Shown here piece after piece: positions 1 to 64,000 of a stretch of DNA of 64,000 nucleotides. Source of the stretch: an uncultured Flavobacteriaceae bacterium (GTDB lineage: Bacteria > Bacteroidota > Bacteroidia > Flavobacteriales > Flavobacteriaceae); assembly GCA_937959395.1 (NCBI GenBank), contig CALGLR010000037.1, positions 1 to 64,000 on the forward strand. Direction: 5' to 3'. The stretch's first letter is position 1. Each line of letters opens with the position of its first letter. The notes below the pieces were generated by a model that saw only the letters and a program-made list of their open reading frames with translations, was not told the DNA's origin and made no database searches. Made by a program: the position numbers and the translations under genes.

Positions 1-56
1 TATTATAATCAAAACGGCTCTAACTCTTATTAATAACGATAAATCTGTCAAAAAAA

Positions 57-84
57 GTAAAAACAACAAAAGGCTGAAAGCCTT
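57..84 (-). terminator. terminator after the vWA gene
   Basis: A short stem AAGGCT/AGCCTT with a 3-nt loop lies just past the stop codon of the vWA gene on the minus strand. A T-rich run follows in that direction, as expected for an intrinsic terminator. The stem is only 6 bp, so it is a weak one. Confidence 0.5.
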
Positions 85-112
85 ACTTAGTAGAGAATAC
101 AGAAATAAAATA

Positions 113-1627
113 TTACTTTTTTAAATGCTTTTGCCCTGTATAGGCATGGTTACCATTTCCTTTATCGGCTAAAATTTCTAACTTCGAATCTTTATAATTT
201 CCGTAACCAAAACCAAGAACTGATAAAAACACACCAGACTTACGTTTTTCTTCTATTAATTTCTCCATAGCTTTATCACTTGATGCTCCTACATTAAAAT
301 CGCCATCTGTCGCAAGAATTACTCTATTATTACCATTCTTTTTAAAATTCTCCTGAGCTAATTTATAAGCTAAATTTATACCTTCCCCACCAGCTGTAGA
401 ACCACCAGATTGTAGTTGGTCTAGAGCTTTTAATATTTTTTCTTTATTCTTACCAGAAGTCGGTTTTAAAACCACACCTGCTGCTCCAGCATAAACAACT
501 ATGGATACACGATCCTTTTCTCTAAGTTGATTAACTAATAATTTAAAAGCTGATTTTAATAATTCTAGGTTACCGCCCATAGATCCTGAAACATCAATTA
601 AAAAAGTAAGATTAGAAGCTGGTAATTCACTATTATCATAAGTTTTTCCTTGTAATCCAATTTTCACTAGTTTATTTTGTGCATTCCAAGGTGTTTTTAC
701 AACTTCTGTATTAATAGAAAATGGATGTTCTCCTTCTGGTTGTGGGTAATTATAATCGAAATAATTCACCATTTCTTCAATTTTTACAGCATCTGAAGGA
801 ATGTTAGAACCATTATTAATTAAACGTCTTATATTACTATAAGAAGCTTTGTCTACATCTATAGAAAAAGTAGATAAAGGTGTTGTATGTGTGCGTTCAA
901 ATTGATTTTCATGAATTTGAGCATAAGCCTCACTATTTTCGACTCTATAGTTTCCTTTTTTAGTAGTAATAACGATACATCCATTTTTTGCCGAGTTACC
1001 AAATAACTTCTTCGCTTTTGCCGACTTATGTACTTTCATACTTTCTATCGTTTTGGGATCTAAAGATGCAATTACAGTATTATAGTTATTATTAATTGGT
1101 ACACCATCAACAATATATAGAGGTTCTTCTTTATCTGAAATAGAATTTACACCTCTCAACTTTATAAAAGCTGTAGTTCCAGAATTTACATTAAGACCTG
1201 CTGCTCTGCCTTGCAATTGATTTGTAATAGAATTGTGAATCGATTTTTGTTCTCGTCTTTTTAATGCTGCTTTCGAGGGTTTATATGATCTTCTTGGAGA
1301 AGAACTATATCCTCTTATTACAATTTCCTCAAGAGCCTCTGAATCAACCTGCATTGAAAAGCTAATAATATTGGATGCTCCAACTGTTTTTTCTTCTGTT
1401 TTATATCCAACAAAAGAATAGGTCAAAATATCCCCTTCAGAAACTGATATCGAATACCTTCCATCAAAATCGGTTTGTGCTCCCTTAGAAGCATCTTTAG
1501 AAACGATGTTTACTCCTGGAAGAGGTTGATTATTCTCATCAGTAATAATTCCTGATATTGTTTTTTTTTGTGCATTTAATTGAATTGTTAATAAGATAAT
1601 TAAAAGAAATTGTAATGTCGTTTTCAT
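113..1627 (-). CDS. TonB-plug / von Willebrand factor A protein, C-terminally short
   Basis: A 504 aa secreted or cell-surface protein. Residues 1-19 form a signal peptide ending in NAQ. A CarboxypepD_reg-like beta-sandwich follows (about 21-95), then a TonB-receptor plug-like segment (about 125-222, with GRAAGLNV and YIVDGVPI), then the N-terminal region typical of YfbK-like vWA proteins (TFSIDVDKASYSNIRR, about 250-300). A vWA domain starts at about 340. Its MIDAS residues are present: DVSGS, the Thr in GGSTAGGEG, and ATDGD. Family members normally carry roughly 150-180 further residues (a DUF3520-type C-terminus); this protein stops right after ADKGNGNHAY. No beta-barrel follows the plug, so it is not a transporter. 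It is separated from sppA by a strong hairpin and is probably its own unit. The domains are clear; the function is not known. Confidence 0.85.
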   Translation of the reverse strand: MKTTLQFLLIILLTIQLNAQKKTISGIITDENNQPLPGVNIVSKDASKGAQTDFDGRYSISVSEGDILTYSFVGYKTEEKTVGASNIISFSMQVDSEALEEIVIRGYSSSPRRSYKPSKAALKRREQKSIHNSITNQLQGRAAGLNVNSGTTAFIKLRGVNSISDKEEPLYIVDGVPINNNYNTVIASLDPKTIESMKVHKSAKAKKLFGNSAKNGCIVITTKKGNYRVENSEAYAQIHENQFERTHTTPLSTFSIDVDKASYSNIRRLINNGSNIPSDAVKIEEMVNYFDYNYPQPEGEHPFSINTEVVKTPWNAQNKLVKIGLQGKTYDNSELPASNLTFLIDVSGSMGGNLELLKSAFKLLVNQLREKDRVSIVVYAGAAGVVLKPTSGKNKEKILKALDQLQSGGSTAGGEGINLAYKLAQENFKKNGNNRVILATDGDFNVGASSDKAMEKLIEEKRKSGVFLSVLGFGYGNYKDSKLEILADKGNGNHAYTGQKHLKK

Positions 1628-1747
1628 AAGTACTGGTTTTAGTATTTACAGCTAAACTAGAACCAAACTCTGTTTTATAAAACCAATATTGAGGGAACAC
1701 TACTTTTGAGTTAGGGAATGTAACTTTTAAGTTAGTTGCATAAAAAA

Positions 1748-1778
1748 GACCTGTCAGGTTTTAAAAACCTGACAGGTC
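1748..1778 (-). terminator. strong hairpin terminator after sppA
   Basis: A perfect 11-bp GC-containing stem, GACCTGTCAGG/CCTGACAGGTC, is extended by TTTT/AAAA around the centre. On the minus strand it follows the sppA stop by 10 nt and is followed by TTTTTTA. I recognise closely similar palindromes as recurring in Bacteroidota intergenic regions (recollection), so it may be a dispersed repeat used as a terminator. Confidence 0.85.
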
Positions 1779-1788
1779 AATAGCCAAT

Positions 1789-3555
1789 TTACTTAATCTC
1801 TACATCGAAAGGAAATAGTAATTGTATTCCTTTTTGCTGTGTCATCGATTTTATTTCTTGAATAATCTTATAGTTTTCAACACCTAATTCTTCTTGTAAT
1901 AGTTCTTCTTTGGATTGTATCATACCAAATTGTTGAATCATTTCCTTAAGATCTTTCTCTATTACTGGATATTCTTTAATCTTATAATCTTCTATTTCTG
2001 CTACTTCTGCAGCATACTTAAGCGCATCATCAAGACCTCCTAATTCATCTATTAAACCATTATTAAGAGCATCTTTACCAGTCCAAACACGACCTTGACC
2101 AATTGCTTTTACACCATCTTGATCTAACCCCTCTCTACCATCGGCTACACGTTGTGTAAACAAATCGTAGACATCAATAACACCATCTTGAATAAATTTA
2201 CGCTGGTTTTCATCTAAAGGTTCAAAGAAACTATAGGTTAGTGCATTTTTATTAGTTGTTACTTGTTCTGCATTAATTCCCATTTTATCGGCAAGTTCTT
2301 TTCCGTTAGGTAGTATTCCAAAAACACCTATACTTCCTGTAATTGTTGTTGCTTCAGCAAAAATTTTATCAGCATTACAAGCGATATAATACCCGCCTGA
2401 AGCTGCTACATCTCCCATAGAAACAATTACTGGTTTTACTTTTTTAGTTAATTCAATTTCTCTCCAAATTAACTCACTTGCTAGTGCGCTTCCTCCTGGA
2501 GAATTAATTCGTAAAACGATGGCTTTAATCTTATCATCTTCTCTTGCTTTCTTCAAAGCTTTATTCATAATACCTTGTCCAATAACCTTTTCATCACCTT
2601 CACCATAAATAATTTGTCCTTCGGCATATATAACTGCAATTTTATTCTTACTCGTTTTGGTTAGTTTTTTACCATAAGCGTAAGTACTATAATTTGCTAT
2701 TTTAATTAGATTGAGTTTTTTATCGGCTGCAACTCCCAAAGCAGATTTCATACCTACAACGTATTCATCATGATACGCAATACGATCTATTAATCTTGAT
2801 TCTTTTGCTAATGGAGCTGTTCTCCCCAAAAGACTATCAGCGATATTATTTAATTCTTCTACTGGTATGTTTCTACTTTGCGAAATTTCGCTTTTAATTT
2901 CTGACCATAAACCATTTAAATACACTGTAATTTGCTCTCTGTTATTATCACTCATCTCATTCTCTAGATAAGGTTCTACAGCACTTTTATATTTTCCTAC
3001 CTTAACAACTTCCATTTTAAGCCCCGATTTTGCTTGAAAATCTTTATAATACAAACGTTCTGTAGATAAGCCTTTAAATTCCATTGCGCCAACAGGATTC
3101 ATATAAATAGTATCTGCTACCGAATTTAAGTAGTAATCTTTTTGAGTGTATATATCGCCATAAGACACAATAAATTTGCCTGACTCTTTAAATTTTAATA
3201 AAGCGTCTCTAATCGCCTTGGTTTGAGATACTCCAGCTGCTATCATATTATTATCTATAGATATGCCTTTAATTTTATCATCGGTTGCAGCATAATGAAT
3301 CGCATCTATAATATTAAATAATCCATTTTTTTCATCTTCATCTAAAAAAGGATAATCTTTAAAAATGGTTTTGGCTTGATGGTCTTCAATTGGAAAGTCT
3401 AGTTTTAATTCTAGTACAGAGTTATCTTTTACAGTGACTTTGCCTTTAGAAGATGACCCAGCAATCATTCCTATAATTATAAGTAGAAAGAAGCAAATAA
3501 ACAGAAATACAAAAATTCCTGTTACTGTTGATAATACGCGTTTAATAAAATTCAT
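1789..3555 (-). CDS. sppA: signal peptide peptidase SppA, 67K type
   Basis: A 588 aa membrane-anchored serine protease of family S49 that degrades cleaved signal peptides. One transmembrane helix lies at about residues 9-32. Two tandem S49 domains follow, as in the long (E. coli-type) SppA. The general-base Lys is in VGKYKSAVEPY (about residue 190) and the nucleophile Ser is in AASGGYYIA (about 385). The stretch LRINSPGGSALASELIW precedes the nucleophile, as in other family members. The length fits the 67K class. It lies 54 bp downstream of menE on the same strand, so it may be read through from the menC-CPBP-menE unit. A strong terminator hairpin follows it. Confidence 0.95.
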   Translation of the reverse strand: MNFIKRVLSTVTGIFVFLFICFFLLIIIGMIAGSSSKGKVTVKDNSVLELKLDFPIEDHQAKTIFKDYPFLDEDEKNGLFNIIDAIHYAATDDKIKGISIDNNMIAAGVSQTKAIRDALLKFKESGKFIVSYGDIYTQKDYYLNSVADTIYMNPVGAMEFKGLSTERLYYKDFQAKSGLKMEVVKVGKYKSAVEPYLENEMSDNNREQITVYLNGLWSEIKSEISQSRNIPVEELNNIADSLLGRTAPLAKESRLIDRIAYHDEYVVGMKSALGVAADKKLNLIKIANYSTYAYGKKLTKTSKNKIAVIYAEGQIIYGEGDEKVIGQGIMNKALKKAREDDKIKAIVLRINSPGGSALASELIWREIELTKKVKPVIVSMGDVAASGGYYIACNADKIFAEATTITGSIGVFGILPNGKELADKMGINAEQVTTNKNALTYSFFEPLDENQRKFIQDGVIDVYDLFTQRVADGREGLDQDGVKAIGQGRVWTGKDALNNGLIDELGGLDDALKYAAEVAEIEDYKIKEYPVIEKDLKEMIQQFGMIQSKEELLQEELGVENYKIIQEIKSMTQQKGIQLLFPFDVEIK

Positions 3556-3609
3556 AGGTTATTATTTTTTCTATTTGTAGTCATACAATGACAATTGTTA
3601 CAATAGTAT

Positions 3610-4713
3610 TTATTTTTTTAGAGAAGTCATAGTCTCGTTTCGTTTAATTTTACCAGAATTTGTTTCTTTAAATTTAGAAACAGGAATAATTTTCTTAGGA
3701 ATTTCATAGTAATCAATCTGTGTTACCGCCTTTAACTTACTAAAAATAACTTCTTCTATATTATTATCATCCGTTTCGATAACTAATACTATTCGTTCTC
3801 CTAATACATTATCTTTTTCTGAAGTAATAAAAAATCGTTGCTTGAAAACAGTTTTTAGTTTTTTTTCAATCTGTTCTGGATTCATTTTAATGCCTCCAGA
3901 ATTAATGATATTATCATAACGACCAAGCCATTCAAATTTTCTACTAGAATGCAATATTACGACATCGTTAGTCACTATTTTTTTCGTTCTTAATTTTGGC
4001 GCTTCAATAACTAAACAATTGCGATCATCTTTTGTGATACTCACATTAGGAAGTGTTTTAAAAAACGGTGTTGAATGACTTTGCTCTTCATCAAAATTAT
4101 TCAGTTTTTTTAATGCAATATGTGTAATGGTTTCTGTCATTCCGTAGGTTTCGTAAACTTGAGTTTTTATATTTTTAAATAAGGGTATTAAATGTAATGG
4201 TACTGAAGCTCCTCCAAGAATAAGTATTTTAATCTCCCGCAAGCTTTCCATGCTATTTTGAACTTGCATTGGTACCATAGCCACAAAAGTATAATTGGTC
4301 TTTGTTTTTAATTCAATTTTAGAACTAGGATTTATACAATCTATTTCAAGACCTAAAACTAAAGCACGAACTAACATCATTTTCCCAGCAATATAACTGG
4401 CAGGTAAACATAATAATGCGGTATGACCTCCTTTAAGATTAAAAAAAGTCCCTGTAGCAATAGCTGAATTTACCATTGCTATTTTACTTAATTTAATCGG
4501 TTTTGGAACTCCAGTAGATCCAGAAGTATGAACAATAATATGGTCTTTAGGATTTAACCAATCTAATAAAAATTGACCAATTTCTTTTTCATATTCAGCA
4601 CCTTCTTTAACAAAGCTATATGCTAAATTTTTTAATGTTTCCTCATTAAACGTTTTTCCGTTTAACTTAAATCCATTTTGAATACTACTGTAATGGTGGG
4701 TAATCACTTCCAA
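3610..4713 (-). CDS. menE: o-succinylbenzoate-CoA ligase MenE
   Basis: A 367 aa ANL-superfamily adenylating enzyme that converts o-succinylbenzoate to its CoA thioester in menaquinone synthesis. The P-loop-like motif HTSGSTGVPKP is at about residue 62. YGMTETITHIA and the hinge WLGRYDNIINSGG follow, and the C-terminal lysine region is SGKIKRNE. It is shorter than typical MenE (about 450-490 aa), which is normal for the compact Bacteroidota form. No ATG lies near the N-terminus: the frame opens with TTG at 4713 and GTG at 4707, both inside the 3' end of the CPBP gene (29 bp overlap). That indicates translational coupling to the CPBP gene. Confidence 0.9.
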   Translation of the reverse strand: MEVITHHYSSIQNGFKLNGKTFNEETLKNLAYSFVKEGAEYEKEIGQFLLDWLNPKDHIIVHTSGSTGVPKPIKLSKIAMVNSAIATGTFFNLKGGHTALLCLPASYIAGKMMLVRALVLGLEIDCINPSSKIELKTKTNYTFVAMVPMQVQNSMESLREIKILILGGASVPLHLIPLFKNIKTQVYETYGMTETITHIALKKLNNFDEEQSHSTPFFKTLPNVSITKDDRNCLVIEAPKLRTKKIVTNDVVILHSSRKFEWLGRYDNIINSGGIKMNPEQIEKKLKTVFKQRFFITSEKDNVLGERIVLVIETDDNNIEEVIFSKLKAVTQIDYYEIPKKIIPVSKFKETNSGKIKRNETMTSLKK

Positions 4714-5857
4714 TAATTTTATAATCTTCTTTAGGTGGTTCTTCTATTTTACCAAATAATTTGTCTCTCCAATTATCCCATTTGTAAACTCTTGCAAAAA
4801 TGAAAATAAGAATAGGAAAGATTATAAATACGGGTAAAACTAAATCTATAAATTCTAATTTAGGATCTGAAACATCTTTCAAAATAGAATGCGTTTGAAA
4901 CACAGTCCAATCGGCAGTTACCAAAAGAGCCGTAAATAAATTATTAGCCGCATGAAAGCCTAAAGCTAATTCCATACCTTCATCCATTAAAGTAATAATT
5001 CCTAAAAATAAACCTGTTCCTATATAGTATACCATAATTGAGTATCCTAATTTTTCTACTTCAGGGTTCGCAATGTGTAATAGTCCAAAAATTAGTGAGG
5101 TTAATAGCAAAGGAACCCATTTTCTTCTTAAAGACTTTGATAATTTTAAATACAATTGACTATCTCGTTTTTTTAATAACTCACTTATGAATACACATAA
5201 TATAATTATCGATAAAGCGGCTAATAGATTATACCAAATTGATATTTTATATATTATGTTTAAATAAACCAGAATAGGAATAAAAATAATACTAGCAAGA
5301 AAACCTATTGCGAAGTTTTTTTCGACTGTTCCCATTCCAAATCCCTGCATTAAATAACCTCTAAATATGTACTCTTCTAAACTGGTTTGTATGGGTACAA
5401 AAATTATGGCAATAACAGCGAGTATTAAAAAACGATTCAATTCAAAATTATTTACATAATCCTCCGGATTACTATAATAATCTACAAGTACTAAACTTGA
5501 AGAAATTATACCCCAAAAGAAAAAGGCAAACCAAATACGTTTCCAATCTATTTTCTTTCTTGATGTGGTAACCGATTTTATGGTTTGTTTATGTAATGTT
5601 TTAATAATAATAAAAAGCCCTATTAAACCTACTGCAAAGGATAGTAATAATAGAAATAAATTAAGATTAGGCTCTAAATACCCCAACATATTAGTTTGAT
5701 CTATTTCTAGCATATTATCGCCATCTTGTGCAGCTTTCATAAAAACGGCAACACCAAATGGCACTTGCCCTAATGAAGTTGCTATAAAAATAAGTACAGA
5801 TCCTAATAAGTATCTCCAAAAATCATATTTGTAATTAAATGCTTGAGCTATAAACAT
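4685..5857 (-). CDS. CPBP-family intramembrane metalloprotease
   Basis: A 390 aa polytopic membrane protein with about 8-9 hydrophobic segments. It carries the Abi/CAAX-type glutamic protease motifs: EEYIFRG (EExxxR, about residue 160), FGLLHI (about 257) and GFHAANN (about 300). Family members are prenyl-protein proteases or immunity/scaffold proteins; the substrate here is unknown. It starts 3 bp after the menC stop and overlaps menE by 29 bp, so it is part of a men transcription unit. That is curious for a protease. A role in quinone metabolism is only inferred from position. Confidence 0.85.
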   Translation of the reverse strand: MFIAQAFNYKYDFWRYLLGSVLIFIATSLGQVPFGVAVFMKAAQDGDNMLEIDQTNMLGYLEPNLNLFLLLLSFAVGLIGLFIIIKTLHKQTIKSVTTSRKKIDWKRIWFAFFFWGIISSSLVLVDYYSNPEDYVNNFELNRFLILAVIAIIFVPIQTSLEEYIFRGYLMQGFGMGTVEKNFAIGFLASIIFIPILVYLNIIYKISIWYNLLAALSIIILCVFISELLKKRDSQLYLKLSKSLRRKWVPLLLTSLIFGLLHIANPEVEKLGYSIMVYYIGTGLFLGIITLMDEGMELALGFHAANNLFTALLVTADWTVFQTHSILKDVSDPKLEFIDLVLPVFIIFPILIFIFARVYKWDNWRDKLFGKIEEPPKEDYKIIGSDYPPLQ

Positions 5858-5860
5858 AGG

Positions 5861-6895
5861 CTATAAATTAAATCTCCAATTATCGTTTTTATTATAATGC
5901 AATTTACCATTTTTAACTTGTAATGGCGAATCAAAATTATTAGTAAACAAACCACCTGTGCCTAAGCCTTGTGGCATCGGGTTTTGCTTTAAATAGGTAT
6001 ATTGAGCAATAGCGTTTAAACCTACATTACTTTCTAAAGCACTTGTAATCCACCAACCAATAGTTTGTTTTTCTGCGATAGCAATCCATTCATCACTTCC
6101 TTTAAAACCACCAATAAAACTAGGTTTTAATATAATGTATTGTGGTTTTATCGTTTCTAAAAGATTTTCTTTTTTTGCTGAAGTAAATACACCTAATAAT
6201 TCTTCATCTAAAGCTATTGGTAATGGCGTTAATTCACAAAGCTTTGCCATTTCTTCATGCTGTTTTGGTTTTATAGGCTGCTCGATAGAGTGCAAGTCAT
6301 AATCTGATAACCTTTTCAGTTTTTCCAAAGCATCGTTAGTATTAAAAGCACCATTTGCGTCTACTCGTAACTCGATATCGCTTTTGCTAAAATTATTCCG
6401 TATTGATTTTAAAAGGTTTAATTCTGTTTCAAAATCAATAGCTCCAATTTTTAATTTAATACAATTAAAACCATCTTCAATTTTTTCTTGTATTTGTGTT
6501 TTCATGAACGTTTCAGTTCCCATCCATATTAATCCATTAATAGGAATTGCCTTTTCACTTTTAGTAAAAGCTGAAGGAAATAAAGAAAAAGGAGTGCTAC
6601 TTTCTAAAGATTTAAAAGCCATCTCTAAACCCATTTGTATACTTGGGAATGCTTCGTTTTTGTCATAAAGAAAAGAAAGCCCTTTATTTATATTTTTACA
6701 AGTCTCTTTTAATTGCGATTCGTAATCTGGTCTATCATCTATTGAGAGGCCTCGTAAAATACCGCACTCTCCTACTCCTTTGCTTCCATTTGAAGACAGA
6801 ACAATAAACCAAGTTTCTTTAGTTTTTAAAACGCCTCTAGAAGTGCCGCTAGGTTGTTTAAAGGTTAAGATATGTTTGTGGTAGCTGGCTGTCAT
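5861..6895 (-). CDS. menC: o-succinylbenzoate synthase MenC
   Basis: A 344 aa enolase-superfamily dehydratase that makes o-succinylbenzoate from SHCHC. The KxK motif (CIKLKIG, about 147) and the metal ligands in DANGAF (about 180), EQPI (about 203) and LDEE (about 228) are present, with the late Lys in KPSFIGGF. I chose ATG 6895 (MTASYHKHILTF), which matches how family members begin. The longer open frame to 6916 would start with TTG. It is the first gene of the leftward unit menC-CPBP-menE(-sppA) and is divergent from the sterol-desaturase-family gene across 59 bp. Confidence 0.93.
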   Translation of the reverse strand: MTASYHKHILTFKQPSGTSRGVLKTKETWFIVLSSNGSKGVGECGILRGLSIDDRPDYESQLKETCKNINKGLSFLYDKNEAFPSIQMGLEMAFKSLESSTPFSLFPSAFTKSEKAIPINGLIWMGTETFMKTQIQEKIEDGFNCIKLKIGAIDFETELNLLKSIRNNFSKSDIELRVDANGAFNTNDALEKLKRLSDYDLHSIEQPIKPKQHEEMAKLCELTPLPIALDEELLGVFTSAKKENLLETIKPQYIILKPSFIGGFKGSDEWIAIAEKQTIGWWITSALESNVGLNAIAQYTYLKQNPMPQGLGTGGLFTNNFDSPLQVKNGKLHYNKNDNWRFNL

Positions 6896-6954
6896 AGTTT
6901 CATCAAAAATACTCAATTTATTTCGTAAATTGTAGTGTTAGATAAACCTTATAA

Positions 6955-7854
6955 ATGAATGATTCTCCAAATATAATTTTATATGCCATCCCGTTTTTTG
7001 TAGTGGCAATGTCGCTAGAAGTCTATTTAGTTTCTAAAGAAGGTATGAATAAATACGAAACTAAAGATGCACTTTCTTCTATTGCTATGGGTATTGGCAA
7101 TACACTTCTGGGGTTTCTAAGTAAAATTATAGTTTTTGCTTGTCTATTTTATGTTTATACTCATTTTAGGTTATTTACAATTCCTGTTGTTTGGTGGAGC
7201 CTTATATTATTATTGTTTTTTGATGATTTTACATATTATTGGTTTCATCGTATTTCGCATGAGTGTCGCTTATTTTGGGCGTCTCATGTTGTACATCATT
7301 CTTCACAGCATTATAATTTAAGTACTGCCGTGAGACAAACTTGGTCTGGTGGTTTTTATTCCTTTGTTTTTTGGCTTTGGTTACCAATCATAGGTTTTCA
7401 TCCAGGTTTAATTATGTTGCAAATGTCTATAAGCCTTATCTATCAATTTTTTATTCATACAGAAACAATTGATAAACTTCCGAAGTGGATTGAAGCTATT
7501 ATGAATACCCCTTCACATCATCGTGTACATCATGGAAGCAATCCTATATATTTAGATAGAAATCATGCTGGTATTTTTATTATTTGGGATAAACTATTTA
7601 ATACATTTCAACCTGAGTTAAAAGAAGAAAAAGTAATTTATGGTCTTACTGAAAATATAACTACTTATAACCCAATTAAAATAGCTTTAATTGAGTGGGT
7701 TAATCTATTTAAAGATGCTTTTACTGGAAAAAAATCATTCCTTAGTCGATTAAAATATTTTATTAATCCTCCTGGTTGGAAAGACGATGGCACTGGTAAA
7801 CTATCTAATGATATACGAGAGGAATGGTTAAACAATAAAAAAAACGCTTCTTAG
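6955..7854 (+). CDS. sterol desaturase / fatty acid hydroxylase family protein
   Basis: A 299 aa integral membrane di-iron oxygenase of the fatty acid hydroxylase superfamily. It has four or more transmembrane segments and the histidine clusters HRISHE (about 98), HVVHHS (about 112) and HHRVHH (about 188), which bind the metal pair. Related bacterial proteins hydroxylate or desaturate lipids, carotenoids or sterols; the substrate cannot be told from sequence. It is divergent from menC and convergent with the MBL hydrolase, ending 8 bp from it. Confidence 0.88.
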   Translation: MNDSPNIILYAIPFFVVAMSLEVYLVSKEGMNKYETKDALSSIAMGIGNTLLGFLSKIIVFACLFYVYTHFRLFTIPVVWWSLILLLFFDDFTYYWFHRISHECRLFWASHVVHHSSQHYNLSTAVRQTWSGGFYSFVFWLWLPIIGFHPGLIMLQMSISLIYQFFIHTETIDKLPKWIEAIMNTPSHHRVHHGSNPIYLDRNHAGIFIIWDKLFNTFQPELKEEKVIYGLTENITTYNPIKIALIEWVNLFKDAFTGKKSFLSRLKYFINPPGWKDDGTGKLSNDIREEWLNNKKNAS

Positions 7855-7862
7855 AAATAGAA

Positions 7863-8540
7863 TTACACAGAAATAGATTCCCCTATATCTAATAACTTTA
7901 AAGTCTTTCCTTTTGTTTTAAATACATTAACAGCTTCTTTATGATCTATCTCTATATAACCAAAAGTATCAAAATGATAACCTAAAACAGTATTGCATTC
8001 AACAAAATCGCTTGCTAGGATAGCATCTTCGATTCCCATTGTAAAATTATCGCCTATTGGTAAAATAGCTAGATCTAATTTGTGTTGCAGAGGAATTAAT
8101 TTCATATCGTAAGTAAGTGCTGTATCTCCTGCAATGTAAATGGTTTTAGATTTTCCAGAAATTACAAAACCGCCAGGGTTTCCTCCATAACTACCATCTG
8201 GAAATGAAGAGGTATGTATCGCATTTACATACTTAACATTTCCAAAATCGAATTTCCAATTTCCACCGTGATTCATAGGGTGCCCTTTATACCCTAGTTT
8301 TTGATAATGCGTAACAATTTCATAATTAGAAACAATTATTGCATTAGTTCTTTTTGCTATCGCTTCAACATCTGCAATATGATCAAAATGAGCATGAGTA
8401 ACTAAAATATAATCGGCTTTAATGGTATTGATATCTATATGAGAAGCTTTAGGGTTTTCTGAAATAAACGGATCTACAAGAATCGTATAACTATCTATTT
8501 CAATACTTAAACTTGCATGACCTAAAAAAGTGATGTTCAT
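7863..8540 (-). CDS. UPF0173 metallo-beta-lactamase-fold hydrolase
   Basis: A 225 aa cytoplasmic metal-dependent hydrolase of the UPF0173 (UlaG-like) group. The signature THAHFDHI (HxHxDH, about residue 50) binds two metals. Further ligands are in IHTSSFPDG, AGDTALTYD and GYHFDTFG. The length is typical (220-230 aa). It lies 38 bp downstream of menA on the same strand, so it may be co-transcribed with menB-menA. Its substrate is unknown. Confidence 0.88.
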   Translation of the reverse strand: MNITFLGHASLSIEIDSYTILVDPFISENPKASHIDINTIKADYILVTHAHFDHIADVEAIAKRTNAIIVSNYEIVTHYQKLGYKGHPMNHGGNWKFDFGNVKYVNAIHTSSFPDGSYGGNPGGFVISGKSKTIYIAGDTALTYDMKLIPLQHKLDLAILPIGDNFTMGIEDAILASDFVECNTVLGYHFDTFGYIEIDHKEAVNVFKTKGKTLKLLDIGESISV

Positions 8541-8578
8541 ATATAAATGTTTTTATAATTTTAATTAAAAATAAATCT

Positions 8579-9496
8579 TTAGAGTAAATAACCTACAGCT
8601 AATAACACTGCCAAAGCAAAGGTACTTAATGCCAATTTTTTTAACTCTGGGTCGTAATCTTTAGGCGTTTTTATTTTAACTACTCTTTTAATATGAATTA
8701 TTAATGGGATATAAGCCACAAAAAAAATAAAGTTAAAAAGCGAATTATAATAAAGAACACTATAAATAATAGAAATTGCAATTGCAGAACTAATTAAAAA
8801 CAAGTGATATGCTTTTGCTTTTTCTGCACCAAGTTTAACAGCTAAGGTTATTTTATTTGACGTAGCATCTGTAATAATATCTCTCATATTATTAAGGTTA
8901 AGTACTCCAGCGCTTAACAAACCAATTGTTATAGCTGGAAGAAATACAATATGATCAATTTGTTTAGTAAATAATGTATAACAACCTATAACACTTACTA
9001 ATCCAAAAAATATGAAAACAAAAATATCTCCTAAGCCTTTATAACCATATGCACTATTTCCCATTGTATATTTCATAGCTGAAACAACAGCAATAATACC
9101 AAGACCCATAAATAATAGTGCTAATAATAAGTGCTTAGCTCCAAAAGCAAAATGAATTAAGCCTACTGTTAATAAGATACATATTAAAATATTAATTCGA
9201 ATGGCCTGCAACATTTCATGCGGACTAATAACACCACTTTGTATAGCGCGCTCCGGCCCAATACGCGCATCATTATCTGTTCCTTTTACACCATCACCGT
9301 AATCATTGGCCAAATTTGATAGTATTTGATAGCTAAGTGTTGCTAAAATAGCGAGTATAAATATATTCCATTGAAATAATCCATTATATGCAGCTAAACT
9401 AGAACCGACAATAATCCCAGATATCGATAATGGTAAAGTTCTTAAACGAAATGCAGAAAGCCAATGAGAAAAATTTGCCATTTTTAAGGAATCCAT
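8579..9496 (-). CDS. menA: 1,4-dihydroxy-2-naphthoate polyprenyltransferase MenA
   Basis: A 305 aa UbiA-superfamily membrane enzyme that attaches the polyprenyl tail to 1,4-dihydroxy-2-naphthoate, giving demethylmenaquinone. Eight to nine hydrophobic helices are visible. The first Asp-rich motif is NDYGDGVKGTDND (about 66) and the second is NNMRDIITDATSNK. RLRTLPLSISGI near the start is characteristic of MenA. ATG 9496 overlaps the menB stop by 13 bp; the in-frame ATG at 9481 (MANFSHWL) is an equally good start with a 2 bp gap. Confidence 0.95.
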   Translation of the reverse strand: MDSLKMANFSHWLSAFRLRTLPLSISGIIVGSSLAAYNGLFQWNIFILAILATLSYQILSNLANDYGDGVKGTDNDARIGPERAIQSGVISPHEMLQAIRINILICILLTVGLIHFAFGAKHLLLALLFMGLGIIAVVSAMKYTMGNSAYGYKGLGDIFVFIFFGLVSVIGCYTLFTKQIDHIVFLPAITIGLLSAGVLNLNNMRDIITDATSNKITLAVKLGAEKAKAYHLFLISSAIAISIIYSVLYYNSLFNFIFFVAYIPLIIHIKRVVKIKTPKDYDPELKKLALSTFALAVLLAVGYLL

Positions 9497-10329
9497 TGTT
9501 TTGGGAAGTTAGGTTTTCTCTTTTCAAGAAATGCATCACGTCCTTCTTTAGCCTCATCTGTCATGTAAGCTAAGCGTGTTGCTTCTCCAGCAAATACTTG
9601 TTGACCTACCATGCCATCATCAGTTAAATTCATTGCGAATTTTAGCATTCTAATAGATGTTGGCGATTTTTCTAAAATTTCTTGTGCCCACTCATAAGCA
9701 GTAGCTTCTAATTCGTCATGAGGAATTACGGCATTAACCATTCCCATTTCATAAGCTTCTTGTGCAGAATAGTTTCTTCCTAGAAAAAAGATTTCTCTAG
9801 CTTTTTTTTGACCTACCATTTTAGCTAAATAAGCAGAACCATAACCACCATCAAAACTGGTAACATCTGCATCGGTTTGCTTAAAAATAGCATGCTCTTT
9901 ACTGGCCAGTGTTAAATCGCATACCACATGTAAACTATGACCGCCTCCAACTGCCCATCCTGGAACCACAGCAATTACAGCTTTAGGCATGAAACGAATT
10001 AATCGTTGAACCTCTAATATATTTAAACGATGATATCCATCTTCTCCAACGTAACCTTGATGCCCTCTTGCTTTTTGATCTCCACCAGAACAAAATGAAT
10101 ACACACCATCTTTAGTAGATGGTCCTTCAGCAGATAATAAAACAACGCCTATGCTTGTATCTTCTTGTGCATCATAAAACGCTTCATATAGTTCTTTAGT
10201 AGTCTTTGGCCTAAATGCATTTCTAACATTTGGTCTATTAAATGCTATTCGTGCCACTCCATTACTTTTTTTATAAGTAATGTCTGTATATTCTTTTACT
10301 GTTTTCCAGTTAATATGACTCATTTTCAT
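9484..10329 (-). CDS. menB: 1,4-dihydroxy-2-naphthoyl-CoA synthase MenB
   Basis: A 281 aa crotonase-family enzyme that cyclises o-succinylbenzoyl-CoA to DHNA-CoA. The oxyanion hole and core are seen in FCSGGDQKARGHQGYVG and PGWAVGGGHSLHVVCDL. The MenB-specific segment TSFDGGYGSAYLA follows, and the C-terminus ends KRKPNFPKQWIP. The length is typical. ATG 10329 and ATG 10323 (MSHINW) are both possible starts. It is the first gene of the unit menB-menA-UPF0173, with a 390 bp gene-free upstream region. Confidence 0.96.
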   Translation of the reverse strand: MKMSHINWKTVKEYTDITYKKSNGVARIAFNRPNVRNAFRPKTTKELYEAFYDAQEDTSIGVVLLSAEGPSTKDGVYSFCSGGDQKARGHQGYVGEDGYHRLNILEVQRLIRFMPKAVIAVVPGWAVGGGHSLHVVCDLTLASKEHAIFKQTDADVTSFDGGYGSAYLAKMVGQKKAREIFFLGRNYSAQEAYEMGMVNAVIPHDELEATAYEWAQEILEKSPTSIRMLKFAMNLTDDGMVGQQVFAGEATRLAYMTDEAKEGRDAFLEKRKPNFPKQWIP

Positions 10330-10534
10330 TTTTTTGGTGTATAAAAATACATAATTATAAGAGATGATAAGTGTATTACAACTGTTATTAACTAAGAATA
10401 ATTACTTGAATTATATTATAAACGAACCATTCTATTGAAGATATCTCATTTTCAAACAATTACTACAATTAAACGGTACAAAAACTAACACTTGTTCTTT
10501 TTTATTAAAAATAGGTAAAAAAATCAGTAATGAC

Positions 10535-10559
10535 GGCATGTTTCAAAGAGAAACATGCC
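10535..10559. other. perfect hairpin GGCATGTTTC / GAAACATGCC
   Basis: Ten perfectly paired bases enclose a 5-nt loop. The plus side has no T-run after it. On the minus side the stem is followed 10 nt later by TTTTTTT, so it is not a textbook terminator. It lies 206 bp upstream of menB and 161 bp upstream of the first paralog. It could be an operator dyad or part of a small RNA; I cannot decide. Confidence 0.45.
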
Positions 10560-10684
10560 AACTACAACGTTTTCTTAAAGTAAGAATGCGCTCTCAAATT
10601 AAACATTTAATCGATTTTAATTGATTTTTATCGATAATAAATTCTCTTGTTCTAATGAATAATTAGAATAGTTAGCAAGCTCTG

Positions 10685-10692
10685 TACCTTTG
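10685..10692 (+). promoter_or_regulatory. -7 element TACCTTTG of paralog 1
   Basis: Exact match to the Bacteroidota -7 consensus TAnnTTTG, 27 nt before the ATG at 10720. No clean TTG is seen at the -33 position. An AATAATCCC motif lies between this element and the start, as in the other two paralogs. Confidence 0.55.
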
Positions 10693-10719
10693 TAATGTAA
10701 TTAATAATCCCTTGAAATT

Positions 10720-11145
10720 ATGACATTTATAAACTCTCAATTAAAAGAGAAGGTTATCATTAGCCATGAAGTAAAAATTGGAAAACTTTACTTTTTAGAA
10801 AACATAGTGTTTTCAGAAATAAAGGAAGGAAAACATTTAAGCATAAAAAGTGCTAATGAGTATTTAAGCTTAATATCTGAATTTTATGGAAGTACAAAAC
10901 CATTTGGTTATGTTTCTAACAGAATAAATACATTTTCTATTGAAGCATTAGATTTTCCAAAATTTACAAATATTCTGAAAAACTTAAAAGTATTTGTGGC
11001 TGTAAGCTATTCTCATTTTGATAAAATGAATATGGAAATTGAAAGACAATTTTGTAAAGTCCCATATCATGGAGCAGAAAATATAATTGAATCCTATAAT
11101 TATGTTAATGATTACTTAAAAAGAAATACTGCATTGATAGCATAG
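10720..11145 (+). CDS. unknown ~140 aa protein, tandem paralog 1 of 3
   Basis: A 141 aa soluble protein with no signal peptide or membrane segment. I do not recognise a named family. It shares with the two following genes the pattern G-x-x-Y-x-F-E-N/F-N at the start, a central FYG...YVSNRIN.FS....DFxKF block, then a beta-strand like VAVSY, and a conserved ExERQF near the end. The alternating strand-helix look, ending in an amphipathic helix, recalls STAS/SpoIIAA-like folds, but that is only a guess. It is preceded by its own TAnnTTTG element and followed by a terminator hairpin, so it is probably monocistronic. Confidence 0.85.
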   Translation: MTFINSQLKEKVIISHEVKIGKLYFLENIVFSEIKEGKHLSIKSANEYLSLISEFYGSTKPFGYVSNRINTFSIEALDFPKFTNILKNLKVFVAVSYSHFDKMNMEIERQFCKVPYHGAENIIESYNYVNDYLKRNTALIA

Positions 11146-11192
11146 TATAGCTTGTAATATATTAACATTCTCTAAGTATTATTTAATACTTT

Positions 11193-11236
11193 AAAGCTAC
11201 TAACAGGTCCTCCCTTTAACTTGTATAGTAGCTTTT
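11193..11236 (+). terminator. stem-loop after paralog 1
   Basis: AAAGCTACTA pairs with TAGTAGCTTT over a 23-nt loop, ending in a short TTTT. It lies 47 bp after the paralog 1 stop. The T-tract is short, so it is a moderate terminator. Confidence 0.55.
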
Positions 11237-11352
11237 AAATTTAAAAAAACAGTAAATACTTGCCTAAATGTTAATTTTAACGAAAAAATAATACGATACA
11301 ACGAAATAAAAAAAAACAAGTTTTAGTATTACAAATATTGCACATAAGTCTT

Positions 11353-11360
11353 TAATTTTG
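11353..11360 (+). promoter_or_regulatory. -7 element TAATTTTG of paralog 2
   Basis: Exact TAnnTTTG match, 23 nt before the ATG at 11384, with AATAATCCC in between. No convincing TTG at -33. Confidence 0.55.
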
Positions 11361-11383
11361 TTAAAGAATTCAATAATCCCCAA

Positions 11384-11803
11384 ATGAATATTAAAAATAC
11401 TGCGTTAGCTACAAAAGCTATAAAAAATGTTAAGACTACTATAGGTGAAGTTTACCTTTTTGAGAATATAGTAGCTATAGAACTAAATGAAGACATACAC
11501 TTAGACTTCCCAACTGGAATGGAAGTTTTTAACTTAATCATAGGTTTTTATGGTACAGAAAAAAAGATAGGTGTTATATCTAATAGAGTTAATCGTTTTT
11601 CAAAATCTCCTATTGATTTTAAGAAGATTCAAAGTTTAATGAAGAACGTTGTTATTTACTGTCCTGTAACTTACAACTTATATGAAGCTCAAAACACAAA
11701 ACTAGAGCGTCAATTCTTTGATATAGACACCGAAAACTTTACAGATATTAACATCGCTTTTGATTGGGTTACTCAATTCTTGATTGATAAAAATCAAGCC
11801 TAA
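11384..11803 (+). CDS. unknown ~140 aa protein, tandem paralog 2 of 3
   Basis: A 139 aa soluble protein homologous to its neighbours on both sides. Shared blocks are GEVYLFENIVAIEL, FYGTEKKIGVISNRVNRFSKS (in part), the YCPVTYN strand and KLERQFFD. This copy reads ISNRVN where paralogs 1 and 3 read VSNRIN. It has its own -7 element and the AATAATCCC leader. No enzyme motif or cysteine pattern is visible; the function is unknown. Confidence 0.85.
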   Translation: MNIKNTALATKAIKNVKTTIGEVYLFENIVAIELNEDIHLDFPTGMEVFNLIIGFYGTEKKIGVISNRVNRFSKSPIDFKKIQSLMKNVVIYCPVTYNLYEAQNTKLERQFFDIDTENFTDINIAFDWVTQFLIDKNQA

Positions 11804-11865
11804 AACACCAAAACCGATAAATAAGCTTTTAAACGATAAAATTTAGCTCCGTAGAGATAATTCGT

Positions 11866-11873
11866 TATTCTTG
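11866..11873 (+). promoter_or_regulatory. -7-like element TATTCTTG of paralog 3
   Basis: One mismatch to TAnnTTTG, 22 nt before the ATG at 11896. It has the same position and the same downstream AATAATCCC motif as in the other two paralogs, which supports it. Confidence 0.45.
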
Positions 11874-11895
11874 CAAAACCCAATAATCCCTAACT

Positions 11896-12318
11896 ATGAC
11901 AATTAAAGACTCAAATTTAGCCTACGAAATTGAAGATATTCACTTATCTCCTAAAGGAAATTTCTATTTTTTTAATAATTTTGTTGTAAGCGAAATACAT
12001 GAAGGTGTACATTATACCTGGGAAGATGCCCAAGATGTAATAGAAGCTTATGTAAAACATTATGGAAAGGTCCCTATTACTTATGTTAGTAATCGTATAA
12101 ATGAATATTCTGTTCGCCCTCAAGATTGGTCGAAATTTGTGAAATCTGGTTATAAACTGCATGCTTATGTAGTTGTTTCTTACAATAAAAGAAGCTGGCT
12201 AAATGCACTACTAGAAAAAGCCTTTTTAAATACAACAGTAGAACGCTTCACAGATTTAACGGAAGCTATTGAATGGGCAAAAGTAAATAGCAACCATAAT
12301 TTAAAAATTGCTAAATAA
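11896..12318 (+). CDS. unknown ~140 aa protein, tandem paralog 3 of 3
   Basis: A 140 aa soluble protein, the most divergent of the trio. It keeps GNFYFFNNFVVSEI, the HYGK...YVSNRINEYS core, VVVSYN and a C-terminal LEKAFL...EAIEWA helix in place of ExERQF. It starts 92 bp after paralog 2. I do not recognise a family beyond the paralogy. Three independent leaders suggest similar but separately tuned expression. Confidence 0.85.
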   Translation: MTIKDSNLAYEIEDIHLSPKGNFYFFNNFVVSEIHEGVHYTWEDAQDVIEAYVKHYGKVPITYVSNRINEYSVRPQDWSKFVKSGYKLHAYVVVSYNKRSWLNALLEKAFLNTTVERFTDLTEAIEWAKVNSNHNLKIAK

Positions 12319-12438
12319 GGATAAAACACTACTTTTCTAATCTAAATTAAAAACACTTTCATACTTTTAACAGACTACAAGTATTAGACTATTTCTTTTT
12401 TTATATTTTAGGCGTTCTATATAACGCTATTTTCCCTC

Positions 12439-13566
12439 ATGAAAAAAAAGAATTCTTTATTTGTTTTAATACTATTAATTTCAAATTTTATTTTTTCTCA
12501 AGATTATAAATTCGAAACAATTATTAATCTAGATGCTACTGATGTCATTAGTCAAGGTAACACAGGTACTTGTTGGAGTTTTTCTACATCTTCATTTTTA
12601 GAAAGTGAGATTATTAGACTTACAGGAAAACGTATTGATCTTTCTGAGATGTATAACGTAAGACATACCTATCCCAAAAAAGCTTGGATTTATTTAATGA
12701 GACAAGGTAAAGCACAGTTTAGCCAAGGAGGATTAGCTCATGATGTCATAAATAGTGTAGAAGATCATGGTTTAGTTCCAGCAAGTGCCTATTCAGGTAT
12801 TGTAGATGAAGCAACACAAAGACATAATCATTCAGAAATGATAAAAGTTCTTAAAGGTATTTTAGATGTATATATTGATAATCCTGGACGAAAATTATCT
12901 CCAAAATGGAAAAGTGTTATTAATAATACATTAGATACATATATTGGAGAAAACGTGAAGTCATTTAATTATGAAGGAGTACAATATACACCAGAATCAT
13001 TTTTAAAAATGACAAAAATTGTACCTGAAAATTATATTAGTTTGACCTCGTTTACACATCAACCTTTATACTCCAATTTTATATTAAACATTCCTGATAA
13101 TTTTTCTAATGGTAATTTTCACAATGTAAAACTCGATGAATTGGTTAGTATAGTTAATGAAGCATTAAAAACTGGTTATACAGTTGAATTAGATTGCGAT
13201 GTTAGTGAAAAGAGTTTTTCTTCTAAATACGGCTTAGCAATCGTACCAGAAAATATGGAAAAAGCAGATTATGCATTAAGAAATTTATCTAAAGAACAAA
13301 CAATCACACCCGAATTAAGACAACAAGAATTTGAAAACTACAATACGACAGATGATCATTTAATGCATATTACAGGTTTATTAAAAGATCAAAATGGAAC
13401 GACATATTATAAAGTTAAAAATTCTTGGGGTAAAGACTCTAAACACATAGCTAACGAAGGTTACATATACATGAGTGAAGCCTTTTTAAGATTAAAAACC
13501 ATTTCTATAATGGTACATAAAGATGTCATTCCAAAAAAAATTAAATCAAATCTAAATTTAAACTAA
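12439..13566 (+). CDS. secreted C1-family (bleomycin hydrolase-like) cysteine protease
   Basis: A 375 aa protein. Residues 1-20 are a signal peptide ending in FSQ, so it is exported. The catalytic Cys45 lies in NTGTCWSFSTSSFLESE, the His in DDHLMHITG (His307 likely) and Asn328 in KNSWG. These are the C1B (bleomycin hydrolase / PepC) signatures, including the HxM-like context. Family PepC enzymes are 440-480 aa and cytoplasmic; this one is shorter and exported. A short GCGTT/AACGC stem lies just before the ATG. Its 3' end overlaps the convergent cvfB-like gene by 9 bp. Confidence 0.88.
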   Translation: MKKKNSLFVLILLISNFIFSQDYKFETIINLDATDVISQGNTGTCWSFSTSSFLESEIIRLTGKRIDLSEMYNVRHTYPKKAWIYLMRQGKAQFSQGGLAHDVINSVEDHGLVPASAYSGIVDEATQRHNHSEMIKVLKGILDVYIDNPGRKLSPKWKSVINNTLDTYIGENVKSFNYEGVQYTPESFLKMTKIVPENYISLTSFTHQPLYSNFILNIPDNFSNGNFHNVKLDELVSIVNEALKTGYTVELDCDVSEKSFSSKYGLAIVPENMEKADYALRNLSKEQTITPELRQQEFENYNTTDDHLMHITGLLKDQNGTTYYKVKNSWGKDSKHIANEGYIYMSEAFLRLKTISIMVHKDVIPKKIKSNLNLN

Positions 13567-14388
13567 ACGAATACCATCACTTTCAATAGTGATTAGCTTC
13601 TGTTTATATAATGCTCCAATAGCTTTTTTAAAATTTTTCTTACTCATTTGAAACTTGTTTTTAATAGCTTCAGGTGAAGATTTATCGTTAAGAGGTATAA
13701 AACCTGAGTTTTGTTCTAATCCATCTAAGATATCTTCAGCATTTGGTTCTATATTTCTGTATCCAATTTTACCCAGTGAAATATCTAGTTTGTTACCAGG
13801 ACGCACTTTGCTCACCACGCCTGTTAATTTATCACCAATACTTAAATCTTCATAAATATTGTCTTTATAAATTAAACCTGAATGACAATTATTAACAATA
13901 ACGTTCATTCCAAGGTCTGATGGATGTGATATGATAATATCTACCTCATCAAATTGTGCTACAGAAAGTTCTGTATTACTTAAAAACTTATTGGTTTTAC
14001 TAGATGCTACTAGTCGCTCACTTAATTCATCTAAAAAACATCGCACCAAATACCAGCCACCTTCTTTCATTGGAAAGACTTGCTCTTTAAAAGGGCAGAA
14101 TAATTCTTTTACCAAACCAAAATCCAAAAAAGCACCATGTTTAGTAACAGCGTTACAACGTAAAAGAGAAAACTCTCCAACTGTTATATAGGGTTTATCT
14201 GTTGTTGCAATAATTCGTTCTTCATTATCTAAATAAATAAAAACGTCTAGTTCATCATCTATTTCAAAAGTCTCTGGTACGTATCTATTAGGTAATAATA
14301 CTTCGTTATCATCATTATCGCCAAGAAATAATCCAGGTTCTGTATCTCTTAAAATTCTTAAGGTATTGTATTCACCAATTTTCATCAT
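13558..14388 (-). CDS. CvfB-like S1 RNA-binding protein
   Basis: A 276 aa cytoplasmic protein of the CvfB/YitL group. Several S1-like OB folds are followed by a C-terminal winged helix: ITVGEFSLLRCNAVTKHGAF is the start of one OB domain, GDKLTGVVSKVRPGNKLDIS another, and KNKFQMSKKNFKKAIGALY the winged helix. In Staphylococcus CvfB binds RNA and affects virulence gene expression; in Bacteroidota its role is not established. The start MMKIGEYN is at 14388. A terminator for the upstream gene precedes it. Confidence 0.88.
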   Translation of the reverse strand: MMKIGEYNTLRILRDTEPGLFLGDNDDNEVLLPNRYVPETFEIDDELDVFIYLDNEERIIATTDKPYITVGEFSLLRCNAVTKHGAFLDFGLVKELFCPFKEQVFPMKEGGWYLVRCFLDELSERLVASSKTNKFLSNTELSVAQFDEVDIIISHPSDLGMNVIVNNCHSGLIYKDNIYEDLSIGDKLTGVVSKVRPGNKLDISLGKIGYRNIEPNAEDILDGLEQNSGFIPLNDKSSPEAIKNKFQMSKKNFKKAIGALYKQKLITIESDGIRLV

Positions 14389-14403
14389 GAGCCAAAGGTA
14401 ATG

Positions 14404-14437
14404 ATATAAAAAAAGCGTTACAAAATTGTAACGCTTT
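14404..14437 (-). terminator. terminator after the DUF2853 gene
   Basis: The 12-bp stem AAAGCGTTACAA/TTGTAACGCTTT is followed on the minus strand by a TTTTTTTATA run. It starts 23 bp after the DUF2853 stop codon. A textbook intrinsic terminator. Confidence 0.88.
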
Positions 14438-14459
14438 ATAATATACTTTTTTAGATATT

Positions 14460-14801
14460 CTATTTATAAATAGATTCTTTTTTAAAGTGCTTAGCTAATG
14501 AATAGTATACAACAGCTCTATATTTATTCCTATTAGATTTACCATATTTCTCCATTACTGAAGCAATCGCCTTATCTAAATCTGCACTATCTTTTAAGCC
14601 TAATTTTTTGATTAAAAAATTGTTTTTTACAGTATCTAATTCTGATTGATCAGAACCAGAAACTGTAGCTGCATCTTTATTATAGATAGATGGACCACAA
14701 CCAATAGTTACTTTAGTTAAGAAGTCCATATCTGGTGTTACTCCCATTTTGTCTTTTAAGTCTGCTGCATACTTTACGATTAGATCGTCACGTTTACTCA
14801 T
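14460..14801 (-). CDS. DUF2853 family protein
   Basis: A 113 aa small soluble protein. I start it at ATG 14801 (MSKRDDLIVKYAADLK), the usual start of the family; the open frame extends 19 codons further upstream without family similarity. Conserved parts are KVTIGCGPSIYNKDAATVS and the C-terminal NKYRAVVYYSLAKHF. The helical protein has a solved-structure family but no known function. It lies 137 bp downstream of menD, with its own terminator. Confidence 0.88.
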   Translation of the reverse strand: MSKRDDLIVKYAADLKDKMGVTPDMDFLTKVTIGCGPSIYNKDAATVSGSDQSELDTVKNNFLIKKLGLKDSADLDKAIASVMEKYGKSNRNKYRAVVYYSLAKHFKKESIYK

Positions 14802-14938
14802 AGTTATAAATGTTTTAATTAATTTTTTAGTGTGGAATAAATATACGATAATTTTCAACTTTTAAAGACCAAGAAGCTTTTTATAGAAAAAAAAAGATGA
14901 ACGGTAAAAAAAATAGATAAAACCGATAAAAAGTCGCT

Positions 14939-16696
14939 TTAAAGAATAAAACTAAAGTAATTTAACAAAATTGCGTCATTTTCCTTACTAGGCGTAAACA
15001 CTTCTAATAGCTTAGGCTGTTTACTTTCACTATAAAATGTATCTAATTTTGAAACCAATTCTCCGTCATCACTAACCGACTCATATTCAAAATTATACAT
15101 TTCACAAAGTTGTTTTGCCGCTAGCTTATGTTTCGTTTCAAAGAACGTATCGAAATTATCGGTGTTTTTATGACCAGGAAGAATTCTAAAAATACCTCCA
15201 CCTTCATTATTTATAAGAATAATTCTAAAATGACTTGGAATGTAATTATTCCAAAGTGCATTACTATCATAGAAAAAGCTTAAATCACCTGTTATAAATA
15301 CGGTTTGAGCCTCTTTTATAACTGAAGCACCTATAGCTGTACTTGTGCTGCCATCTATTCCGCTTGTTCCTCGATTACAAAAAACAGTTACCGTTTTATT
15401 TAAATCGAAAAGCTGAGTATAACGAATCGCTGAACTATTTCCAACTTGTAATTGCACTTTATCTGGTAATGTTTTTAAAATAGAATCAAATGCTTTAAAA
15501 TCACTATACTCAATACGACTCATATAAGACTCATGCTTCTCTCTTCGAACCTTTAGGGTGCTTAACCAATAATTTCTATAATTACTAGGGACAGGTATGG
15601 TATAGTTTGAGAAAGACTCGAAAAAAGAATTTTCAGATTGCTTAAAAACTTGGTTCAAACAAAAATAGGTGTCATTTGCACGATTTAAACCAACATGCCA
15701 ATGGTGTTTTGGTTTATAATCTCTTAAGAATTTTTTAATTTTTTTCGAAACGACTAAACCTCCTAATGTTAATAAAACATCGGGTTGTAATGCTTCAAAT
15801 TCAGTAGTTGTTAATGCACCTATCAATTTATCAATACTCGGTATAAAATCATCATGATGCAAATTAGATGTGGTCTCAGTAAATACTAAAACACTTTTAT
15901 CGTTTGCTAAATATTCTAGGTATTTCTGTTCTATTGTATTTGGCGACAATACACCTACTAAAACAATTTTTCGTTTTGCTCCATTCCATATTTTTGAAAA
16001 CGTTTCATAATCGGTATCTACAGGCTCCAATTTGGCAACAGGAATTACTTTAGGAGAAACGGATAGCTTTTCATCGGTTTCATACAAAGGTTCATTAAAA
16101 GGGCAATTTATATGTACTGGGCCAAATTGCGCTATTGAAATATTCAACGCTTTATTTATTTGCTCTTCGTTTTCTAACTGTACCGTTTTTTGAAGTCCTA
16201 AATATTTCTCAAGAGAATTTTCCATACTCTTAAAAATAGGTAGTAACTCCTCCCCTTTTTTATTAAAAGAATCACCTTCTTTTAAATCTTGCTTTAAACT
16301 TATAGAATACAAACTATGTTTATCATAGACATTATCTTGATTAATGGTTTGTCCATCACCAATTCCAATTAAGTATTTTGGCCTATCTGCAGATAAAACA
16401 ACTAAAGGTATATTACTGTAAAAAGCTTCTGAAACTGCCGGGTAATAGTTTAGTAATGCACTCCCTGAGGTACAAACAACAGCTACAGGGTGTTTAATTT
16501 GCTGTGCGATTCCTAATGCAAAAAAGGCAGCACATCTCTCATCTACAATACTATAGCATTTAAAAAAAGGATCATTAGTAAATCCAATAGTTAATGGCGC
16601 ATTTCTACTTCCTGGAGAAAGCACAATATGCTTAATGTTCTTCGCTTTACAAAGCGTAATAATAGTTTGTGCTAATGGAATTTTTGGGTAGTGCAT
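14939..16696 (-). CDS. menD: SEPHCHC synthase MenD
   Basis: A 585 aa thiamine-diphosphate enzyme that joins isochorismate and 2-oxoglutarate in menaquinone synthesis. The N-terminal pyrimidine-binding domain has LSPGSRNAPLTIGF and the ThDP-activating Glu in VDERCAAFFALG. The C-terminal pyrophosphate domain has NRGTSGIDGSTSTAIG and the metal motif GDLSFFYDSNALWNN. The length matches the family. It is transcribed leftward and probably alone: the TA pair lies upstream on the other strand and the DUF2853 gene follows after 137 bp. Confidence 0.95.
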   Translation of the reverse strand: MHYPKIPLAQTIITLCKAKNIKHIVLSPGSRNAPLTIGFTNDPFFKCYSIVDERCAAFFALGIAQQIKHPVAVVCTSGSALLNYYPAVSEAFYSNIPLVVLSADRPKYLIGIGDGQTINQDNVYDKHSLYSISLKQDLKEGDSFNKKGEELLPIFKSMENSLEKYLGLQKTVQLENEEQINKALNISIAQFGPVHINCPFNEPLYETDEKLSVSPKVIPVAKLEPVDTDYETFSKIWNGAKRKIVLVGVLSPNTIEQKYLEYLANDKSVLVFTETTSNLHHDDFIPSIDKLIGALTTTEFEALQPDVLLTLGGLVVSKKIKKFLRDYKPKHHWHVGLNRANDTYFCLNQVFKQSENSFFESFSNYTIPVPSNYRNYWLSTLKVRREKHESYMSRIEYSDFKAFDSILKTLPDKVQLQVGNSSAIRYTQLFDLNKTVTVFCNRGTSGIDGSTSTAIGASVIKEAQTVFITGDLSFFYDSNALWNNYIPSHFRIILINNEGGGIFRILPGHKNTDNFDTFFETKHKLAAKQLCEMYNFEYESVSDDGELVSKLDTFYSESKQPKLLEVFTPSKENDAILLNYFSFIL

Positions 16697-17000
16697 AGTC
16701 TTTTACAAAAATACTAATTTAGATGCAGTAATAGCTTTTTTCAAATAGTGAACTCATTTAAACTTTTCAATTAGTCAAAAAATTGCTCTTTTGCACTCAC
16801 TTTTTGTCTTTTTTTCCTTCCGTAGCGTTGCTATGCAACTAATTTAGTAAACAAAAACTTGCCAAAGCAATTAATTATATACGGCTTGGCAATAGTTTTA
16901 TTCCTTTTTTTAGTTTATTCAATGTGAATTTTAGCTAAAGTCTATAATAACTCCAAATTATATTGTATATTTACAATAGATAAGACGTAAAAATACAATA
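16697..17000. other. 304 bp intergenic region between menD and the TA pair
   Basis: Divergent promoter region. It contains several small dyads: GTTGC-TAT-GCAAC (16827-16839), TTGCCAAAGC...GCTTGGCAA (16859-16892) and the ATTGTA dyad next to the antitoxin. Long T-rich runs lie at about 16800-16816. No gene is seen. Confidence 0.7.
16962..16977 (+). promoter_or_regulatory. ATTGTA-N4-TACAAT dyad upstream of the antitoxin
   Basis: A perfect 6-bp inverted repeat with a 4-bp spacer, 23 nt before the antitoxin ATG. It overlaps a -7-like TATATTTA. ParS/Xre antitoxins of RES modules typically repress their own promoter, so this is a reasonable operator candidate (inference). Confidence 0.5.
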
Positions 17001-17504
17001 ATGAATATTAAAACAAGAACTGAAAATTCAAATACAAAACAAGGTTCAGTAAAAATGAAGGTTCCTAGAAAGGGTTCGAATCCAGTAAAACATAGTAAGT
17101 TTTCGCCATCTTGGGTTGTAGTACACTCTAAAGATACTCCTGGATTCAAAATGGAACTAATAGGTCGTATTAGAGATGGTGTTAAAAAGTCAGATTGGAA
17201 ACAATTGATTCAATACACAGATTCTACAGAAAAAGAGTTTGAACATATTCTTCCTGCATCCATAAGTAGTATGCAAAAAAAGACTGTTTATGGAAAAGAG
17301 ACGTCAGAACGTATTTATGAATTAGCTAGATTGTTTGGATTAGGCTATGAGGTTTTTGATTCCAAAGAAGATTTTAAAAAATGGTTAATGACCGCATCGA
17401 AAACTCTTGGTAATAGAATTCCATTTGAGCTACTTGATAGTAGTATTGGTTTTGAAATGGTAGAAAACGAAATCATTAGAATTCAATATAATGTATACAG
17501 TTAA
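17001..17504 (+). CDS. ParS/MbcA/Xre-type antitoxin
   Basis: A 167 aa protein whose C-terminal part fits the MbcA/ParS (DUF2384) toxin-binding domain: LARLFGLGYEVFDSKEDFKKW (in part) and the ending RIPFELLDSSIGFEMVENEIIRI, where the GxxPxxLLxTxxGxxxV pattern is typical. The middle holds an Xre-like helical region. The first ~50 residues are basic and low complexity; ATG 17055 (MKVPRKG) is an alternative start. Its stop overlaps the RES toxin start as TAATG, so translation is coupled. It should neutralise the toxin and repress the operon. Confidence 0.85.
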   Translation: MNIKTRTENSNTKQGSVKMKVPRKGSNPVKHSKFSPSWVVVHSKDTPGFKMELIGRIRDGVKKSDWKQLIQYTDSTEKEFEHILPASISSMQKKTVYGKETSERIYELARLFGLGYEVFDSKEDFKKWLMTASKTLGNRIPFELLDSSIGFEMVENEIIRIQYNVYS

Positions 17505-17971
17505 TGATTGTTTACAGAGTAGCTAATGTAAAATACAAAGACACAACTTTATCAGGAATTGGTGCTGAAAAAGTTGGCGGAAGATGGAATTCAGTTGGTA
17601 CGAGAGCTATTTATTGTTCAGAAAATATTTCATTAGCGTTATTAGAGTATTATATACATTCTGAAAACATTGCGTATTTACCTAAAGAAATATTAATTGC
17701 CAAAATTCAATTTCCAAACGAGTTTGTAATAGAAGAATTAAAAGAACTTCCCAAAAGATGGAATCAATATCCATATTCCTCCAAAACAACAGAGGTTTTT
17801 ACAGATTTAGCAAAAGACCGAAATAGATTTGCTTTAAGAGTGCCATCTACTATTGTTGGTCTTGAATCAAATATTATTTTAAACCCCTTATTCAAAGAAT
17901 TTGGAAAAGTTGAAGTAGTCGAGTTTATTGAATTACCAATCGATGAAAGGCTAAAAAAAGATAAACGATAA
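17504..17971 (+). CDS. RES-domain toxin
   Basis: A 155 aa RES-family toxin. The three signature residues are visible: Arg in MIVYRVAN, Glu in CSENISLALLEYY, and a Ser in the LRVPSTIV segment near the end. GGRWNSVGTRAIYCSE is typical. Known members (ParT, MbcT and others) degrade NAD+ or ADP-ribosylate targets. The length and operon order (antitoxin first) match the type II pair. It sits inside the men region between menD and menF and is convergent with menF (41 bp gap). Confidence 0.9.
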   Translation: MIVYRVANVKYKDTTLSGIGAEKVGGRWNSVGTRAIYCSENISLALLEYYIHSENIAYLPKEILIAKIQFPNEFVIEELKELPKRWNQYPYSSKTTEVFTDLAKDRNRFALRVPSTIVGLESNIILNPLFKEFGKVEVVEFIELPIDERLKKDKR

Positions 17972-18012
17972 TTATCTGTGTTTTTAAGGTCAGAGTAATT
18001 ACTGCCAACAAA

Positions 18013-19140
18013 TCAATACAACACTTTTTTCATGGTTTGAGACTTATTTACCGTTTCTTCCCATTCTTTCTCTGCATTCGAATCTTTAGTAATTCCTCCT
18101 CCAACATATACAATAGCTTCATTGTCTTTTATTTGCATACATCTCAAATTCACATAAAGGTTAGAGGTGTTCTTAATACTTGAATAGGCATTATTTTCAA
18201 CATTACGTCTATTAGAATTCCTAGATTTTGATTCTTTAAAATTTAATTCTCCTAAAAAACCTGTGTAATATTCTCTATTGTAACCTTCGTTTTCTAAAAT
18301 AAAAGCTTTAGAATGTTCTTTAGGCAATCCACAAACGGCTGGCGTAGGATGTAATTTACTTAGCAATATTTTTAAATGAGATTGCTCAAAATTTAAGACT
18401 CCAGATAATGTCGTTCTTAAATGTAGTAAATCTCCAGCCTGAGTTGTTTCTACTTCAGATATTTTAATATTACTCATTAAAGGGCTTATCGCATCAGTTA
18501 TAAAACTAGTTACTAACTGCTGCTCTTCTAACTCCTTTTTTTGCCAAGTTTCACTATTTGTTTTTTTTCTGGTTCCAGCTAAAGACATGGTTTTAAAACG
18601 GGTTCCTTCTATACCTAAAAAAGTCTCTGGAGTGGCACCTAACCACAAACCAACTTTTGGATGATAAAAACAATAAACTAAAGCATTTTTATAAGTTTCT
18701 AATAATTTCAGAAAGAGTTTTATTCCGTTTTTCTCTTTTAAAGTAATACGTTCTTCTCTTGAAATTACTACTTTTTTAAAAGTCCCTTCTTTTATTTTTG
18801 AAATTGTTTTTTTAGCTAATTCTAAATAGGCTTTTTTCTTCTGTTTAAAATCAACAGTATTGGTGTCACTTTCTATATTTCCATAATTAAAATCCTGATG
18901 ACTAATAGATTCAACTTCAATTAAGTTATCATTTTTAACTGGAATAATTATTGCTTTTTTTCTAATGTCAAATGGTGCAAAAACAAAACCTTGCTCTTCA
19001 AAGTTTTCAGTATAATGTAGTTCTTTATCATCCTGAAGTAGTGCTTTAACTTTTAATTCATTTGGTTTCGAATACACAACAAAAGGAAATTCCTTTTCAT
19101 AATGTGCATTAAGGATTTCTAAAAACAACTTTGAAGTCAT
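18013..19140 (-). CDS. menF: isochorismate synthase MenF
   Basis: A 375 aa chorismate-utilising enzyme that converts chorismate to isochorismate, the first step toward menaquinone. Signatures are KVVISREERI, GATPETFLG, MSLAGTRKK, HPTPAVCGLPKE and the metal-binding EGYNREYYTGFLG. The C-terminus has YVGGGITKDSNAEKEW. No siderophore genes are nearby and men genes surround it, so the menaquinone role is favoured over enterobactin-type EntC. It lies 4 bp after the hotdog thioesterase gene. Confidence 0.92.
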   Translation of the reverse strand: MTSKLFLEILNAHYEKEFPFVVYSKPNELKVKALLQDDKELHYTENFEEQGFVFAPFDIRKKAIIIPVKNDNLIEVESISHQDFNYGNIESDTNTVDFKQKKKAYLELAKKTISKIKEGTFKKVVISREERITLKEKNGIKLFLKLLETYKNALVYCFYHPKVGLWLGATPETFLGIEGTRFKTMSLAGTRKKTNSETWQKKELEEQQLVTSFITDAISPLMSNIKISEVETTQAGDLLHLRTTLSGVLNFEQSHLKILLSKLHPTPAVCGLPKEHSKAFILENEGYNREYYTGFLGELNFKESKSRNSNRRNVENNAYSSIKNTSNLYVNLRCMQIKDNEAIVYVGGGITKDSNAEKEWEETVNKSQTMKKVLY

Positions 19141-19144
19141 AAAA

Positions 19145-19573
19145 TTACTTCTCTTTTTTTGGTAATGAAATAGTTGATAGTTTACATAACGAAATTAAAT
19201 TATCATTATCGTCTGTAATTCTAATATCTAACAATTGTGTCGTTCTCCCTTTATGAACAAAAGCCGCTCTTGCATAGACATAACCGTCTTTTACACTTTT
19301 TAAATGATTGGCCGTTATCTCAAAACCTCTAACATAATATTTTTCTAAATCTGAAAATATATGAGAAGCAAAACTACCCACACTTTCTGCTAAAGCTGCT
19401 GTAGCACCACCATGTAAAACGCCATCTGGTTGATATACTCTAGAATTTACAGGCATTTTTGCAAGCACAAAATCGTCTCCACAATCTACAAACTCAATCT
19501 CCAACGTTTCCATGAGTGTATTTTTACACGCTAAATTAGCCCGAGCTATTATTTCTTCTTTAGGTAATTTCAT
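19145..19573 (-). CDS. hotdog-fold thioesterase, probable DHNA-CoA hydrolase
   Basis: A 142 aa PaaI-like hotdog thioesterase. The active-site helix HGGATAALAESVGSFAS contains the catalytic Glu, and the central strands include EFVDCGDDFVLAKMPV. Being directly upstream of menF within a menaquinone region, it most likely hydrolyses 1,4-dihydroxy-2-naphthoyl-CoA (MenI/YdiI role). Other PaaI-type substrates remain possible. Its leader holds half of a 34-bp palindromic promoter element. Confidence 0.82.
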   Translation of the reverse strand: MKLPKEEIIARANLACKNTLMETLEIEFVDCGDDFVLAKMPVNSRVYQPDGVLHGGATAALAESVGSFASHIFSDLEKYYVRGFEITANHLKSVKDGYVYARAAFVHKGRTTQLLDIRITDDNDNLISLCKLSTISLPKKEK

Positions 19574-19587
19574 TTATTGGTATTTAT

Positions 19588-19621
19588 TACTTTTGTAATC
19601 TACAATTAGATTACAAAAGTA
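19588..19621. promoter_or_regulatory. perfect 15-bp-arm palindrome holding two opposed -7 elements
   Basis: The 15-bp arms TACTTTTGTAATCTA and TAGATTACAAAAGTA are separated by CAAT. Each arm begins with TACTTTTG, an exact TAnnTTTG -7 element. The plus one (19588-19595) points to the hydrolase gene at 19640 and the minus one (19621-19614) to the thioesterase-menF unit. The predicted starts would fall within the palindrome, so the two transcripts would barely overlap. It may also be a regulator site. Confidence 0.6.
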
Positions 19622-19639
19622 CAAAACGCTGTATAGATA

Positions 19640-20275
19640 ATGACTACCGAAAAAGAAATAAACTATCAACATACAAACTCCTACTCTACTTTAAATACAT
19701 TAAGTGATCGCACTAAAACAATTTGGTTTGTTTGCCATGGAATGGGTTATTTAAGTCGCTATTTTTTAAAATATTTTAAAGGTATAAATGCTGAAGAAAA
19801 TTATATAGTAGCGCCTCAAGCTGTTAGTAAATATTATCAAGGAAAAAATTTCAAGCATGTTGGTGCTAGTTGGCTTACTAAAGAAAACACTAAAGCCGAA
19901 ACTAAAAATGTGTTAACCTATTTAAAAACTGTTTTTGATGCAGAAGTTGATATTAGTAAACATAATGTAATCGTATTAGGATACTCACAAGGTGTTTCTA
20001 TAGCTAGTCGTTTTGTTGCACATTATAAAATACAATGTGATCAATTAGTTTTACACTCTGGCGGTCTTCCTAAAGAACTAGAGGTTAGTCATTTATCTTA
20101 TTTAAAAGCTAAAGTTTCTATGATATATGGAGATAAAGATCAATACATAACTAATGAACGTTTAGAATACGAAAGCGATAGAGCTAAAACACTTTTTGGA
20201 AATGACGTAAATATTATTACGTTTGAAGGCGTGCATGAAATGAATACTAAAATCATCAACAATTTAATCGATTAG
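19640..20275 (+). CDS. alpha/beta hydrolase (esterase/phospholipase type)
   Basis: A 211 aa cytoplasmic alpha/beta hydrolase. The nucleophile elbow is GYSQG (Ser at about 117). The acid is in MIYGDKDQYIT and the His in EGVHEMNT. CHGMGYLSRYFL forms the oxyanion strand. It resembles carboxylesterase/phospholipase family 2. It is not a clear MenH, although the pathway gene menH is not otherwise visible here. A GNAT gene follows closely. Confidence 0.85.
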   Translation: MTTEKEINYQHTNSYSTLNTLSDRTKTIWFVCHGMGYLSRYFLKYFKGINAEENYIVAPQAVSKYYQGKNFKHVGASWLTKENTKAETKNVLTYLKTVFDAEVDISKHNVIVLGYSQGVSIASRFVAHYKIQCDQLVLHSGGLPKELEVSHLSYLKAKVSMIYGDKDQYITNERLEYESDRAKTLFGNDVNIITFEGVHEMNTKIINNLID

Positions 20276-20285
20276 TAAATTGATT

Positions 20286-20858
20286 ATGAAAGATCTAGTA
20301 TTAGAAAACAAAAGAGTAAAACTGTCTCTATTAACTATAGAAAACTATACGCTATTAACTAAAATAGCACAAGAAAAAGATCTTATTTACTATTCGCCAA
20401 GTGATATATCTTCTCCAAAAAAATTAAAAAACTATGTAGAAATTGCAATTGACAACTACAACAATAATCAAGCAGTACCTTTCATTATTTATGACAAACA
20501 AGAACAGACTTATTCAGGAAGCACACGTTTTGGGTTAATTAATCATAAAAACAAAGTACTACACATTGGTTGGACTTGGTTGGGAAAAGAGTTTCAAGGT
20601 ACTGGACTTAATAAAAACATTAAGTTTTTAATGTTGCAGTATGCTTTTGAGACTCTAAATTTTGATAAAGTAGAATTTAGAATAGATGAACGCAATGTAA
20701 AATCTCGCAATTCCGTTGAGAAAATTGGAGGTATACTTGAAGGCATTTTAAGACAAGACACCTTAATGTTAGATGGTTTTAAAAGAAGTACATGCTGCTA
20801 CGGTATTTTAAAAATAGAATGGCTTCTAATAAAAGAGACCCTTTTTGGTTCGTTATAA
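20286..20858 (+). CDS. GNAT family N-acetyltransferase (RimJ/RimL-like)
   Basis: A 190 aa acetyltransferase. I start it at ATG 20286 (MKDLVLENKRVKLSLL); a TTG two codons earlier is possible. The acetyl-CoA loop region is TWLGKEFQGTGLNKNIK and the following helix is LNFDKVEFRIDERN. ARNxxS is seen as VKSRNSVEKIGGILEG. It is likely to acetylate a small molecule or a ribosomal protein N-terminus; the substrate is unknown. It is 10 bp downstream of the hydrolase gene and convergent with the next gene. Confidence 0.87.
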   Translation: MKDLVLENKRVKLSLLTIENYTLLTKIAQEKDLIYYSPSDISSPKKLKNYVEIAIDNYNNNQAVPFIIYDKQEQTYSGSTRFGLINHKNKVLHIGWTWLGKEFQGTGLNKNIKFLMLQYAFETLNFDKVEFRIDERNVKSRNSVEKIGGILEGILRQDTLMLDGFKRSTCCYGILKIEWLLIKETLFGSL

Positions 20859-20876
20859 TTAATTTGTTTAAGCAAA

Positions 20877-22904
20877 CTAATTCACAATTATTTTTTTAAC
20901 TATTTTACCTTTATCTGAACTAATTACTACAAAATAAGTTGCTCTAGGTAACTCTGAAATATTAACCTCTACATCTTCAATTCTCTGTCTAAGATCCATA
21001 GATTTTAATACTCTTCCAGTGATGTCGTAAATTGAAAGTGCATTTAATTTATTAGTCGATGCATTTAAAATTGTAAAATAGTCTTTTGCAGGATTTGGCA
21101 CTATAGAAACGGCTTTATTATTAAAACTATCGTCTACTCCTAAAGTTTGTTGCGTAATGTCAAGAACCAACTCCCCAATAGCTTGGTTATCACCATAATC
21201 TTTAGCAACAAAGGTTATGACGTAACCGCCAGGCGTTAAAGCTGAACCAGCTGGAGGTATTTGCTCTAAAGAAGAAATACCACAAGAATCAAATACTGAA
21301 ACTTCTCCTAAACTAAAATAATCTGGTATAATATAACTGTCTTCATTTGCTAAAATTTCTACAAAAATGCTTCCAGAGGTTATAATTTCTGGTGGTGTTA
21401 AATCTTTCACCTTTATGGTTTGCTGCCTTGTTTCACTTAATCCGGTAGCACTAAAAACAGACCAATTAACTACTGTATCACCAAGAGGTAAAGTAGATGG
21501 CGCGTCATTTTGCACAATCATTCCAATACAAGTATTCGTTTCTGGTTGATCTAAGCATACATTTGTAGCAAAATCACAATTAAAGTCATCTGCTGGAATC
21601 GTTACTGTATCTTGAAAATTTACAAATGAGGCATCGCAATTAGAAGGTGAGAAATTAAAAACACGTACTTGACCTTCTTGAGGAAAAGCAGATGTTCCTT
21701 CATTATTACTCCTAAAACTCGAACTCAATACAGTATAACCATCGGCAGATAAATCTACAGAAAAACCGTTGGCAACCCTTACTGCATCTGTAGGCTCTTC
21801 TTCTATGGATGAACCTATGGGTACCCATGTTTCATTTAACAAATGGTAAACTGTCGTTTCACCTTGAGCCTCTGCACCATCTTCAAAAGCACCTAAAGCG
21901 ATAATATTTCCATAGGCATTTATTGATACTGCAGCTCCTAATTGACTTTGGGTTTCTTTTCCAATAAGATCTTGCCCTAGTTGAACCCAATTATTATTTT
22001 TAAATTCATAAACTTTAACTTTTCCTCGAAAGCCATCATAACGAAATGCTCCAACTACAATTCGATCTCCACTAAAATTTAAATCTATAGATTTCCCAGT
22101 ATTTCCGGCAGTTGGATCTACATTTATTTTATCGCCTAATTTAACCCAAGCGTTATTAATTAATTTATAAACGTTTACATATCCATTTTCGTTGTTGTCA
22201 CTATTTCTTACGGCGCCTACAGCTATTATATCACCAGTACCATTAATATCAACATTTGCTCCAAATGCATCACCCAATTCCTCTCCATTTAATTCTTGAC
22301 CTAAAGGTTCCCAGTTTCCGTCTGAACCTATAGTGTATACGAATGCTTTTCCTTGATCTATCGATATATCACTATTCCCTGGATTTCCAACAATTAAGAA
22401 GTTACCTGCATTACTAAGTTTAACAGTGCTACCAAAACCACCTCTAAGATCATTACTATTTTCGTTAACGGGAAGCGAGAGTTCGTTTCCATAAAGCACC
22501 CAATTATCTCCAGATAATTCAAAAACTTCTACAGATCCAACAGCCATATCACCAGAAACACTTTTCTTTGGAGTTCCTATTGCTAAACGATTCGCTTGAG
22601 CTGCTAAATGAATTGAGCTTCCAAAAAAATCATTACCATTATTCGCTTTTAATGTTTGTCCCAGTTGTACCCAAGTAGATCCAGATTTTTCATAAGCTTT
22701 GACTTCAGGAAGTTTAGAGGGGCCCAAAAAAAAGTTAGAATCACTTGCAGCAAAAACAGTTCCATTATTATTGATTGTTGCAATAAAACCCAATCCTTCA
22801 GAATCGCCATTAACACTAATACCTACTTGCTCCCATTGTTGAGCAAAATTGTAAATTAAATTAAAACTAAATAAAATAGTAATTAGTAACTTCTTATTTT
22901 TCAT
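20877..22904 (-). CDS. T9SS type A cargo protein with FG-GAP-like repeats and HYR-like domain
   Basis: A 675 aa exported protein with a signal peptide (residues 1-21, ending NFAQ). About 30-420 hold six to seven repeats that each pair a W-x-x-x-G strand (such as WVQLGQ) with an I-A-x-G-x-x-x-x-D strand, suggesting a beta-propeller. About 430-580 form an HYR-like Ig domain (LPLGDTVVNWSVFSATGLSETR, in part, then VKDLTPPEI). The last ~75 residues (VSIVPNPAKDYFTI through GKIVKKIIVN) are a T9SS type A sorting signal. The protein should be secreted or surface-anchored. Ligand unknown. Confidence 0.9.
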   Translation of the reverse strand: MKNKKLLITILFSFNLIYNFAQQWEQVGISVNGDSEGLGFIATINNNGTVFAASDSNFFLGPSKLPEVKAYEKSGSTWVQLGQTLKANNGNDFFGSSIHLAAQANRLAIGTPKKSVSGDMAVGSVEVFELSGDNWVLYGNELSLPVNENSNDLRGGFGSTVKLSNAGNFLIVGNPGNSDISIDQGKAFVYTIGSDGNWEPLGQELNGEELGDAFGANVDINGTGDIIAVGAVRNSDNNENGYVNVYKLINNAWVKLGDKINVDPTAGNTGKSIDLNFSGDRIVVGAFRYDGFRGKVKVYEFKNNNWVQLGQDLIGKETQSQLGAAVSINAYGNIIALGAFEDGAEAQGETTVYHLLNETWVPIGSSIEEEPTDAVRVANGFSVDLSADGYTVLSSSFRSNNEGTSAFPQEGQVRVFNFSPSNCDASFVNFQDTVTIPADDFNCDFATNVCLDQPETNTCIGMIVQNDAPSTLPLGDTVVNWSVFSATGLSETRQQTIKVKDLTPPEIITSGSIFVEILANEDSYIIPDYFSLGEVSVFDSCGISSLEQIPPAGSALTPGGYVITFVAKDYGDNQAIGELVLDITQQTLGVDDSFNNKAVSIVPNPAKDYFTILNASTNKLNALSIYDITGRVLKSMDLRQRIEDVEVNISELPRATYFVVISSDKGKIVKKIIVN

Positions 22905-23141
22905 AGTATTATAAAGTTAATGATAGTTAATACACAAACAAAGGCATCTAACTAAATATAAGGTCATTAAAAATTTTAGCGAAAAGAAGAGTGTGTTTAG
23001 ATGTTTACGAGTTATAAAAGTAATTTATCTAATTTTTTTAGCAAATAAAAAACGTTAAATAGTCAATTATCAAGGATTAAGCGATTAAATTAGAAAATTT
23101 ATTACAACTACATGAAACGAGTTAAAAGAAAGATTTTAAAA

Positions 23142-24299
23142 TTACAAGGCAGACATTACTTTTCTTACAAACTCACCTACTTTTGAAGGCTCTAACCATC
23201 TCGTTACGATTACAATATCGTGCTCTTTATCTATAATTATAAAATTACCACCAAATCCAGCTGCGTAGTATATGTTTTCTGAAACGCCTTCCCAATGTCT
23301 AGATCCTTTTTTATTTAACCACCACATATAGCCATAGTTAACATTTGCTTTAGAAGATGTTGTCGCTTCATTTATCCATGCTTTACTTATTAATTGTTTG
23401 GTTTTCCATTTGCCTTCATTTAAAAAGAGTAAGCCAAAACGCGCATGATCTTCAGTATTAATAAATAAACCGCCTCCAGAATGCCCACCTCCAGTTACAG
23501 ATTGCATTTTAATACCATCTATATTTACCCAAGCATCATCATAACCATACCATCTCCATGCAGTAGAAGCTCCAATTGGGTTCATTATTTTTTCTCGTAA
23601 AATAACTGGTAATGGTTTTCTATAAACTTGTAATAAAGAATAGGCTAATAAGTTCACTCTAACGTCATTATACTCAAAGGTTGTTCCTGGTGTTTTATAA
23701 GTTCTATTTTTCCAATCGTCTAAACCGCCTTCTTTTGGTGGTCTATCTGCCCAATCATGACCACCCCATAATGTTCCTGACCAATCAGAAGATTGTGTAA
23801 GCAAGTGACTCCAATTTATTTTTGAATTATGCTCTCCATCAAAACTGCCATCCCAGATATAATCTTTAACTCGATTAGTAGAAGATGCTATTAAACCACT
23901 ATCAATAGCCAAACCTGCCACTGTAGACAAATAACTTTTAGTGACACTAAAAGTCATATCAACACGCTTTACATCTCCCCATTTTGCAATAACATATCCA
24001 TTTTTTAAGATCATCCCTGCTGGTCCTCCTCTTTTTTTGGTTGGTCCAGCAATTTTATGAAAAGGTTCTTTAGCAAAACCTTTTAAAATAGCAATTCTTA
24101 AATCTTTTGAACCTGAATATTCATTTTCTTTAGCAAAAAAAACGGCCTTATTTAATTTATCTTCATTAACATTAAATTCGTTTGGAGACTTATATTCCCA
24201 TTTAGAATTTCTTTCAGGAAAATAATACTCATTTTGTGCTTCTGCATAGAAAAAACAGATAAACATTAATGAATAAAAACACATGAGGGAACGTTTCAT
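23142..24299 (-). CDS. class C beta-lactamase-related serine hydrolase
   Basis: A 385 aa exported protein with a signal peptide (about 1-21, ending YAEAQ). The SxxK motif is in MTFSVTKSYLSTVAG (about residue 132) and the YxN-like motif in FEYNDVRVNLLAY. The late GGNFIII strand corresponds to the third motif region. The beta-lactamase superfamily (PF00144) includes esterases, D-aminopeptidases and penicillin-binding hydrolases; this looks like an esterase/hydrolase and not a resistance enzyme. It lies 63 bp downstream of the Xaa-Pro aminopeptidase gene. Confidence 0.88.
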   Translation of the reverse strand: MKRSLMCFYSLMFICFFYAEAQNEYYFPERNSKWEYKSPNEFNVNEDKLNKAVFFAKENEYSGSKDLRIAILKGFAKEPFHKIAGPTKKRGGPAGMILKNGYVIAKWGDVKRVDMTFSVTKSYLSTVAGLAIDSGLIASSTNRVKDYIWDGSFDGEHNSKINWSHLLTQSSDWSGTLWGGHDWADRPPKEGGLDDWKNRTYKTPGTTFEYNDVRVNLLAYSLLQVYRKPLPVILREKIMNPIGASTAWRWYGYDDAWVNIDGIKMQSVTGGGHSGGGLFINTEDHARFGLLFLNEGKWKTKQLISKAWINEATTSSKANVNYGYMWWLNKKGSRHWEGVSENIYYAAGFGGNFIIIDKEHDIVIVTRWLEPSKVGEFVRKVMSAL

Positions 24300-24362
24300 T
24301 TTATAAACTATTTAAACTATTAGAAATTAATGTATTTGAAGGAATTCTATTTTTTATAATGA

Positions 24363-25988
24363 CTAATCCAGTTTAGGCAATTTAAAATCGTCTAAAGGGC
24401 TTTTTTGTTTCATTAATTTTTCAATTTCATTGGCTTTACGAGGTGCTTCTTCGCTTAAATTTACTGGTCCATTTTCAGTAATTAAAATATCATCTTCTAT
24501 ACGTACTGCTATTCCCCACCATTTTTTATCACAATCGCTTCCTTCTGGAATATAGATACCTGGTTCTACAGTAATGACACTATTCGCTTTTAAAGGACCA
24601 TAAGTGCCTGAGTCGTGAACATCTAAACCTATATAATGCGAAGTTCCATGAGGGAAATAACTATGCTTAGCTCCTTTTTCTATAATCCCTAGTTTAGCTA
24701 AACCGTCATCAATTACTTTTTGAGCAGCTAAATGACTTCCCCAAAATTGAGCGCCAACTTTACAAGCTGCTATTCCAGCTTCTTGAGCTTCATATACAAT
24801 ATCATAAATAACACGTTGTTCTTTACTAAATTTCCCATTAGCAGGAATTGTACGTGTAACATCTGCAGTATAACCATGATATTCTGCTCCTAAATCCATG
24901 AGTACTAAATCATTTTCAACCTTCATTTTATTGTTTTCAATATAATGTAATACACAACCATTGTTTCCTGCCCCTACAATACTTGGGTAACCCTCAAACT
25001 CACTTCCATATTTTTTATAGACATATTCATGAATTCCTTGTATTTCTGTCTCAGACATTCCTGGGTGCATCGCTTTCATAACCTCTATTTGCCCTTGAGC
25101 AGAAATTCTTACTGCTTTTTTTAAAAGCACCATTTCTTCAGCAGTTTTTATTTCTCTTAATTCAGCCATAAAACCACTTAATTTCTTAGTGTCGTAATTT
25201 TTTGGGTTCGCTTCAATTTTTATAACGCGCTCTTTAATTTCTTTTCGAATGGCATCATTTTCTGCAGAAATATATTCAGATATTATTTTATCATTTCTCA
25301 GTTTTGGATTCTCCTCTAACGATTCCCCTATTTGCTGCGCTACGTTAGCACTATTTTCAATATCTGTTGCTTTTATTGCATTGTAAATCTCTTGTTTAAT
25401 ATTAGAATCTTCATCAATAGAATAATTCATATTAGTTTTTAAACTATTAACGAGATCAAACAAATCTGCATTATTTCTTGTACTGTTTCTATAATCATCT
25501 TCAAACGCATTAAATAATACCAAATTAAACTTTGAAAACTCTTTTGATATATTAGGAAATTTTATTGCATTCTTAACACAAGTAAACCCTAATTCTTTCC
25601 TGGCTCCTCTTTCTCCTAAACGCGAGCCAGTCCACATTTCTGCTCTTTTATTTTTTTCTTGAACAAATAAAATCTCATTACAATCTCCTCTTTCAATAAT
25701 TCCTTTTTGGATTTCAGAAAAAATAACTAATACAACATTAGGTTCTTTATAGCCGGTTAAATAATAAAAATTAGGATCTTGGTGGTACACATAATCTACA
25801 TCGTTAGACCTATTTCTTACTGGGTTTGCAAAAAATATAGCAACACTATTCGGTGGCATTTTTTTTCGTAATGCCTCTCTTCTTTCTTTATGAAACTCTT
25901 TGGAGAGGTAATCTGTAGGATATCCCGTTTGAGAAAACGAAAAAAAAGCAAAGCAAATTAAGAAACAACAGGTAAAATAATTTTTCAT
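24363..25988 (-). CDS. exported Xaa-Pro aminopeptidase
   Basis: A 541 aa M24B metallopeptidase that removes N-terminal residues before proline. The signal peptide at 1-19 ends in SFSQ, so it is exported. An AMP_N domain (about 30-165, with GSRLGERGARKELGF) precedes the pita-bread domain. Metal ligands are visible: the Asps in MDLGAEYHGYTADVTRTIP, His in FPHGTSHYIGLDVHDSG, Glu in VEPGIYIPEG and Glu in VRIEDDILIT. The length is larger than cytoplasmic PepP because of the leader and an insertion at about 190-260. Confidence 0.93.
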   Translation of the reverse strand: MKNYFTCCFLICFAFFSFSQTGYPTDYLSKEFHKERREALRKKMPPNSVAIFFANPVRNRSNDVDYVYHQDPNFYYLTGYKEPNVVLVIFSEIQKGIIERGDCNEILFVQEKNKRAEMWTGSRLGERGARKELGFTCVKNAIKFPNISKEFSKFNLVLFNAFEDDYRNSTRNNADLFDLVNSLKTNMNYSIDEDSNIKQEIYNAIKATDIENSANVAQQIGESLEENPKLRNDKIISEYISAENDAIRKEIKERVIKIEANPKNYDTKKLSGFMAELREIKTAEEMVLLKKAVRISAQGQIEVMKAMHPGMSETEIQGIHEYVYKKYGSEFEGYPSIVGAGNNGCVLHYIENNKMKVENDLVLMDLGAEYHGYTADVTRTIPANGKFSKEQRVIYDIVYEAQEAGIAACKVGAQFWGSHLAAQKVIDDGLAKLGIIEKGAKHSYFPHGTSHYIGLDVHDSGTYGPLKANSVITVEPGIYIPEGSDCDKKWWGIAVRIEDDILITENGPVNLSEEAPRKANEIEKLMKQKSPLDDFKLPKLD

Positions 25989-26104
25989 AGATAGGCTTGT
26001 TTAAAAAGGTAAAATAAACATTAAAATAGGTATTAATGTTTAGCGCCTATAAATTAACAAATTTTTATAGATTTTTATATAAAAATCAAGTCGATAATTT
26101 TCAA

Positions 26105-26112
26105 TACTTTTG
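26105..26112 (+). promoter_or_regulatory. -7 element TACTTTTG upstream of gcvT
   Basis: Exact TAnnTTTG match 67 nt before the gcvT ATG. A clear -33 TTG is not visible. I see no glycine riboswitch fold in this leader. Confidence 0.5.
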
Positions 26113-26179
26113 CATCACCAATAAATAAACGGTCCTTAGATTAAGGATTAATAATATAAATATAAAGTACAGTCGCTAT

Positions 26180-27262
26180 ATGCAAATAAATGTAAAAAAC
26201 ACAGCGTTAACGGAAACTCATGAAGCTCTAGGGGCAAAAATGGTTCCTTTTGCAGGCTATAGTATGCCTGTGCAATATGAAGGCGTTAATATTGAACACG
26301 AAACGGTAAGAAATAGCGTAGGTGTTTTTGATGTTTCACATATGGGTGAATTTTTAATTGAAGGAGAAAACGCTTTGAAACTCATTCAAAAAACGTGTAG
26401 TAATGATGCTTCAAAATTAACTATTGGAAAAGCGCAATACTCTTGCTTACCAAATGATGATGGCGGTATTGTAGACGACTTAATTATATACAAATTAAAA
26501 GAAGATCAGTATTTATTAGTTGTTAACGCAAGTAATATTGAAAAGGATTGGAATTGGATTAGCTCTAAAAATGATTTAGGTGCTACAATGCGAGATTTAT
26601 CTGAAGAATATTCTCTCTTAGCAATACAAGGCCCAAAAGCTGTTGAAGCAATGCAGAGCTTATCTTCTCATGATTTATCTGAAATTAAATTCTATAATTT
26701 TATTGTTGGTAATTTTGCAGGCATAGAACATGTTATTATTTCTGCTACAGGTTATACGGGTAGCGGTGGTTTTGAAATTTATTGTAAGAATAGCGAAGTA
26801 AAGCAAATATGGGATAAAGTTACTGCTGCTGGAGCGAAACCAATAGGCTTAGCTGCTCGTGATACTTTAAGACTTGAAATGGGATATTGTCTATATGGAA
26901 ATGATATAAACGATACCACTTCACCTATAGAAGCTGGTTTAGGATGGATTACTAAGTTTAATAAAACATTTACTAATTCTGAAGCTTTAGAAGATGAAAA
27001 AAGAAGAGGCCCAGAACGTAAATTAATAGCTTTTGAATTAAACGATCGAGGAATACCTAGACAAGGCTATGATATTGTAGATGGACAAGGAAAAAAAATA
27101 GGAGAAGTCACTTCTGGCACCATGTCTCCTAGTTTAGGAAAAGGTATTGGTTTAGGGTATGTCCCTACTATTTTTGCTAAAGTAGATAGTAAAATAAACA
27201 TTCAGATTCGTAAAAATGCTGTTGCTGCAACTGTAATAAAACTTCCTTTCTATAAAGGGTAA
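26180..27262 (+). CDS. gcvT: glycine cleavage system T protein (aminomethyltransferase)
   Basis: A 360 aa tetrahydrofolate-dependent aminomethyltransferase that releases ammonia from the aminomethyl-lipoyl H protein. Signatures are [54 protein letters not shown] and the C-terminal [20 protein letters not shown]. The length is typical. GcvH and GcvP are not in the window. The first gene of a tight rightward run gcvT-glsA-SDR-pterin dehydratase, with gaps of 8-20 bp. Confidence 0.96.
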
Positions 27263-27271
27263 TTATTATAA

Positions 27272-28186
27272 ATGATAGACTTGCAAAGTATTATTAATAA
27301 GATATATAATGATTTAACTAGCCAAAAAAACAAAGGGATAGTTGCTTCATATATTCCTGAACTATCTAAACAAGATAGTAATAGCTTTGGAATTCATTTA
27401 CGCCATATTAACGGCGATACTTTCTCTGTAGGAGATTGGCAAACTTCTTTTTCTATTCAAAGTATTTCTAAGGTTTTAACCTTATCTAAAGCCATTTCAT
27501 TAGTTGACAATAATATCTGGAAACGACTTGATGTAGAACCTTCTGGAAACCCATTTAATCATCTGTCGTTATTAGAACAAGAAAATGGAATTCCTAGAAA
27601 CCCTTTAATAAACTCAGGCGCTATTGTTGTTGCCGATATTTTATTGAGTCACTTAAAAAATCCTAAAGCAGATTTTTTAAATTATGTTAGAGTACTTGCT
27701 GATGATGATTCTATAACTTATGATGAAAAAGTAGCTGCTTCAGAAAAAAAGACTGGATTTAAAAATTATGCCATTGCAAATCTTTTAAAGTCATTCGGAA
27801 ACTTAAAAAATAACGTTGAAGACGTTCTTGATTTTTATTTCCACCAATGTGCCCTTAAAATGAGTTGTGAACAGCTAGTTAAAACTTTTTACATGTTAAC
27901 TAATAAAGGGAAATGCATAAATAATATACAACATATAACAGCTTCACAAGCAAAACGTATTAATGCGATTATGCTTACTTGTGGTTTTTATGATGAAGCT
28001 GGCGAATTTGCTTTTGAAGTGGGTTTGCCAGGAAAAAGTGGTGTTGGCGGCGGTATTGTAGCTCTTTTACCTAATCAGTTTGTGATTTCTATATGGTCTC
28101 CTGGACTTAATACAAAGGGCAACTCCTTACTTGGTATGCAAGCTTTAGAACAGTTTACTACTAAAACGAATCTTTCTATATTTTAA
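27272..28186 (+). CDS. glsA: glutaminase A
   Basis: A 304 aa serine-dependent glutaminase that hydrolyses glutamine to glutamate and ammonia. The catalytic SxxK is in FSIQSISKVLTL (about residue 65). PSGNPFNHLSLLE, PRNPLINSGAIVV and the C-terminal GLPGKSGVGGGIVALLP are all diagnostic of the family. The length matches. It is 9 bp after gcvT, so it is probably co-transcribed. Confidence 0.95.
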   Translation: MIDLQSIINKIYNDLTSQKNKGIVASYIPELSKQDSNSFGIHLRHINGDTFSVGDWQTSFSIQSISKVLTLSKAISLVDNNIWKRLDVEPSGNPFNHLSLLEQENGIPRNPLINSGAIVVADILLSHLKNPKADFLNYVRVLADDDSITYDEKVAASEKKTGFKNYAIANLLKSFGNLKNNVEDVLDFYFHQCALKMSCEQLVKTFYMLTNKGKCINNIQHITASQAKRINAIMLTCGFYDEAGEFAFEVGLPGKSGVGGGIVALLPNQFVISIWSPGLNTKGNSLLGMQALEQFTTKTNLSIF

Positions 28187-28194
28187 AGCGCTCA

Positions 28195-29028
28195 ATGAAA
28201 AAAACCATTGATAAAAAAAATAAGATACTCGTTTTAGGAGCGAGTGGTTTTTTAGGTGAAGCTATTTATAAAGAGCTATGCGCATATTTTAGAACCTATG
28301 GAACTTATAGAACAGACAACTATAATTTTGAAAAAAACCAACATTATTTCCAATATAATACTGAAGAAGACGATATTTATGAAATTCTTGAAATCGTTAA
28401 GCCTACAATAATTATATCTGCACTACGAGGAAATTTCTCTGCTCAAGTTATTATGCACAGTCATATGACAGATTATATAAAAACTACAAATGCACGCTTA
28501 ATTTATTTATCTTCTGCTAATGTTTTTGATGCTTATAGCAAATTTCCTAGTTATGAATTAGACAAAACATTAAGCCATAGTATGTATGGGCATTTTAAAA
28601 TTAAAATAGAAAATATGCTATTGCGTTTGCCAAGCAAACTGATAACCATTGTAAGATTACCAATGGTATTTGGTCCGCAATCTCCTAGAGTTAAAGAAAT
28701 AAAGGCCTTTTTAAAAGAACGTTTGCCTATCGAAGTTTTTCCTAATTTAATAATGAATGTGACTACAGATTCTAAATTAACACAACAAATTCATTACATT
28801 ATTAATCAAAATAAGTCAGGTATTTTTCATTTAGGTAGTAATGATTTAGTACATCATGACGATTTTTTTAAAGAAATAATTAATTCTTTAGGCAACTATA
28901 AACCAACATTTAAACAAGTATTTACCACTAATGATGATCGTTATTTAGCAGTATTACCAAAAACAAATTTATTACCCAAACACTTACAAATAGTGAGTCA
29001 AGATATATTGACCGAGTTAGAAGTTTAA
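28195..29028 (+). CDS. NAD-dependent epimerase/RmlD-like SDR protein
   Basis: A 277 aa extended short-chain dehydrogenase/reductase. The Rossmann glycine motif is VLGASGFLGEA (near the N-terminus). Strand 4 is LIYLSSANVFDAY and the YxxxK equivalent is SMYGHFKIKIENML. The closest look is the RmlD sugar-nucleotide reductase group, but there are no sugar-nucleotide genes beside it. The substrate is unknown. It follows glsA by 8 bp. Confidence 0.85.
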   Translation: MKKTIDKKNKILVLGASGFLGEAIYKELCAYFRTYGTYRTDNYNFEKNQHYFQYNTEEDDIYEILEIVKPTIIISALRGNFSAQVIMHSHMTDYIKTTNARLIYLSSANVFDAYSKFPSYELDKTLSHSMYGHFKIKIENMLLRLPSKLITIVRLPMVFGPQSPRVKEIKAFLKERLPIEVFPNLIMNVTTDSKLTQQIHYIINQNKSGIFHLGSNDLVHHDDFFKEIINSLGNYKPTFKQVFTTNDDRYLAVLPKTNLLPKHLQIVSQDILTELEV

Positions 29029-29048
29029 ATTAATTTAAAAAGTATATA

Positions 29049-29339
29049 ATGTCAAAATTAACCGAAAAAGAAATAGATAGTCGTTTAGAAAAATTACAAG
29101 AATGGGATTATTTTGATAATGCCATCCATACTGAATATGAATTTGAAAATTTTAAAGATTGTTTTAGTGCAATGAGTAGGATTGCTTTTGAATGCGAAGC
29201 ATTAAATCACCATCCCGATTGGTCTAATATTTATAATGTTTTAAAAATTAGTCTTTCTACTCATGACGCAAATGGTGTTACAGAAAAAGATTTTAAATTA
29301 GCAAATGCAATTGAAGGTATTGTCGAAGAAGAAGAGTAA
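29049..29339 (+). CDS. pterin-4a-carbinolamine dehydratase
   Basis: A 96 aa enzyme that dehydrates 4a-hydroxytetrahydropterin, recycling the cofactor of aromatic amino acid hydroxylases. Signature: ALNHHPDWSNIYN with the catalytic histidines, then STHDANGVTEKDFKLA. The length is standard. No phenylalanine hydroxylase gene is visible in this window. Last gene of the gcvT run. Confidence 0.93.
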   Translation: MSKLTEKEIDSRLEKLQEWDYFDNAIHTEYEFENFKDCFSAMSRIAFECEALNHHPDWSNIYNVLKISLSTHDANGVTEKDFKLANAIEGIVEEEE

Positions 29340-29417
29340 GTCTCTATTTTATTAGATCAACTATTTTATTAAATTTGTGAGAAGTAAGTATAATACGTTT
29401 TCAAATTAATCATTTCT

Positions 29418-29425
29418 TAATTTTG
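29418..29425 (+). promoter_or_regulatory. -7 element TAATTTTG upstream of the yebC-like gene
   Basis: Exact TAnnTTTG match, 21 nt before the ATG at 29447. No clear TTG lies at the -33 position. Confidence 0.5.
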
Positions 29426-29446
29426 GAAACATAAAAATAATTTTAA

Positions 29447-30163
29447 ATGGGAAGAGCTTTTGAATTTCGTAAAGCACGAAAAATGAAACGTTGGTCTGCA
29501 ATGAGTAAAGCCTTTACTCGTATTGGTAAAGACATTGTAATGGCCGTAAAAGAAGGAGGACCAGATCCGGATAGTAATTCGAGATTACGAGCTGTTATTC
29601 AAAATGCCAAGGCAGTAAATATGCCTAAAGATAATGTTGAGCGTGCTATAAAAAAAGCAAGCGAAAAAGGACTTGGCGATTTTAAGGAAGTTATTTTTGA
29701 AGGTTACGCACCACACGGTATTGCTATACTTGTGGAAACTGCTACCGATAATAATACCAGAACGGTAGCCAATGTTCGTAGTTATTTTAATAAATGTGAT
29801 GGCAGTTTAGGAACTTCTGGTTCTGTTGTATTTATGTTTGATCATACCTGCAATTTTAGAATTAATGCTGAAGGTTTAGATCCTGAAGAAATAGAATTAG
29901 AATTTATTGATTTTGGCGCCGAAGAGGTTTTTGGAGATGATGATGGTATTTTAATTTACGCACCTTTTGAAAGTTTTGGAGCGATACAAGCGGAATTAGA
30001 AAAAAGAGAAATGGAAATTTTATCTTCTGGTTTTGAGCGTATTCCTCAAGTTACAAAATCACTAAATGCTGAACAGATTGTAGATGTAGAAAAACTTTTA
30101 GCTAAACTAGAAGAAGATGATGATGTGCAAAATGTATATCATACTATGAATGAAGAAGCATAA
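29447..30163 (+). CDS. YebC/PmpR family regulatory protein
   Basis: A 238 aa YebC/TACO1 family protein. The start MGRAFEFRKARKMKRW, the MPKDNVERAIKKA segment and YAPHGIAILVETATDNNTRT are diagnostic. YebC proteins are named as transcription regulators, and some members help ribosomes at proline stretches; which applies here is not shown. A clear terminator follows, so it is probably monocistronic. Confidence 0.95.
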   Translation: MGRAFEFRKARKMKRWSAMSKAFTRIGKDIVMAVKEGGPDPDSNSRLRAVIQNAKAVNMPKDNVERAIKKASEKGLGDFKEVIFEGYAPHGIAILVETATDNNTRTVANVRSYFNKCDGSLGTSGSVVFMFDHTCNFRINAEGLDPEEIELEFIDFGAEEVFGDDDGILIYAPFESFGAIQAELEKREMEILSSGFERIPQVTKSLNAEQIVDVEKLLAKLEEDDDVQNVYHTMNEEA

Positions 30164-30184
30164 AATTAGTACAACATATAGTTT

Positions 30185-30228
30185 AAAAGCTTTTATTCTC
30201 TTTTGTTAGAGAGTAAAAGCTTTTTTTA
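30185..30228 (+). terminator. terminator after the yebC-like gene
   Basis: AAAAGCTTTTATTCTCT pairs imperfectly with AGAGAGTAAAAGCTTTT around a short loop, ending in TTTTTTTATT. It begins 22 bp after the stop. Confidence 0.85.
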
Positions 30229-30260
30229 TTTTATACCTTAAAAAAAACGAATTCATAATA

Positions 30261-30422
30261 ATACCATTTCTTATTTGAAATGACTGTAAAACAAAATGAA
30301 TATTTTTTGCTTTATACAAATTAGAAAAATAAAGCATAGCCTTAGTTACGGTTTCTTTTTATAATGCGGTAGAAAGTAAAAAAGAACGTTTTATTACGGT
30401 TATTTCAAATAAGAAATGGTAT
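30261..30422. mobile_element. MITE-like inverted-repeat element, copy 1
   Basis: A 162 bp non-coding element with 23-bp terminal inverted repeats that match at 22 positions (ATACCATTTCTTATTTGAAA... at each end). A second, more diverged copy in opposite orientation lies at 34066-34251. The ACGTTCTTTTTTACTTTCT block is shared between the copies, as is the other end. No clear target-site duplication is seen. No transposase is in the window. Confidence 0.7.
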
Positions 30423-30452
30423 AAATTATTTTAATCACTAAGAAATATAGTT

Positions 30453-30812
30453 ATGGTTGCAAAAATATTAATAGGCTTAATTGCTTTTATTCATTGTTAT
30501 ATATTATGGTTTGAAATGTTTGCATGGGAAACAAAAGGACCAAAGGTTTTTAAAAGATTTCCAAAAGATTTATTTAAGCAAACAAAAGAAATGGCTGCCA
30601 ATCAAGGACTTTATAACGGTTTTTTAGCGGCTGGCTTAATCTGGACTTTTTTTATTGACAATATAGAATGGAGAGATAATATCTCCTTATTTTTTTTAGG
30701 CTGTGTAGCAGTAGCAGGAATTTATGGTTCATTAACTGCTGAACGTAAAATACTTTTCGTTCAGACTATACCAGCAACAATAGCAATAGTATTAATTTTA
30801 TTTTTTAATTAA
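30453..30812 (+). CDS. DUF1304 family membrane protein
   Basis: A 119 aa protein with four predicted transmembrane segments. DUF1304 features: the IHCYILWFEMFAWET start, a central MAANQGLYNGFLAAGLIW and a late GIYGSLTAERKILFVQ. The function is unknown. It is bracketed by two inverted-repeat elements. Confidence 0.9.
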   Translation: MVAKILIGLIAFIHCYILWFEMFAWETKGPKVFKRFPKDLFKQTKEMAANQGLYNGFLAAGLIWTFFIDNIEWRDNISLFFLGCVAVAGIYGSLTAERKILFVQTIPATIAIVLILFFN

Positions 30813-30818
30813 GTCATA

Positions 30819-30956
30819 AAAAGAAGCTGTCTGAAAAGTATTTTCAACGTCATTCTGAATTTATTTCAGAATCTCACAATACTATGCGCTAGCCTTTTGT
30901 GAGAACCTGAATCAAGTTCAGGTTGAAGAAACTAACCTTTTTAGACAGCTTCTTTT
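30819..30956. repeat. 138 bp element with long terminal inverted repeats
   Basis: The outer arms AAAAGAAGCTGTCTGAAAAG and CTTTTTAGACAGCTTCTTTT pair at 19 of 20 positions. The inside holds two further dyads, CATTCTGAATTTATTTCAGAATC and ACCTGAATCAAGTTCAGGT in part, so the whole would fold into a branched structure. I recognise similar text as a dispersed Bacteroidota repeat (recollection). It separates DUF1304 from the convergent SGNH gene and could terminate both. Confidence 0.7.
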
Positions 30957-30980
30957 AAACTTTAAATTTAATTATTCTTA

Positions 30981-32732
30981 TTAGTTGGTCTTCAAAATCT
31001 TTACTGTTTTCGAAGCATTACTTGAATTTATCAATTTTACAAAATAGAATCCGTTAGATAAAGAAGAGATCGATACTTTATCTTTAGATTGGTAATTATT
31101 TAATTCTTTAATAACCTGACCTTGAACAGAAATAACCTGTAGTTTATAATTTCCTGTATTTAAACCAGCAATTTCAAATTCTGTTTTAACAGGATTAGGG
31201 TATAATTTTATATTTGCAATATCTATTGTGGATGGATTACTTAAAATTTCTGAGTATTCAATATCTAAAAAAGGTTTCGCACTAGACATATAATCACCAA
31301 TGCTTACTGTAGTAATGTCGTTATCTAAAACAGAATCTCCTGTATTAAAGTCTATATAATCTGCATTAGCATTTGTATCAGGAAAAGATAATCTAAACTG
31401 AGTTATTCCAGATTTATTAATAGCGGCTAATCCATCAGCATTTAAATCGATACGTAATGCATAATCATTTGCTGTAACAGTTCCATGAAAACATCCTGCA
31501 TTTAAAGCATCGGCTGTTGCAGAAAAATCTGAATTTTCAATATTAGCAGTTCCAAATGTTCCCGTTTTAACTTCGACTTGGGCTGCTCCTAAAGCACCAC
31601 TTTCAAAAGGATTAGAACTATTTTCTCCATTTCTAATTATATATAAACTCACACCATCTATTGATGCTTCCTCTGGTAATGAAGACGTGTCAAAACTAAG
31701 AATTCCTTTATAGCTTTCACCTGTATTCAAATCTCCTACTCTAACTTGAGTCGTACCAATTGTAGAACCAGTAGTCCAACCATCTTGCGTTCCTCCAGAA
31801 GAAAAAATTGTTGTAGTGACTTCTTTTCTCATTTTTGGTAAAAAGTATGAAGTTGTTTGATTAATCATCTTATATTCATAAGCTTCTTTATCTAAATGAA
31901 TTGGATCAAACCCAGATCTAAAATTAGATCGTAGTGTTGGCCTTTCTGGATTTCCACCAAAAGTATCTCCAGACGGAAAAGGCAATGTACCGGGGTTACT
32001 AACACCATCTCCATAATAATAATGCGATAAACCAATTGAATTATCATAAAACACTTTATCATTTGGTAAGTTATTAATTCTAAACCCTTCAATAGATAAC
32101 ATCATTTGATTCACTCCAGCGTCAGAAATAAGATTATTATCATCATAACTTATTCTTCCACGTAAAATACCTCCTGTAACTATTGCATTTAAATTAGGAT
32201 AATCATAACTAGAAATTAGAAATTCAACATTTGGATGAACAGTTTGCACTTCGTTAATAATTATATTGGTATCATTCATTATCCTTTCAAACAAAGCTTG
32301 TTCAGAGCCTGGAGTATCTGTATCCATATTCTCATACCAACCATCACCAGACCTTCCTGCTAATATATCATTCCCGCCAATATTTAAAACTACTGTTTCT
32401 ATTGTTGGGTTATTTGTAATTTCGTCTATTACATTATCAATCCAAGGGAAATTTGTCTTGTCTGCCCATTCTTTAGCTGTAGAACCACTAATAGCATACT
32501 CAGGACCGTTATAGCCAGCTCCAGGATTACCGCCTAGACTTCTACTTACCATATCACTATCAGCAATACCAAATTTATCAAAAATTTCATTGTAGGTATT
32601 ATCATCCCACATAAACTGAGCCCAAGAATCTCCTGCTACAAGTACTTTAGGTTCTGAAGAATTAGATGGGCAAACTTGTCCGTAAACAATAGAATAGCTA
32701 AAAGCTAAAATGAGAGTAAATAAGTGTTTCAC
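30981..32732 (-). CDS. secreted SGNH/GDSL hydrolase with T9SS type A sorting domain
   Basis: A 583 aa exported protein with a signal peptide at 1-18. The SGNH domain (about 28-300) has the Ser block VLVAGDSWAQFMW, the Gly/Asn blocks YNGPEYAISGSTAKEW and LNIGGNDI, and the catalytic DPIHLDKEAY. Residues about 310-490 form a DNRLRE/CBM-like beta domain (RVGDLNTGESYKGILSFDTS). The end (IKLYPNPVKTEFEIAG through VKILKTN) is a type A sorting signal. Probably a secreted carbohydrate or lipid esterase; the substrate is unknown. Confidence 0.9.
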   Translation of the reverse strand: MKHLFTLILAFSYSIVYGQVCPSNSSEPKVLVAGDSWAQFMWDDNTYNEIFDKFGIADSDMVSRSLGGNPGAGYNGPEYAISGSTAKEWADKTNFPWIDNVIDEITNNPTIETVVLNIGGNDILAGRSGDGWYENMDTDTPGSEQALFERIMNDTNIIINEVQTVHPNVEFLISSYDYPNLNAIVTGGILRGRISYDDNNLISDAGVNQMMLSIEGFRINNLPNDKVFYDNSIGLSHYYYGDGVSNPGTLPFPSGDTFGGNPERPTLRSNFRSGFDPIHLDKEAYEYKMINQTTSYFLPKMRKEVTTTIFSSGGTQDGWTTGSTIGTTQVRVGDLNTGESYKGILSFDTSSLPEEASIDGVSLYIIRNGENSSNPFESGALGAAQVEVKTGTFGTANIENSDFSATADALNAGCFHGTVTANDYALRIDLNADGLAAINKSGITQFRLSFPDTNANADYIDFNTGDSVLDNDITTVSIGDYMSSAKPFLDIEYSEILSNPSTIDIANIKLYPNPVKTEFEIAGLNTGNYKLQVISVQGQVIKELNNYQSKDKVSISSLSNGFYFVKLINSSNASKTVKILKTN

Positions 32733-32933
32733 AATTTTCGTTTTAATTAATTATTATTCAATTAAATTAGTTCAACTAAATTATTTAAAAAAATTATGCA
32801 GGCATAACACTTATATAATCGCTTAATAGTAATTCAACTTTTAAGTTAAAACAAAAAAAATAGTATTACTTAACTATTAATGTTAGGAATTAGGTCTCAG
32901 TTACGTCTAAAAACTAAACCAACTTATACTAAA

Positions 32934-33437
32934 ATGAAAAAAGCCATACTACTTTTAATTCTTTTCATAACCTTTAATGGTTATGCGCAAAATGAGATGA
33001 CTCAAGAAAAATTAGATTCAATTTATACGAAAATTAGCGATTCTATAGAAGGTAGTAGTGGAAGATGGCAGTTTAAAGTAAAAGATGTTGTTTTTATAGC
33101 TATTAGTGATTCTACTCATAATAGAATGCGTATAATTTCTCCTATAGTAGAAACTTTTAAATTAACTGAAACATTAAAAGAAGATGCTCTAGTTGCAAAT
33201 TTCCATACTGCTCTAGACGTTAAATATGCAATAAGTGATGATATATTATGGTCTGTATTTATTCACCCATTGAAGGAATTATCTGAAGATCAAGTCTATA
33301 ATGCTGTTAAACAAGTTTACTTTGCAAATATTACTTTTGGCACCAGTTTTTCTAGTACATCTTTAGTTTTTCCAGGCCGCGAACAAAAAACAGATAAAGA
33401 AGAAGAGCCAAAAAACTTTATTAAGCGTAAAATCTAG
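32934..33437 (+). CDS. secreted protein of unknown function
   Basis: A 167 aa protein. I start it at ATG 32934 because MKKAILLLILFITFNGYAQ is a clear signal peptide; the open frame upstream of it is not coding-like. The mature part is about 148 aa, with mixed strands (GRWQFKVKDVVFIAISD, RMRIISPIVET) and a charged C-terminus. I do not recognise the family. It is followed by a small hairpin and the gene-poor island. Confidence 0.75.
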   Translation: MKKAILLLILFITFNGYAQNEMTQEKLDSIYTKISDSIEGSSGRWQFKVKDVVFIAISDSTHNRMRIISPIVETFKLTETLKEDALVANFHTALDVKYAISDDILWSVFIHPLKELSEDQVYNAVKQVYFANITFGTSFSSTSLVFPGREQKTDKEEEPKNFIKRKI

Positions 33438-33450
33438 TATTAGTAAATTT

Positions 33451-33477
33451 CTCCGAAGCAAGCCTACGGAGCATTTT
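33451..33477 (+). terminator. terminator after the unknown secreted protein gene
   Basis: CTCCG pairs with CGGAG across an 11-nt loop and is followed by CATTTTT. It starts 13 bp after the stop codon. The stem is short. Confidence 0.55.
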
Positions 33478-33514
33478 TAAGGAACACGTTTACAAACTTT
33501 AAACATTCTACTAG

Positions 33515-33540
33515 CGAGGCAAGCCTCGGGGTATTAAACC
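33515..33540. repeat. CGAGG-CAAG-CCTCG hairpin, dispersed repeat fragment
   Basis: A GC-rich hairpin followed by GGGTATTAAACCC. In an AT-rich genome this block stands out. I recall similar GGTTTAATACCCCGAGGC text between genes of other Flavobacteriaceae, so it may be a remnant of a dispersed repeat. One copy only in this window. Confidence 0.4.
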
Positions 33541-33590
33541 CTCACCCTCCTAGAATAATAAATTCACACAATTACATTAATATTTTATAC

Positions 33591-33690
33591 AAAAAAGGCT
33601 ATTTCTTGCGAAATAGCCTAGGTTAGTTTAGTAGTAGTTGAATGTTTCTTTTTAGGGACTAGCACAGTTTACTTTATGTTTCATTCATTT
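33591..33690 (-). ncRNA. putative ~100 nt small RNA or leader-peptide gene, copy 1
   Basis: On the minus strand, TTG (33723-33721), an exact 18-nt spacer and TACTTTTG (33702-33695) form a complete Bacteroidota promoter. Transcription should start near 33689. The RNA would be mostly unstructured and A/C-rich (with ACTACTACTAAACTAACC) and end in the hairpin AGGCTATTTC/GAAATAGCCT followed by TTTTTT. A 10-codon open frame (33684-33652, MKHKVNCASP) is unchanged in copy 2, so a leader peptide is possible, but its leader would be only ~5 nt. Not a family I can name. Confidence 0.6.
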
Positions 33691-33694
33691 ACTA

Positions 33695-33723
33695 CAAAAG
33701 TAAATATTCAAACTTAGTAGCAA
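33695..33723 (-). promoter_or_regulatory. promoter TTG-N18-TACTTTTG of small RNA copy 1
   Basis: A perfect match to the Bacteroidota sigma-70-type consensus (TTG, 17-19 nt, TAnnTTTG) in minus orientation. It is the best-formed promoter I find in the window. Upstream of it (33724-33776) the repeat keeps GATTTATTTGC and TTTAATCGG. Confidence 0.75.
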
Positions 33724-34065
33724 GATAATCAAATTCTGTTAAGACGCAAATAAATCCGATTAAAAGTCGTTGAAATACTTAAAAAACATAGTATAATCGA
33801 TTAAATACATATTAATACGATTAAAGAATAAGTGAGATTTATGATATTTTAATGATTTTAACATCTTATCTTATCTAAAAATTGTACAATTTCTATAAAT
33901 CTATCTTCTATATCTATTTGCAAATTTAAAAGACTTTAAATTTTATTTTACTTCTTTTTAAGGTTTATAGTTAAGAAGACACCTCACTAGGAAATGAAAC
34001 AAAAGACTATAAAAAAGAAACACTCAAAAACTCAATTAAGTAAATAATCTATTATTAGCTAAGTA

Positions 34066-34251
34066 ATACCATTTCGCATTTGAAATGACCGTAATTAAAC
34101 GTTCTTTTTTACTTTCTATTTTATTAAAAAAAGAAAACTTAACTGTACTTCTACTTCACTCAGTATAGTTAGCTATGTCTTATTTATGTAATTCATATAA
34201 AGAAAAAAGTAATTATTTTCTTTTACATTAATTTCAAACAAGAATTGTTAT
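34066..34251. mobile_element. MITE-like inverted-repeat element, copy 2
   Basis: A 186 bp non-coding element in opposite orientation to copy 1 at 30261-30422. The left end begins ATACCATTTCGCATTTGAAA and continues with the shared ACGTTCTTTTTTACTTTCT block. The right end (TTTCAAACAAGAATTGTTAT) has drifted from the other arm. It sits exactly between the two small-RNA units. Confidence 0.65.
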
Positions 34252-34281
34252 AAACTATCCATTTGATTAATGTTTTTTTAC

Positions 34282-34382
34282 AAAAAAAGGCCATTTCTTA
34301 CGAGATGGCCTAGGTTAGTTTAGTAGTAGTTGAATGTTTCTTTTTAGGGACTAGCACAGTTTACTTTATGTTTCATTCATTT
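34282..34382 (-). ncRNA. putative ~100 nt small RNA or leader-peptide gene, copy 2
   Basis: Same layout as copy 1: TTG (34415-34413), 18 nt, then TACTTTCG (34394-34387; one change from the consensus). The transcript would run from about 34381 to the hairpin AGGCCATCTC/GAAATGGCCT and TTTTTTT. One stem pair is exchanged T:A to C:G against copy 1, so pairing is kept; another position is a mismatch on this strand. The 10-codon frame MKHKVNCASP (34376-34344) is identical. Confidence 0.55.
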
Positions 34383-34386
34383 ACTA

Positions 34387-34415
34387 CGAAAGTAAATATT
34401 CAAACTTAATACCAA
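34387..34415 (-). promoter_or_regulatory. promoter TTG-N18-TACTTTCG of small RNA copy 2
   Basis: TTG and the 18-nt spacer are kept; the -7 element has one substitution (TTTG to TTCG), so this copy may be weaker than copy 1. Confidence 0.6.
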
Positions 34416-34530
34416 GATAATCAAATTCTGATAAAATGCAAATAAATCCGATAAAAAGTTATAAACAAATCGTTTAAACACTATTTTGTCGATAAAAAAC
34501 ATATAATGCCGATTAAATAAAATAAGTGCT

Positions 34531-35079
34531 TTATGAGAATTTCGAGTTTCTACCCACTATTCCTTTATAAAAATCACGTATTTTCTTAAAGTCTGCTTCT
34601 ATATCATTGGTTGGATAAAAAGGCTCAGAAATAGTGTTTAGTTTGTTTTTGAAATCAAAAGTGAACATAATGATTGGAACATTAGCTTCTTTGGCTATAT
34701 AATAGAAACCTGTTTTCCATTTCTCGACTTTTTTTCGAGTTCCTTCTGGAGATAAGGACAATCTAAATTCTTTTTTATCTTTAAATAATTTTGCTATGGC
34801 TTCTACTTTGTTCTGGCTAGAAGTTCTATCAATTGGCACACCTCCTACTGCTTTAAAATAGAGTCCTAAAGGCCAAACAAACAAGTCTTTTTTACCTATA
34901 AAATTGGTTTTAACTCTCGTAATTTTTCTAATAAATAATGCTACAATAAAATCTAAATTACTAGTATGTGGAGCTCCTATTATAATGGCTTTCTTAATTG
35001 TATCTTGGGAGAAATTTGTATTTCCAACAATTTTCCAACCCCAAATTTTAATGTAGATTAACTTAGCTAGCCAACGCAT
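34531..35079 (-). CDS. 1-acyl-sn-glycerol-3-phosphate acyltransferase-like protein
   Basis: A 182 aa PlsC-family acyltransferase. The HxxxxD motif is in GAPHTSNLDFIVAL (about residue 37), and the second block is SLSPEGTRKK. It lacks a long hydrophobic N-terminus and is shorter than classical PlsC (about 240 aa), so it may act on lipids other than lysophosphatidate. It starts 1 bp after the KdnB-like gene ends and is likely co-transcribed with it. Confidence 0.85.
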   Translation of the reverse strand: MRWLAKLIYIKIWGWKIVGNTNFSQDTIKKAIIIGAPHTSNLDFIVALFIRKITRVKTNFIGKKDLFVWPLGLYFKAVGGVPIDRTSSQNKVEAIAKLFKDKKEFRLSLSPEGTRKKVEKWKTGFYYIAKEANVPIIMFTFDFKNKLNTISEPFYPTNDIEADFKKIRDFYKGIVGRNSKFS

Positions 35080-35080
35080 A

Positions 35081-36163
35081 CTACATTTTTTGGTATAATT
35101 CTTTTAATCGTTCTCTTGTAATTGTCTTTTTCCAGTTCTTCCCAATGGCATTTTCCCATAGCGGTTCTAAACTTAAAGCGACATCAATCATGATATCAAA
35201 CTCAGCATCACTTAAATTAGCGCAAATGCCTTGGGGTAAAGTAATATTGTGCTTCTCTTTCATTTGTTTAAAAAGCTTAACTCCTTCAGGATAAAACTCT
35301 TCTAAATGATCAATAACGATACAATTTCCTATTCCATGTTTAGTACCTAATAAAAATGACAAACCATAACTTAATGCATGAGCAACACCAACTTGAGAAT
35401 AAGCAATACTCATTCCTCCGTGCCAACTCGCCATCATTAACTTATCTTCGGCCTCTTCTTTAGATAAATTATCTTTTAAAAATATCTCTTTACATAGCTC
35501 ATAAGCTTTTTCTCCATAGGATTTGCTAAACGCATTTAAATAAGTACCATTTAACGATTCCACACAATGTACGAAACAATCCATTCCTGTATAAAACCAT
35601 TGATCTTTAGGTACATCTTTGGTTAATTCAGGATCTAGTATAACTTGATCGAAAGGTGTATAATCACTATTAATACCTAACTTACGTTCTGGTCCAGTAA
35701 GAATTGTTGTTCTCGAAACTTCTGCTCCTGTTCCTGAAATTGTAGGAATACCTATATGATAGGTCGCTGGATTATTAACTAAATCCCATCCTTGATAATC
35801 TTTCGATTCTCCTTTATTGGTAAGCATTATAGCAACAGCTTTAGCAGTATCTAAAATACTACCGCCTCCAATTCCAATAATTCCAGAAGGATGTTCTTTA
35901 TGTTTTAGTATTATTTCTTCAACTAAAGTATCTATTCCAGATGTTTTTGGTTCTTCTTCTGCAGATATATAATATAACTTATCATCATAAGCTAATGGAA
36001 TTCTAGAAGTTAACCATGCATTGCCTTTAAAGACATCGTCTACTAAGAATATAAAAGGCGCATTTGTATTTAAACGTTTGGGCGCTATTATATCTCCTAA
36101 TTGACTAAAACTGCCGCGTCCAAACACTACTCTAGACACCATTGGGAAATTTCTATAACTCAT
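35081..36163 (-). CDS. kdnB: iron-containing alcohol dehydrogenase, probable Kdo 8-oxidase KdnB
   Basis: A 360 aa group III metal-dependent alcohol dehydrogenase. NAD-binding features are IGIGGGSILDTAKAVAIM and IPTISGTGAEVSRT. Metal ligands are in TGMDCFVHCVES and HALSYGLSFLLGTKHGIGN. The N-terminus NFPMVSRVVFGRGSFSQL and the MDCFVHCVESLNGTYLNAF block resemble, as I recall it, Shewanella KdnB, which oxidises Kdo at C8 on the way to 8-amino-8-deoxy-Kdo. kdsB lies 0.8 kb away, which supports this. The partner aminotransferase KdnA is not in the window. Confidence 0.7.
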   Translation of the reverse strand: MSYRNFPMVSRVVFGRGSFSQLGDIIAPKRLNTNAPFIFLVDDVFKGNAWLTSRIPLAYDDKLYYISAEEEPKTSGIDTLVEEIILKHKEHPSGIIGIGGGSILDTAKAVAIMLTNKGESKDYQGWDLVNNPATYHIGIPTISGTGAEVSRTTILTGPERKLGINSDYTPFDQVILDPELTKDVPKDQWFYTGMDCFVHCVESLNGTYLNAFSKSYGEKAYELCKEIFLKDNLSKEEAEDKLMMASWHGGMSIAYSQVGVAHALSYGLSFLLGTKHGIGNCIVIDHLEEFYPEGVKLFKQMKEKHNITLPQGICANLSDAEFDIMIDVALSLEPLWENAIGKNWKKTITRERLKELYQKM

Positions 36164-36275
36164 TTATTATTTTTTCTATTGTAAATATAAACATCGTATA
36201 ATGTTTAAAATTATTATTAAATATGCTTAAAATTAGTGTTACGTTTCAAACATAGTCGTTAAGCTGTACAATTAT

Positions 36276-36980
36276 TTAGATTAATAATTCTAATGTAGCT
36301 TCTAAATTAGTTAATGTTTTATATTTTCTATTACTCTTTTCTTCTTCTTTTACTATTTCATGTTCCCATGTTGTATGAAATGGGACGTGAATTGCTTTTG
36401 CTTTAATATTTATTAATGGCAAAACATCTGATTTTAAAGAATTACCTATCATCAAAAAATGCTCTGGTTCTATTTCTAAATGGTTAAGTAATTTTATATA
36501 ATTTTCTTCTTTTTTATCACTAAGTACTTCAATATGGTGAAAATATTTTAGTAACCCAGACTTTTCTAACTTACGTTCTTGATCTAATAAATCGCCTTTA
36601 GTGGCCACTATTAATTTATACTTTTTAGAAAGCAAAGTTAATACTCTTTCTACATTTTCCAACAACTCAACTGGTTTGTTGAGCATCTCCTTCCCTATTT
36701 TTAATATTTTCGCTACTATTTCATTAGAAACTTCATAATTAGAAATCTCTAAAGCCATTTCTACCATTGAAAGCGTAAACCCCTTTATACCATAACCATA
36801 AGTTGGTAAATTTTTTATTTCCATTTTAAAAAGCTCTTGATCAATCTTATTTGGTGTTTCATATCGACTTAATAAACCACCAACTATTGCTTCTGCTTCT
36901 CTAAAATAAGTTTCATTAACCCATAGCGTATCATCCGCATCAAATCCAATGACTTTTATATGTTTATATTCATTTTCCAA
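36276..36980 (-). CDS. HAD-family hydrolase
   Basis: A 234 aa haloacid dehalogenase-type phosphatase. Motif I is IGFDADDTLWVNE, motif II IVATKGD, and motif IV MIGNSLKSDVLP. A helical cap follows motif I. It is 1 bp from kdsB, so it is co-transcribed; it is not a typical KdsC (which is ~180 aa and capless). The substrate is unknown, possibly a sugar phosphate given its neighbours. Confidence 0.87.
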   Translation of the reverse strand: MENEYKHIKVIGFDADDTLWVNETYFREAEAIVGGLLSRYETPNKIDQELFKMEIKNLPTYGYGIKGFTLSMVEMALEISNYEVSNEIVAKILKIGKEMLNKPVELLENVERVLTLLSKKYKLIVATKGDLLDQERKLEKSGLLKYFHHIEVLSDKKEENYIKLLNHLEIEPEHFLMIGNSLKSDVLPLINIKAKAIHVPFHTTWEHEIVKEEEKSNRKYKTLTNLEATLELLI

Positions 36981-36981
36981 C

Positions 36982-37710
36982 TTATTTCCAAAGCTTTATT
37001 GCGCGTTCTAAATCTTCTGGTGTATCAATTTCAATACCCTGAACATCAGTTTCTACCATTTTAATTCGTTTTCCATACTCTAAATACCGAATGCACTCTA
37101 TTTTTTCTGAAGCTTCTAATGGTTTCATTGGTAATCGATAAAAATCCAATAAAGCTGCTTTTCGAAAAGCATACACTCCTTTGTGCTTAAAATATTTAGC
37201 TCCAACATTTTTATCTCTTGGATAAGGTATTGGGCTACGAGAAAAATATAATGCACAGTTTTCTTGATCTGTAATAACTTTTACCGTATTTGGATTCTCT
37301 ATTTCTTTTTTATCCTTTATTTCAACCATTAGTGAAGCTAAATCTATTTGAGATTTAGTGTCATTTTTAAATACTTCTATTAGCCTTTTTAAAGATTCTA
37401 TTTCAATAAATGGTTCATCTCCTTGTACATTAATAACAATATCAACATCCATAAACTCTACAGCTTCTGCAATTCGATCACTTCCACATTCGTGAGATTT
37501 AATACTCATTATTGCTTTACCGCCACTATTTTCTATTTCCTCAAAAATAATAGCACTATCGGTTACAACATAAACATCATCAAACAATCCAGTCGCCTTT
37601 GTTGCTTCATAGGTTCTAGTAATAACTGATTTTCCTGCTAAATCTTGCATTAATTTAGCGGGAAATCGTGTTGCACTATATCGTGCTGGTATCATTGCTA
37701 TTATTTTCAT
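36982..37710 (-). CDS. kdsB: 3-deoxy-manno-octulosonate cytidylyltransferase KdsB
   Basis: A 242 aa CMP-Kdo synthetase that activates Kdo for lipopolysaccharide core assembly. [22 protein letters not shown] (in part) is the CTP-binding start. Other conserved blocks are [30 protein letters not shown] and the C-terminal [12 protein letters not shown]. The length is typical. First gene of the leftward unit kdsB-HAD, with the KdnB-like and PlsC-like genes beyond. Confidence 0.95.
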
Positions 37711-37761
37711 TAAGCGTATTGAAAAATTAACGTATCAAAAATATAATTTTTATAATCATTA

Positions 37762-38328
37762 TTAGGCCTTATTAGGCTTAAATTTTCTATATATTTTATA
37801 AATAACAAACATAATAATAATCACTACGAAAACTGCTACGTATGGCAAAAACACTGATAATAAAGACATTACAATAGAAGTTCCTGTTTCTACTGTAGAT
37901 ACTATTGGATTTGCTACGCCTGCTGTGGCTGTTGTAGAAGCTAAGCGCGTTGCTCCGGAAGAGCTAGCCACTGCTGTTGCTGTTCCTCCTCCTGCTATAA
38001 TTGCTAATGCCCAAGTAATTACCGGGCTTAAATCTGCTACAGTAGACACCATGACAGCAGTACCAGCAATTGCAGCTAAAGGAATCGCTACGGAATCTAA
38101 TAAATTATCTAAATATGGGATATAATAAGTAAAAATTTCTGCTATTGTTGCCACCCCTAAAACAATGAGAGCAGATAAACTTCCAACCCATTGCCAGGAA
38201 TCATTAAGTTCCCATGCACCAAAATAGGCGGCTAAGCTTAAGGCAAATAAAGGAACAAATATTCTAAACCCAACAGATGCAGCTAAACCTATCCCTAAAC
38301 ATATACTTATTATTGTTTCTGCAGTCAT
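37762..38328 (-). CDS. DUF4126 family membrane protein
   Basis: A 188 aa protein with about five transmembrane segments. The start LGIGLAASVGFRIFVPLF and the central SSSGATRLASTTATAGVANP are typical of DUF4126. The function is unknown. Confidence 0.88.
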   Translation of the reverse strand: MTAETIISICLGIGLAASVGFRIFVPLFALSLAAYFGAWELNDSWQWVGSLSALIVLGVATIAEIFTYYIPYLDNLLDSVAIPLAAIAGTAVMVSTVADLSPVITWALAIIAGGGTATAVASSSGATRLASTTATAGVANPIVSTVETGTSIVMSLLSVFLPYVAVFVVIIIMFVIYKIYRKFKPNKA

Positions 38329-38414
38329 TAATTATTTATAAATATATTTTTAGTCAAAGTTAAATAATCTTTTTATGTTTTGTAATCTATAATTTAGAAA
38401 GTGGTTTACTCGTT

Positions 38415-39842
38415 TTAATCTTCAGTAAAAGCATCATTTTTAAAACCTATTAAGTACAATTTTTCTTTTGCTCTGGTAATTGCTGTGTACAACCATCTTA
38501 AGTAATCTCTATCTATTCCGTTAGGTAAATAAGGTTGTTCTACAAATACTGTACTCCACTGTCCTCCTTGAGATTTATGACAAGTAATCGCATAAGAAAA
38601 TTTTACCTGAAGTGCATTAAAATACTTACTCCCTTTCACTTTTAAAAATTTTCGATAATTACTTCCTTCTTCTTCAAAATCTTTCATCACTTCTTGATAA
38701 AGTCTATTTGAATCGTCATAAGTTAACGAAGGGGTTTCTGCAGAAATTGTATCTAATAGTAAAACCGTTTCAAAAGGGCTCATTTTTGGATAATCTACCA
38801 TTCTTACTTTCACTTCGGCAAAACGAAAACCATATAATTCTTTAATACTAAAGATTTCTAAAACTTCTATTATATCACCATTAGCAATAAAACCAGCTTC
38901 TGCAGTAGGTTTTAACCAAAAGTAATTATTCTTAACCACCATTAAATAATCCCCAGAAGACAATTCATTCTCATTAAATAATATACGACTACGAATTTGT
39001 TGGTTATATAAATTTGCGCGTTTATTACTTCTTACAATTATTGCTGTTTCTTCATTTCCTAAATTACTGTAAGCTCCATCTATTGCTTCCAAAATCTCAT
39101 TTCCTTCAATAAGCCTAACAATATCTTTAAAACCGCTTAAATTAAATTTAAATGAATCGAAAAAGTGCCCAGCTATTGCCTCTCTTAATAAAGTAGCGTT
39201 TTCTAAAATACCTGATTCTTGTCCTTGTCGCATGACTTCGTCTAACTCCATTTTTGTGACATTCTTATTGTAATTAAGACTAAGCGTATTCTCATCTAAA
39301 GCTGGGCTTAATTCTAATTTCACAGGTGGCAACTGGGCTGTATCTCCAATTAATAATAGTTTACATGTATTACCTGAATACACATATTGCATTAAATCGT
39401 CTAGCAATGATCCATTTTCAAAAAGTTTAGAATCACTTGGAGTATCAGGAATCATTGATGCTTCATCTACTATAAAAATGGTGTTTTTATGTTTGTTAGG
39501 TTGCAATACAAATTTTACACCGCCACTTTTCTCTTTCTTCGGAAAATAAATTTTTTTATGTATTGTAAAAGCTTCTTTTCCTGAATAATTTGCAATGACT
39601 TTAGCAGCTCTGCCTGTTGGAGCCATTAACACGGCGCTTTTTTTTACTTTCCATAAATTATTTACTAAAGTCCCTATTATCGTTGTTTTACCTGTTCCGG
39701 CATATCCTTTTAATAAAAAAAGTTCATTTGGAGAATCGTCAAAAATAAATTCAGAAAGTTGAAGTAATAAAATATCTTGCTTAGTTGTAGGTTTAAACGG
39801 AAATTGCTGTTTTATAAGCGAATAAAATTGCGAGTGGGTCAT
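38415..39842 (-). CDS. RecD-like superfamily 1 DNA helicase
   Basis: A 475 aa AAA/UvrD_C2-type helicase. Walker A is LKGYAGTGKTTIIGT (about residue 45). Walker B is IFIVDEASMIPD. The Q-rich motif III is LLIGDTAQLPPV, motif V/VI regions are ITCHKSQGGQW and LYTAITRAKEKLYLIG. It lacks the long N-terminal part of RecD2 and has no RecB/RecC partner here. Such compact helicases are usual in Bacteroidota, function in repair assumed. Confidence 0.9.
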   Translation of the reverse strand: MTHSQFYSLIKQQFPFKPTTKQDILLLQLSEFIFDDSPNELFLLKGYAGTGKTTIIGTLVNNLWKVKKSAVLMAPTGRAAKVIANYSGKEAFTIHKKIYFPKKEKSGGVKFVLQPNKHKNTIFIVDEASMIPDTPSDSKLFENGSLLDDLMQYVYSGNTCKLLLIGDTAQLPPVKLELSPALDENTLSLNYNKNVTKMELDEVMRQGQESGILENATLLREAIAGHFFDSFKFNLSGFKDIVRLIEGNEILEAIDGAYSNLGNEETAIIVRSNKRANLYNQQIRSRILFNENELSSGDYLMVVKNNYFWLKPTAEAGFIANGDIIEVLEIFSIKELYGFRFAEVKVRMVDYPKMSPFETVLLLDTISAETPSLTYDDSNRLYQEVMKDFEEEGSNYRKFLKVKGSKYFNALQVKFSYAITCHKSQGGQWSTVFVEQPYLPNGIDRDYLRWLYTAITRAKEKLYLIGFKNDAFTED

Positions 39843-39924
39843 TAAAGAGAGTACGTTATAAACATTTGTTCAAAGATATGAATGATTTTTACTCGCATAG
39901 GCTTTTACGATTAAAAAAAAATTG

Positions 39925-39932
39925 TAGATTTG
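39925..39932 (+). promoter_or_regulatory. -7 element TAGATTTG
   Basis: Exact TAnnTTTG match 35 nt before ATG 39968. It lies inside the longest open frame of the following gene, which supports the shorter start. Confidence 0.55.
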
Positions 39933-39967
39933 CGAAAGTCGATTTATTAAATATAACTAAAAAAAAC

Positions 39968-40714
39968 ATGCTAACACTAATTTTAATCACAGTTGCCGTA
40001 ATACTACTTACAGTAGGTATCGTTTGGGTAATTGACAAATTTGTCCCTACAAAACTTAAACCTGTATTAATGATTGGGCTTTGGGCTTTAATTATATTTT
40101 TAGGCTATTTAACGTTCATGTCTGTTTATGGTGAAATAAAATTTAACCAAGTTAAAGAGAAACGTTATGCTAAAGTAATTGAGAACCTTATAGATATTAG
40201 AGATTCTGAATTAGCCTACAGAGAACGCAAAGGAAAGTTTACAAATAATTATAATGAATTAATTAATTTTATTGAAAACGGTAAATTTATAATTACTCAA
40301 AGAAGAGATAGTACTGTTTTAGATGAAGTTAAAACGAAAGCATACGGTGGTGTTGAATCATTTATGGAAATAACTATTGTAGATACATTAGACCAAGTCT
40401 CTGTAAAAGATTCTTTATTCAAAACATCTACACGCTACAAAACGATGATGAATGTTCCTTTTGCGCCAGAAGGCACTAAATACACTTTAAAAGCTGGACA
40501 AGTAGGTGAAGAGGGTGATAAGGAACCTGTTTTTGAAGCTTCTGTTTTAAAGAAATTAGTTTTACATGACCAAGAGCCGGATTATCTTTTTAAAGAAAAT
40601 GAAGTTGTTTCTGTTGAAGAAATTGATGGTAATACTATTCGTGTTGGATCTATGGAAGAAGTAAAAGTAATAGGTAACTGGCCTAAACTTTATGACGTAC
40701 AAACAAAAAAATAA
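39968..40714 (+). CDS. membrane-anchored protein of unknown function
   Basis: A 248 aa protein starting at ATG 39968 (MLTLILITVAVILLTVG). Two transmembrane helices lie at about 2-24 and 32-52. The rest, about 195 aa, is charged and probably exposed outside, beginning with a helix VKEKRYAKVIENLIDIRDSE (in part). I chose the inner ATG because the 34 upstream codons look non-coding and contain a promoter element. I do not recognise a family by name. Its 3' end overlaps the DUF3822 gene by 23 bp. Confidence 0.8.
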   Translation: MLTLILITVAVILLTVGIVWVIDKFVPTKLKPVLMIGLWALIIFLGYLTFMSVYGEIKFNQVKEKRYAKVIENLIDIRDSELAYRERKGKFTNNYNELINFIENGKFIITQRRDSTVLDEVKTKAYGGVESFMEITIVDTLDQVSVKDSLFKTSTRYKTMMNVPFAPEGTKYTLKAGQVGEEGDKEPVFEASVLKKLVLHDQEPDYLFKENEVVSVEEIDGNTIRVGSMEEVKVIGNWPKLYDVQTKK

Positions 40715-41516
40715 TAATCAAGAAATAACACATAAAGAACTGTCCATTCAAATTAGTTTGAGTGGACTTTCTTTTTGTATATTAAATACTGAAATCAATA
40801 CCATAATTTATTTAAAAACATTCCCAACAACAAGTAAAAAAACCCCATTTCAAATTCTTGATAAGCTTCAAATACTTTTTAAAGAAGAAGACATCTTTAA
40901 TCAAAAATTTGATAATGTTAATGTTATTTATGTTAACGAACTAGCAACTTTAGTTCCTAAAGAGTTATTTAAAGAAAATCTTTTAGCCGACTATCTTAAG
41001 TTTAATTCTAAAATCTTAAAAACCGATTTTATTTCTTATGATGAAATCAATACTATTGAAGCCGTTAATGTTTATGTCCCTTATGTAAACATTAATAACT
41101 ATATCTATGAGCAATTTGGTAGTTTTACATACAAACATTTCTCTACCGTTTTAATTGAAAAATTACAAGAAATAGAGAGCCTTAAAACGAATCAAAAAAT
41201 ATATATAAATGTATGTGATACGCACTTTGAAATTATTTCATTTAAAGACGGAAAACTATTTTTATATAATACTTTCGAATATAAAACCAAAGAAGACTTT
41301 ATCTATTACTTATTATTTACAGTAGAGCAATTACGTTTAAATCCTGAAGTTTTAGAACTTATATTCTTAGGGGATATAAATGAAACTGACACTATATATA
41401 AAATTGCATATAAATACATTAGAAATCTTAGTTTTGTTAAACGTATAGATAACTATAACTACACCGAAACCAAACTAAGTACTCATTCAAATTTCACACT
41501 AATAAATAGCTTTTAA
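40692..41516 (+). CDS. DUF3822 family protein
   Basis: A 274 aa cytoplasmic protein. It has the DUF3822 look: LSIQISLSGLSFCILN at the start, YINVCDTHFEIISFKDGKL in the middle, and a C-terminus with LSTHSNFTLINSF. The repeated strand pattern suggests an actin-like ATPase fold, but no phosphate-binding motif is clear. It overlaps rsmD by 1 bp (TAATG), a common pairing in Bacteroidota. Confidence 0.85.
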   Translation: MTYKQKNNNQEITHKELSIQISLSGLSFCILNTEINTIIYLKTFPTTSKKTPFQILDKLQILFKEEDIFNQKFDNVNVIYVNELATLVPKELFKENLLADYLKFNSKILKTDFISYDEINTIEAVNVYVPYVNINNYIYEQFGSFTYKHFSTVLIEKLQEIESLKTNQKIYINVCDTHFEIISFKDGKLFLYNTFEYKTKEDFIYYLLFTVEQLRLNPEVLELIFLGDINETDTIYKIAYKYIRNLSFVKRIDNYNYTETKLSTHSNFTLINSF

Positions 41517-42073
41517 TGCGTATTATCTCTGGTTTATATAAAAGTATACGAATTACCGCTCCAAAAAAGCTTCCGGTACGCCCCACAACAGATATGGCAA
41601 AAGAAGCTTTATTCAATATTATAAACAATCGCTATTATTTTGATGAAATCTCTGTAATCGACTTATTTTCTGGCACTGGTAATATAAGCTACGAATTTGC
41701 ATCAAGAGGAGTTGAACAAATTACGAGTGTAGACCAAGATTACGGTTGCATTAAATTTATAAATAAAACGGCTGAAGAGTTTGACATGACCATTCAGGTT
41801 ATAAAAAGTGATGTGTTTAAATATCTTGAAAAGTCAAAACAAAAAGCAACCTTGATTTTTGCGGATCCTCCTTATGATTTTGATATTGATACTTTCGCAA
41901 AAATTCCAGAATTGGTGTTTAAAAATAATTTATTAGAAAATGAAGGTTTATTAATAATAGAACACTCAAAACACACCAATTTATCAGACTTAAACCATTA
42001 CAGTCATACCAAAAGTTACGGAGGAAATAGTTTTAGTTTTTTTGAAGCACCTTCTAGTGACGAAGAGGAATAA
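41516..42073 (+). CDS. rsmD: 16S rRNA (guanine(966)-N2)-methyltransferase RsmD
   Basis: A 185 aa SAM-dependent methyltransferase that modifies G966 of 16S rRNA. MRIISGLYKSIRI opens the protein. KLPVRPTTDMAKEALFNI, the SAM motif VIDLFSGTGNISYEFASRG and the catalytic FADPPYDF (DPPY) are all present. The length is typical. Confidence 0.94.
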   Translation: MRIISGLYKSIRITAPKKLPVRPTTDMAKEALFNIINNRYYFDEISVIDLFSGTGNISYEFASRGVEQITSVDQDYGCIKFINKTAEEFDMTIQVIKSDVFKYLEKSKQKATLIFADPPYDFDIDTFAKIPELVFKNNLLENEGLLIIEHSKHTNLSDLNHYSHTKSYGGNSFSFFEAPSSDEEE

Positions 42074-42132
42074 TTACAATTTATAACATTTGCTCATAGA
42101 ATTAGAAAGAAGTTTCTAGTTTTATTCATGAG

Positions 42133-42152
42133 ATTCCCGCCTGTGCGGGAAT
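42133..42152 (-). terminator. hairpin beyond rnpB
   Basis: A perfect 8-bp stem ATTCCCGC/GCGGGAAT with a CTGT loop lies between rsmD and rnpB. On the minus strand the T-run TTTTTTATA lies before it, not after, so the rnpB end may form at its own P1 helix; this hairpin may be an additional stop or a 3' processing signal for either gene. Confidence 0.45.
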
Positions 42153-42160
42153 ATAAAAAA

Positions 42161-42470
42161 GCAGATCTATAAGCCGGATTTTGTACTCTTACAAGCCCTT
42201 ATCATTTATCTACGACTATTGTTACCAATAGCCTCTAGCTGCCTACCCTCTAGTCTCGCGCGTGTACGCTCAAACACTAGTTTACATGACATTGCACCGC
42301 ATAGAGTTTACCTGGTTTCACTACAGCATTACCTGTACGTACTTTCTGTTGCACTTTTCCTAATCTTACAACTGGTGGCTGTTAACCACTATGCTTACAC
42401 TATGGTGTCCGGACTTTCCTCTTAAATGCTAAAAATAAATTCAACATAAAAGCGATAAGGCGATCTGCTT
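42161..42470 (-). ncRNA. rnpB: RNase P RNA, bacterial type A
   Basis: About 310 nt. The minus strand contains GAGGAAAGTCCGGAC, the near-universal P4 5' half (42425-42411 region), and GTAGATAAATGATAAGG in the 3' part with GAGTACAAAATCCGGCTTAT. The ends GCAGATCGCC and GGCTTATAGATCTGC can pair as P1. This RNA is the catalytic subunit of RNase P, which trims tRNA 5' ends. Exact ends are estimated from the P1 pairing. The 42219-42425 plus-strand open frame is a shadow of it. Confidence 0.95.
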
Positions 42471-42475
42471 GGGTG

Positions 42476-42483
42476 CGAAATTA
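42476..42483 (-). promoter_or_regulatory. -7-like element TAATTTCG of rnpB
   Basis: One mismatch to TAnnTTTG, ending 6 nt before the estimated 5' end of the RNase P RNA. The spacing supports it. Confidence 0.5.
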
Positions 42484-42560
42484 CAATTTTTAATACTTAA
42501 TTATGTTGATAACTATCAATAAATTCATAGTATAAAATACTGCATTTTAGGTCTAATTTT

Positions 42561-42568
42561 TAACTTTG
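42561..42568 (+). promoter_or_regulatory. -7 element TAACTTTG upstream of dnaX
   Basis: Exact TAnnTTTG match, 74 nt before the GTG start of dnaX. It is divergent from the rnpB promoter 78 bp away. Confidence 0.5.
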
Positions 42569-42642
42569 TTGAAATAATCAAGTATCCTGTTAGATACAAA
42601 CCAATCGTTATAAGATTGGAACATTAAAAAGTTATTATAATA

Positions 42643-44385
42643 GTGGAACATTTCGTAGTATCGGCTCGTAAATATAGACCTCAAACATTTAAGGATGTTG
42701 TTGGGCAGCAAGCGATTACAAACACTTTACTAAATGCTATTGAAAACAATCATTTAGCACAAGCATTATTATTTACTGGACCTAGAGGTGTAGGAAAGAC
42801 CAGTTGTGCGCGTATTTTGGCTAAAATGATTAATCAAGAAGGAAGTAATAATCCTGATGAAGATTTTGCTTTCAATATTTTTGAACTAGATGCTGCTTCT
42901 AATAACTCTGTAGATGATATAAGAAGTCTAACTGATCAAGTTCGTATTCCACCTCAAGTTGGGAATTACAAAGTATATATTATTGATGAGGTACATATGT
43001 TGTCTCAAGCCGCTTTTAATGCGTTTCTTAAAACTTTAGAAGAACCACCTAAACATTGCATATTTATACTAGCGACTACAGAAAAGCACAAAATAATTCC
43101 TACCATTTTATCACGTTGTCAAATTTTTGATTTTAAAAGAATTACGGTTAAAGATGCTAAAGAGTATCTAAAATACATAGCAAAAGAACAAGATGTTACT
43201 GCTGAAGATGATGCACTTCACATAATTGCCCAAAAAGCAGATGGTGCTATGCGTGATGCTTTATCTATTTTTGATCGTGTCGTTAGTTTCTCAGGAAAAA
43301 ACTTAACACGACAAGCCGTAACAGAGAATTTGAATGTTCTGGATTATGAAACGTATTTTACAAGTACTAGTTTTATCCTAGAAAATAAAATTCCCGAATT
43401 GCTCTTACAGTTTAATAATACATTATCTAAGGGTTTTGATGGGCATCATTTCATTGCTGGATTAGCATCCCACTTTAGAGATTTATTGGTTTGCAAGAAT
43501 CCTGTAACAATAGAACTCCTAGAGGTTGGTGAGGATACCAAAGCAAAATACTTAGAACAAGCAAAAGCGGCCTCTCAAGAATTTTTAATGAAGGGTATCG
43601 CTCTCGCCAATGAAACCGATCTCAAATACAAAGCGAGTAAAAATCAACGACTACTCGTTGAATTATGTTTAATGCAATTAGCCTCTATCACTTTTGATGG
43701 AGAAAAAAAAAATAGCAGACATTACATAATTCCGCCTTCTCATTTTAGAAAAATTGGCATTACCCCAGTTCCTGTAAAGAAAAATATAGCATCACCGCAA
43801 AGTACTATTAATCATACAGAAATAACATCTGAACCTCCAGCAGAAAAATTAAGCAACAAAGAAGAAACGACTAAAGACTCTTTAACTACTGAAAAAGTAC
43901 AAAGAATAACTATAAATGCTCCAAAAAAATCAAATTCGGGCTTATCTTTAAGTAGTATTCGTGCTAAAAAAGAGCATTTAATTAAACAAATGGATGTTGT
44001 TGTAGACGAAGAAGATTTACCAAAAAACCTTTTTTCTCAAGATGAATTGCTAGCTGCATGGAATACATTTATTAGCTATTTACAAAAAGAAGGTAAATTT
44101 AATTTAGCCTCTATATTATCTATAGATACGCCTCTATTAAAAGGAACTACGATACATTTAAGATTTCCAAATGAGACTAATAAAGTTGAAGTAGAAAGAC
44201 AACAATATGACCTATTAACCTTTCTAAGAAAAACACTCCAAAACTATGATATAAGTTTAGATATTATCATTGTTGAAGAATTAGAAAAAAAATATGCTTA
44301 CACTCCTGAAGAGAAATATGAGAAATTAAAAGAGAAAAACCCTAATTTAGAGCTTTTACGTAAAATGTTTGATTTAGATTTATAA
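42643..44385 (+). CDS. dnaX: DNA polymerase III subunit gamma/tau DnaX
   Basis: A 580 aa clamp-loader ATPase, starting with GTG at 42643 (VEHFVVSARKYRPQTF, read as Met). Walker A is LFTGPRGVGKTSCARIL, Walker B IIDEVHMLS, and the SRC motif ILSRCQIFDF. The zinc-binding cysteine cluster normally found between Walker A and ELDAASN is absent: the region reads INQEGSNNPDEDFAFNIFELD. Residues 380-580 form the tau-like C-terminal part. No obvious slippery A-run for a gamma frameshift is seen. The lipoprotein gene starts at the next base after the stop. Confidence 0.95.
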   Translation: MEHFVVSARKYRPQTFKDVVGQQAITNTLLNAIENNHLAQALLFTGPRGVGKTSCARILAKMINQEGSNNPDEDFAFNIFELDAASNNSVDDIRSLTDQVRIPPQVGNYKVYIIDEVHMLSQAAFNAFLKTLEEPPKHCIFILATTEKHKIIPTILSRCQIFDFKRITVKDAKEYLKYIAKEQDVTAEDDALHIIAQKADGAMRDALSIFDRVVSFSGKNLTRQAVTENLNVLDYETYFTSTSFILENKIPELLLQFNNTLSKGFDGHHFIAGLASHFRDLLVCKNPVTIELLEVGEDTKAKYLEQAKAASQEFLMKGIALANETDLKYKASKNQRLLVELCLMQLASITFDGEKKNSRHYIIPPSHFRKIGITPVPVKKNIASPQSTINHTEITSEPPAEKLSNKEETTKDSLTTEKVQRITINAPKKSNSGLSLSSIRAKKEHLIKQMDVVVDEEDLPKNLFSQDELLAAWNTFISYLQKEGKFNLASILSIDTPLLKGTTIHLRFPNETNKVEVERQQYDLLTFLRKTLQNYDISLDIIIVEELEKKYAYTPEEKYEKLKEKNPNLELLRKMFDLDL

Positions 44386-44973
44386 ATGATGAAAAGAACT
44401 TATTTATTCATACTCCCTATACTTATCCTTTCTTTTATTAGTTGTGATGGTAAAGACCGCAAAACGAAATCTAATGTTACTATTTTAAAAGAAAGTAAAT
44501 TACTAGATTCATTCTCTGAAAACATTACTTATATTCCTGCAAAAGAAGTAAAAATGATTACAGATACCATTTTAAGTAATGGGTTTAATCTGAAAATAAA
44601 AAACCAGACAGATACATTAAATAATATTAGTACTTCCTACGCAAAAGACTCTATTAAATATATTACCCATTACCGACAGTTTATATCAGATATAAAAATA
44701 GAAAAAGACAATAAATCTATTTTTAGCAGTACCATTAACAAAGCATTCTTAATAAATAAATATAAATCATTAATTATAGAAAAATTGAACCTAGATAATT
44801 TAAGGTTTGGCGGTGCTTTTGTTAATGATAATGATCCCACTAATGAATCTGTAATACTTTCTTTGTATTTAGACAACCCAATAATAGAAACACTATTTAT
44901 TTATAATTTATCTATTTCTAGTAATGGTGAGACCGATTTTAAGTACGTAAAAAAGCTTAAATATGATAAATAA
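44386..44973 (+). CDS. putative lipoprotein
   Basis: A 195 aa protein with a lipoprotein signal: LPILILSFISC, then DGKDRK (lipobox LxxxC with Cys about residue 21). The rest is polar, Lys-, Asn- and Ser-rich, with mixed strands. I do not recognise a family. It abuts dnaX with no gap (TAAATGATG), so it is probably co-expressed; the second ATG at 44389 is possible. Confidence 0.8.
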   Translation: MMKRTYLFILPILILSFISCDGKDRKTKSNVTILKESKLLDSFSENITYIPAKEVKMITDTILSNGFNLKIKNQTDTLNNISTSYAKDSIKYITHYRQFISDIKIEKDNKSIFSSTINKAFLINKYKSLIIEKLNLDNLRFGGAFVNDNDPTNESVILSLYLDNPIIETLFIYNLSISSNGETDFKYVKKLKYDK

Positions 44974-44991
44974 AACCTTTTTATATAAAGT

Positions 44992-45573
44992 ATGTTAGGA
45001 TTAAAATTACCAACTGATCCGCGTTGGGTTAATATTGTAGAAAAAAACATTAAAGACATTTTAATAGATCATGCTTTTTGTGAGCAAAAAGCTGCCAGTA
45101 CTGCTATTTCTTTTATTGTAAGTTTTCCCGAATATTCAGAATTGGTAGAAGAGATGATTGCTTTGGTAAAAGAAGAGATTAGTCATTTTAAATTAGTTCA
45201 TGATAAAATTATAGAAAACGGCTGGGTATTAGGCAGAGATAGGCGTGATGATTATGTTATACAATTAATTACTTTTTTCCCCAAAGGGGGAAGTCGTACT
45301 ACACAATTAGTTCATCGCTTACTTTATGCAGCTTTAATCGAAGCGAGAAGTTGCGAACGATTTAGATTACTTTCTGAAGAATTAGAAGATAAAAAATTAG
45401 CCAAATTCTATAGAGATCTAATGATTAGTGAAGCCAATCATTATGCTATGTTTTTAAAATTTGCTAGACAATATGGCAACCGAGAAGAGGTTGATAAAAA
45501 GTGGCAAGATTTATTAGCTTACGAAGCAAAAATTATGAAAAACCTAAGTAATTCTAAAACAATACATGGTTAA
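44992..45573 (+). CDS. miaE: tRNA-(ms2io6A)-hydroxylase MiaE
   Basis: A 193 aa ferritin-like di-iron enzyme that hydroxylates ms2i6A at position 37 of tRNAs. The metal-binding helices carry KEEISHFKLVH, EARSCERFRLL and SEANHYAMFLKFA. FCEQKAASTAISFIVSFPEY is the first iron-binding helix. The length is typical. Its 3' end overlaps the convergent porin-like gene by 4 bp. Confidence 0.93.
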   Translation: MLGLKLPTDPRWVNIVEKNIKDILIDHAFCEQKAASTAISFIVSFPEYSELVEEMIALVKEEISHFKLVHDKIIENGWVLGRDRRDDYVIQLITFFPKGGSRTTQLVHRLLYAALIEARSCERFRLLSEELEDKKLAKFYRDLMISEANHYAMFLKFARQYGNREEVDKKWQDLLAYEAKIMKNLSNSKTIHG

Positions 45574-46094
45574 AACTTTATGCCTACACCAAATTGCATA
45601 TTATTATTCTTTGCTTCAACACCAAATTCTTCATCAAAGATATTTGTTAAACCATAAGAATATCTAAAATCCACAAAAAATTCTGGCGAAAGTCTGTATT
45701 CTATACTACCTATACCCGAGAATGCAATATTGGTTAAATCGTCTTCAAATTTATGAGTTTTTATACTTACTAAAGGACCTACACCAAATGCGACTACTTC
45801 ATCTAAAAAATATTTAAAAAGAATTGGAGCTTGAATATAATCTACTCGTATTTGCTCTAGTTTAGCGCCTTCAGCAGAAAATTGCAGTTCTGGAGAAAAT
45901 AAAAAAGTATCAGATATTTCATATTCAGCTAAAAAACCAATAAAAAAACCATTTCTATGTATGTTTCTAACAGTTGGATCTTCAGCAAAGTCTAAATTAG
46001 AAACATTAATCCCAGATCTAACTCCAAATAACGACTGAGAAAACCCAGAAAATGAACACATAATAAGGGATAATAGAAGTATATTTTTTTTCAT
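45570..46094 (-). CDS. outer-membrane beta-barrel (porin family) protein
   Basis: A 174 aa exported protein with a signal peptide at 1-19 (GFSQ). Alternating strands with terminal aromatic residues (FGVRSGINVSNLDF, FFIGFLAEYEI, NNMQFGVGIKF) fit an eight-strand outer-membrane barrel of the PorT/OmpW-like group. The final Phe is typical of barrel insertion. No specific function can be named. Confidence 0.87.
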   Translation of the reverse strand: MKKNILLLSLIMCSFSGFSQSLFGVRSGINVSNLDFAEDPTVRNIHRNGFFIGFLAEYEISDTFLFSPELQFSAEGAKLEQIRVDYIQAPILFKYFLDEVVAFGVGPLVSIKTHKFEDDLTNIAFSGIGSIEYRLSPEFFVDFRYSYGLTNIFDEEFGVEAKNNNMQFGVGIKF

Positions 46095-46171
46095 AAAAAA
46101 TGAATTTTAATTTATTAGTCTTTTAAATATAACTCTTTTTCAAAAAGAAATAAATCACAGACGAAAGTTTT

Positions 46172-47083
46172 TTATTTAAATTTTGAATGCGAAGATACGG
46201 TATTATTATAAATACTCTTTATAATACCATCTGAAAGTCCAATTTTAGGTACATAAATGTCTTTAGCTCCGCTCCATTTCATGGCAGATAAATAAATTCG
46301 TGTCGCTGGTATAATTACATCTGCTCTATCTTGATTTAGATCTAATTCCGAAATTCGTTCTTCATACGAATAGGTTTGTAACATATTGTAATAAGACGTT
46401 AAGTAGAAATAAGTTAAAGGTTTACCGGCAGCTTTACCAGATATTTTAAAGATCTTATTTATATTTCCACCAGAACCTATAACTTCTAACTTATCGTATG
46501 TTTTTGTGTTTGATTTCACCCATTTCTCTAATGATTTCCACTGTTCTTTTTTTACAACATCGTTTAATAAACGAACTGTACCTATTTTAAAAGATTTAGA
46601 CTCTTTTTTTCGCCCATTATGAATAACAGTAAACTCTGTACTTCCTCCTCCAACATCTACATATAAATACGTTTTATTTTTATCAATAAAAGTATGCAAA
46701 TCTGTTGCTGCAATTATAGCTGCTTCTTCTTCACCTTCAATGATATCAATTTTTAAGTTTGTTTTTTCAAAAATTAAATCAACAACTTCGGGTCCATTAA
46801 CTGCTTCTCGCATTGCAGAGGTTGCACACGCTTTATATTTAATGACTTTATGCGATTTCATTAATAATTTAAATGCTCGCATTGTATCCAGCATTCTAAT
46901 AATATTTTCTTCACCTATTTCACCTTTCAGAAAAACATCAGCGCCTAAACGAATTGGGACTCTTACCAAAGAACTCTTTTTAAAACGAGTCGGTTTCCCT
47001 TTCTCTTCTATTATGTTGGACACTAGAAGTCTTACTGCATTTGAACCGATATCTATGGCTCCATATTTCTTGATTTTCAACAT
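46172..47083 (-). CDS. Ppx/GppA phosphatase (exopolyphosphatase-like)
   Basis: A 303 aa ASKHA-fold phosphatase. AIDIGSNAVRLLVS is the phosphate-1 motif and YLYVDVGGGSTEFTV is the phosphate-2 motif. GEEEAAIIAA lies between. It is the short form without the C-terminal HD domain. Its start overlaps the ppk1 stop by 1 bp, so it probably degrades the polyphosphate that Ppk1 makes, or hydrolyses pppGpp. Confidence 0.92.
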   Translation of the reverse strand: MLKIKKYGAIDIGSNAVRLLVSNIIEEKGKPTRFKKSSLVRVPIRLGADVFLKGEIGEENIIRMLDTMRAFKLLMKSHKVIKYKACATSAMREAVNGPEVVDLIFEKTNLKIDIIEGEEEAAIIAATDLHTFIDKNKTYLYVDVGGGSTEFTVIHNGRKKESKSFKIGTVRLLNDVVKKEQWKSLEKWVKSNTKTYDKLEVIGSGGNINKIFKISGKAAGKPLTYFYLTSYYNMLQTYSYEERISELDLNQDRADVIIPATRIYLSAMKWSGAKDIYVPKIGLSDGIIKSIYNNTVSSHSKFK

Positions 47084-49146
47084 TAATTATCTAGCTTATT
47101 TTTTAAATAATCGTAGGTAACAAACTGCATTCTTAGTTCCTCTTCTTTATTGTGCTTATACTTATTATCTTGAGTTTTATTTAGTATTCTTGTTTTAGTA
47201 TTATCACTCCAACATATATTAAAAGTATCAATAAGTTCTTCTTTAATATCTTGATCATAAATAGGGCAACTAACCTCTACTCTATGATCAATATTACGAG
47301 TCATCCAATCTGCTGAAGAAATATAAACTTTTGGCATATCATTATTACAAAAAATATACAATCTGGTATGTTCTAAAAATTTATCAATTATACTAACTAC
47401 TTCTATATTTTCACTCATCCCTTTTACTCCTGGGATCAAACTACAAATACCTCTAACAATCATGTGTATTTTTACTCCAGCATTACTAGCCTCATACAAC
47501 TTATTAATCATTTTGTAATTAGATATACTATTCATTTTAAGCTTAATATAAGCGGGTTTACCTGCTCTTTTATTTGCAATCTCATTGTCTATTATTTTAT
47601 AAAAAGCACTTTTAGTATAATGAGGAGAGGTAATAATATGTTTATATCGACTTACTTTATAATTAACTTGAAAGAAATCAAATATTTTATTTAAATCTTT
47701 CAATATTTTAGAATTAGATGTAAACAAGGTATAATCTGTATATATTTTTGCTGTAGACTCATTAAAATTGCCGGTACTTATTAAACCATACCGTTTCAGT
47801 TTTTCATTTTCTATTCTTTCAATAACACATATTTTACTGTGTACTTTTAACCCTTGAACACCAAAAATTAAATTCACACCTACTCTTTGCATTTGTTCAG
47901 CATAATCAATATTAGCTTGCTCATCAAAACGTGCTTGAATTTCCATAATTACCGTTACCTTTTTTCCATTTTTAGCAGCATTAATTAAAGAACTTGCTAC
48001 ATGAGAAATTTGAGCTAAGCGATATATTGTAATTTTAATTGTCTTTACTTTAGGATCTAAAGCAGCTTCCCTTAAAAACTTGACAGTATAAGAAAAGGTG
48101 TGATACGGAGTATATTGTAAATAATCTTTTTTAGCAATCGCTTCAAAAATACTGGTCTCTAAACTTAAATTTTTAATTAGTAGTGGCGTAATTTTTTCAT
48201 AAAGTAACTCTTTTCTTCCTAGACTAGGGAATTTCATATAATCACGTCTATTATGATATCGTCCACCAGGAATAACGCTATCTGTTTGCTCAACACCCAT
48301 TTTATTCATGAAAAATGTTAATGTTTTTTCATCGATAGTCTGATCGTAAACAAAACGTACTGGAGCACCTTCTTGTCTTTCTTTTACACTATTACTAATC
48401 TTCTCCATAAAGCTTTTACTTAAATCACTTTCTAAGTCCAACTCTGCATCTCTAGTAATTTTAATCATATGTGCTGATATGGAGGAATAATCAAAAATAT
48501 TAAAAATATCATCTAAACAATACCTTAATAAATCATCTAGCATTATAATGTAATTTTCACCATTTACTTTAGGTAAAACAATAAAACGATCAATTCTTTT
48601 AGAAATCTCTATCAATGCATATTGATTTGTTCCCGATTTCAAACACATATTAATTCCTAAATAAGCGGCGCTATCTTTAAGGTTTGGCAAAGCTATTTTT
48701 TCATTAAGGATTATAACTACCAAAGCAGGACTTACTTTTTGTATAAAATAATCTTTAATAAACTCTTGTTGAGAAACATCTAATTCATCTTCTTTTACGA
48801 TATAGATACTCTCTTTAGCTAAAGCTTTATGAATTCGTTTTAAAATTTTAAAGCTTGCCGATTGATGTTTAATAACCGTTTGGGTAATTTGTTCTAATAA
48901 ATCTGATGCTTTAATCCCTCCTAGTTGGTTTACTCCAGCTTTTCCGGCTTCATCAATGCGCTTAACTGTTGCGTATCTAACTTTAAAAAATTCATCTAAA
49001 TTATTTGAAAAAATACCTAAGAAACGCAAACGCTCAATTAATGGAACAGTCTCATCTGAAGCTTCTTGAAGTACTCTAGCATTAAATTGAAGCCAACTCA
49101 ACTCCCGGTTTATGTATTGATATTTATTTTTTTTCAATTTTATCAT
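47083..49146 (-). CDS. ppk1: polyphosphate kinase 1
   Basis: A 687 aa enzyme that reversibly makes polyphosphate from ATP. The start NRELSWLQFNARVLQEA and FLGIFSNNLDEFFKVR are diagnostic. The autophosphorylated His is in GLKVHSKICVIERI, followed by YGLISTGNFNESTAKIYTDY. A second His-containing block is DHRVEVSCPIYD. I start at ATG 49146; the longer frame to 49167 would need TTG. Operon sixA-ppk1-ppx: 30 bp after sixA and 1 bp overlap with the Ppx/GppA gene. Confidence 0.95.
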   Translation of the reverse strand: MIKLKKNKYQYINRELSWLQFNARVLQEASDETVPLIERLRFLGIFSNNLDEFFKVRYATVKRIDEAGKAGVNQLGGIKASDLLEQITQTVIKHQSASFKILKRIHKALAKESIYIVKEDELDVSQQEFIKDYFIQKVSPALVVIILNEKIALPNLKDSAAYLGINMCLKSGTNQYALIEISKRIDRFIVLPKVNGENYIIMLDDLLRYCLDDIFNIFDYSSISAHMIKITRDAELDLESDLSKSFMEKISNSVKERQEGAPVRFVYDQTIDEKTLTFFMNKMGVEQTDSVIPGGRYHNRRDYMKFPSLGRKELLYEKITPLLIKNLSLETSIFEAIAKKDYLQYTPYHTFSYTVKFLREAALDPKVKTIKITIYRLAQISHVASSLINAAKNGKKVTVIMEIQARFDEQANIDYAEQMQRVGVNLIFGVQGLKVHSKICVIERIENEKLKRYGLISTGNFNESTAKIYTDYTLFTSNSKILKDLNKIFDFFQVNYKVSRYKHIITSPHYTKSAFYKIIDNEIANKRAGKPAYIKLKMNSISNYKMINKLYEASNAGVKIHMIVRGICSLIPGVKGMSENIEVVSIIDKFLEHTRLYIFCNNDMPKVYISSADWMTRNIDHRVEVSCPIYDQDIKEELIDTFNICWSDNTKTRILNKTQDNKYKHNKEEELRMQFVTYDYLKNKLDN

Positions 49147-49176
49147 CTCATCCTTTTTCTTCAACAAATATATTGA

Positions 49177-49695
49177 TTACATATTAGCTTTTAAATCTTT
49201 TGGAAAGACTATTCTTTCCGTTATTCCTTTATTTATATTATGCCATGAATTTACATTAAAAGAAATTTCTATATATCCAGAAGTAACAACATTTTCAATA
49301 TGCACATTACCAAAAGTATTAACAAAATTTGTTAGTGCATTATTATGGCCAAAAACCATAAGATCGTTTATAGAATTACTAGTATTTTTAATTATTTTTA
49401 TTAAATTTTCTCCAGAGAAATCATACAATTCGGTTCGTAACTCAAATTGAACGTTTTTTAATCCCAATCGACCAATGAATATCTCTGACGTTTTTACTGC
49501 CCTTTTTGCAGGGCTCGAAAGTATTAAATTTGGAGCAAGATCCTTATTAAATAAATGAGTTGCTACTCTATTGGAATCTTCCACTCCTCTTTGCTTTAAA
49601 GGCCGTTCAATATCTTGTAAATCATGCTTCCATGATGATTTTGCATGCCTTACGAGCCTTAGAATCTTAATGTTTTTTATCGATTTTTCTTGCAT
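49177..49695 (-). CDS. SixA-like histidine phosphatase
   Basis: A 172 aa histidine phosphatase superfamily protein. RHG motif: LRLVRHAKSSWKHD with the nucleophile His, then ERPLKQRG. SPAKRAVKTSEIF and the second His in FGHNNALTNFV are present. In E. coli SixA removes phosphate from PTS protein EIIA(Ntr)/NPr; here, linked to ppk1 and ppx, a phosphate-related role is plausible. First gene of the operon. Confidence 0.9.
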   Translation of the reverse strand: MQEKSIKNIKILRLVRHAKSSWKHDLQDIERPLKQRGVEDSNRVATHLFNKDLAPNLILSSPAKRAVKTSEIFIGRLGLKNVQFELRTELYDFSGENLIKIIKNTSNSINDLMVFGHNNALTNFVNTFGNVHIENVVTSGYIEISFNVNSWHNINKGITERIVFPKDLKANM

Positions 49696-49945
49696 TTTGT
49701 CGATTTTTTAATTATTATTGGCTTTTGATCGAGTATTTGTGTGATTAAACTTTTTTATTTGATATAACGTTAAAATACTTGTTGATTTGTGAGTGCTATT
49801 AGACAATTACAAACTCAAATCTTAACTGAAACAACCTATATTTAAGACTATACATGTTATAGTATCCTTTCTAAAGTAATTTTGTTATCATATAAATGAT
49901 TTAAGTTTAATTGTGTAATGCTAAAATAATTTAAGCTAAAAAAAG

Positions 49946-49953
49946 TACATTTG
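49946..49953 (+). promoter_or_regulatory. -7 element TACATTTG
   Basis: Exact TAnnTTTG match 18 nt before ATG 49972. It lies at the left edge of the longest open frame, so translation must start at the inner ATG. Confidence 0.6.
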
Positions 49954-49971
49954 TACGCAATTAAATATATT

Positions 49972-50481
49972 ATGAAAAAATTACTTATTTTATTATTACT
50001 TGTTACTATACAATTTTCTTTTGGTCAAAATAGAATGAAGCCATCTTTGGAAGGGCTTGGAGATAATGACCATGTAATTTTCAATAAAGAATATAGAATG
50101 ACATCATCTAACATGTCTATTATAGATCAAAGTAATATTTCTAATTCTGAAAAAGGTTTCTTTTATTTATTAGAAGTGAAAAATACTTCAAAAAAAATTA
50201 AAAACTATAATCTTAAAGTTGAAAGTTTTTCTTGCGATAATCACAAAGAGCATTCAGATATAAACTTTAGCTTTTATAATACTTCAAAAACCAGTCAGCT
50301 AAAAGAATTAGTTTTACAACCTGGCGAGAGCACCAAATTTTATGTTAAATCTACAGTTCCTAAAAACGCTAAATTATCTAGTTGGAACTGCAGTAACATT
50401 CTACTATACAACCCAATTACTAACGAAAGAGAAGTAACAAAACTTGTATCTCAAGTACAAGACGCAAAAAATGTTCACTAA
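49972..50481 (+). CDS. secreted protein of unknown function
   Basis: A 169 aa exported protein. The signal peptide MKKLLILLLLVTIQFSFGQ is clear and fixes the start. The mature part has a strand-rich core (GFFYLLEVKNTSKKIKNYNL in part, LQPGESTKFYVKSTVPKNA) that resembles an Ig-like beta-sandwich. It lies 30 bp upstream of the giant adhesin and on the same strand, so it may belong to that operon. Not a family I can name. Confidence 0.82.
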   Translation: MKKLLILLLLVTIQFSFGQNRMKPSLEGLGDNDHVIFNKEYRMTSSNMSIIDQSNISNSEKGFFYLLEVKNTSKKIKNYNLKVESFSCDNHKEHSDINFSFYNTSKTSQLKELVLQPGESTKFYVKSTVPKNAKLSSWNCSNILLYNPITNEREVTKLVSQVQDAKNVH

Positions 50482-50511
50482 AAATCTATTTCAAAAAAAC
50501 CTATTGTTCTA

Positions 50512-53500
50512 ATGGAAAATTATAAACCTATATCTCTAAAGTCTGCATTAGTAATGCTATTGTTACTATTTGTAAGTACAACCGCTTTTTCGCAGTTAAA
50601 AGAAGGCTTCTTACCTCGCTATTCAGAAACTTTAAAAGGTGATTTAACTATAATCGCTAACAATACCGTGTCTCTAAATAGACGGGCACCATATAATGGA
50701 GAAGCAAACAACAATGCCTTAGACATGGTATATGTTGATATTGATACAGATCCTACAACTTTTAATTCAAGTAGTGCCAACTTAATAAACCCTAATACTA
50801 GTGCAGCTTGTTTATCTATTGAAAAAGTTCTGCTCTATTGGGCTGCTTCTGATTTAGGTGAAATTGTTGGTGGCGTTGAACAAGATAATCAACCTAGTTG
50901 GAATTATTTTGATACTAAATTAAGGTTACCTGGCCAAGCTAGTTATACTACAGTAAGAGCTGATGAAGTAATTTACAGAGGTAGAGACGAACACTTTAGT
51001 AATGACCCTTACATTTGTTTTAAAGATATTACTGATGATGTAACTGGTTTAACAAATCCTTTTGGAACATATCAAGTAGCAAATGTAGAAGGTAAAATTG
51101 GAGCTTTAGAAGAACATGATAGTCCTGGTACCACTACTGGTGTTTCTGGTGGGTGGCAAATAATCGTTATCTATAAAAGTCCTGATTTTAACTTAAAAAA
51201 TATATCCATTTTTGATGGTTATGCCCATGTAACTAGAGATAGAAACTCATTCCCTGTAAGTTTTGATGGTTTTCAAACCATTCCTAATGGTACCGTAAGA
51301 GCTGAAGTTGCTATTGGTGCTTTAGAAGGTGATAGAGGAATTTCTGGAGATCGTTTACAAATAAGAAATGTAGCAAATGTTTTTGAAGATTTAGTTGCCC
51401 CTTCTAGGCCGGCAGATAATTTCTTTAATAGTAGAATTACTATAGGACAGCCTGGTGATGATAATTTTACAGATAGAAACCCTGCTAGTTTAAATACTTT
51501 AGGTTTTGACTCTGCACTATTCCCGTTAAGAAATAGAGATAATGAAGTTATAGGTAACAATCAAACCTCTGCAACTTTAAGATTGGCATCTACTGGTGAA
51601 ACTTATGGTTTATATCTTTTAGGTTTTTCTGTTGAAGTATTCGAACCCGTTTTAGTTCCTATAATTCACACGGCATCTCCAAACCCGATTACACCTTCAG
51701 ACGATCCAAATGCTAATGTTATTACTTACAACACGCAAATGACAAATAATGGTAATGATAACGCCATAAATATAACATTCAATACGATTATCCCTATTGG
51801 TTCAGAATTAATTGAGCCTATTGTTGGTCTTCCAGCAGGAATTACTTATACATATAATAATGCAACCAGAGCTTTAGTTTTTACTGCTGAAGATGGTCTT
51901 TTAGATGTTGGTGATACGATAAACTTCAATTATCAAACCCGTTTAAATGACCGTTGCTATTTTTTAGAGAACACATGTTCTACCACTTTAGAGTCTGAAA
52001 TGGTAGGTATTTTTCAAGGAGAAATAAATGGCGATACACAAACAACTGGAAGTTCAGATGGTACAGATTCTTGTGGTGTTGGTAATGATAATCCAACTAC
52101 GGTTCAAGTAAATGAACCTGATGCTGCTACTTGGACGACTAATCCTGGTAGTTTAGATGTTACTTTAGAGTGTGACGATTTAGATGGTTTAGAAGCTGCA
52201 CAAAATCAAAGTCCTGTTGCAGATTGTGGGAACCTCACTCCTATTAAAATTTCAGGAGAATTTATTTCAGATGGTACTTCTTGTGCAACCAATGGAACGT
52301 ATACAAATACTTGGTCTTTTACAGATGCCTGTGGAAGAGATATTCCTGACTTTGTTCAAGTTATTACAATTCAAGATTCTACACCTCCAGATTTAACACT
52401 TTGTGATGATGTTACAGATGAAACTATAGAATGTTCTGGTACAGACAATGAAACTATTGCTGATCAATGGAATCAAGATAATATAAACTCTTTAACAAAT
52501 TGTGGTACAGATAATTGTGATACGGATGCAACATTTGTTGTAACTTCTGATTATGATTTTGGCAACTTAGATACAACTGGCGCTTGTGGTGTTGGAGGAA
52601 CTCTTACTGTTACTTATTCTGTAGCTGACGATTGTGGTAATGAAGCATCTATAACTGCTATACTTACTTTAGAAGATTCTACACCACCAGATTTAGATAC
52701 TTGTGATGACGTAACTGATCAATCTATTGAATGTACTGGTACAGATAATGAAACCATTGCAGATCAATGGAACCAAGATAATATCGATGCACTTAAGTCT
52801 TGTGCCACTGATGAATGTAACGATGCTGCTGAATATGTAGTGACTTCTGATTACGATTACGGTAACTTAGATACTACCGGTGCTTGTGGTATTGGTGGAA
52901 CGCTTACTGTAACTTATAGAGTCGCTGATGATTGTGATAATGCTGCTACCAAAACAGTAACACTTACTCTTGAAGATACAACTCCTCCAGATTTATCTAA
53001 CTGTTCAGTTGAAAATGAAGAAGCTGAATGTGGTACGCCTGAAGAAAATGAAGCCTTTGCAGATCAATGGAATGCTGATAATATTGCTGCTCTTGAAACC
53101 TGTGCTGGTGATGCTTGTAATAATACTGCTACAGTTACTGTAACTTCTGATTACGATTTTGATTTATTGAATACGACTTGTGGCCCTTGTGGTACATTAA
53201 CAGTGAACTATACTGTTAAAGATGATTGTGATAATGAAACAGTTCTTACAGCTGTACTTACCTTTGGTGATGCAACTGGTCCTGATACTTCTAATTGTGA
53301 TGTTACCGATGAGACTATCGAATGTGGTGGAGATCTTAACGAAACTATTGCTGACCAATGGAATCAAGATAACTTAGACGAATTAGCAGTTTGTATAGAT
53401 GATCCAAATGTAGTTATAACATCTAACTATGAGTTTATTAATATTGTAACAACTTGTGGTGCTGGTGGAACGATTACTGTTCTTTATACAATTACTGATG

Positions 53501-56448
53501 AATGTGGAAACCCATCTTCAATTACTGCAATTCTTACATTGGAAGATTCTACGCCTCCAATATTTGATGCTTGTGATGAAGTAACAGATGAAACTATTGA
53601 ATGTTCTGGTACAGATAACGAAACGATTGCAGACCAATGGAACCAAGATAATATCGATGCACTTACGAACTGTGCAACGGATGATTGTGATATAGATGCT
53701 ACATATGAAGTAACTTCTGATTATGATTTTGCCAACTTAGATACTACTGGCGCTTGTGGTGTTGGTGGAACGCTTACAGTTAACTATACCGTTGCTGATG
53801 ATTGTGGTAATGAAGCGGTGCTTACTGTAACACTTACTTTAGAAGATTCAACACCTCCAGACTTAGAAACTTGTGATGAAGTTACAGATCAATCTATTGA
53901 ATGTTCTGGTACTGATAACGAAACTATTGCTGATCAATGGAATCAAGATAATATCGATGCGCTTACGAATTGTGCGACTGATGAATGTAACGATGCTGCT
54001 GAATATGTAGTAACTTCTGATTACGATTACGGTAACTTAGATACTACTGGCGTTTGTGGTGTTGGTGGAACGCTTACAGTTAACTATACCGTTGCTGATG
54101 ATTGTGGTAATGAAGCGGTGCTTACAGTGACGCTTACTTTAGAGGATACAACACCTCCAGATTTATCTAACTGTTCAGTTGAAAATGAAGAAACTGAATG
54201 TGGTACGCCTGAAGAAAATGAAGTCTTTGCAGATCAATGGAATGCTGATAATATTGCTGCTCTTGAAGCTTGCGCTGGTGATGCTTGTAATAATGATGCA
54301 ACTGTGACAGTGACTTCTGATTATGATTTCGATTTATTGAATACGACTTGTGGTCCTTGTGGAACTTTAACAGTTAATTACTCAGTAAAAGATGATTGTG
54401 ATAATGAAACGATTCTTACAGCTGTGCTTACCTTTGGTGATGCTACTGGACCAGATACTTCTAATTGTGATGTTAATGATGAAACTATTGAATGTGGTGG
54501 TGATCTTAACGAAACTATTGCTGACCAATGGAATCAAGATAACTTAGACGAATTAGCAGTTTGTATTGATGATCCAAATGTAGTTATAACATCTAACTAT
54601 GAGTTTATTAATATTGTAACAACTTGTGGTGCTGGTGGAACGATTACTGTTCTTTATACAATTACTGATGAATGCGGAAACCCATCTTCAATTACTGCAA
54701 CTCTTACATTAGAAGATTCCACGCCTCCAATATTTGATGCTTGTGATGAAGTAACAGATGAAACCATTGAATGTTCTGGTACAGATAACGAAACGATTGC
54801 AGACCAATGGAACCAAGATAATATCGATGCACTTACTAACTGTGCAACGGATGATTGTGATATAGATGCTACATATGAAGTAACTTCTGATTATGATTTT
54901 GCCAACTTAGATACAACTGGTGCTTGTGGTATTGGTGGGACACTTACAGTAAACTATACCGTAACTGATGATTGTGGTAATGATGCAGTTCGTACGGTAA
55001 CACTTACACTTGAAGATTCTACTCCTCCAGATTTAGATACTTGTGATGAAGTAACTGATCAATCTATTGAATGTTCTGGTACAGATAATGAAACTGTTGC
55101 AGACCAATGGAACCAAGATAATATTGATGCATTAACTAACTGTGCAACAGATGAATGTAATGATGCTGCTGAATACACAGTAACTTCTGATTACGATTAC
55201 GGTAACTTAGATACAACTGGTGTTTGTGGTATTGGTGGAACGCTTATTGTAACTTATACCGTTGCTGATGATTGTGACAATGCTGCTACGATTACAGTAA
55301 CACTTACTCTTGAAGATACAACTGGACCAGATGTTTCTGTATGTGGAGATGTTCTTAATGAAACTATAGAATGTGGTGGTGACGATAATAATGAAGCTAT
55401 CGCAGACCAATGGAACGAAACAAATCTTAACGATCTTTTAGTATGTGCTACCGATGATTGTAATACTACTGCAGATTTTACAGTAACTTCAGATTATGAC
55501 TTTGGAAACCTTGACACTTCTGGTGCTTGTGGTGTAGGTGGTACACTTACCGTTAACTATACAGTATCTGACGATTGTGGTAATGAATCTATTGTTACTG
55601 CTGTGCTTACTCTAGAAGATACTACTGGACCACAATTGGTTACTAGTATAGAATCTTCTATATCTGTTGTATGTTCTGAAGTACCTGAAGTACCTGAATT
55701 AGAATTCGTTGATGGATGTACAGATGAAGACATAACTATAGAGTTTGAAGAAATTAATGGTGATCTTGGTGATGGATCAGATTATCAAGTTATTAGAAAA
55801 TGGACAGTTACCGATATTTGTGATAATACTGAAATATATACGCAAACCATAGATGTTATTAATGAAGCATTAATGAATGATCTTACTGCTGAGAGATGTT
55901 ATGATGACGGACCAATAGATCTATTCACATTCTTACCAGGTAATACAGATACAACTGGAGAATGGGTAATCGTATCTACTGTTAATGATGATATTGAAGT
56001 AATAGATGGTGTTTTCGATCCATCTGAACTAGATCAAGAAGAAGACTTAGGAGATTATGTATTCTCTTATACTGTTACTAAAGGATACTGTCTAGAAAAT
56101 ACAGAGGTAACAATTACGCTTAATGATTTATGTGTCGTTTTACCTTGTGGTTTAGAAGATTTTAATATTTCTAAAGCATTAACACCTAATGGAGATCAAT
56201 ACAATCAATTTTTTGAAGTAACTTCGGTTAAAGATTGTGGGTTCGACATTAATGTAAAAATATTTAATCGCTACGGAGCTATAGTTTATCAAAATGCTGA
56301 TTATCAAAATGACTGGAGTGCAGATTCACACAGTTCATCTATTGGTGGTGCTAACCAATTACCTAATGGAACATATTATTATGTTATCATTATAGAAGGT
56401 AGTGGTTTCAAGCCTCTTAGTGGACCTCTATTTATTGGTACTAAATAA
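50512..56448 (+). CDS. giant HYR-repeat adhesin with CHU_C (T9SS type B) sorting domain
   Basis: A 1978 aa secreted protein. Signal peptide at about 1-28 (TTAFSQ). About 29-380 form an N-terminal globular module shared with the second adhesin. About 385-520 form a DUF11-like beta domain (TYNTQMTNNGNDNAINITF). One HYR-like domain at about 540-620 precedes eleven ~92-100 aa units (624-1703) that each open with T-P/G-P-D and carry several Cys (TIECSG, DDCGNEA). A further HYR domain and a Cys-containing linker lead to the C-terminal sorting domain (about 1882-1978; ISKALTPNGDQYNQFFEV, KIFNRYGAIVY, NGTYYYVIIIEG). It should be exported by the T9SS and anchored or secreted. Confidence 0.92.
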   Translation: MENYKPISLKSALVMLLLLFVSTTAFSQLKEGFLPRYSETLKGDLTIIANNTVSLNRRAPYNGEANNNALDMVYVDIDTDPTTFNSSSANLINPNTSAACLSIEKVLLYWAASDLGEIVGGVEQDNQPSWNYFDTKLRLPGQASYTTVRADEVIYRGRDEHFSNDPYICFKDITDDVTGLTNPFGTYQVANVEGKIGALEEHDSPGTTTGVSGGWQIIVIYKSPDFNLKNISIFDGYAHVTRDRNSFPVSFDGFQTIPNGTVRAEVAIGALEGDRGISGDRLQIRNVANVFEDLVAPSRPADNFFNSRITIGQPGDDNFTDRNPASLNTLGFDSALFPLRNRDNEVIGNNQTSATLRLASTGETYGLYLLGFSVEVFEPVLVPIIHTASPNPITPSDDPNANVITYNTQMTNNGNDNAINITFNTIIPIGSELIEPIVGLPAGITYTYNNATRALVFTAEDGLLDVGDTINFNYQTRLNDRCYFLENTCSTTLESEMVGIFQGEINGDTQTTGSSDGTDSCGVGNDNPTTVQVNEPDAATWTTNPGSLDVTLECDDLDGLEAAQNQSPVADCGNLTPIKISGEFISDGTSCATNGTYTNTWSFTDACGRDIPDFVQVITIQDSTPPDLTLCDDVTDETIECSGTDNETIADQWNQDNINSLTNCGTDNCDTDATFVVTSDYDFGNLDTTGACGVGGTLTVTYSVADDCGNEASITAILTLEDSTPPDLDTCDDVTDQSIECTGTDNETIADQWNQDNIDALKSCATDECNDAAEYVVTSDYDYGNLDTTGACGIGGTLTVTYRVADDCDNAATKTVTLTLEDTTPPDLSNCSVENEEAECGTPEENEAFADQWNADNIAALETCAGDACNNTATVTVTSDYDFDLLNTTCGPCGTLTVNYTVKDDCDNETVLTAVLTFGDATGPDTSNCDVTDETIECGGDLNETIADQWNQDNLDELAVCIDDPNVVITSNYEFINIVTTCGAGGTITVLYTITDECGNPSSITAILTLEDSTPPIFDACDEVTDETIECSGTDNETIADQWNQDNIDALTNCATDDCDIDATYEVTSDYDFANLDTTGACGVGGTLTVNYTVADDCGNEAVLTVTLTLEDSTPPDLETCDEVTDQSIECSGTDNETIADQWNQDNIDALTNCATDECNDAAEYVVTSDYDYGNLDTTGVCGVGGTLTVNYTVADDCGNEAVLTVTLTLEDTTPPDLSNCSVENEETECGTPEENEVFADQWNADNIAALEACAGDACNNDATVTVTSDYDFDLLNTTCGPCGTLTVNYSVKDDCDNETILTAVLTFGDATGPDTSNCDVNDETIECGGDLNETIADQWNQDNLDELAVCIDDPNVVITSNYEFINIVTTCGAGGTITVLYTITDECGNPSSITATLTLEDSTPPIFDACDEVTDETIECSGTDNETIADQWNQDNIDALTNCATDDCDIDATYEVTSDYDFANLDTTGACGIGGTLTVNYTVTDDCGNDAVRTVTLTLEDSTPPDLDTCDEVTDQSIECSGTDNETVADQWNQDNIDALTNCATDECNDAAEYTVTSDYDYGNLDTTGVCGIGGTLIVTYTVADDCDNAATITVTLTLEDTTGPDVSVCGDVLNETIECGGDDNNEAIADQWNETNLNDLLVCATDDCNTTADFTVTSDYDFGNLDTSGACGVGGTLTVNYTVSDDCGNESIVTAVLTLEDTTGPQLVTSIESSISVVCSEVPEVPELEFVDGCTDEDITIEFEEINGDLGDGSDYQVIRKWTVTDICDNTEIYTQTIDVINEALMNDLTAERCYDDGPIDLFTFLPGNTDTTGEWVIVSTVNDDIEVIDGVFDPSELDQEEDLGDYVFSYTVTKGYCLENTEVTITLNDLCVVLPCGLEDFNISKALTPNGDQYNQFFEVTSVKDCGFDINVKIFNRYGAIVYQNADYQNDWSADSHSSSIGGANQLPNGTYYYVIIIEGSGFKPLSGPLFIGTK
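52381..55620 (+). repeat. eleven-unit repeat array with 1170 bp higher-order period
   Basis: Units start at 52381, 52681, 52981, ~53275, 53551, 53851, 54151, ~54445, 54721, 55021 and 55321. Types run d-a-b-c-d-a-b-c-d-a-e. Type a has TDQSIEC, b has ECGTPEENE, c has NLDELAVCIDDPN and d has TDETIECSG. Units four apart are exactly 1170 bp apart (52681/53851/55021; 52981/54151; 53551/54721) and are nearly identical in DNA, while adjacent units differ much more. Confidence 0.92.
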
Positions 56449-56459
56449 TAATTAATTAA

Positions 56460-57398
56460 ATGAAATTAAAAAAGACTAATGTTTTAATCGCGGCTGTACT
56501 ATTTTGTTCAATATGCTTTTCGCAACAATTACCGCAGTTTACTCAGTATATGTTTAATACAATGTCTATTAACCCTGCCTATGCAGGTAGTAGAGGAACA
56601 TTAAACGTAACGGCTTTACATAGAAGTCAATGGTTAGGTATTGATAGAGGTCCAACAACTCAAACTCTATCTGTGCACGCGCCTTTAGAAAATGAAAAAA
56701 TAGGCTTAGGATTATCCGTAATTAATGATTCTCCAGGTTTTGAAAACTTTGTTTTTATCTATGGTGATTTTTCTTATACAATTAAAACAGGAGAAAAAAC
56801 TAAATTAGCCTTTGGTCTTAAAGCTGGTCTTACGCATTATAATTTAGATCAAATATTTTTAAATGACCCTTTAGTTGTAGAAGATCCTTTTTTTGGTAAT
56901 TATTCAGATAGATGGAATCCTAATGTAGGTGTAGGTGCTTATTGGCATACTAATAAATGGTACTTAGGATTATCTGCACCGCGTATAATTAATACTAATT
57001 ATAACGAAACAGAATCAGCTGATGGTATTAGCTTTGTTGCTCAAGAGCGTATTGGTTATTTTTTCACAGGTGGTTATGTTTTTGATCTTTCTGAAAGCAC
57101 AAAACTTAAACCTTCATTTTTAGTAAAAGCTACTAATGGAGCTCCCATATCTGTAGACTTTTCTGCTCATGCATTAATTAAAGACAAATTCTGGATTGGT
57201 GGTTCTTACAGGTATAATGTAAATACAGCATCTCTTGCTGGTTTAGCAGATTTTCAAGTTTCTAAAGAAATAAGAGTTGGCTATGCATATGATCATTATT
57301 TATCTGACCTAAGACCTTTTACAGGTGGTACGCATGAAATAATACTTATTTACGAAGTATTTAAAACCAAACGTATTAAATCACCTAGATACTTCTAA
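56460..57398 (+). CDS. PorP/SprF family outer-membrane protein
   Basis: A 312 aa exported outer-membrane beta-barrel of the PorP/SprF family. The signal peptide ends CFSQQ. QFTQYMFNTMSINPAYAGSR (in part), HRSQWLGIDRGPTTQTLS and a C-terminal F (KSPRYF) are characteristic. In Flavobacterium johnsoniae SprF is needed for export of the giant adhesin SprB; PorP is a T9SS component. It starts 11 bp after the adhesin stop, so it is very likely the dedicated export or anchoring partner of these CHU_C adhesins. Confidence 0.92.
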   Translation: MKLKKTNVLIAAVLFCSICFSQQLPQFTQYMFNTMSINPAYAGSRGTLNVTALHRSQWLGIDRGPTTQTLSVHAPLENEKIGLGLSVINDSPGFENFVFIYGDFSYTIKTGEKTKLAFGLKAGLTHYNLDQIFLNDPLVVEDPFFGNYSDRWNPNVGVGAYWHTNKWYLGLSAPRIINTNYNETESADGISFVAQERIGYFFTGGYVFDLSESTKLKPSFLVKATNGAPISVDFSAHALIKDKFWIGGSYRYNVNTASLAGLADFQVSKEIRVGYAYDHYLSDLRPFTGGTHEIILIYEVFKTKRIKSPRYF

Positions 57399-57408
57399 TA
57401 AATTACAC

Positions 57409-59379
57409 ATGAAAAAAAGTTTTATTTTAATAGTTGCAGTTTTACTCTCTATAGGTTCTGTACAAGCGCAGAAAAAAGAAAAGCCGCATAAAGGCACTGA
57501 AGTCGCTGATAGTTTTTTTAGAGATTATGCCTATCATCAAGCGACCGAGTTATATCTCGAAGCGACTAAGAAAGGTGATAGTAGTGAACATGTAATTAAA
57601 CGTTTAGGTGATTCGTATTATAATATCTCTGATGTAAAGTTAGCTAGTTTTTGGTATGAGAAAGCAATAAATAAATACCCGACAATTAATACTGAATACG
57701 TTTTTAAATATATTCAAACTCTAAGAAGTTTAGGTAAGTATGAAGAAGCAAGTGAATGGATAGAAAAATTTAAGCAGAGATCTGGCAAGGATGGACGTAT
57801 TAAAGATGACTTTGCTTATACAATGGAAAAGCACGAAGAATTGTTAGATACAGAACGTGTTTATGTTGAATACAAAAATTTAGATATAAATACTGAATAT
57901 TCAGATTTTGGAGCCTTTAAACAAGGAGATACCTTATATTTTGCTTCTACTCGTGTTAAAGACAGTATTTTAGATAAAAAGAAACTTTACGATTGGAATC
58001 AAGAACCTTTTCTTGATCTTTTTCAAGTAAGTCTAACTCAAGAAGGTAAAGAAATTATTTATAATGAAGTTCAAAAAATTGCTTCAGAAACAGTTAATAC
58101 GCCACTACATGAAAGCTCACTTGCAATAACAAGCGATGGTAAAACCATGTATTTTACTAGTGATAATGGTTCTAAAGCAGGCTCAAAACGCATTAAAGGA
58201 AAAAGGGGAAAAGATGGTACTGTAAATTTAAAGCTATTTAAAGCGACTCTAGTAGGTGGTAAATGGGGTAACATAAAAGAACTTCCATTTAATAATAAAT
58301 CATATTCTAACGGTTCTCCTGCATTAAGTCCAGACGGTAAAACACTTTATTTCGCTTCAGATAGAGAAGGTTTTTATGGTGGTACAGATTTATTTAAAGT
58401 TGAAATATTAGAAAATGATAAATATGGTGAGCCTGAAAATTTAGGAGGAAAAATAAATACTCCTGGAAGGGAAAATTTCCCTTACATCGCTAAAGATTCT
58501 ACATTATACTTTTCTTCTGATGCACATTTAAATTTAGGCTTGTATGATATATTCGAATCTAATATTTTAAAGAAAAATCAATCTTCTATTGAAATTAAAA
58601 ACTTAGGAGCTCCTTATAATAGTAGTTACGATGATTTCGCTTTTACTATAGACTCAACAAACGTTGGATATTTTTCATCTAACAGACCAGGAGGAAAAGG
58701 TGGAGATGATATCTATAGTTTTGGTAAGTTTGAATGTAAGCAACTATTTAAAGGGTATACAAAAGATAAAATATCCTTAGAACCTTTACCAGAAAGTACT
58801 ATAAAACTTATTGATGAAACTGGTAAAGTTCTTGAAGAAATTACATCTGATGAAAACGGTTATTTCGAATTTAAAGATGTTGCCTGTGATACTAAATACA
58901 CGATTCTAGGTGAGAAAATAATATACAAACCAGATAGCAAAGAGTTTACAACCTCCTCTACTACTGGAGAAGAAACTGAAATGGAACTGTTTTTAGAACC
59001 ATTAATTCAAGATGGAGAAATAGTTATAAATCCAATTTACTTCGATTTAAACAAATCAAACATTCGTACTGATGCTGCTTACGAATTAGAAAATATAGTT
59101 GTTGTGCTTCGTACACACCCAAAAATGACAATAAAAATTGAATCACACTCAGACAGTAGAGGTCGAGCTGCTTATAATGAAAAACTATCAGACAGACGTG
59201 CTAAATCAACAAGAGACTATCTTTTCTCTAGAGGTATAGAAACACAACGTATTGAAAGTGCAATAGGTTATGGAGAATCTCAACCTTTAAACAAGTGTGT
59301 AGATGGTGTAAAGTGTACTAATGCAGAATATGACGTGAATAGGCGATCTAAATTTATAATAACAAGTGATAATTATTAA
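57409..59379 (+). CDS. TPR-PD40-OmpA protein (PorE-like)
   Basis: A 656 aa exported protein with a signal peptide (about 1-20, VQAQ). TPR-like helices lie at about 30-150. PD40/WD40-like strands follow at about 165-430 (SPDGKTLYFASDREGFYGGT in part, STNVGYFSSNRPGGKGGDD). A carboxypeptidase regulatory-like domain lies at about 440-520. The OmpA C-terminal peptidoglycan-binding domain (540-656) has NPIYFDLNKSNIRTDAAYEL and SHSDSRGRAAYNEKLSDRRA. This order matches P. gingivalis PorE. It probably ties the export complex to the cell wall. It is 10 bp after the PorP/SprF gene; a terminator follows. Confidence 0.9.
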   Translation: MKKSFILIVAVLLSIGSVQAQKKEKPHKGTEVADSFFRDYAYHQATELYLEATKKGDSSEHVIKRLGDSYYNISDVKLASFWYEKAINKYPTINTEYVFKYIQTLRSLGKYEEASEWIEKFKQRSGKDGRIKDDFAYTMEKHEELLDTERVYVEYKNLDINTEYSDFGAFKQGDTLYFASTRVKDSILDKKKLYDWNQEPFLDLFQVSLTQEGKEIIYNEVQKIASETVNTPLHESSLAITSDGKTMYFTSDNGSKAGSKRIKGKRGKDGTVNLKLFKATLVGGKWGNIKELPFNNKSYSNGSPALSPDGKTLYFASDREGFYGGTDLFKVEILENDKYGEPENLGGKINTPGRENFPYIAKDSTLYFSSDAHLNLGLYDIFESNILKKNQSSIEIKNLGAPYNSSYDDFAFTIDSTNVGYFSSNRPGGKGGDDIYSFGKFECKQLFKGYTKDKISLEPLPESTIKLIDETGKVLEEITSDENGYFEFKDVACDTKYTILGEKIIYKPDSKEFTTSSTTGEETEMELFLEPLIQDGEIVINPIYFDLNKSNIRTDAAYELENIVVVLRTHPKMTIKIESHSDSRGRAAYNEKLSDRRAKSTRDYLFSRGIETQRIESAIGYGESQPLNKCVDGVKCTNAEYDVNRRSKFIITSDNY

Positions 59380-59679
59380 TATAATTTAGTCTCAAAATAA
59401 TATAAGTTTAAAGCCGCAATTAAAAATTGCGGCTTTTTTATATCCTCTCTATAAACGAAATAGCTTAACAATAATTCAAAATAACTTGATTTTTATTGTT
59501 TTTTAACGACTATTTTAGTGATTTAGCTCTTTTTTTTTGAATACTCTCGAAACGGTCGTTTTTTTGTAATGCTATTGCGCATTTACAATAAAATGTAAAC
59601 CAAATTAACCTTAAGCTTATTTAAAGTTTTATACTACTGTTTATGGTGTTTTGTATAATTGTATTATCATAACATCCTA
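59380..59679. other. 300 bp intergenic region before the second adhesin
   Basis: It contains the terminator of the PorE-like gene (59411-59440) and, to the right, AT-rich sequence that must hold the promoter of the second adhesin. I find no exact TTG-N18-TAnnTTTG there. No gene is seen. Confidence 0.7.
59411..59440 (+). terminator. terminator after the PorE-like gene
   Basis: An 11-bp stem AAGCCGCAATT/AATTGCGGCTT with an AAA loop is followed by TTTTTA. It ends the adhesin-PorP-OmpA unit 31 bp after its last stop codon. Confidence 0.92.
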
Positions 59680-62600
59680 ATGAAAAACCTAAAAAAATTA
59701 AATTTAATAATAACTGTGTTATTATTATTTTCAGTAACAACTGCTTTTTCCCAATTAAAAGAAGCATTCCAACCTCGCTACTCTGAAACTTTAAAAGGTG
59801 ATTTAACCATAATCGCAAATAATACTGTTTCTCTAAACAGAACACAACCTTACAATGGAGAGTTAAATAACAATGCTTTAGACATGGTATATGTCGATAT
59901 TGATACAGATCCTACGACATTTAATTCGAGTAATGCTAACTTAAGAAACCCTGATCCTAATGCAGCTTGTTTATCAATAGAAAAAGTCTTACTCTATTGG
60001 GCAGCTTCGGATTTAGGTGAAATTGTTAATGGTGTTGAACTAGACAATCAACCCAATTGGGATTATCGTGATGTCAAATTACGTTTACCAGGCCAAGCCA
60101 ATTATAATACAATACGAGCAGATAATGTAATTTACAGAGGTAGAGATGAACACTTTAGTAATGACCCCTACATTTGTTTTAAAGATATTACTGCAGATGT
60201 AACTTCGTTAGCAGATCCTTTTGGTACTTATCAAGTGGCTAATGTCGAAGGTAAAATTGGAGCATTAGAAGAACATGATCAACCAAATAGCTCTACTGGT
60301 GTATCTGGTGGATGGCAAATATTGGTTATATATAAAAGTCCAGATTTTAATTTAAAAAACATATCTATTTTCGATGGTTATGCCCACGTAACTAGAGATA
60401 GAAACTCATTCCCTGTAAGTTTTGATGGTTTTCAAACCATTCCTAATGGCCCTGTAAGAGCAGAGATAGCTTTTGGAGCTTTAGAAGGTGATAGAGGAAT
60501 TTTGGGAGATCGTTTACAAATAAGAAATGTTGCAAATGTTTTTGAAGATTTAGTAGCACCTTCTAGGCCTAATGACAATTTCTTTAATAGTAGAATTACA
60601 ATAGGACAACCGGGCGATGATAATTTTACAGATAGAAACCCTGCAAGTTTAAATACATTAGGTTTTGACTCTGCATTATTCCCTTTAAGAAATCCAGGAA
60701 ATTCAATTATAAACAATAATCAAACATCTGCAACTTTAAGACTTGTATCAACGGGTGAAACTTATGGGTTATACCTTTTAGGTTTTGCTGTTGAAGTATT
60801 CGAACCCGTATTAGTTCCAATAATTCATACAGCCACTCCAAACCCGATTACACCTTCAGACGATCCAAATGCTAATGTTGTGACTTACAACACGCAAATG
60901 ACTAATAATGGTAATGATAATGCTATAAATATTACATTTAGTACAACTATTCCTTTAGGTTCTGAATTAATTCAACCTATTACTGGTCTGCCTACAGGTA
61001 TTACTCCTAACTATGATAATGCGACTAGAATTCTAACGTTTACTGCTTTAGATGGTCTCTTAGATGTTGGTGATACGATAAATTTCAATTATCAAACTCG
61101 TGTGAATGACCGTTGTACTTTTTTAGAAAATGGTTGTTCTGCCACTTTAGAGTCTGGAATGGTGGGTGTTTTTCAAGGGGAAATAAATGGAGATACGCAA
61201 ACAACCGGAAGTTCAGATGGTACAGATTCTTGTGGTGTTGGTAATGATAATCCAACTACAGTTCAAGTAAATGAACCTGACGTTGCTACTTGGACAACAA
61301 ACCCTGGTGCTTTAGACGTTACTTTAGAATGTGATGATTTAACTGGTTTAGAAGATGCTCAAAATCAAAATCCTGTTGCAGATTGTGCTAACCTTATTCC
61401 TATAAAAACTACTGGAGATTTTGTTCCAGACATTACTGCTTGTGCTTCAAATGGAACTTACACAAACACATGGAGTTTTACAGATGCCTGCGGAAGAACT
61501 ATCGCCGATTTTGTTCAAGTAATTACTATACAAGATACTACTCCTCCAGATTTATCACTTTGTACAGATGTTGTAGATGAAACTCTTGAATGTACAGGCG
61601 TAGATATTATAACCATTGCTGAACAATGGAACCAAAATAATGAAGATTCGCTTACCAATTGCGGAACAGATAATTGCGATAGAGATACTGAATTTAATGT
61701 TACTTCAGATTTTGATCCTGCAAACATAGAACCGACCTGTGGTGGTGGTGCTATACTTACTGTTGTTTACAGAGTAAGTGATGATTGTGAAAACTCTGAA
61801 ACAAGAACTGCTACTCTTACTATTGAAGATACTACACCTCCAGATGTAACTGCTTGTACTGTTGGTAACCAAGAAGCTGAATGTGGTACTCCTGAAGAAA
61901 ATGAAACATTCGCAGATCAATGGGATTTAAACAATATAGCTGCTTTTCAAACTTGTGCTAGCGATTTATGTAGCGGCTTTTCTGTAACATCAGATTATGA
62001 TTTTGACTTATTAAACACAACATGTGGCCCTTGTGGTACATTAACTGTTAACTACACTCTAGCTGACGAATGCGGCAATGACATAGTTCAAACGCTTACG
62101 CTTTCTTTTGGAGATAGTACACCTCCTGTATTTTGTAGTATAGCAAGTCAAACCATTGAGTGTGTTATGCCAGATAACCAAGGAGTAGCAGAACAATGGG
62201 ACATGGATAATATTGAACGTTTAAGAGATTGTTTAGAGGATGATACTGTAGAAATAGAATCAGACTACGAATGGGATAATCATGTTCCTACAGATTGTGG
62301 AGGTATTACAATAGATGTTACATATACTTTAACAGATGAATGCCTTAATAGCAGAGATCAAATAATTACGCTTACAATTGAAGACACCACGCCTCCAACT
62401 CTTGAAAACTGTGGCAGTGTGGCCAGTGAAACGGTAGAATGTGAAGGAGACGGTAATCAAGACCTTGCTTTTGCTTGGAATGCTCAAAATCTTAGCACTC
62501 TTACTGGTTGTGCAACTGATGAGTGTAATCCTAGTTCTAATTTTGTTTCTGATAGTGATTATGATTGGGCTAACTATGAACCTAATCCACCAGGAGAATG

Positions 62601-64000
62601 TACTGGAGGAGGAAGACTTCCTGTTAATTATTGGGTCACTGACGATTGTGGTAATAGAACCGAAAATTTACTAGTCGTACTTACTTTTGAAGACACAACA
62701 CCTCCTGTTCTTGAAAACTGTGGTAGTGTAGCCAATGAAACGGTGGAATGTGAAGGAGATGGTAATGAAGACCTAGCCATAGCTTGGAATGCTCAAAACC
62801 TTAGTTCACTTAGCGGTTGTGCTACTGATGATTGTGATCCTAATGCAACTTTTGATTCTGACAGTGATTATGACTGGGCGAATTTTGAACCTAATACACC
62901 AGGAGAATGTTCTGGAGGAGGAAGACTACCTGTTAACTATTGGGTTACTGACGATTGCGGGAATAGAACCGAAAATTTACTAGTCGTACTTACTTTTGAA
63001 GACACAACACCTCCTGTTCTTGAAAACTGTGGCGGTGTAGCTAATGAAACAGTAGAATGTGAAGGAGACGGTAATGAAGACCTAGCTATAGCTTGGAATG
63101 CTCAAAATCTTAGTTCACTTAGCGGTTGTGCTACTGATGATTGTGATCCTAATGCAACTTTTGATTCTGACAGTGATTATGACTGGGCGAATTTTGAACC
63201 TAATACACCAGAAGCATGTACTGGAGGAGGAAGACTTCCTGTTAATTACTGGGTCACTGACGATTGTGGTAATAGAACCGAAAATTTACTAGTCGTACTT
63301 ACTTTTGAAGACACAACACCTCCAGTTCTTGAAAATTGTGGTAGTGTAGCCAATGAAACGGTGGAATGTGAAGGAGAAGGCAATGAAGACCTTGCTATAA
63401 ATTGGAATAATCAAAACCTTAGCACACTTAGTGGCTGTGCAACAGATGATTGTGATCCTAATGCTGTTTTTAATTCTGATAGTGATTATGATTGGGCTAA
63501 TTTTGAAGCTAATCTACCAGGAGAATGTTCTGGAGGAGGAAGACTACCTGTTAATTATTGGGTCACAGACGATTGTGGAAATAGAACCGAAAATTTACTA
63601 GTTATACTTACTTTTGAAGACACAACTGGACCACAATTAGTAACAAGTATTCAAACTCCAATTACTCTTGTTTGCTCTGAAGTACCTGAGGTACCAGAAT
63701 TAGAATTTGTTGATGGTTGTTCAGATGCAGAAATTACTATAGAATTTGAAGAAGTAAATGGTGATCTTGGTGATGGATCAGATTATCAAGTTATTAGAAC
63801 TTGGACCGTTACTGATATTTGTGGTAATGAGGCAGTATATCCACAAATTATAAATGTAATTAATGAAACATTAATTAACGATCTTTCTTCTGAGAGATGC
63901 TATGATGACGGACCAATAGATTTATTTACTTTCTTACCTGGAAATACAGACACTAGTGGAGACTGGATAATAGTATCCGCAGTTAATGATAATATTGAAG
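59680..64000 (+). CDS. second giant HYR-repeat adhesin, cut by the window end
   Basis: An open frame of 1440 codons runs off the right edge. Start: ATG 59680 (MKNLKKLNLIITVLLLFS, signal peptide ending TTAFSQ). The N-terminal ~600 residues align with the first adhesin almost without gaps, and large parts are near-identical in DNA. HYR-like units follow: three divergent ones (61540-62388), then four near-identical 103 aa units (62389-63624) with SDYDWANFEPN and GGGRLPVNYWVTDDCGNR, then the same final HYR domain (GPQLVTSI...EVPEVPELEFVDGC) as in the first. A CHU_C sorting domain should follow outside the window. Confidence 0.92.
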   Translation, partial: MKNLKKLNLIITVLLLFSVTTAFSQLKEAFQPRYSETLKGDLTIIANNTVSLNRTQPYNGELNNNALDMVYVDIDTDPTTFNSSNANLRNPDPNAACLSIEKVLLYWAASDLGEIVNGVELDNQPNWDYRDVKLRLPGQANYNTIRADNVIYRGRDEHFSNDPYICFKDITADVTSLADPFGTYQVANVEGKIGALEEHDQPNSSTGVSGGWQILVIYKSPDFNLKNISIFDGYAHVTRDRNSFPVSFDGFQTIPNGPVRAEIAFGALEGDRGILGDRLQIRNVANVFEDLVAPSRPNDNFFNSRITIGQPGDDNFTDRNPASLNTLGFDSALFPLRNPGNSIINNNQTSATLRLVSTGETYGLYLLGFAVEVFEPVLVPIIHTATPNPITPSDDPNANVVTYNTQMTNNGNDNAINITFSTTIPLGSELIQPITGLPTGITPNYDNATRILTFTALDGLLDVGDTINFNYQTRVNDRCTFLENGCSATLESGMVGVFQGEINGDTQTTGSSDGTDSCGVGNDNPTTVQVNEPDVATWTTNPGALDVTLECDDLTGLEDAQNQNPVADCANLIPIKTTGDFVPDITACASNGTYTNTWSFTDACGRTIADFVQVITIQDTTPPDLSLCTDVVDETLECTGVDIITIAEQWNQNNEDSLTNCGTDNCDRDTEFNVTSDFDPANIEPTCGGGAILTVVYRVSDDCENSETRTATLTIEDTTPPDVTACTVGNQEAECGTPEENETFADQWDLNNIAAFQTCASDLCSGFSVTSDYDFDLLNTTCGPCGTLTVNYTLADECGNDIVQTLTLSFGDSTPPVFCSIASQTIECVMPDNQGVAEQWDMDNIERLRDCLEDDTVEIESDYEWDNHVPTDCGGITIDVTYTLTDECLNSRDQIITLTIEDTTPPTLENCGSVASETVECEGDGNQDLAFAWNAQNLSTLTGCATDECNPSSNFVSDSDYDWANYEPNPPGECTGGGRLPVNYWVTDDCGNRTENLLVVLTFEDTTPPVLENCGSVANETVECEGDGNEDLAIAWNAQNLSSLSGCATDDCDPNATFDSDSDYDWANFEPNTPGECSGGGRLPVNYWVTDDCGNRTENLLVVLTFEDTTPPVLENCGGVANETVECEGDGNEDLAIAWNAQNLSSLSGCATDDCDPNATFDSDSDYDWANFEPNTPEACTGGGRLPVNYWVTDDCGNRTENLLVVLTFEDTTPPVLENCGSVANETVECEGEGNEDLAINWNNQNLSTLSGCATDDCDPNAVFNSDSDYDWANFEANLPGECSGGGRLPVNYWVTDDCGNRTENLLVILTFEDTTGPQLVTSIQTPITLVCSEVPEVPELEFVDGCSDAEITIEFEEVNGDLGDGSDYQVIRTWTVTDICGNEAVYPQIINVINETLINDLSSERCYDDGPIDLFTFLPGNTDTSGDWIIVSAVNDNIE
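62389..63624 (+). repeat. four-unit 309 bp tandem repeat
   Basis: Units start at 62389, 62698, 63007 and 63316, exactly 309 bp (103 codons) apart. The second and third are nearly identical in DNA. Periodic alternative-frame open frames (62441, 62789, 63098) are by-products of this repeat. Confidence 0.93.

Follow-up and report, generated by a model that had tools for sequence, protein, structure and literature searches.

A structured small RNA with a near-invariant internal loop in Flavobacteriaceae genomes and viral contigs

Results

Two copies of one transcription unit

The window, a stretch of 64,000 nucleotides from an uncultured Flavobacteriaceae bacterium, carries two minus-strand copies of one compact transcription unit, preceded by a gene for an acyltransferase of 182 aa (Table 1). 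A direct repeat of about 195 bp, with its copies about 690 bp apart, had been described at this locus, and it was readily recovered: copy 2 (34274-34459) is a 93% match, along ~186 bp, to the 195 bp block that holds copy 1 (E 2.8e-74), and the spacing is 692 bp. The 68-nt elements at the centre of the two copies differ only in their first base. Each copy is predicted to give an RNA of ~106 nt with a helix (P1) at its 5′ end, a 13/13-nt internal loop, a hairpin (P2) and a terminator; promoter, transcription start and terminator are predictions in both cases. Several finer details of the original prediction were also seen in the sequence, namely a terminator hairpin with a T-run in both copies, a T:A to C:G exchange within the terminator stem, one change in the TACTTTTG/TACTTTCG octamer of copy 2, and a 10-codon frame (MKHKVNCASP) that is the same in both.

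Table 1. Positions of the two units and of neighbouring features in the window
Feature	Position	Strand	Basis or remark
Copy 1 RNA element	33629..33696	-	CM match 73.9 bits, E 1.8e-12
Copy 1 P1, 5′ strand; 3′ strand	33682-33693; 33633-33644	-	CM, MFE fold, covariation
Copy 1 loop strands AAACAUAAAGUAA; CCCUAAAAAGAAA	33669-33681; 33645-33657	-	CM, MFE fold, covariation
Copy 1 hairpin P2	33658-33668	-	CM, MFE fold, covariation
Copy 1 intrinsic terminator, GGCUAUUUCGCAAGAAAUAGCC + U6	33591..33618	-	sequence, fold
Copy 1 degenerate sigma-54-like promoter, TTGCTACTAAGTTTGAA	33707..33723	-	GG doublet lost; predicted +1 at 33696
TACTTTTG octamer, originally proposed as -7 box	33695..33702	-	no conservation outside the genus
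Copy 1 upstream TAATCG boxes	33757..33823	-	+ strand CGATTA at 33757-33762, 33798-33803, 33818-33823
Copy 2 RNA element	34321..34388	-	CM match 72.4 bits, E 4.0e-12
Copy 2 P1, 5′ strand; 3′ strand	34374-34385; 34325-34336	-	CM, MFE fold
Copy 2 loop strands	34361-34373; 34337-34349	-	CM, MFE fold
Copy 2 hairpin P2	34350-34360	-	CM, MFE fold
Copy 2 intrinsic terminator, GGCCAUCUCGUAAGAAAUGGCC + U7	34282..34310	-	sequence, fold
Copy 2 sigma-54-like promoter, TTGGTATTAAGTTTGAA	34399..34415	-	aligned with TTGGCAY-N4-TTTG of homologues; predicted +1 at 34388, the element's first base
Copy 2 equivalent upstream boxes	34449..34515	-	CGATAA 34449-34454, CGATAA 34490-34495, CGATTA 34510-34515
Copy 2 upstream weaker box, CGTTTA	34471-34476		read from sequence
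Acyltransferase gene, 182 aa, upstream of the copies	34531..35079	-	
Bacterial RNase P class A RNA gene	42154-42471	-	Rfam match

Distribution in the family

The reading of the repeat as a duplicated compact non-coding unit with its own promoter and terminator proved right, and the unit is conserved outside the repeat. Five copies are present in the same genome on four contigs, three of them besides the window pair. By blastn, 23 of 99 relatives gave a match, nearly all confined to the core. The covariance model search that had been suggested across Flavobacteriaceae, a large family with members in the sea and in soil, found the element in 160 of 397 sampled family genomes (~40%), with 1 to 5 copies each; named genera with matches include Winogradskyella, Psychroserpens, Algibacter, Lacinutrix, Lutibacter, Aquimarina and Tenacibaculum. 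Samples of the order and of the phylum gave 5 matching genomes of 148 and 5 of 198, respectively, with every match inside Flavobacteriaceae and none outside the family. No copy was found among the genomes listed for one large genus that is rich in complete genomes (g152, probably Flavobacterium). More than half of the sampled family genomes have no detectable copy, so that over long evolutionary times the RNA is dispensable.

At the gathering threshold of Rfam 15 the window yields RNase P only, with no match on the element; a permissive scan of six loci gave nothing convincing there, and the letters of the motif did not occur in the literature searched. The statement that no named family fits was thus borne out, and the element represents a real new structured sRNA family that is not in Rfam 15.

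Two covarying helices around a conserved loop

As shown by side-by-side comparison of homologues, the consensus is GAAACATAAAGTAA, followed by 6 to 30 variable nt and CTAAAAAGAAACA, with flanking arms that pair. The element consists of helix P1, a nearly invariant, purine-rich 13/13-nt internal loop (AAACAUAAAGUAA / CNCUAAAAAGAAA) and the small, variable hairpin P2. Alignment of 31 copies supported P1 (9 pairs) and P2 (4 pairs), with the 13-nt loop strands in between. Standard pairs occupied 83.3% of cells in this alignment, compared with 63.7% after shuffling and 31-35% when the partner was slid by 1-3 columns. The covariation score was 0.490 vs. 0.163 for shuffled alignments, and none of 500 shuffles reached it. 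RNAalifold, unprompted, returned identical P1 and P2 helices from the 31 copies.

Covariation was likewise scored in 112 bacterial copies (0.550 vs. 0.189), in 67 copies including viral ones (0.611 vs. 0.207) and in 41 lower-scoring covariance model matches (0.557 vs. 0.191). Taking the four alignments together, 83-86% of cells were paired, as opposed to 62-64% in shuffles and 28-44% in slid controls, with 0 of 500 shuffles reaching the score. The 112- and 67-copy sets include exact-core matches from a pattern scan, so that conservation of the loop is there by construction. No core was fixed in the covariance model search that gave the 41 matches; GAAACATAAAGTAA was exact in 32 of them, and the remainder had one change or a shifted alignment. 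G-U pairs are retained in the helices of the 112-copy set. Minimum free energy folding of the window RNAs alone produced P1, P2 and the 13x13 loop, with z-scores of -4.60 (copy 1) and -3.38 (copy 2). A structured RNA family is well supported by these data.

The loop strands themselves may be partly ordered. Pairs C19-G57 and U21-A55, in symmetric register, are possible, with variation too slight for covariation. Two loci (L262:401-468 and L251:401-468) carry a rare double variant of the loop, ACATACAG with UAAAGAG; its change of A55 to G would preserve a U21-G pair, which hints at a symmetric non-canonical helix inside the loop.

Among copies of the sigma-54 class described below, nothing 3′ of P1 is conserved in sequence beyond base composition and the terminator. 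The element is on this ground the functional part of the RNA, and a second conserved seed is lacking.

Promoters and upstream boxes

The promoter first proposed for the window copies, TTG-N18-TACTTTTG, did not hold up in homologues: TAnnTTTG occurs in just 3 of 101 copies with a sigma-54-type box, two of which belong to the same genus. The conserved sequence is instead TTGGCAY-N4-TTTG, which scores at least 10 of 11 upstream of 88 of the 173 bacterial copies, compared with 0.64% of background stretches. The start predicted from it falls at the 5′ edge of P1, which mostly begins near +2. In the 101 sigma-54-type boxes, TTG is present in all and GG is retained in 99, while the C at -12 is often A or T. 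A -24/-12 element of the GG-N10-GC type is thus present in the homologue consensus; in the window, copy 2 keeps the GG (TTGGTATTAAGTTTG; its same-genus orthologue reads TTGGCATTAAGTTTG), whereas copy 1 has GC (TTGCTACTAAGTTTG). Because of this loss, copy 1 may be weak or may depend on another promoter. Sigma-A was ruled out as the conserved promoter of the window class, the box originally proposed being confined to its own genus. Across homologues the overall pattern was the opposite of promoters and terminators decaying between conserved flanks, the damaged promoter of copy 1 being the exception.

The -24/-12 pattern of sigma-54 corresponds to motif SM4 in Flavobacterium psychrophilum (PMC9723704). 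An RpoN match was found in the genome of the window (E 2.2e-51) and in 394 of 397 family genomes; being nearly universal, RpoN is uninformative as a cause of the patchy distribution of the element.

Judged by eye, the sequence upstream of other copies is ECF-like (GTGACTTT...TGTGTCTTA) or sigma-A-like (TATCTTTG). From the ECF-like sequences of some copies, paralogues seem to rely on different sigma factors. Seven loci (L031, L127, L155, L170, L234, L242 and L244) have the ECF-like form GTGACTTTTT...TGTGTCTTA/TAATAA.

Farther upstream, both window copies, like other loci of the same genus, have TWATCG boxes at about -80, -100, -121 and -141 relative to the core. Fourteen boxes in six same-genus upstream regions follow a period of 20.5 bp, a regularity matched by 0 of 2000 random sets, although the test is flattered by orthologous loci that are not independent. 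Judged from the sequences, the boxes are probably sites of one shared activator. They also occur at L003, L004, L006 and L007, alongside sigma-54-like and other promoters alike.

Genomic setting of bacterial and viral copies

The commonest site of bacterial copies is that seen in the window, with an acyltransferase homologue preceding 76 of 173 on the same strand at a median distance of 61 nt; nearly all of these copies have a sigma-54-type box. A terminator was detected for 111 of the 173, and the next gene lies on the opposite strand for 132. Frequent terminators and mostly opposed downstream genes indicate that, as a rule, the bacterial copies are predicted solo RNAs. In Tenacibaculum (L136, L126, L166, L131 and L097), two to four copies stand in tandem at distances of several hundred bases, with two of the copies at L131 separated by about 190 bases. 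In most of these arrays a TATCTTTG box stands right before each element, and several arrays lie beside a gene for a protein of ~250 aa.

A pattern scan, the only means by which viral copies were found, located the element in 32 IMG/VR contigs; blastn against phage and plasmid records gave no match. Where a downstream gene was detected it was on the same strand in every case (22 of 24 copies), and in several copies an ATG follows ~25-40 nt 3′ of the element. Some copies lie just past the large terminase gene and others ahead of a replication-module operon. A TAnnTTG box was present upstream in 14 of 22 viral copies examined, mostly 10-13 nt from the core. In eight viral contigs (L190, L193, L200, L202, L208, L211, L213 and L214) the element is closely followed by a common tRNA-like stretch, GAGATAGTGTAACAGGCAGCACAATTT; ARAGORN found no tRNA beside the viral copies.

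Discussion

Several functions could account for a small RNA of this kind. The original prediction offered two, a leader peptide gene and a trans-acting RNA with an unstructured A/C-rich seed. If MKHKVNCASP were a leader peptide or micropeptide, its frame should have been kept. An ATG does stand at this place in 146 of 173 bacterial copies, as in both window copies, but the other 27 have GTG, CTG or TTG, with the change compensated across P1. Insert lengths are spread over all three frames (66/56/51), the 173 copies would encode 152 different peptides, and the RNA terminates with no gene to regulate, so that the conserved start and frame followed by a regulated gene that mark a leader-peptide attenuator are not seen. 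A peptide gene is contradicted by these counts, and we consider it hardly credible. It is only a little less improbable, in our judgement, that the element is a mobile or DNA-level repeat (a palindromic element, a recombination site or a phage-derived relic) and no functional RNA. Tandem arrays in Tenacibaculum and the presence in viral contigs are what such a repeat might show; against it stand the orthologous site beside the acyltransferase gene, occupied in many genera, the consistent orientation with promoters before and terminators after, the G-U pairs kept in the helices, and the lack of conserved flanks by which a transposition unit would be recognized.

Pairing with mRNAs through the loop strand(s) or through ACTACTACTAAACTAACC deserves more weight, since small size, an own promoter, a terminator and stress-type promoters are typical of base-pairing sRNAs and since the conserved loop is predicted to be unpaired in folds of the window RNAs. 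In F. psychrophilum, moreover, Rfp18, a conserved sRNA, was tested for pairing with targets that had been predicted for it (PMC9723704). The proposed seed ACTACTACTAAACTAACC turned out not to be unstructured, as it contains the P1 3′ strand, and its conservation stops at the genus. Target prediction with this seed, which had been suggested as a check, gave no excess of complements at start codons, and for either loop strand as well as the seed there was none at 820 gene starts from many genomes, in what is a weak test. In 60 relatives, the genome of the window among them, Hfq was not found, and the controls were positive. Base pairing is weakened by the absence of Hfq from these relatives together with the lack of complements, though Hfq-independent pairing exists; a seed would also not need as many as 26 conserved positions, spread over the two loop strands and enclosed by two covarying helices. 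We therefore regard a pairing sRNA as unlikely, if still a serious candidate. A ligand-binding, riboswitch-like aptamer, with the loop binding a small molecule and the terminator serving as the switch, is more doubtful. With its almost invariant internal loop between two helices, the element does resemble a small aptamer, and the viral copies lie in 5′ leaders, where a riboswitch is possible. The usual gene on the opposite strand, however, leaves a bacterial copy nothing to switch, linker and terminator sequences are unconserved, with no conserved alternative pairing evident, and the aptamer, expression platform and gene of a riboswitch are thus not found together in bacterial copies.

The explanation we favor, at about an even chance of being correct, is that a single conserved partner acting in trans, most likely a protein, binds the RNA at its internal loop. 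A single partner is suggested because the loop is near-invariant, lies between covarying helices and is reused under different promoters with nothing else conserved, and the recurrence of this loop in viral leaders as well as in solo sRNAs and tandem arrays argues for a shared recognition site. The sRNAs of the host, transcribed with envelope or stress sigma factors, would bind and titrate this partner, following a CsrB- or 6S-like logic, and phage leaders would carry the site in cis and so recruit, or answer to, the same partner.

Known RNAs offer partial parallels. CsrB/CsrC and RsmY/RsmZ are decoy sRNAs, and CsrB-type decoys usually hold many sites in the form of GGA hairpin loops. Like them, the element occurs as solo sRNAs with several paralogues per genome and with stress or regulatory promoters, and its motif is found in leaders as well, namely in viral contigs ahead of same-strand genes. 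It differs in having one element per transcript, with a single large internal-loop motif in place of many GGA loops. Qrr, GlmY/GlmZ and CrcZ are sigma-54-dependent sRNAs and share with it a sigma-54-type promoter, an intrinsic terminator and multiple copies, but they come from another bacterial phylum and have another structure, and the element is without an Rfam match. HK022 put is a phage leader element that acts on transcription, and the viral copies resemble it as structured elements at the start of phage transcripts, whereas the host copies run into a terminator ~35 nt later and are unfit for antitermination. With 6S RNA, which binds a global protein, the element shares the order of helix, large internal loop and helix; it is much shorter and has another loop sequence, and a separate 6S RNA is reported in F. 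psychrophilum (PMC9723704). Rfp36 and Rfp18 come from the same bacterial family, and Rfp36 is an sRNA behind a sigma-54 promoter (PMC9723704), as is predicted for many copies of the element. Identity with either is unlikely, as judged from the lack of copies in the genomes listed for g152, the probable Flavobacterium.

Partner binding by the loop could be taken further, to an RNA module shared by host and phage in which one RNA-binding factor of a lineage without Hfq is either held by host RNAs acting as decoys or hijacked by phages; we put this forward tentatively and think it improbable as a whole. Post-transcriptional regulation is little known in Flavobacteriaceae, and the near-invariant loop could serve as bait to identify what acts through it, be it an RNA-binding protein or another factor.
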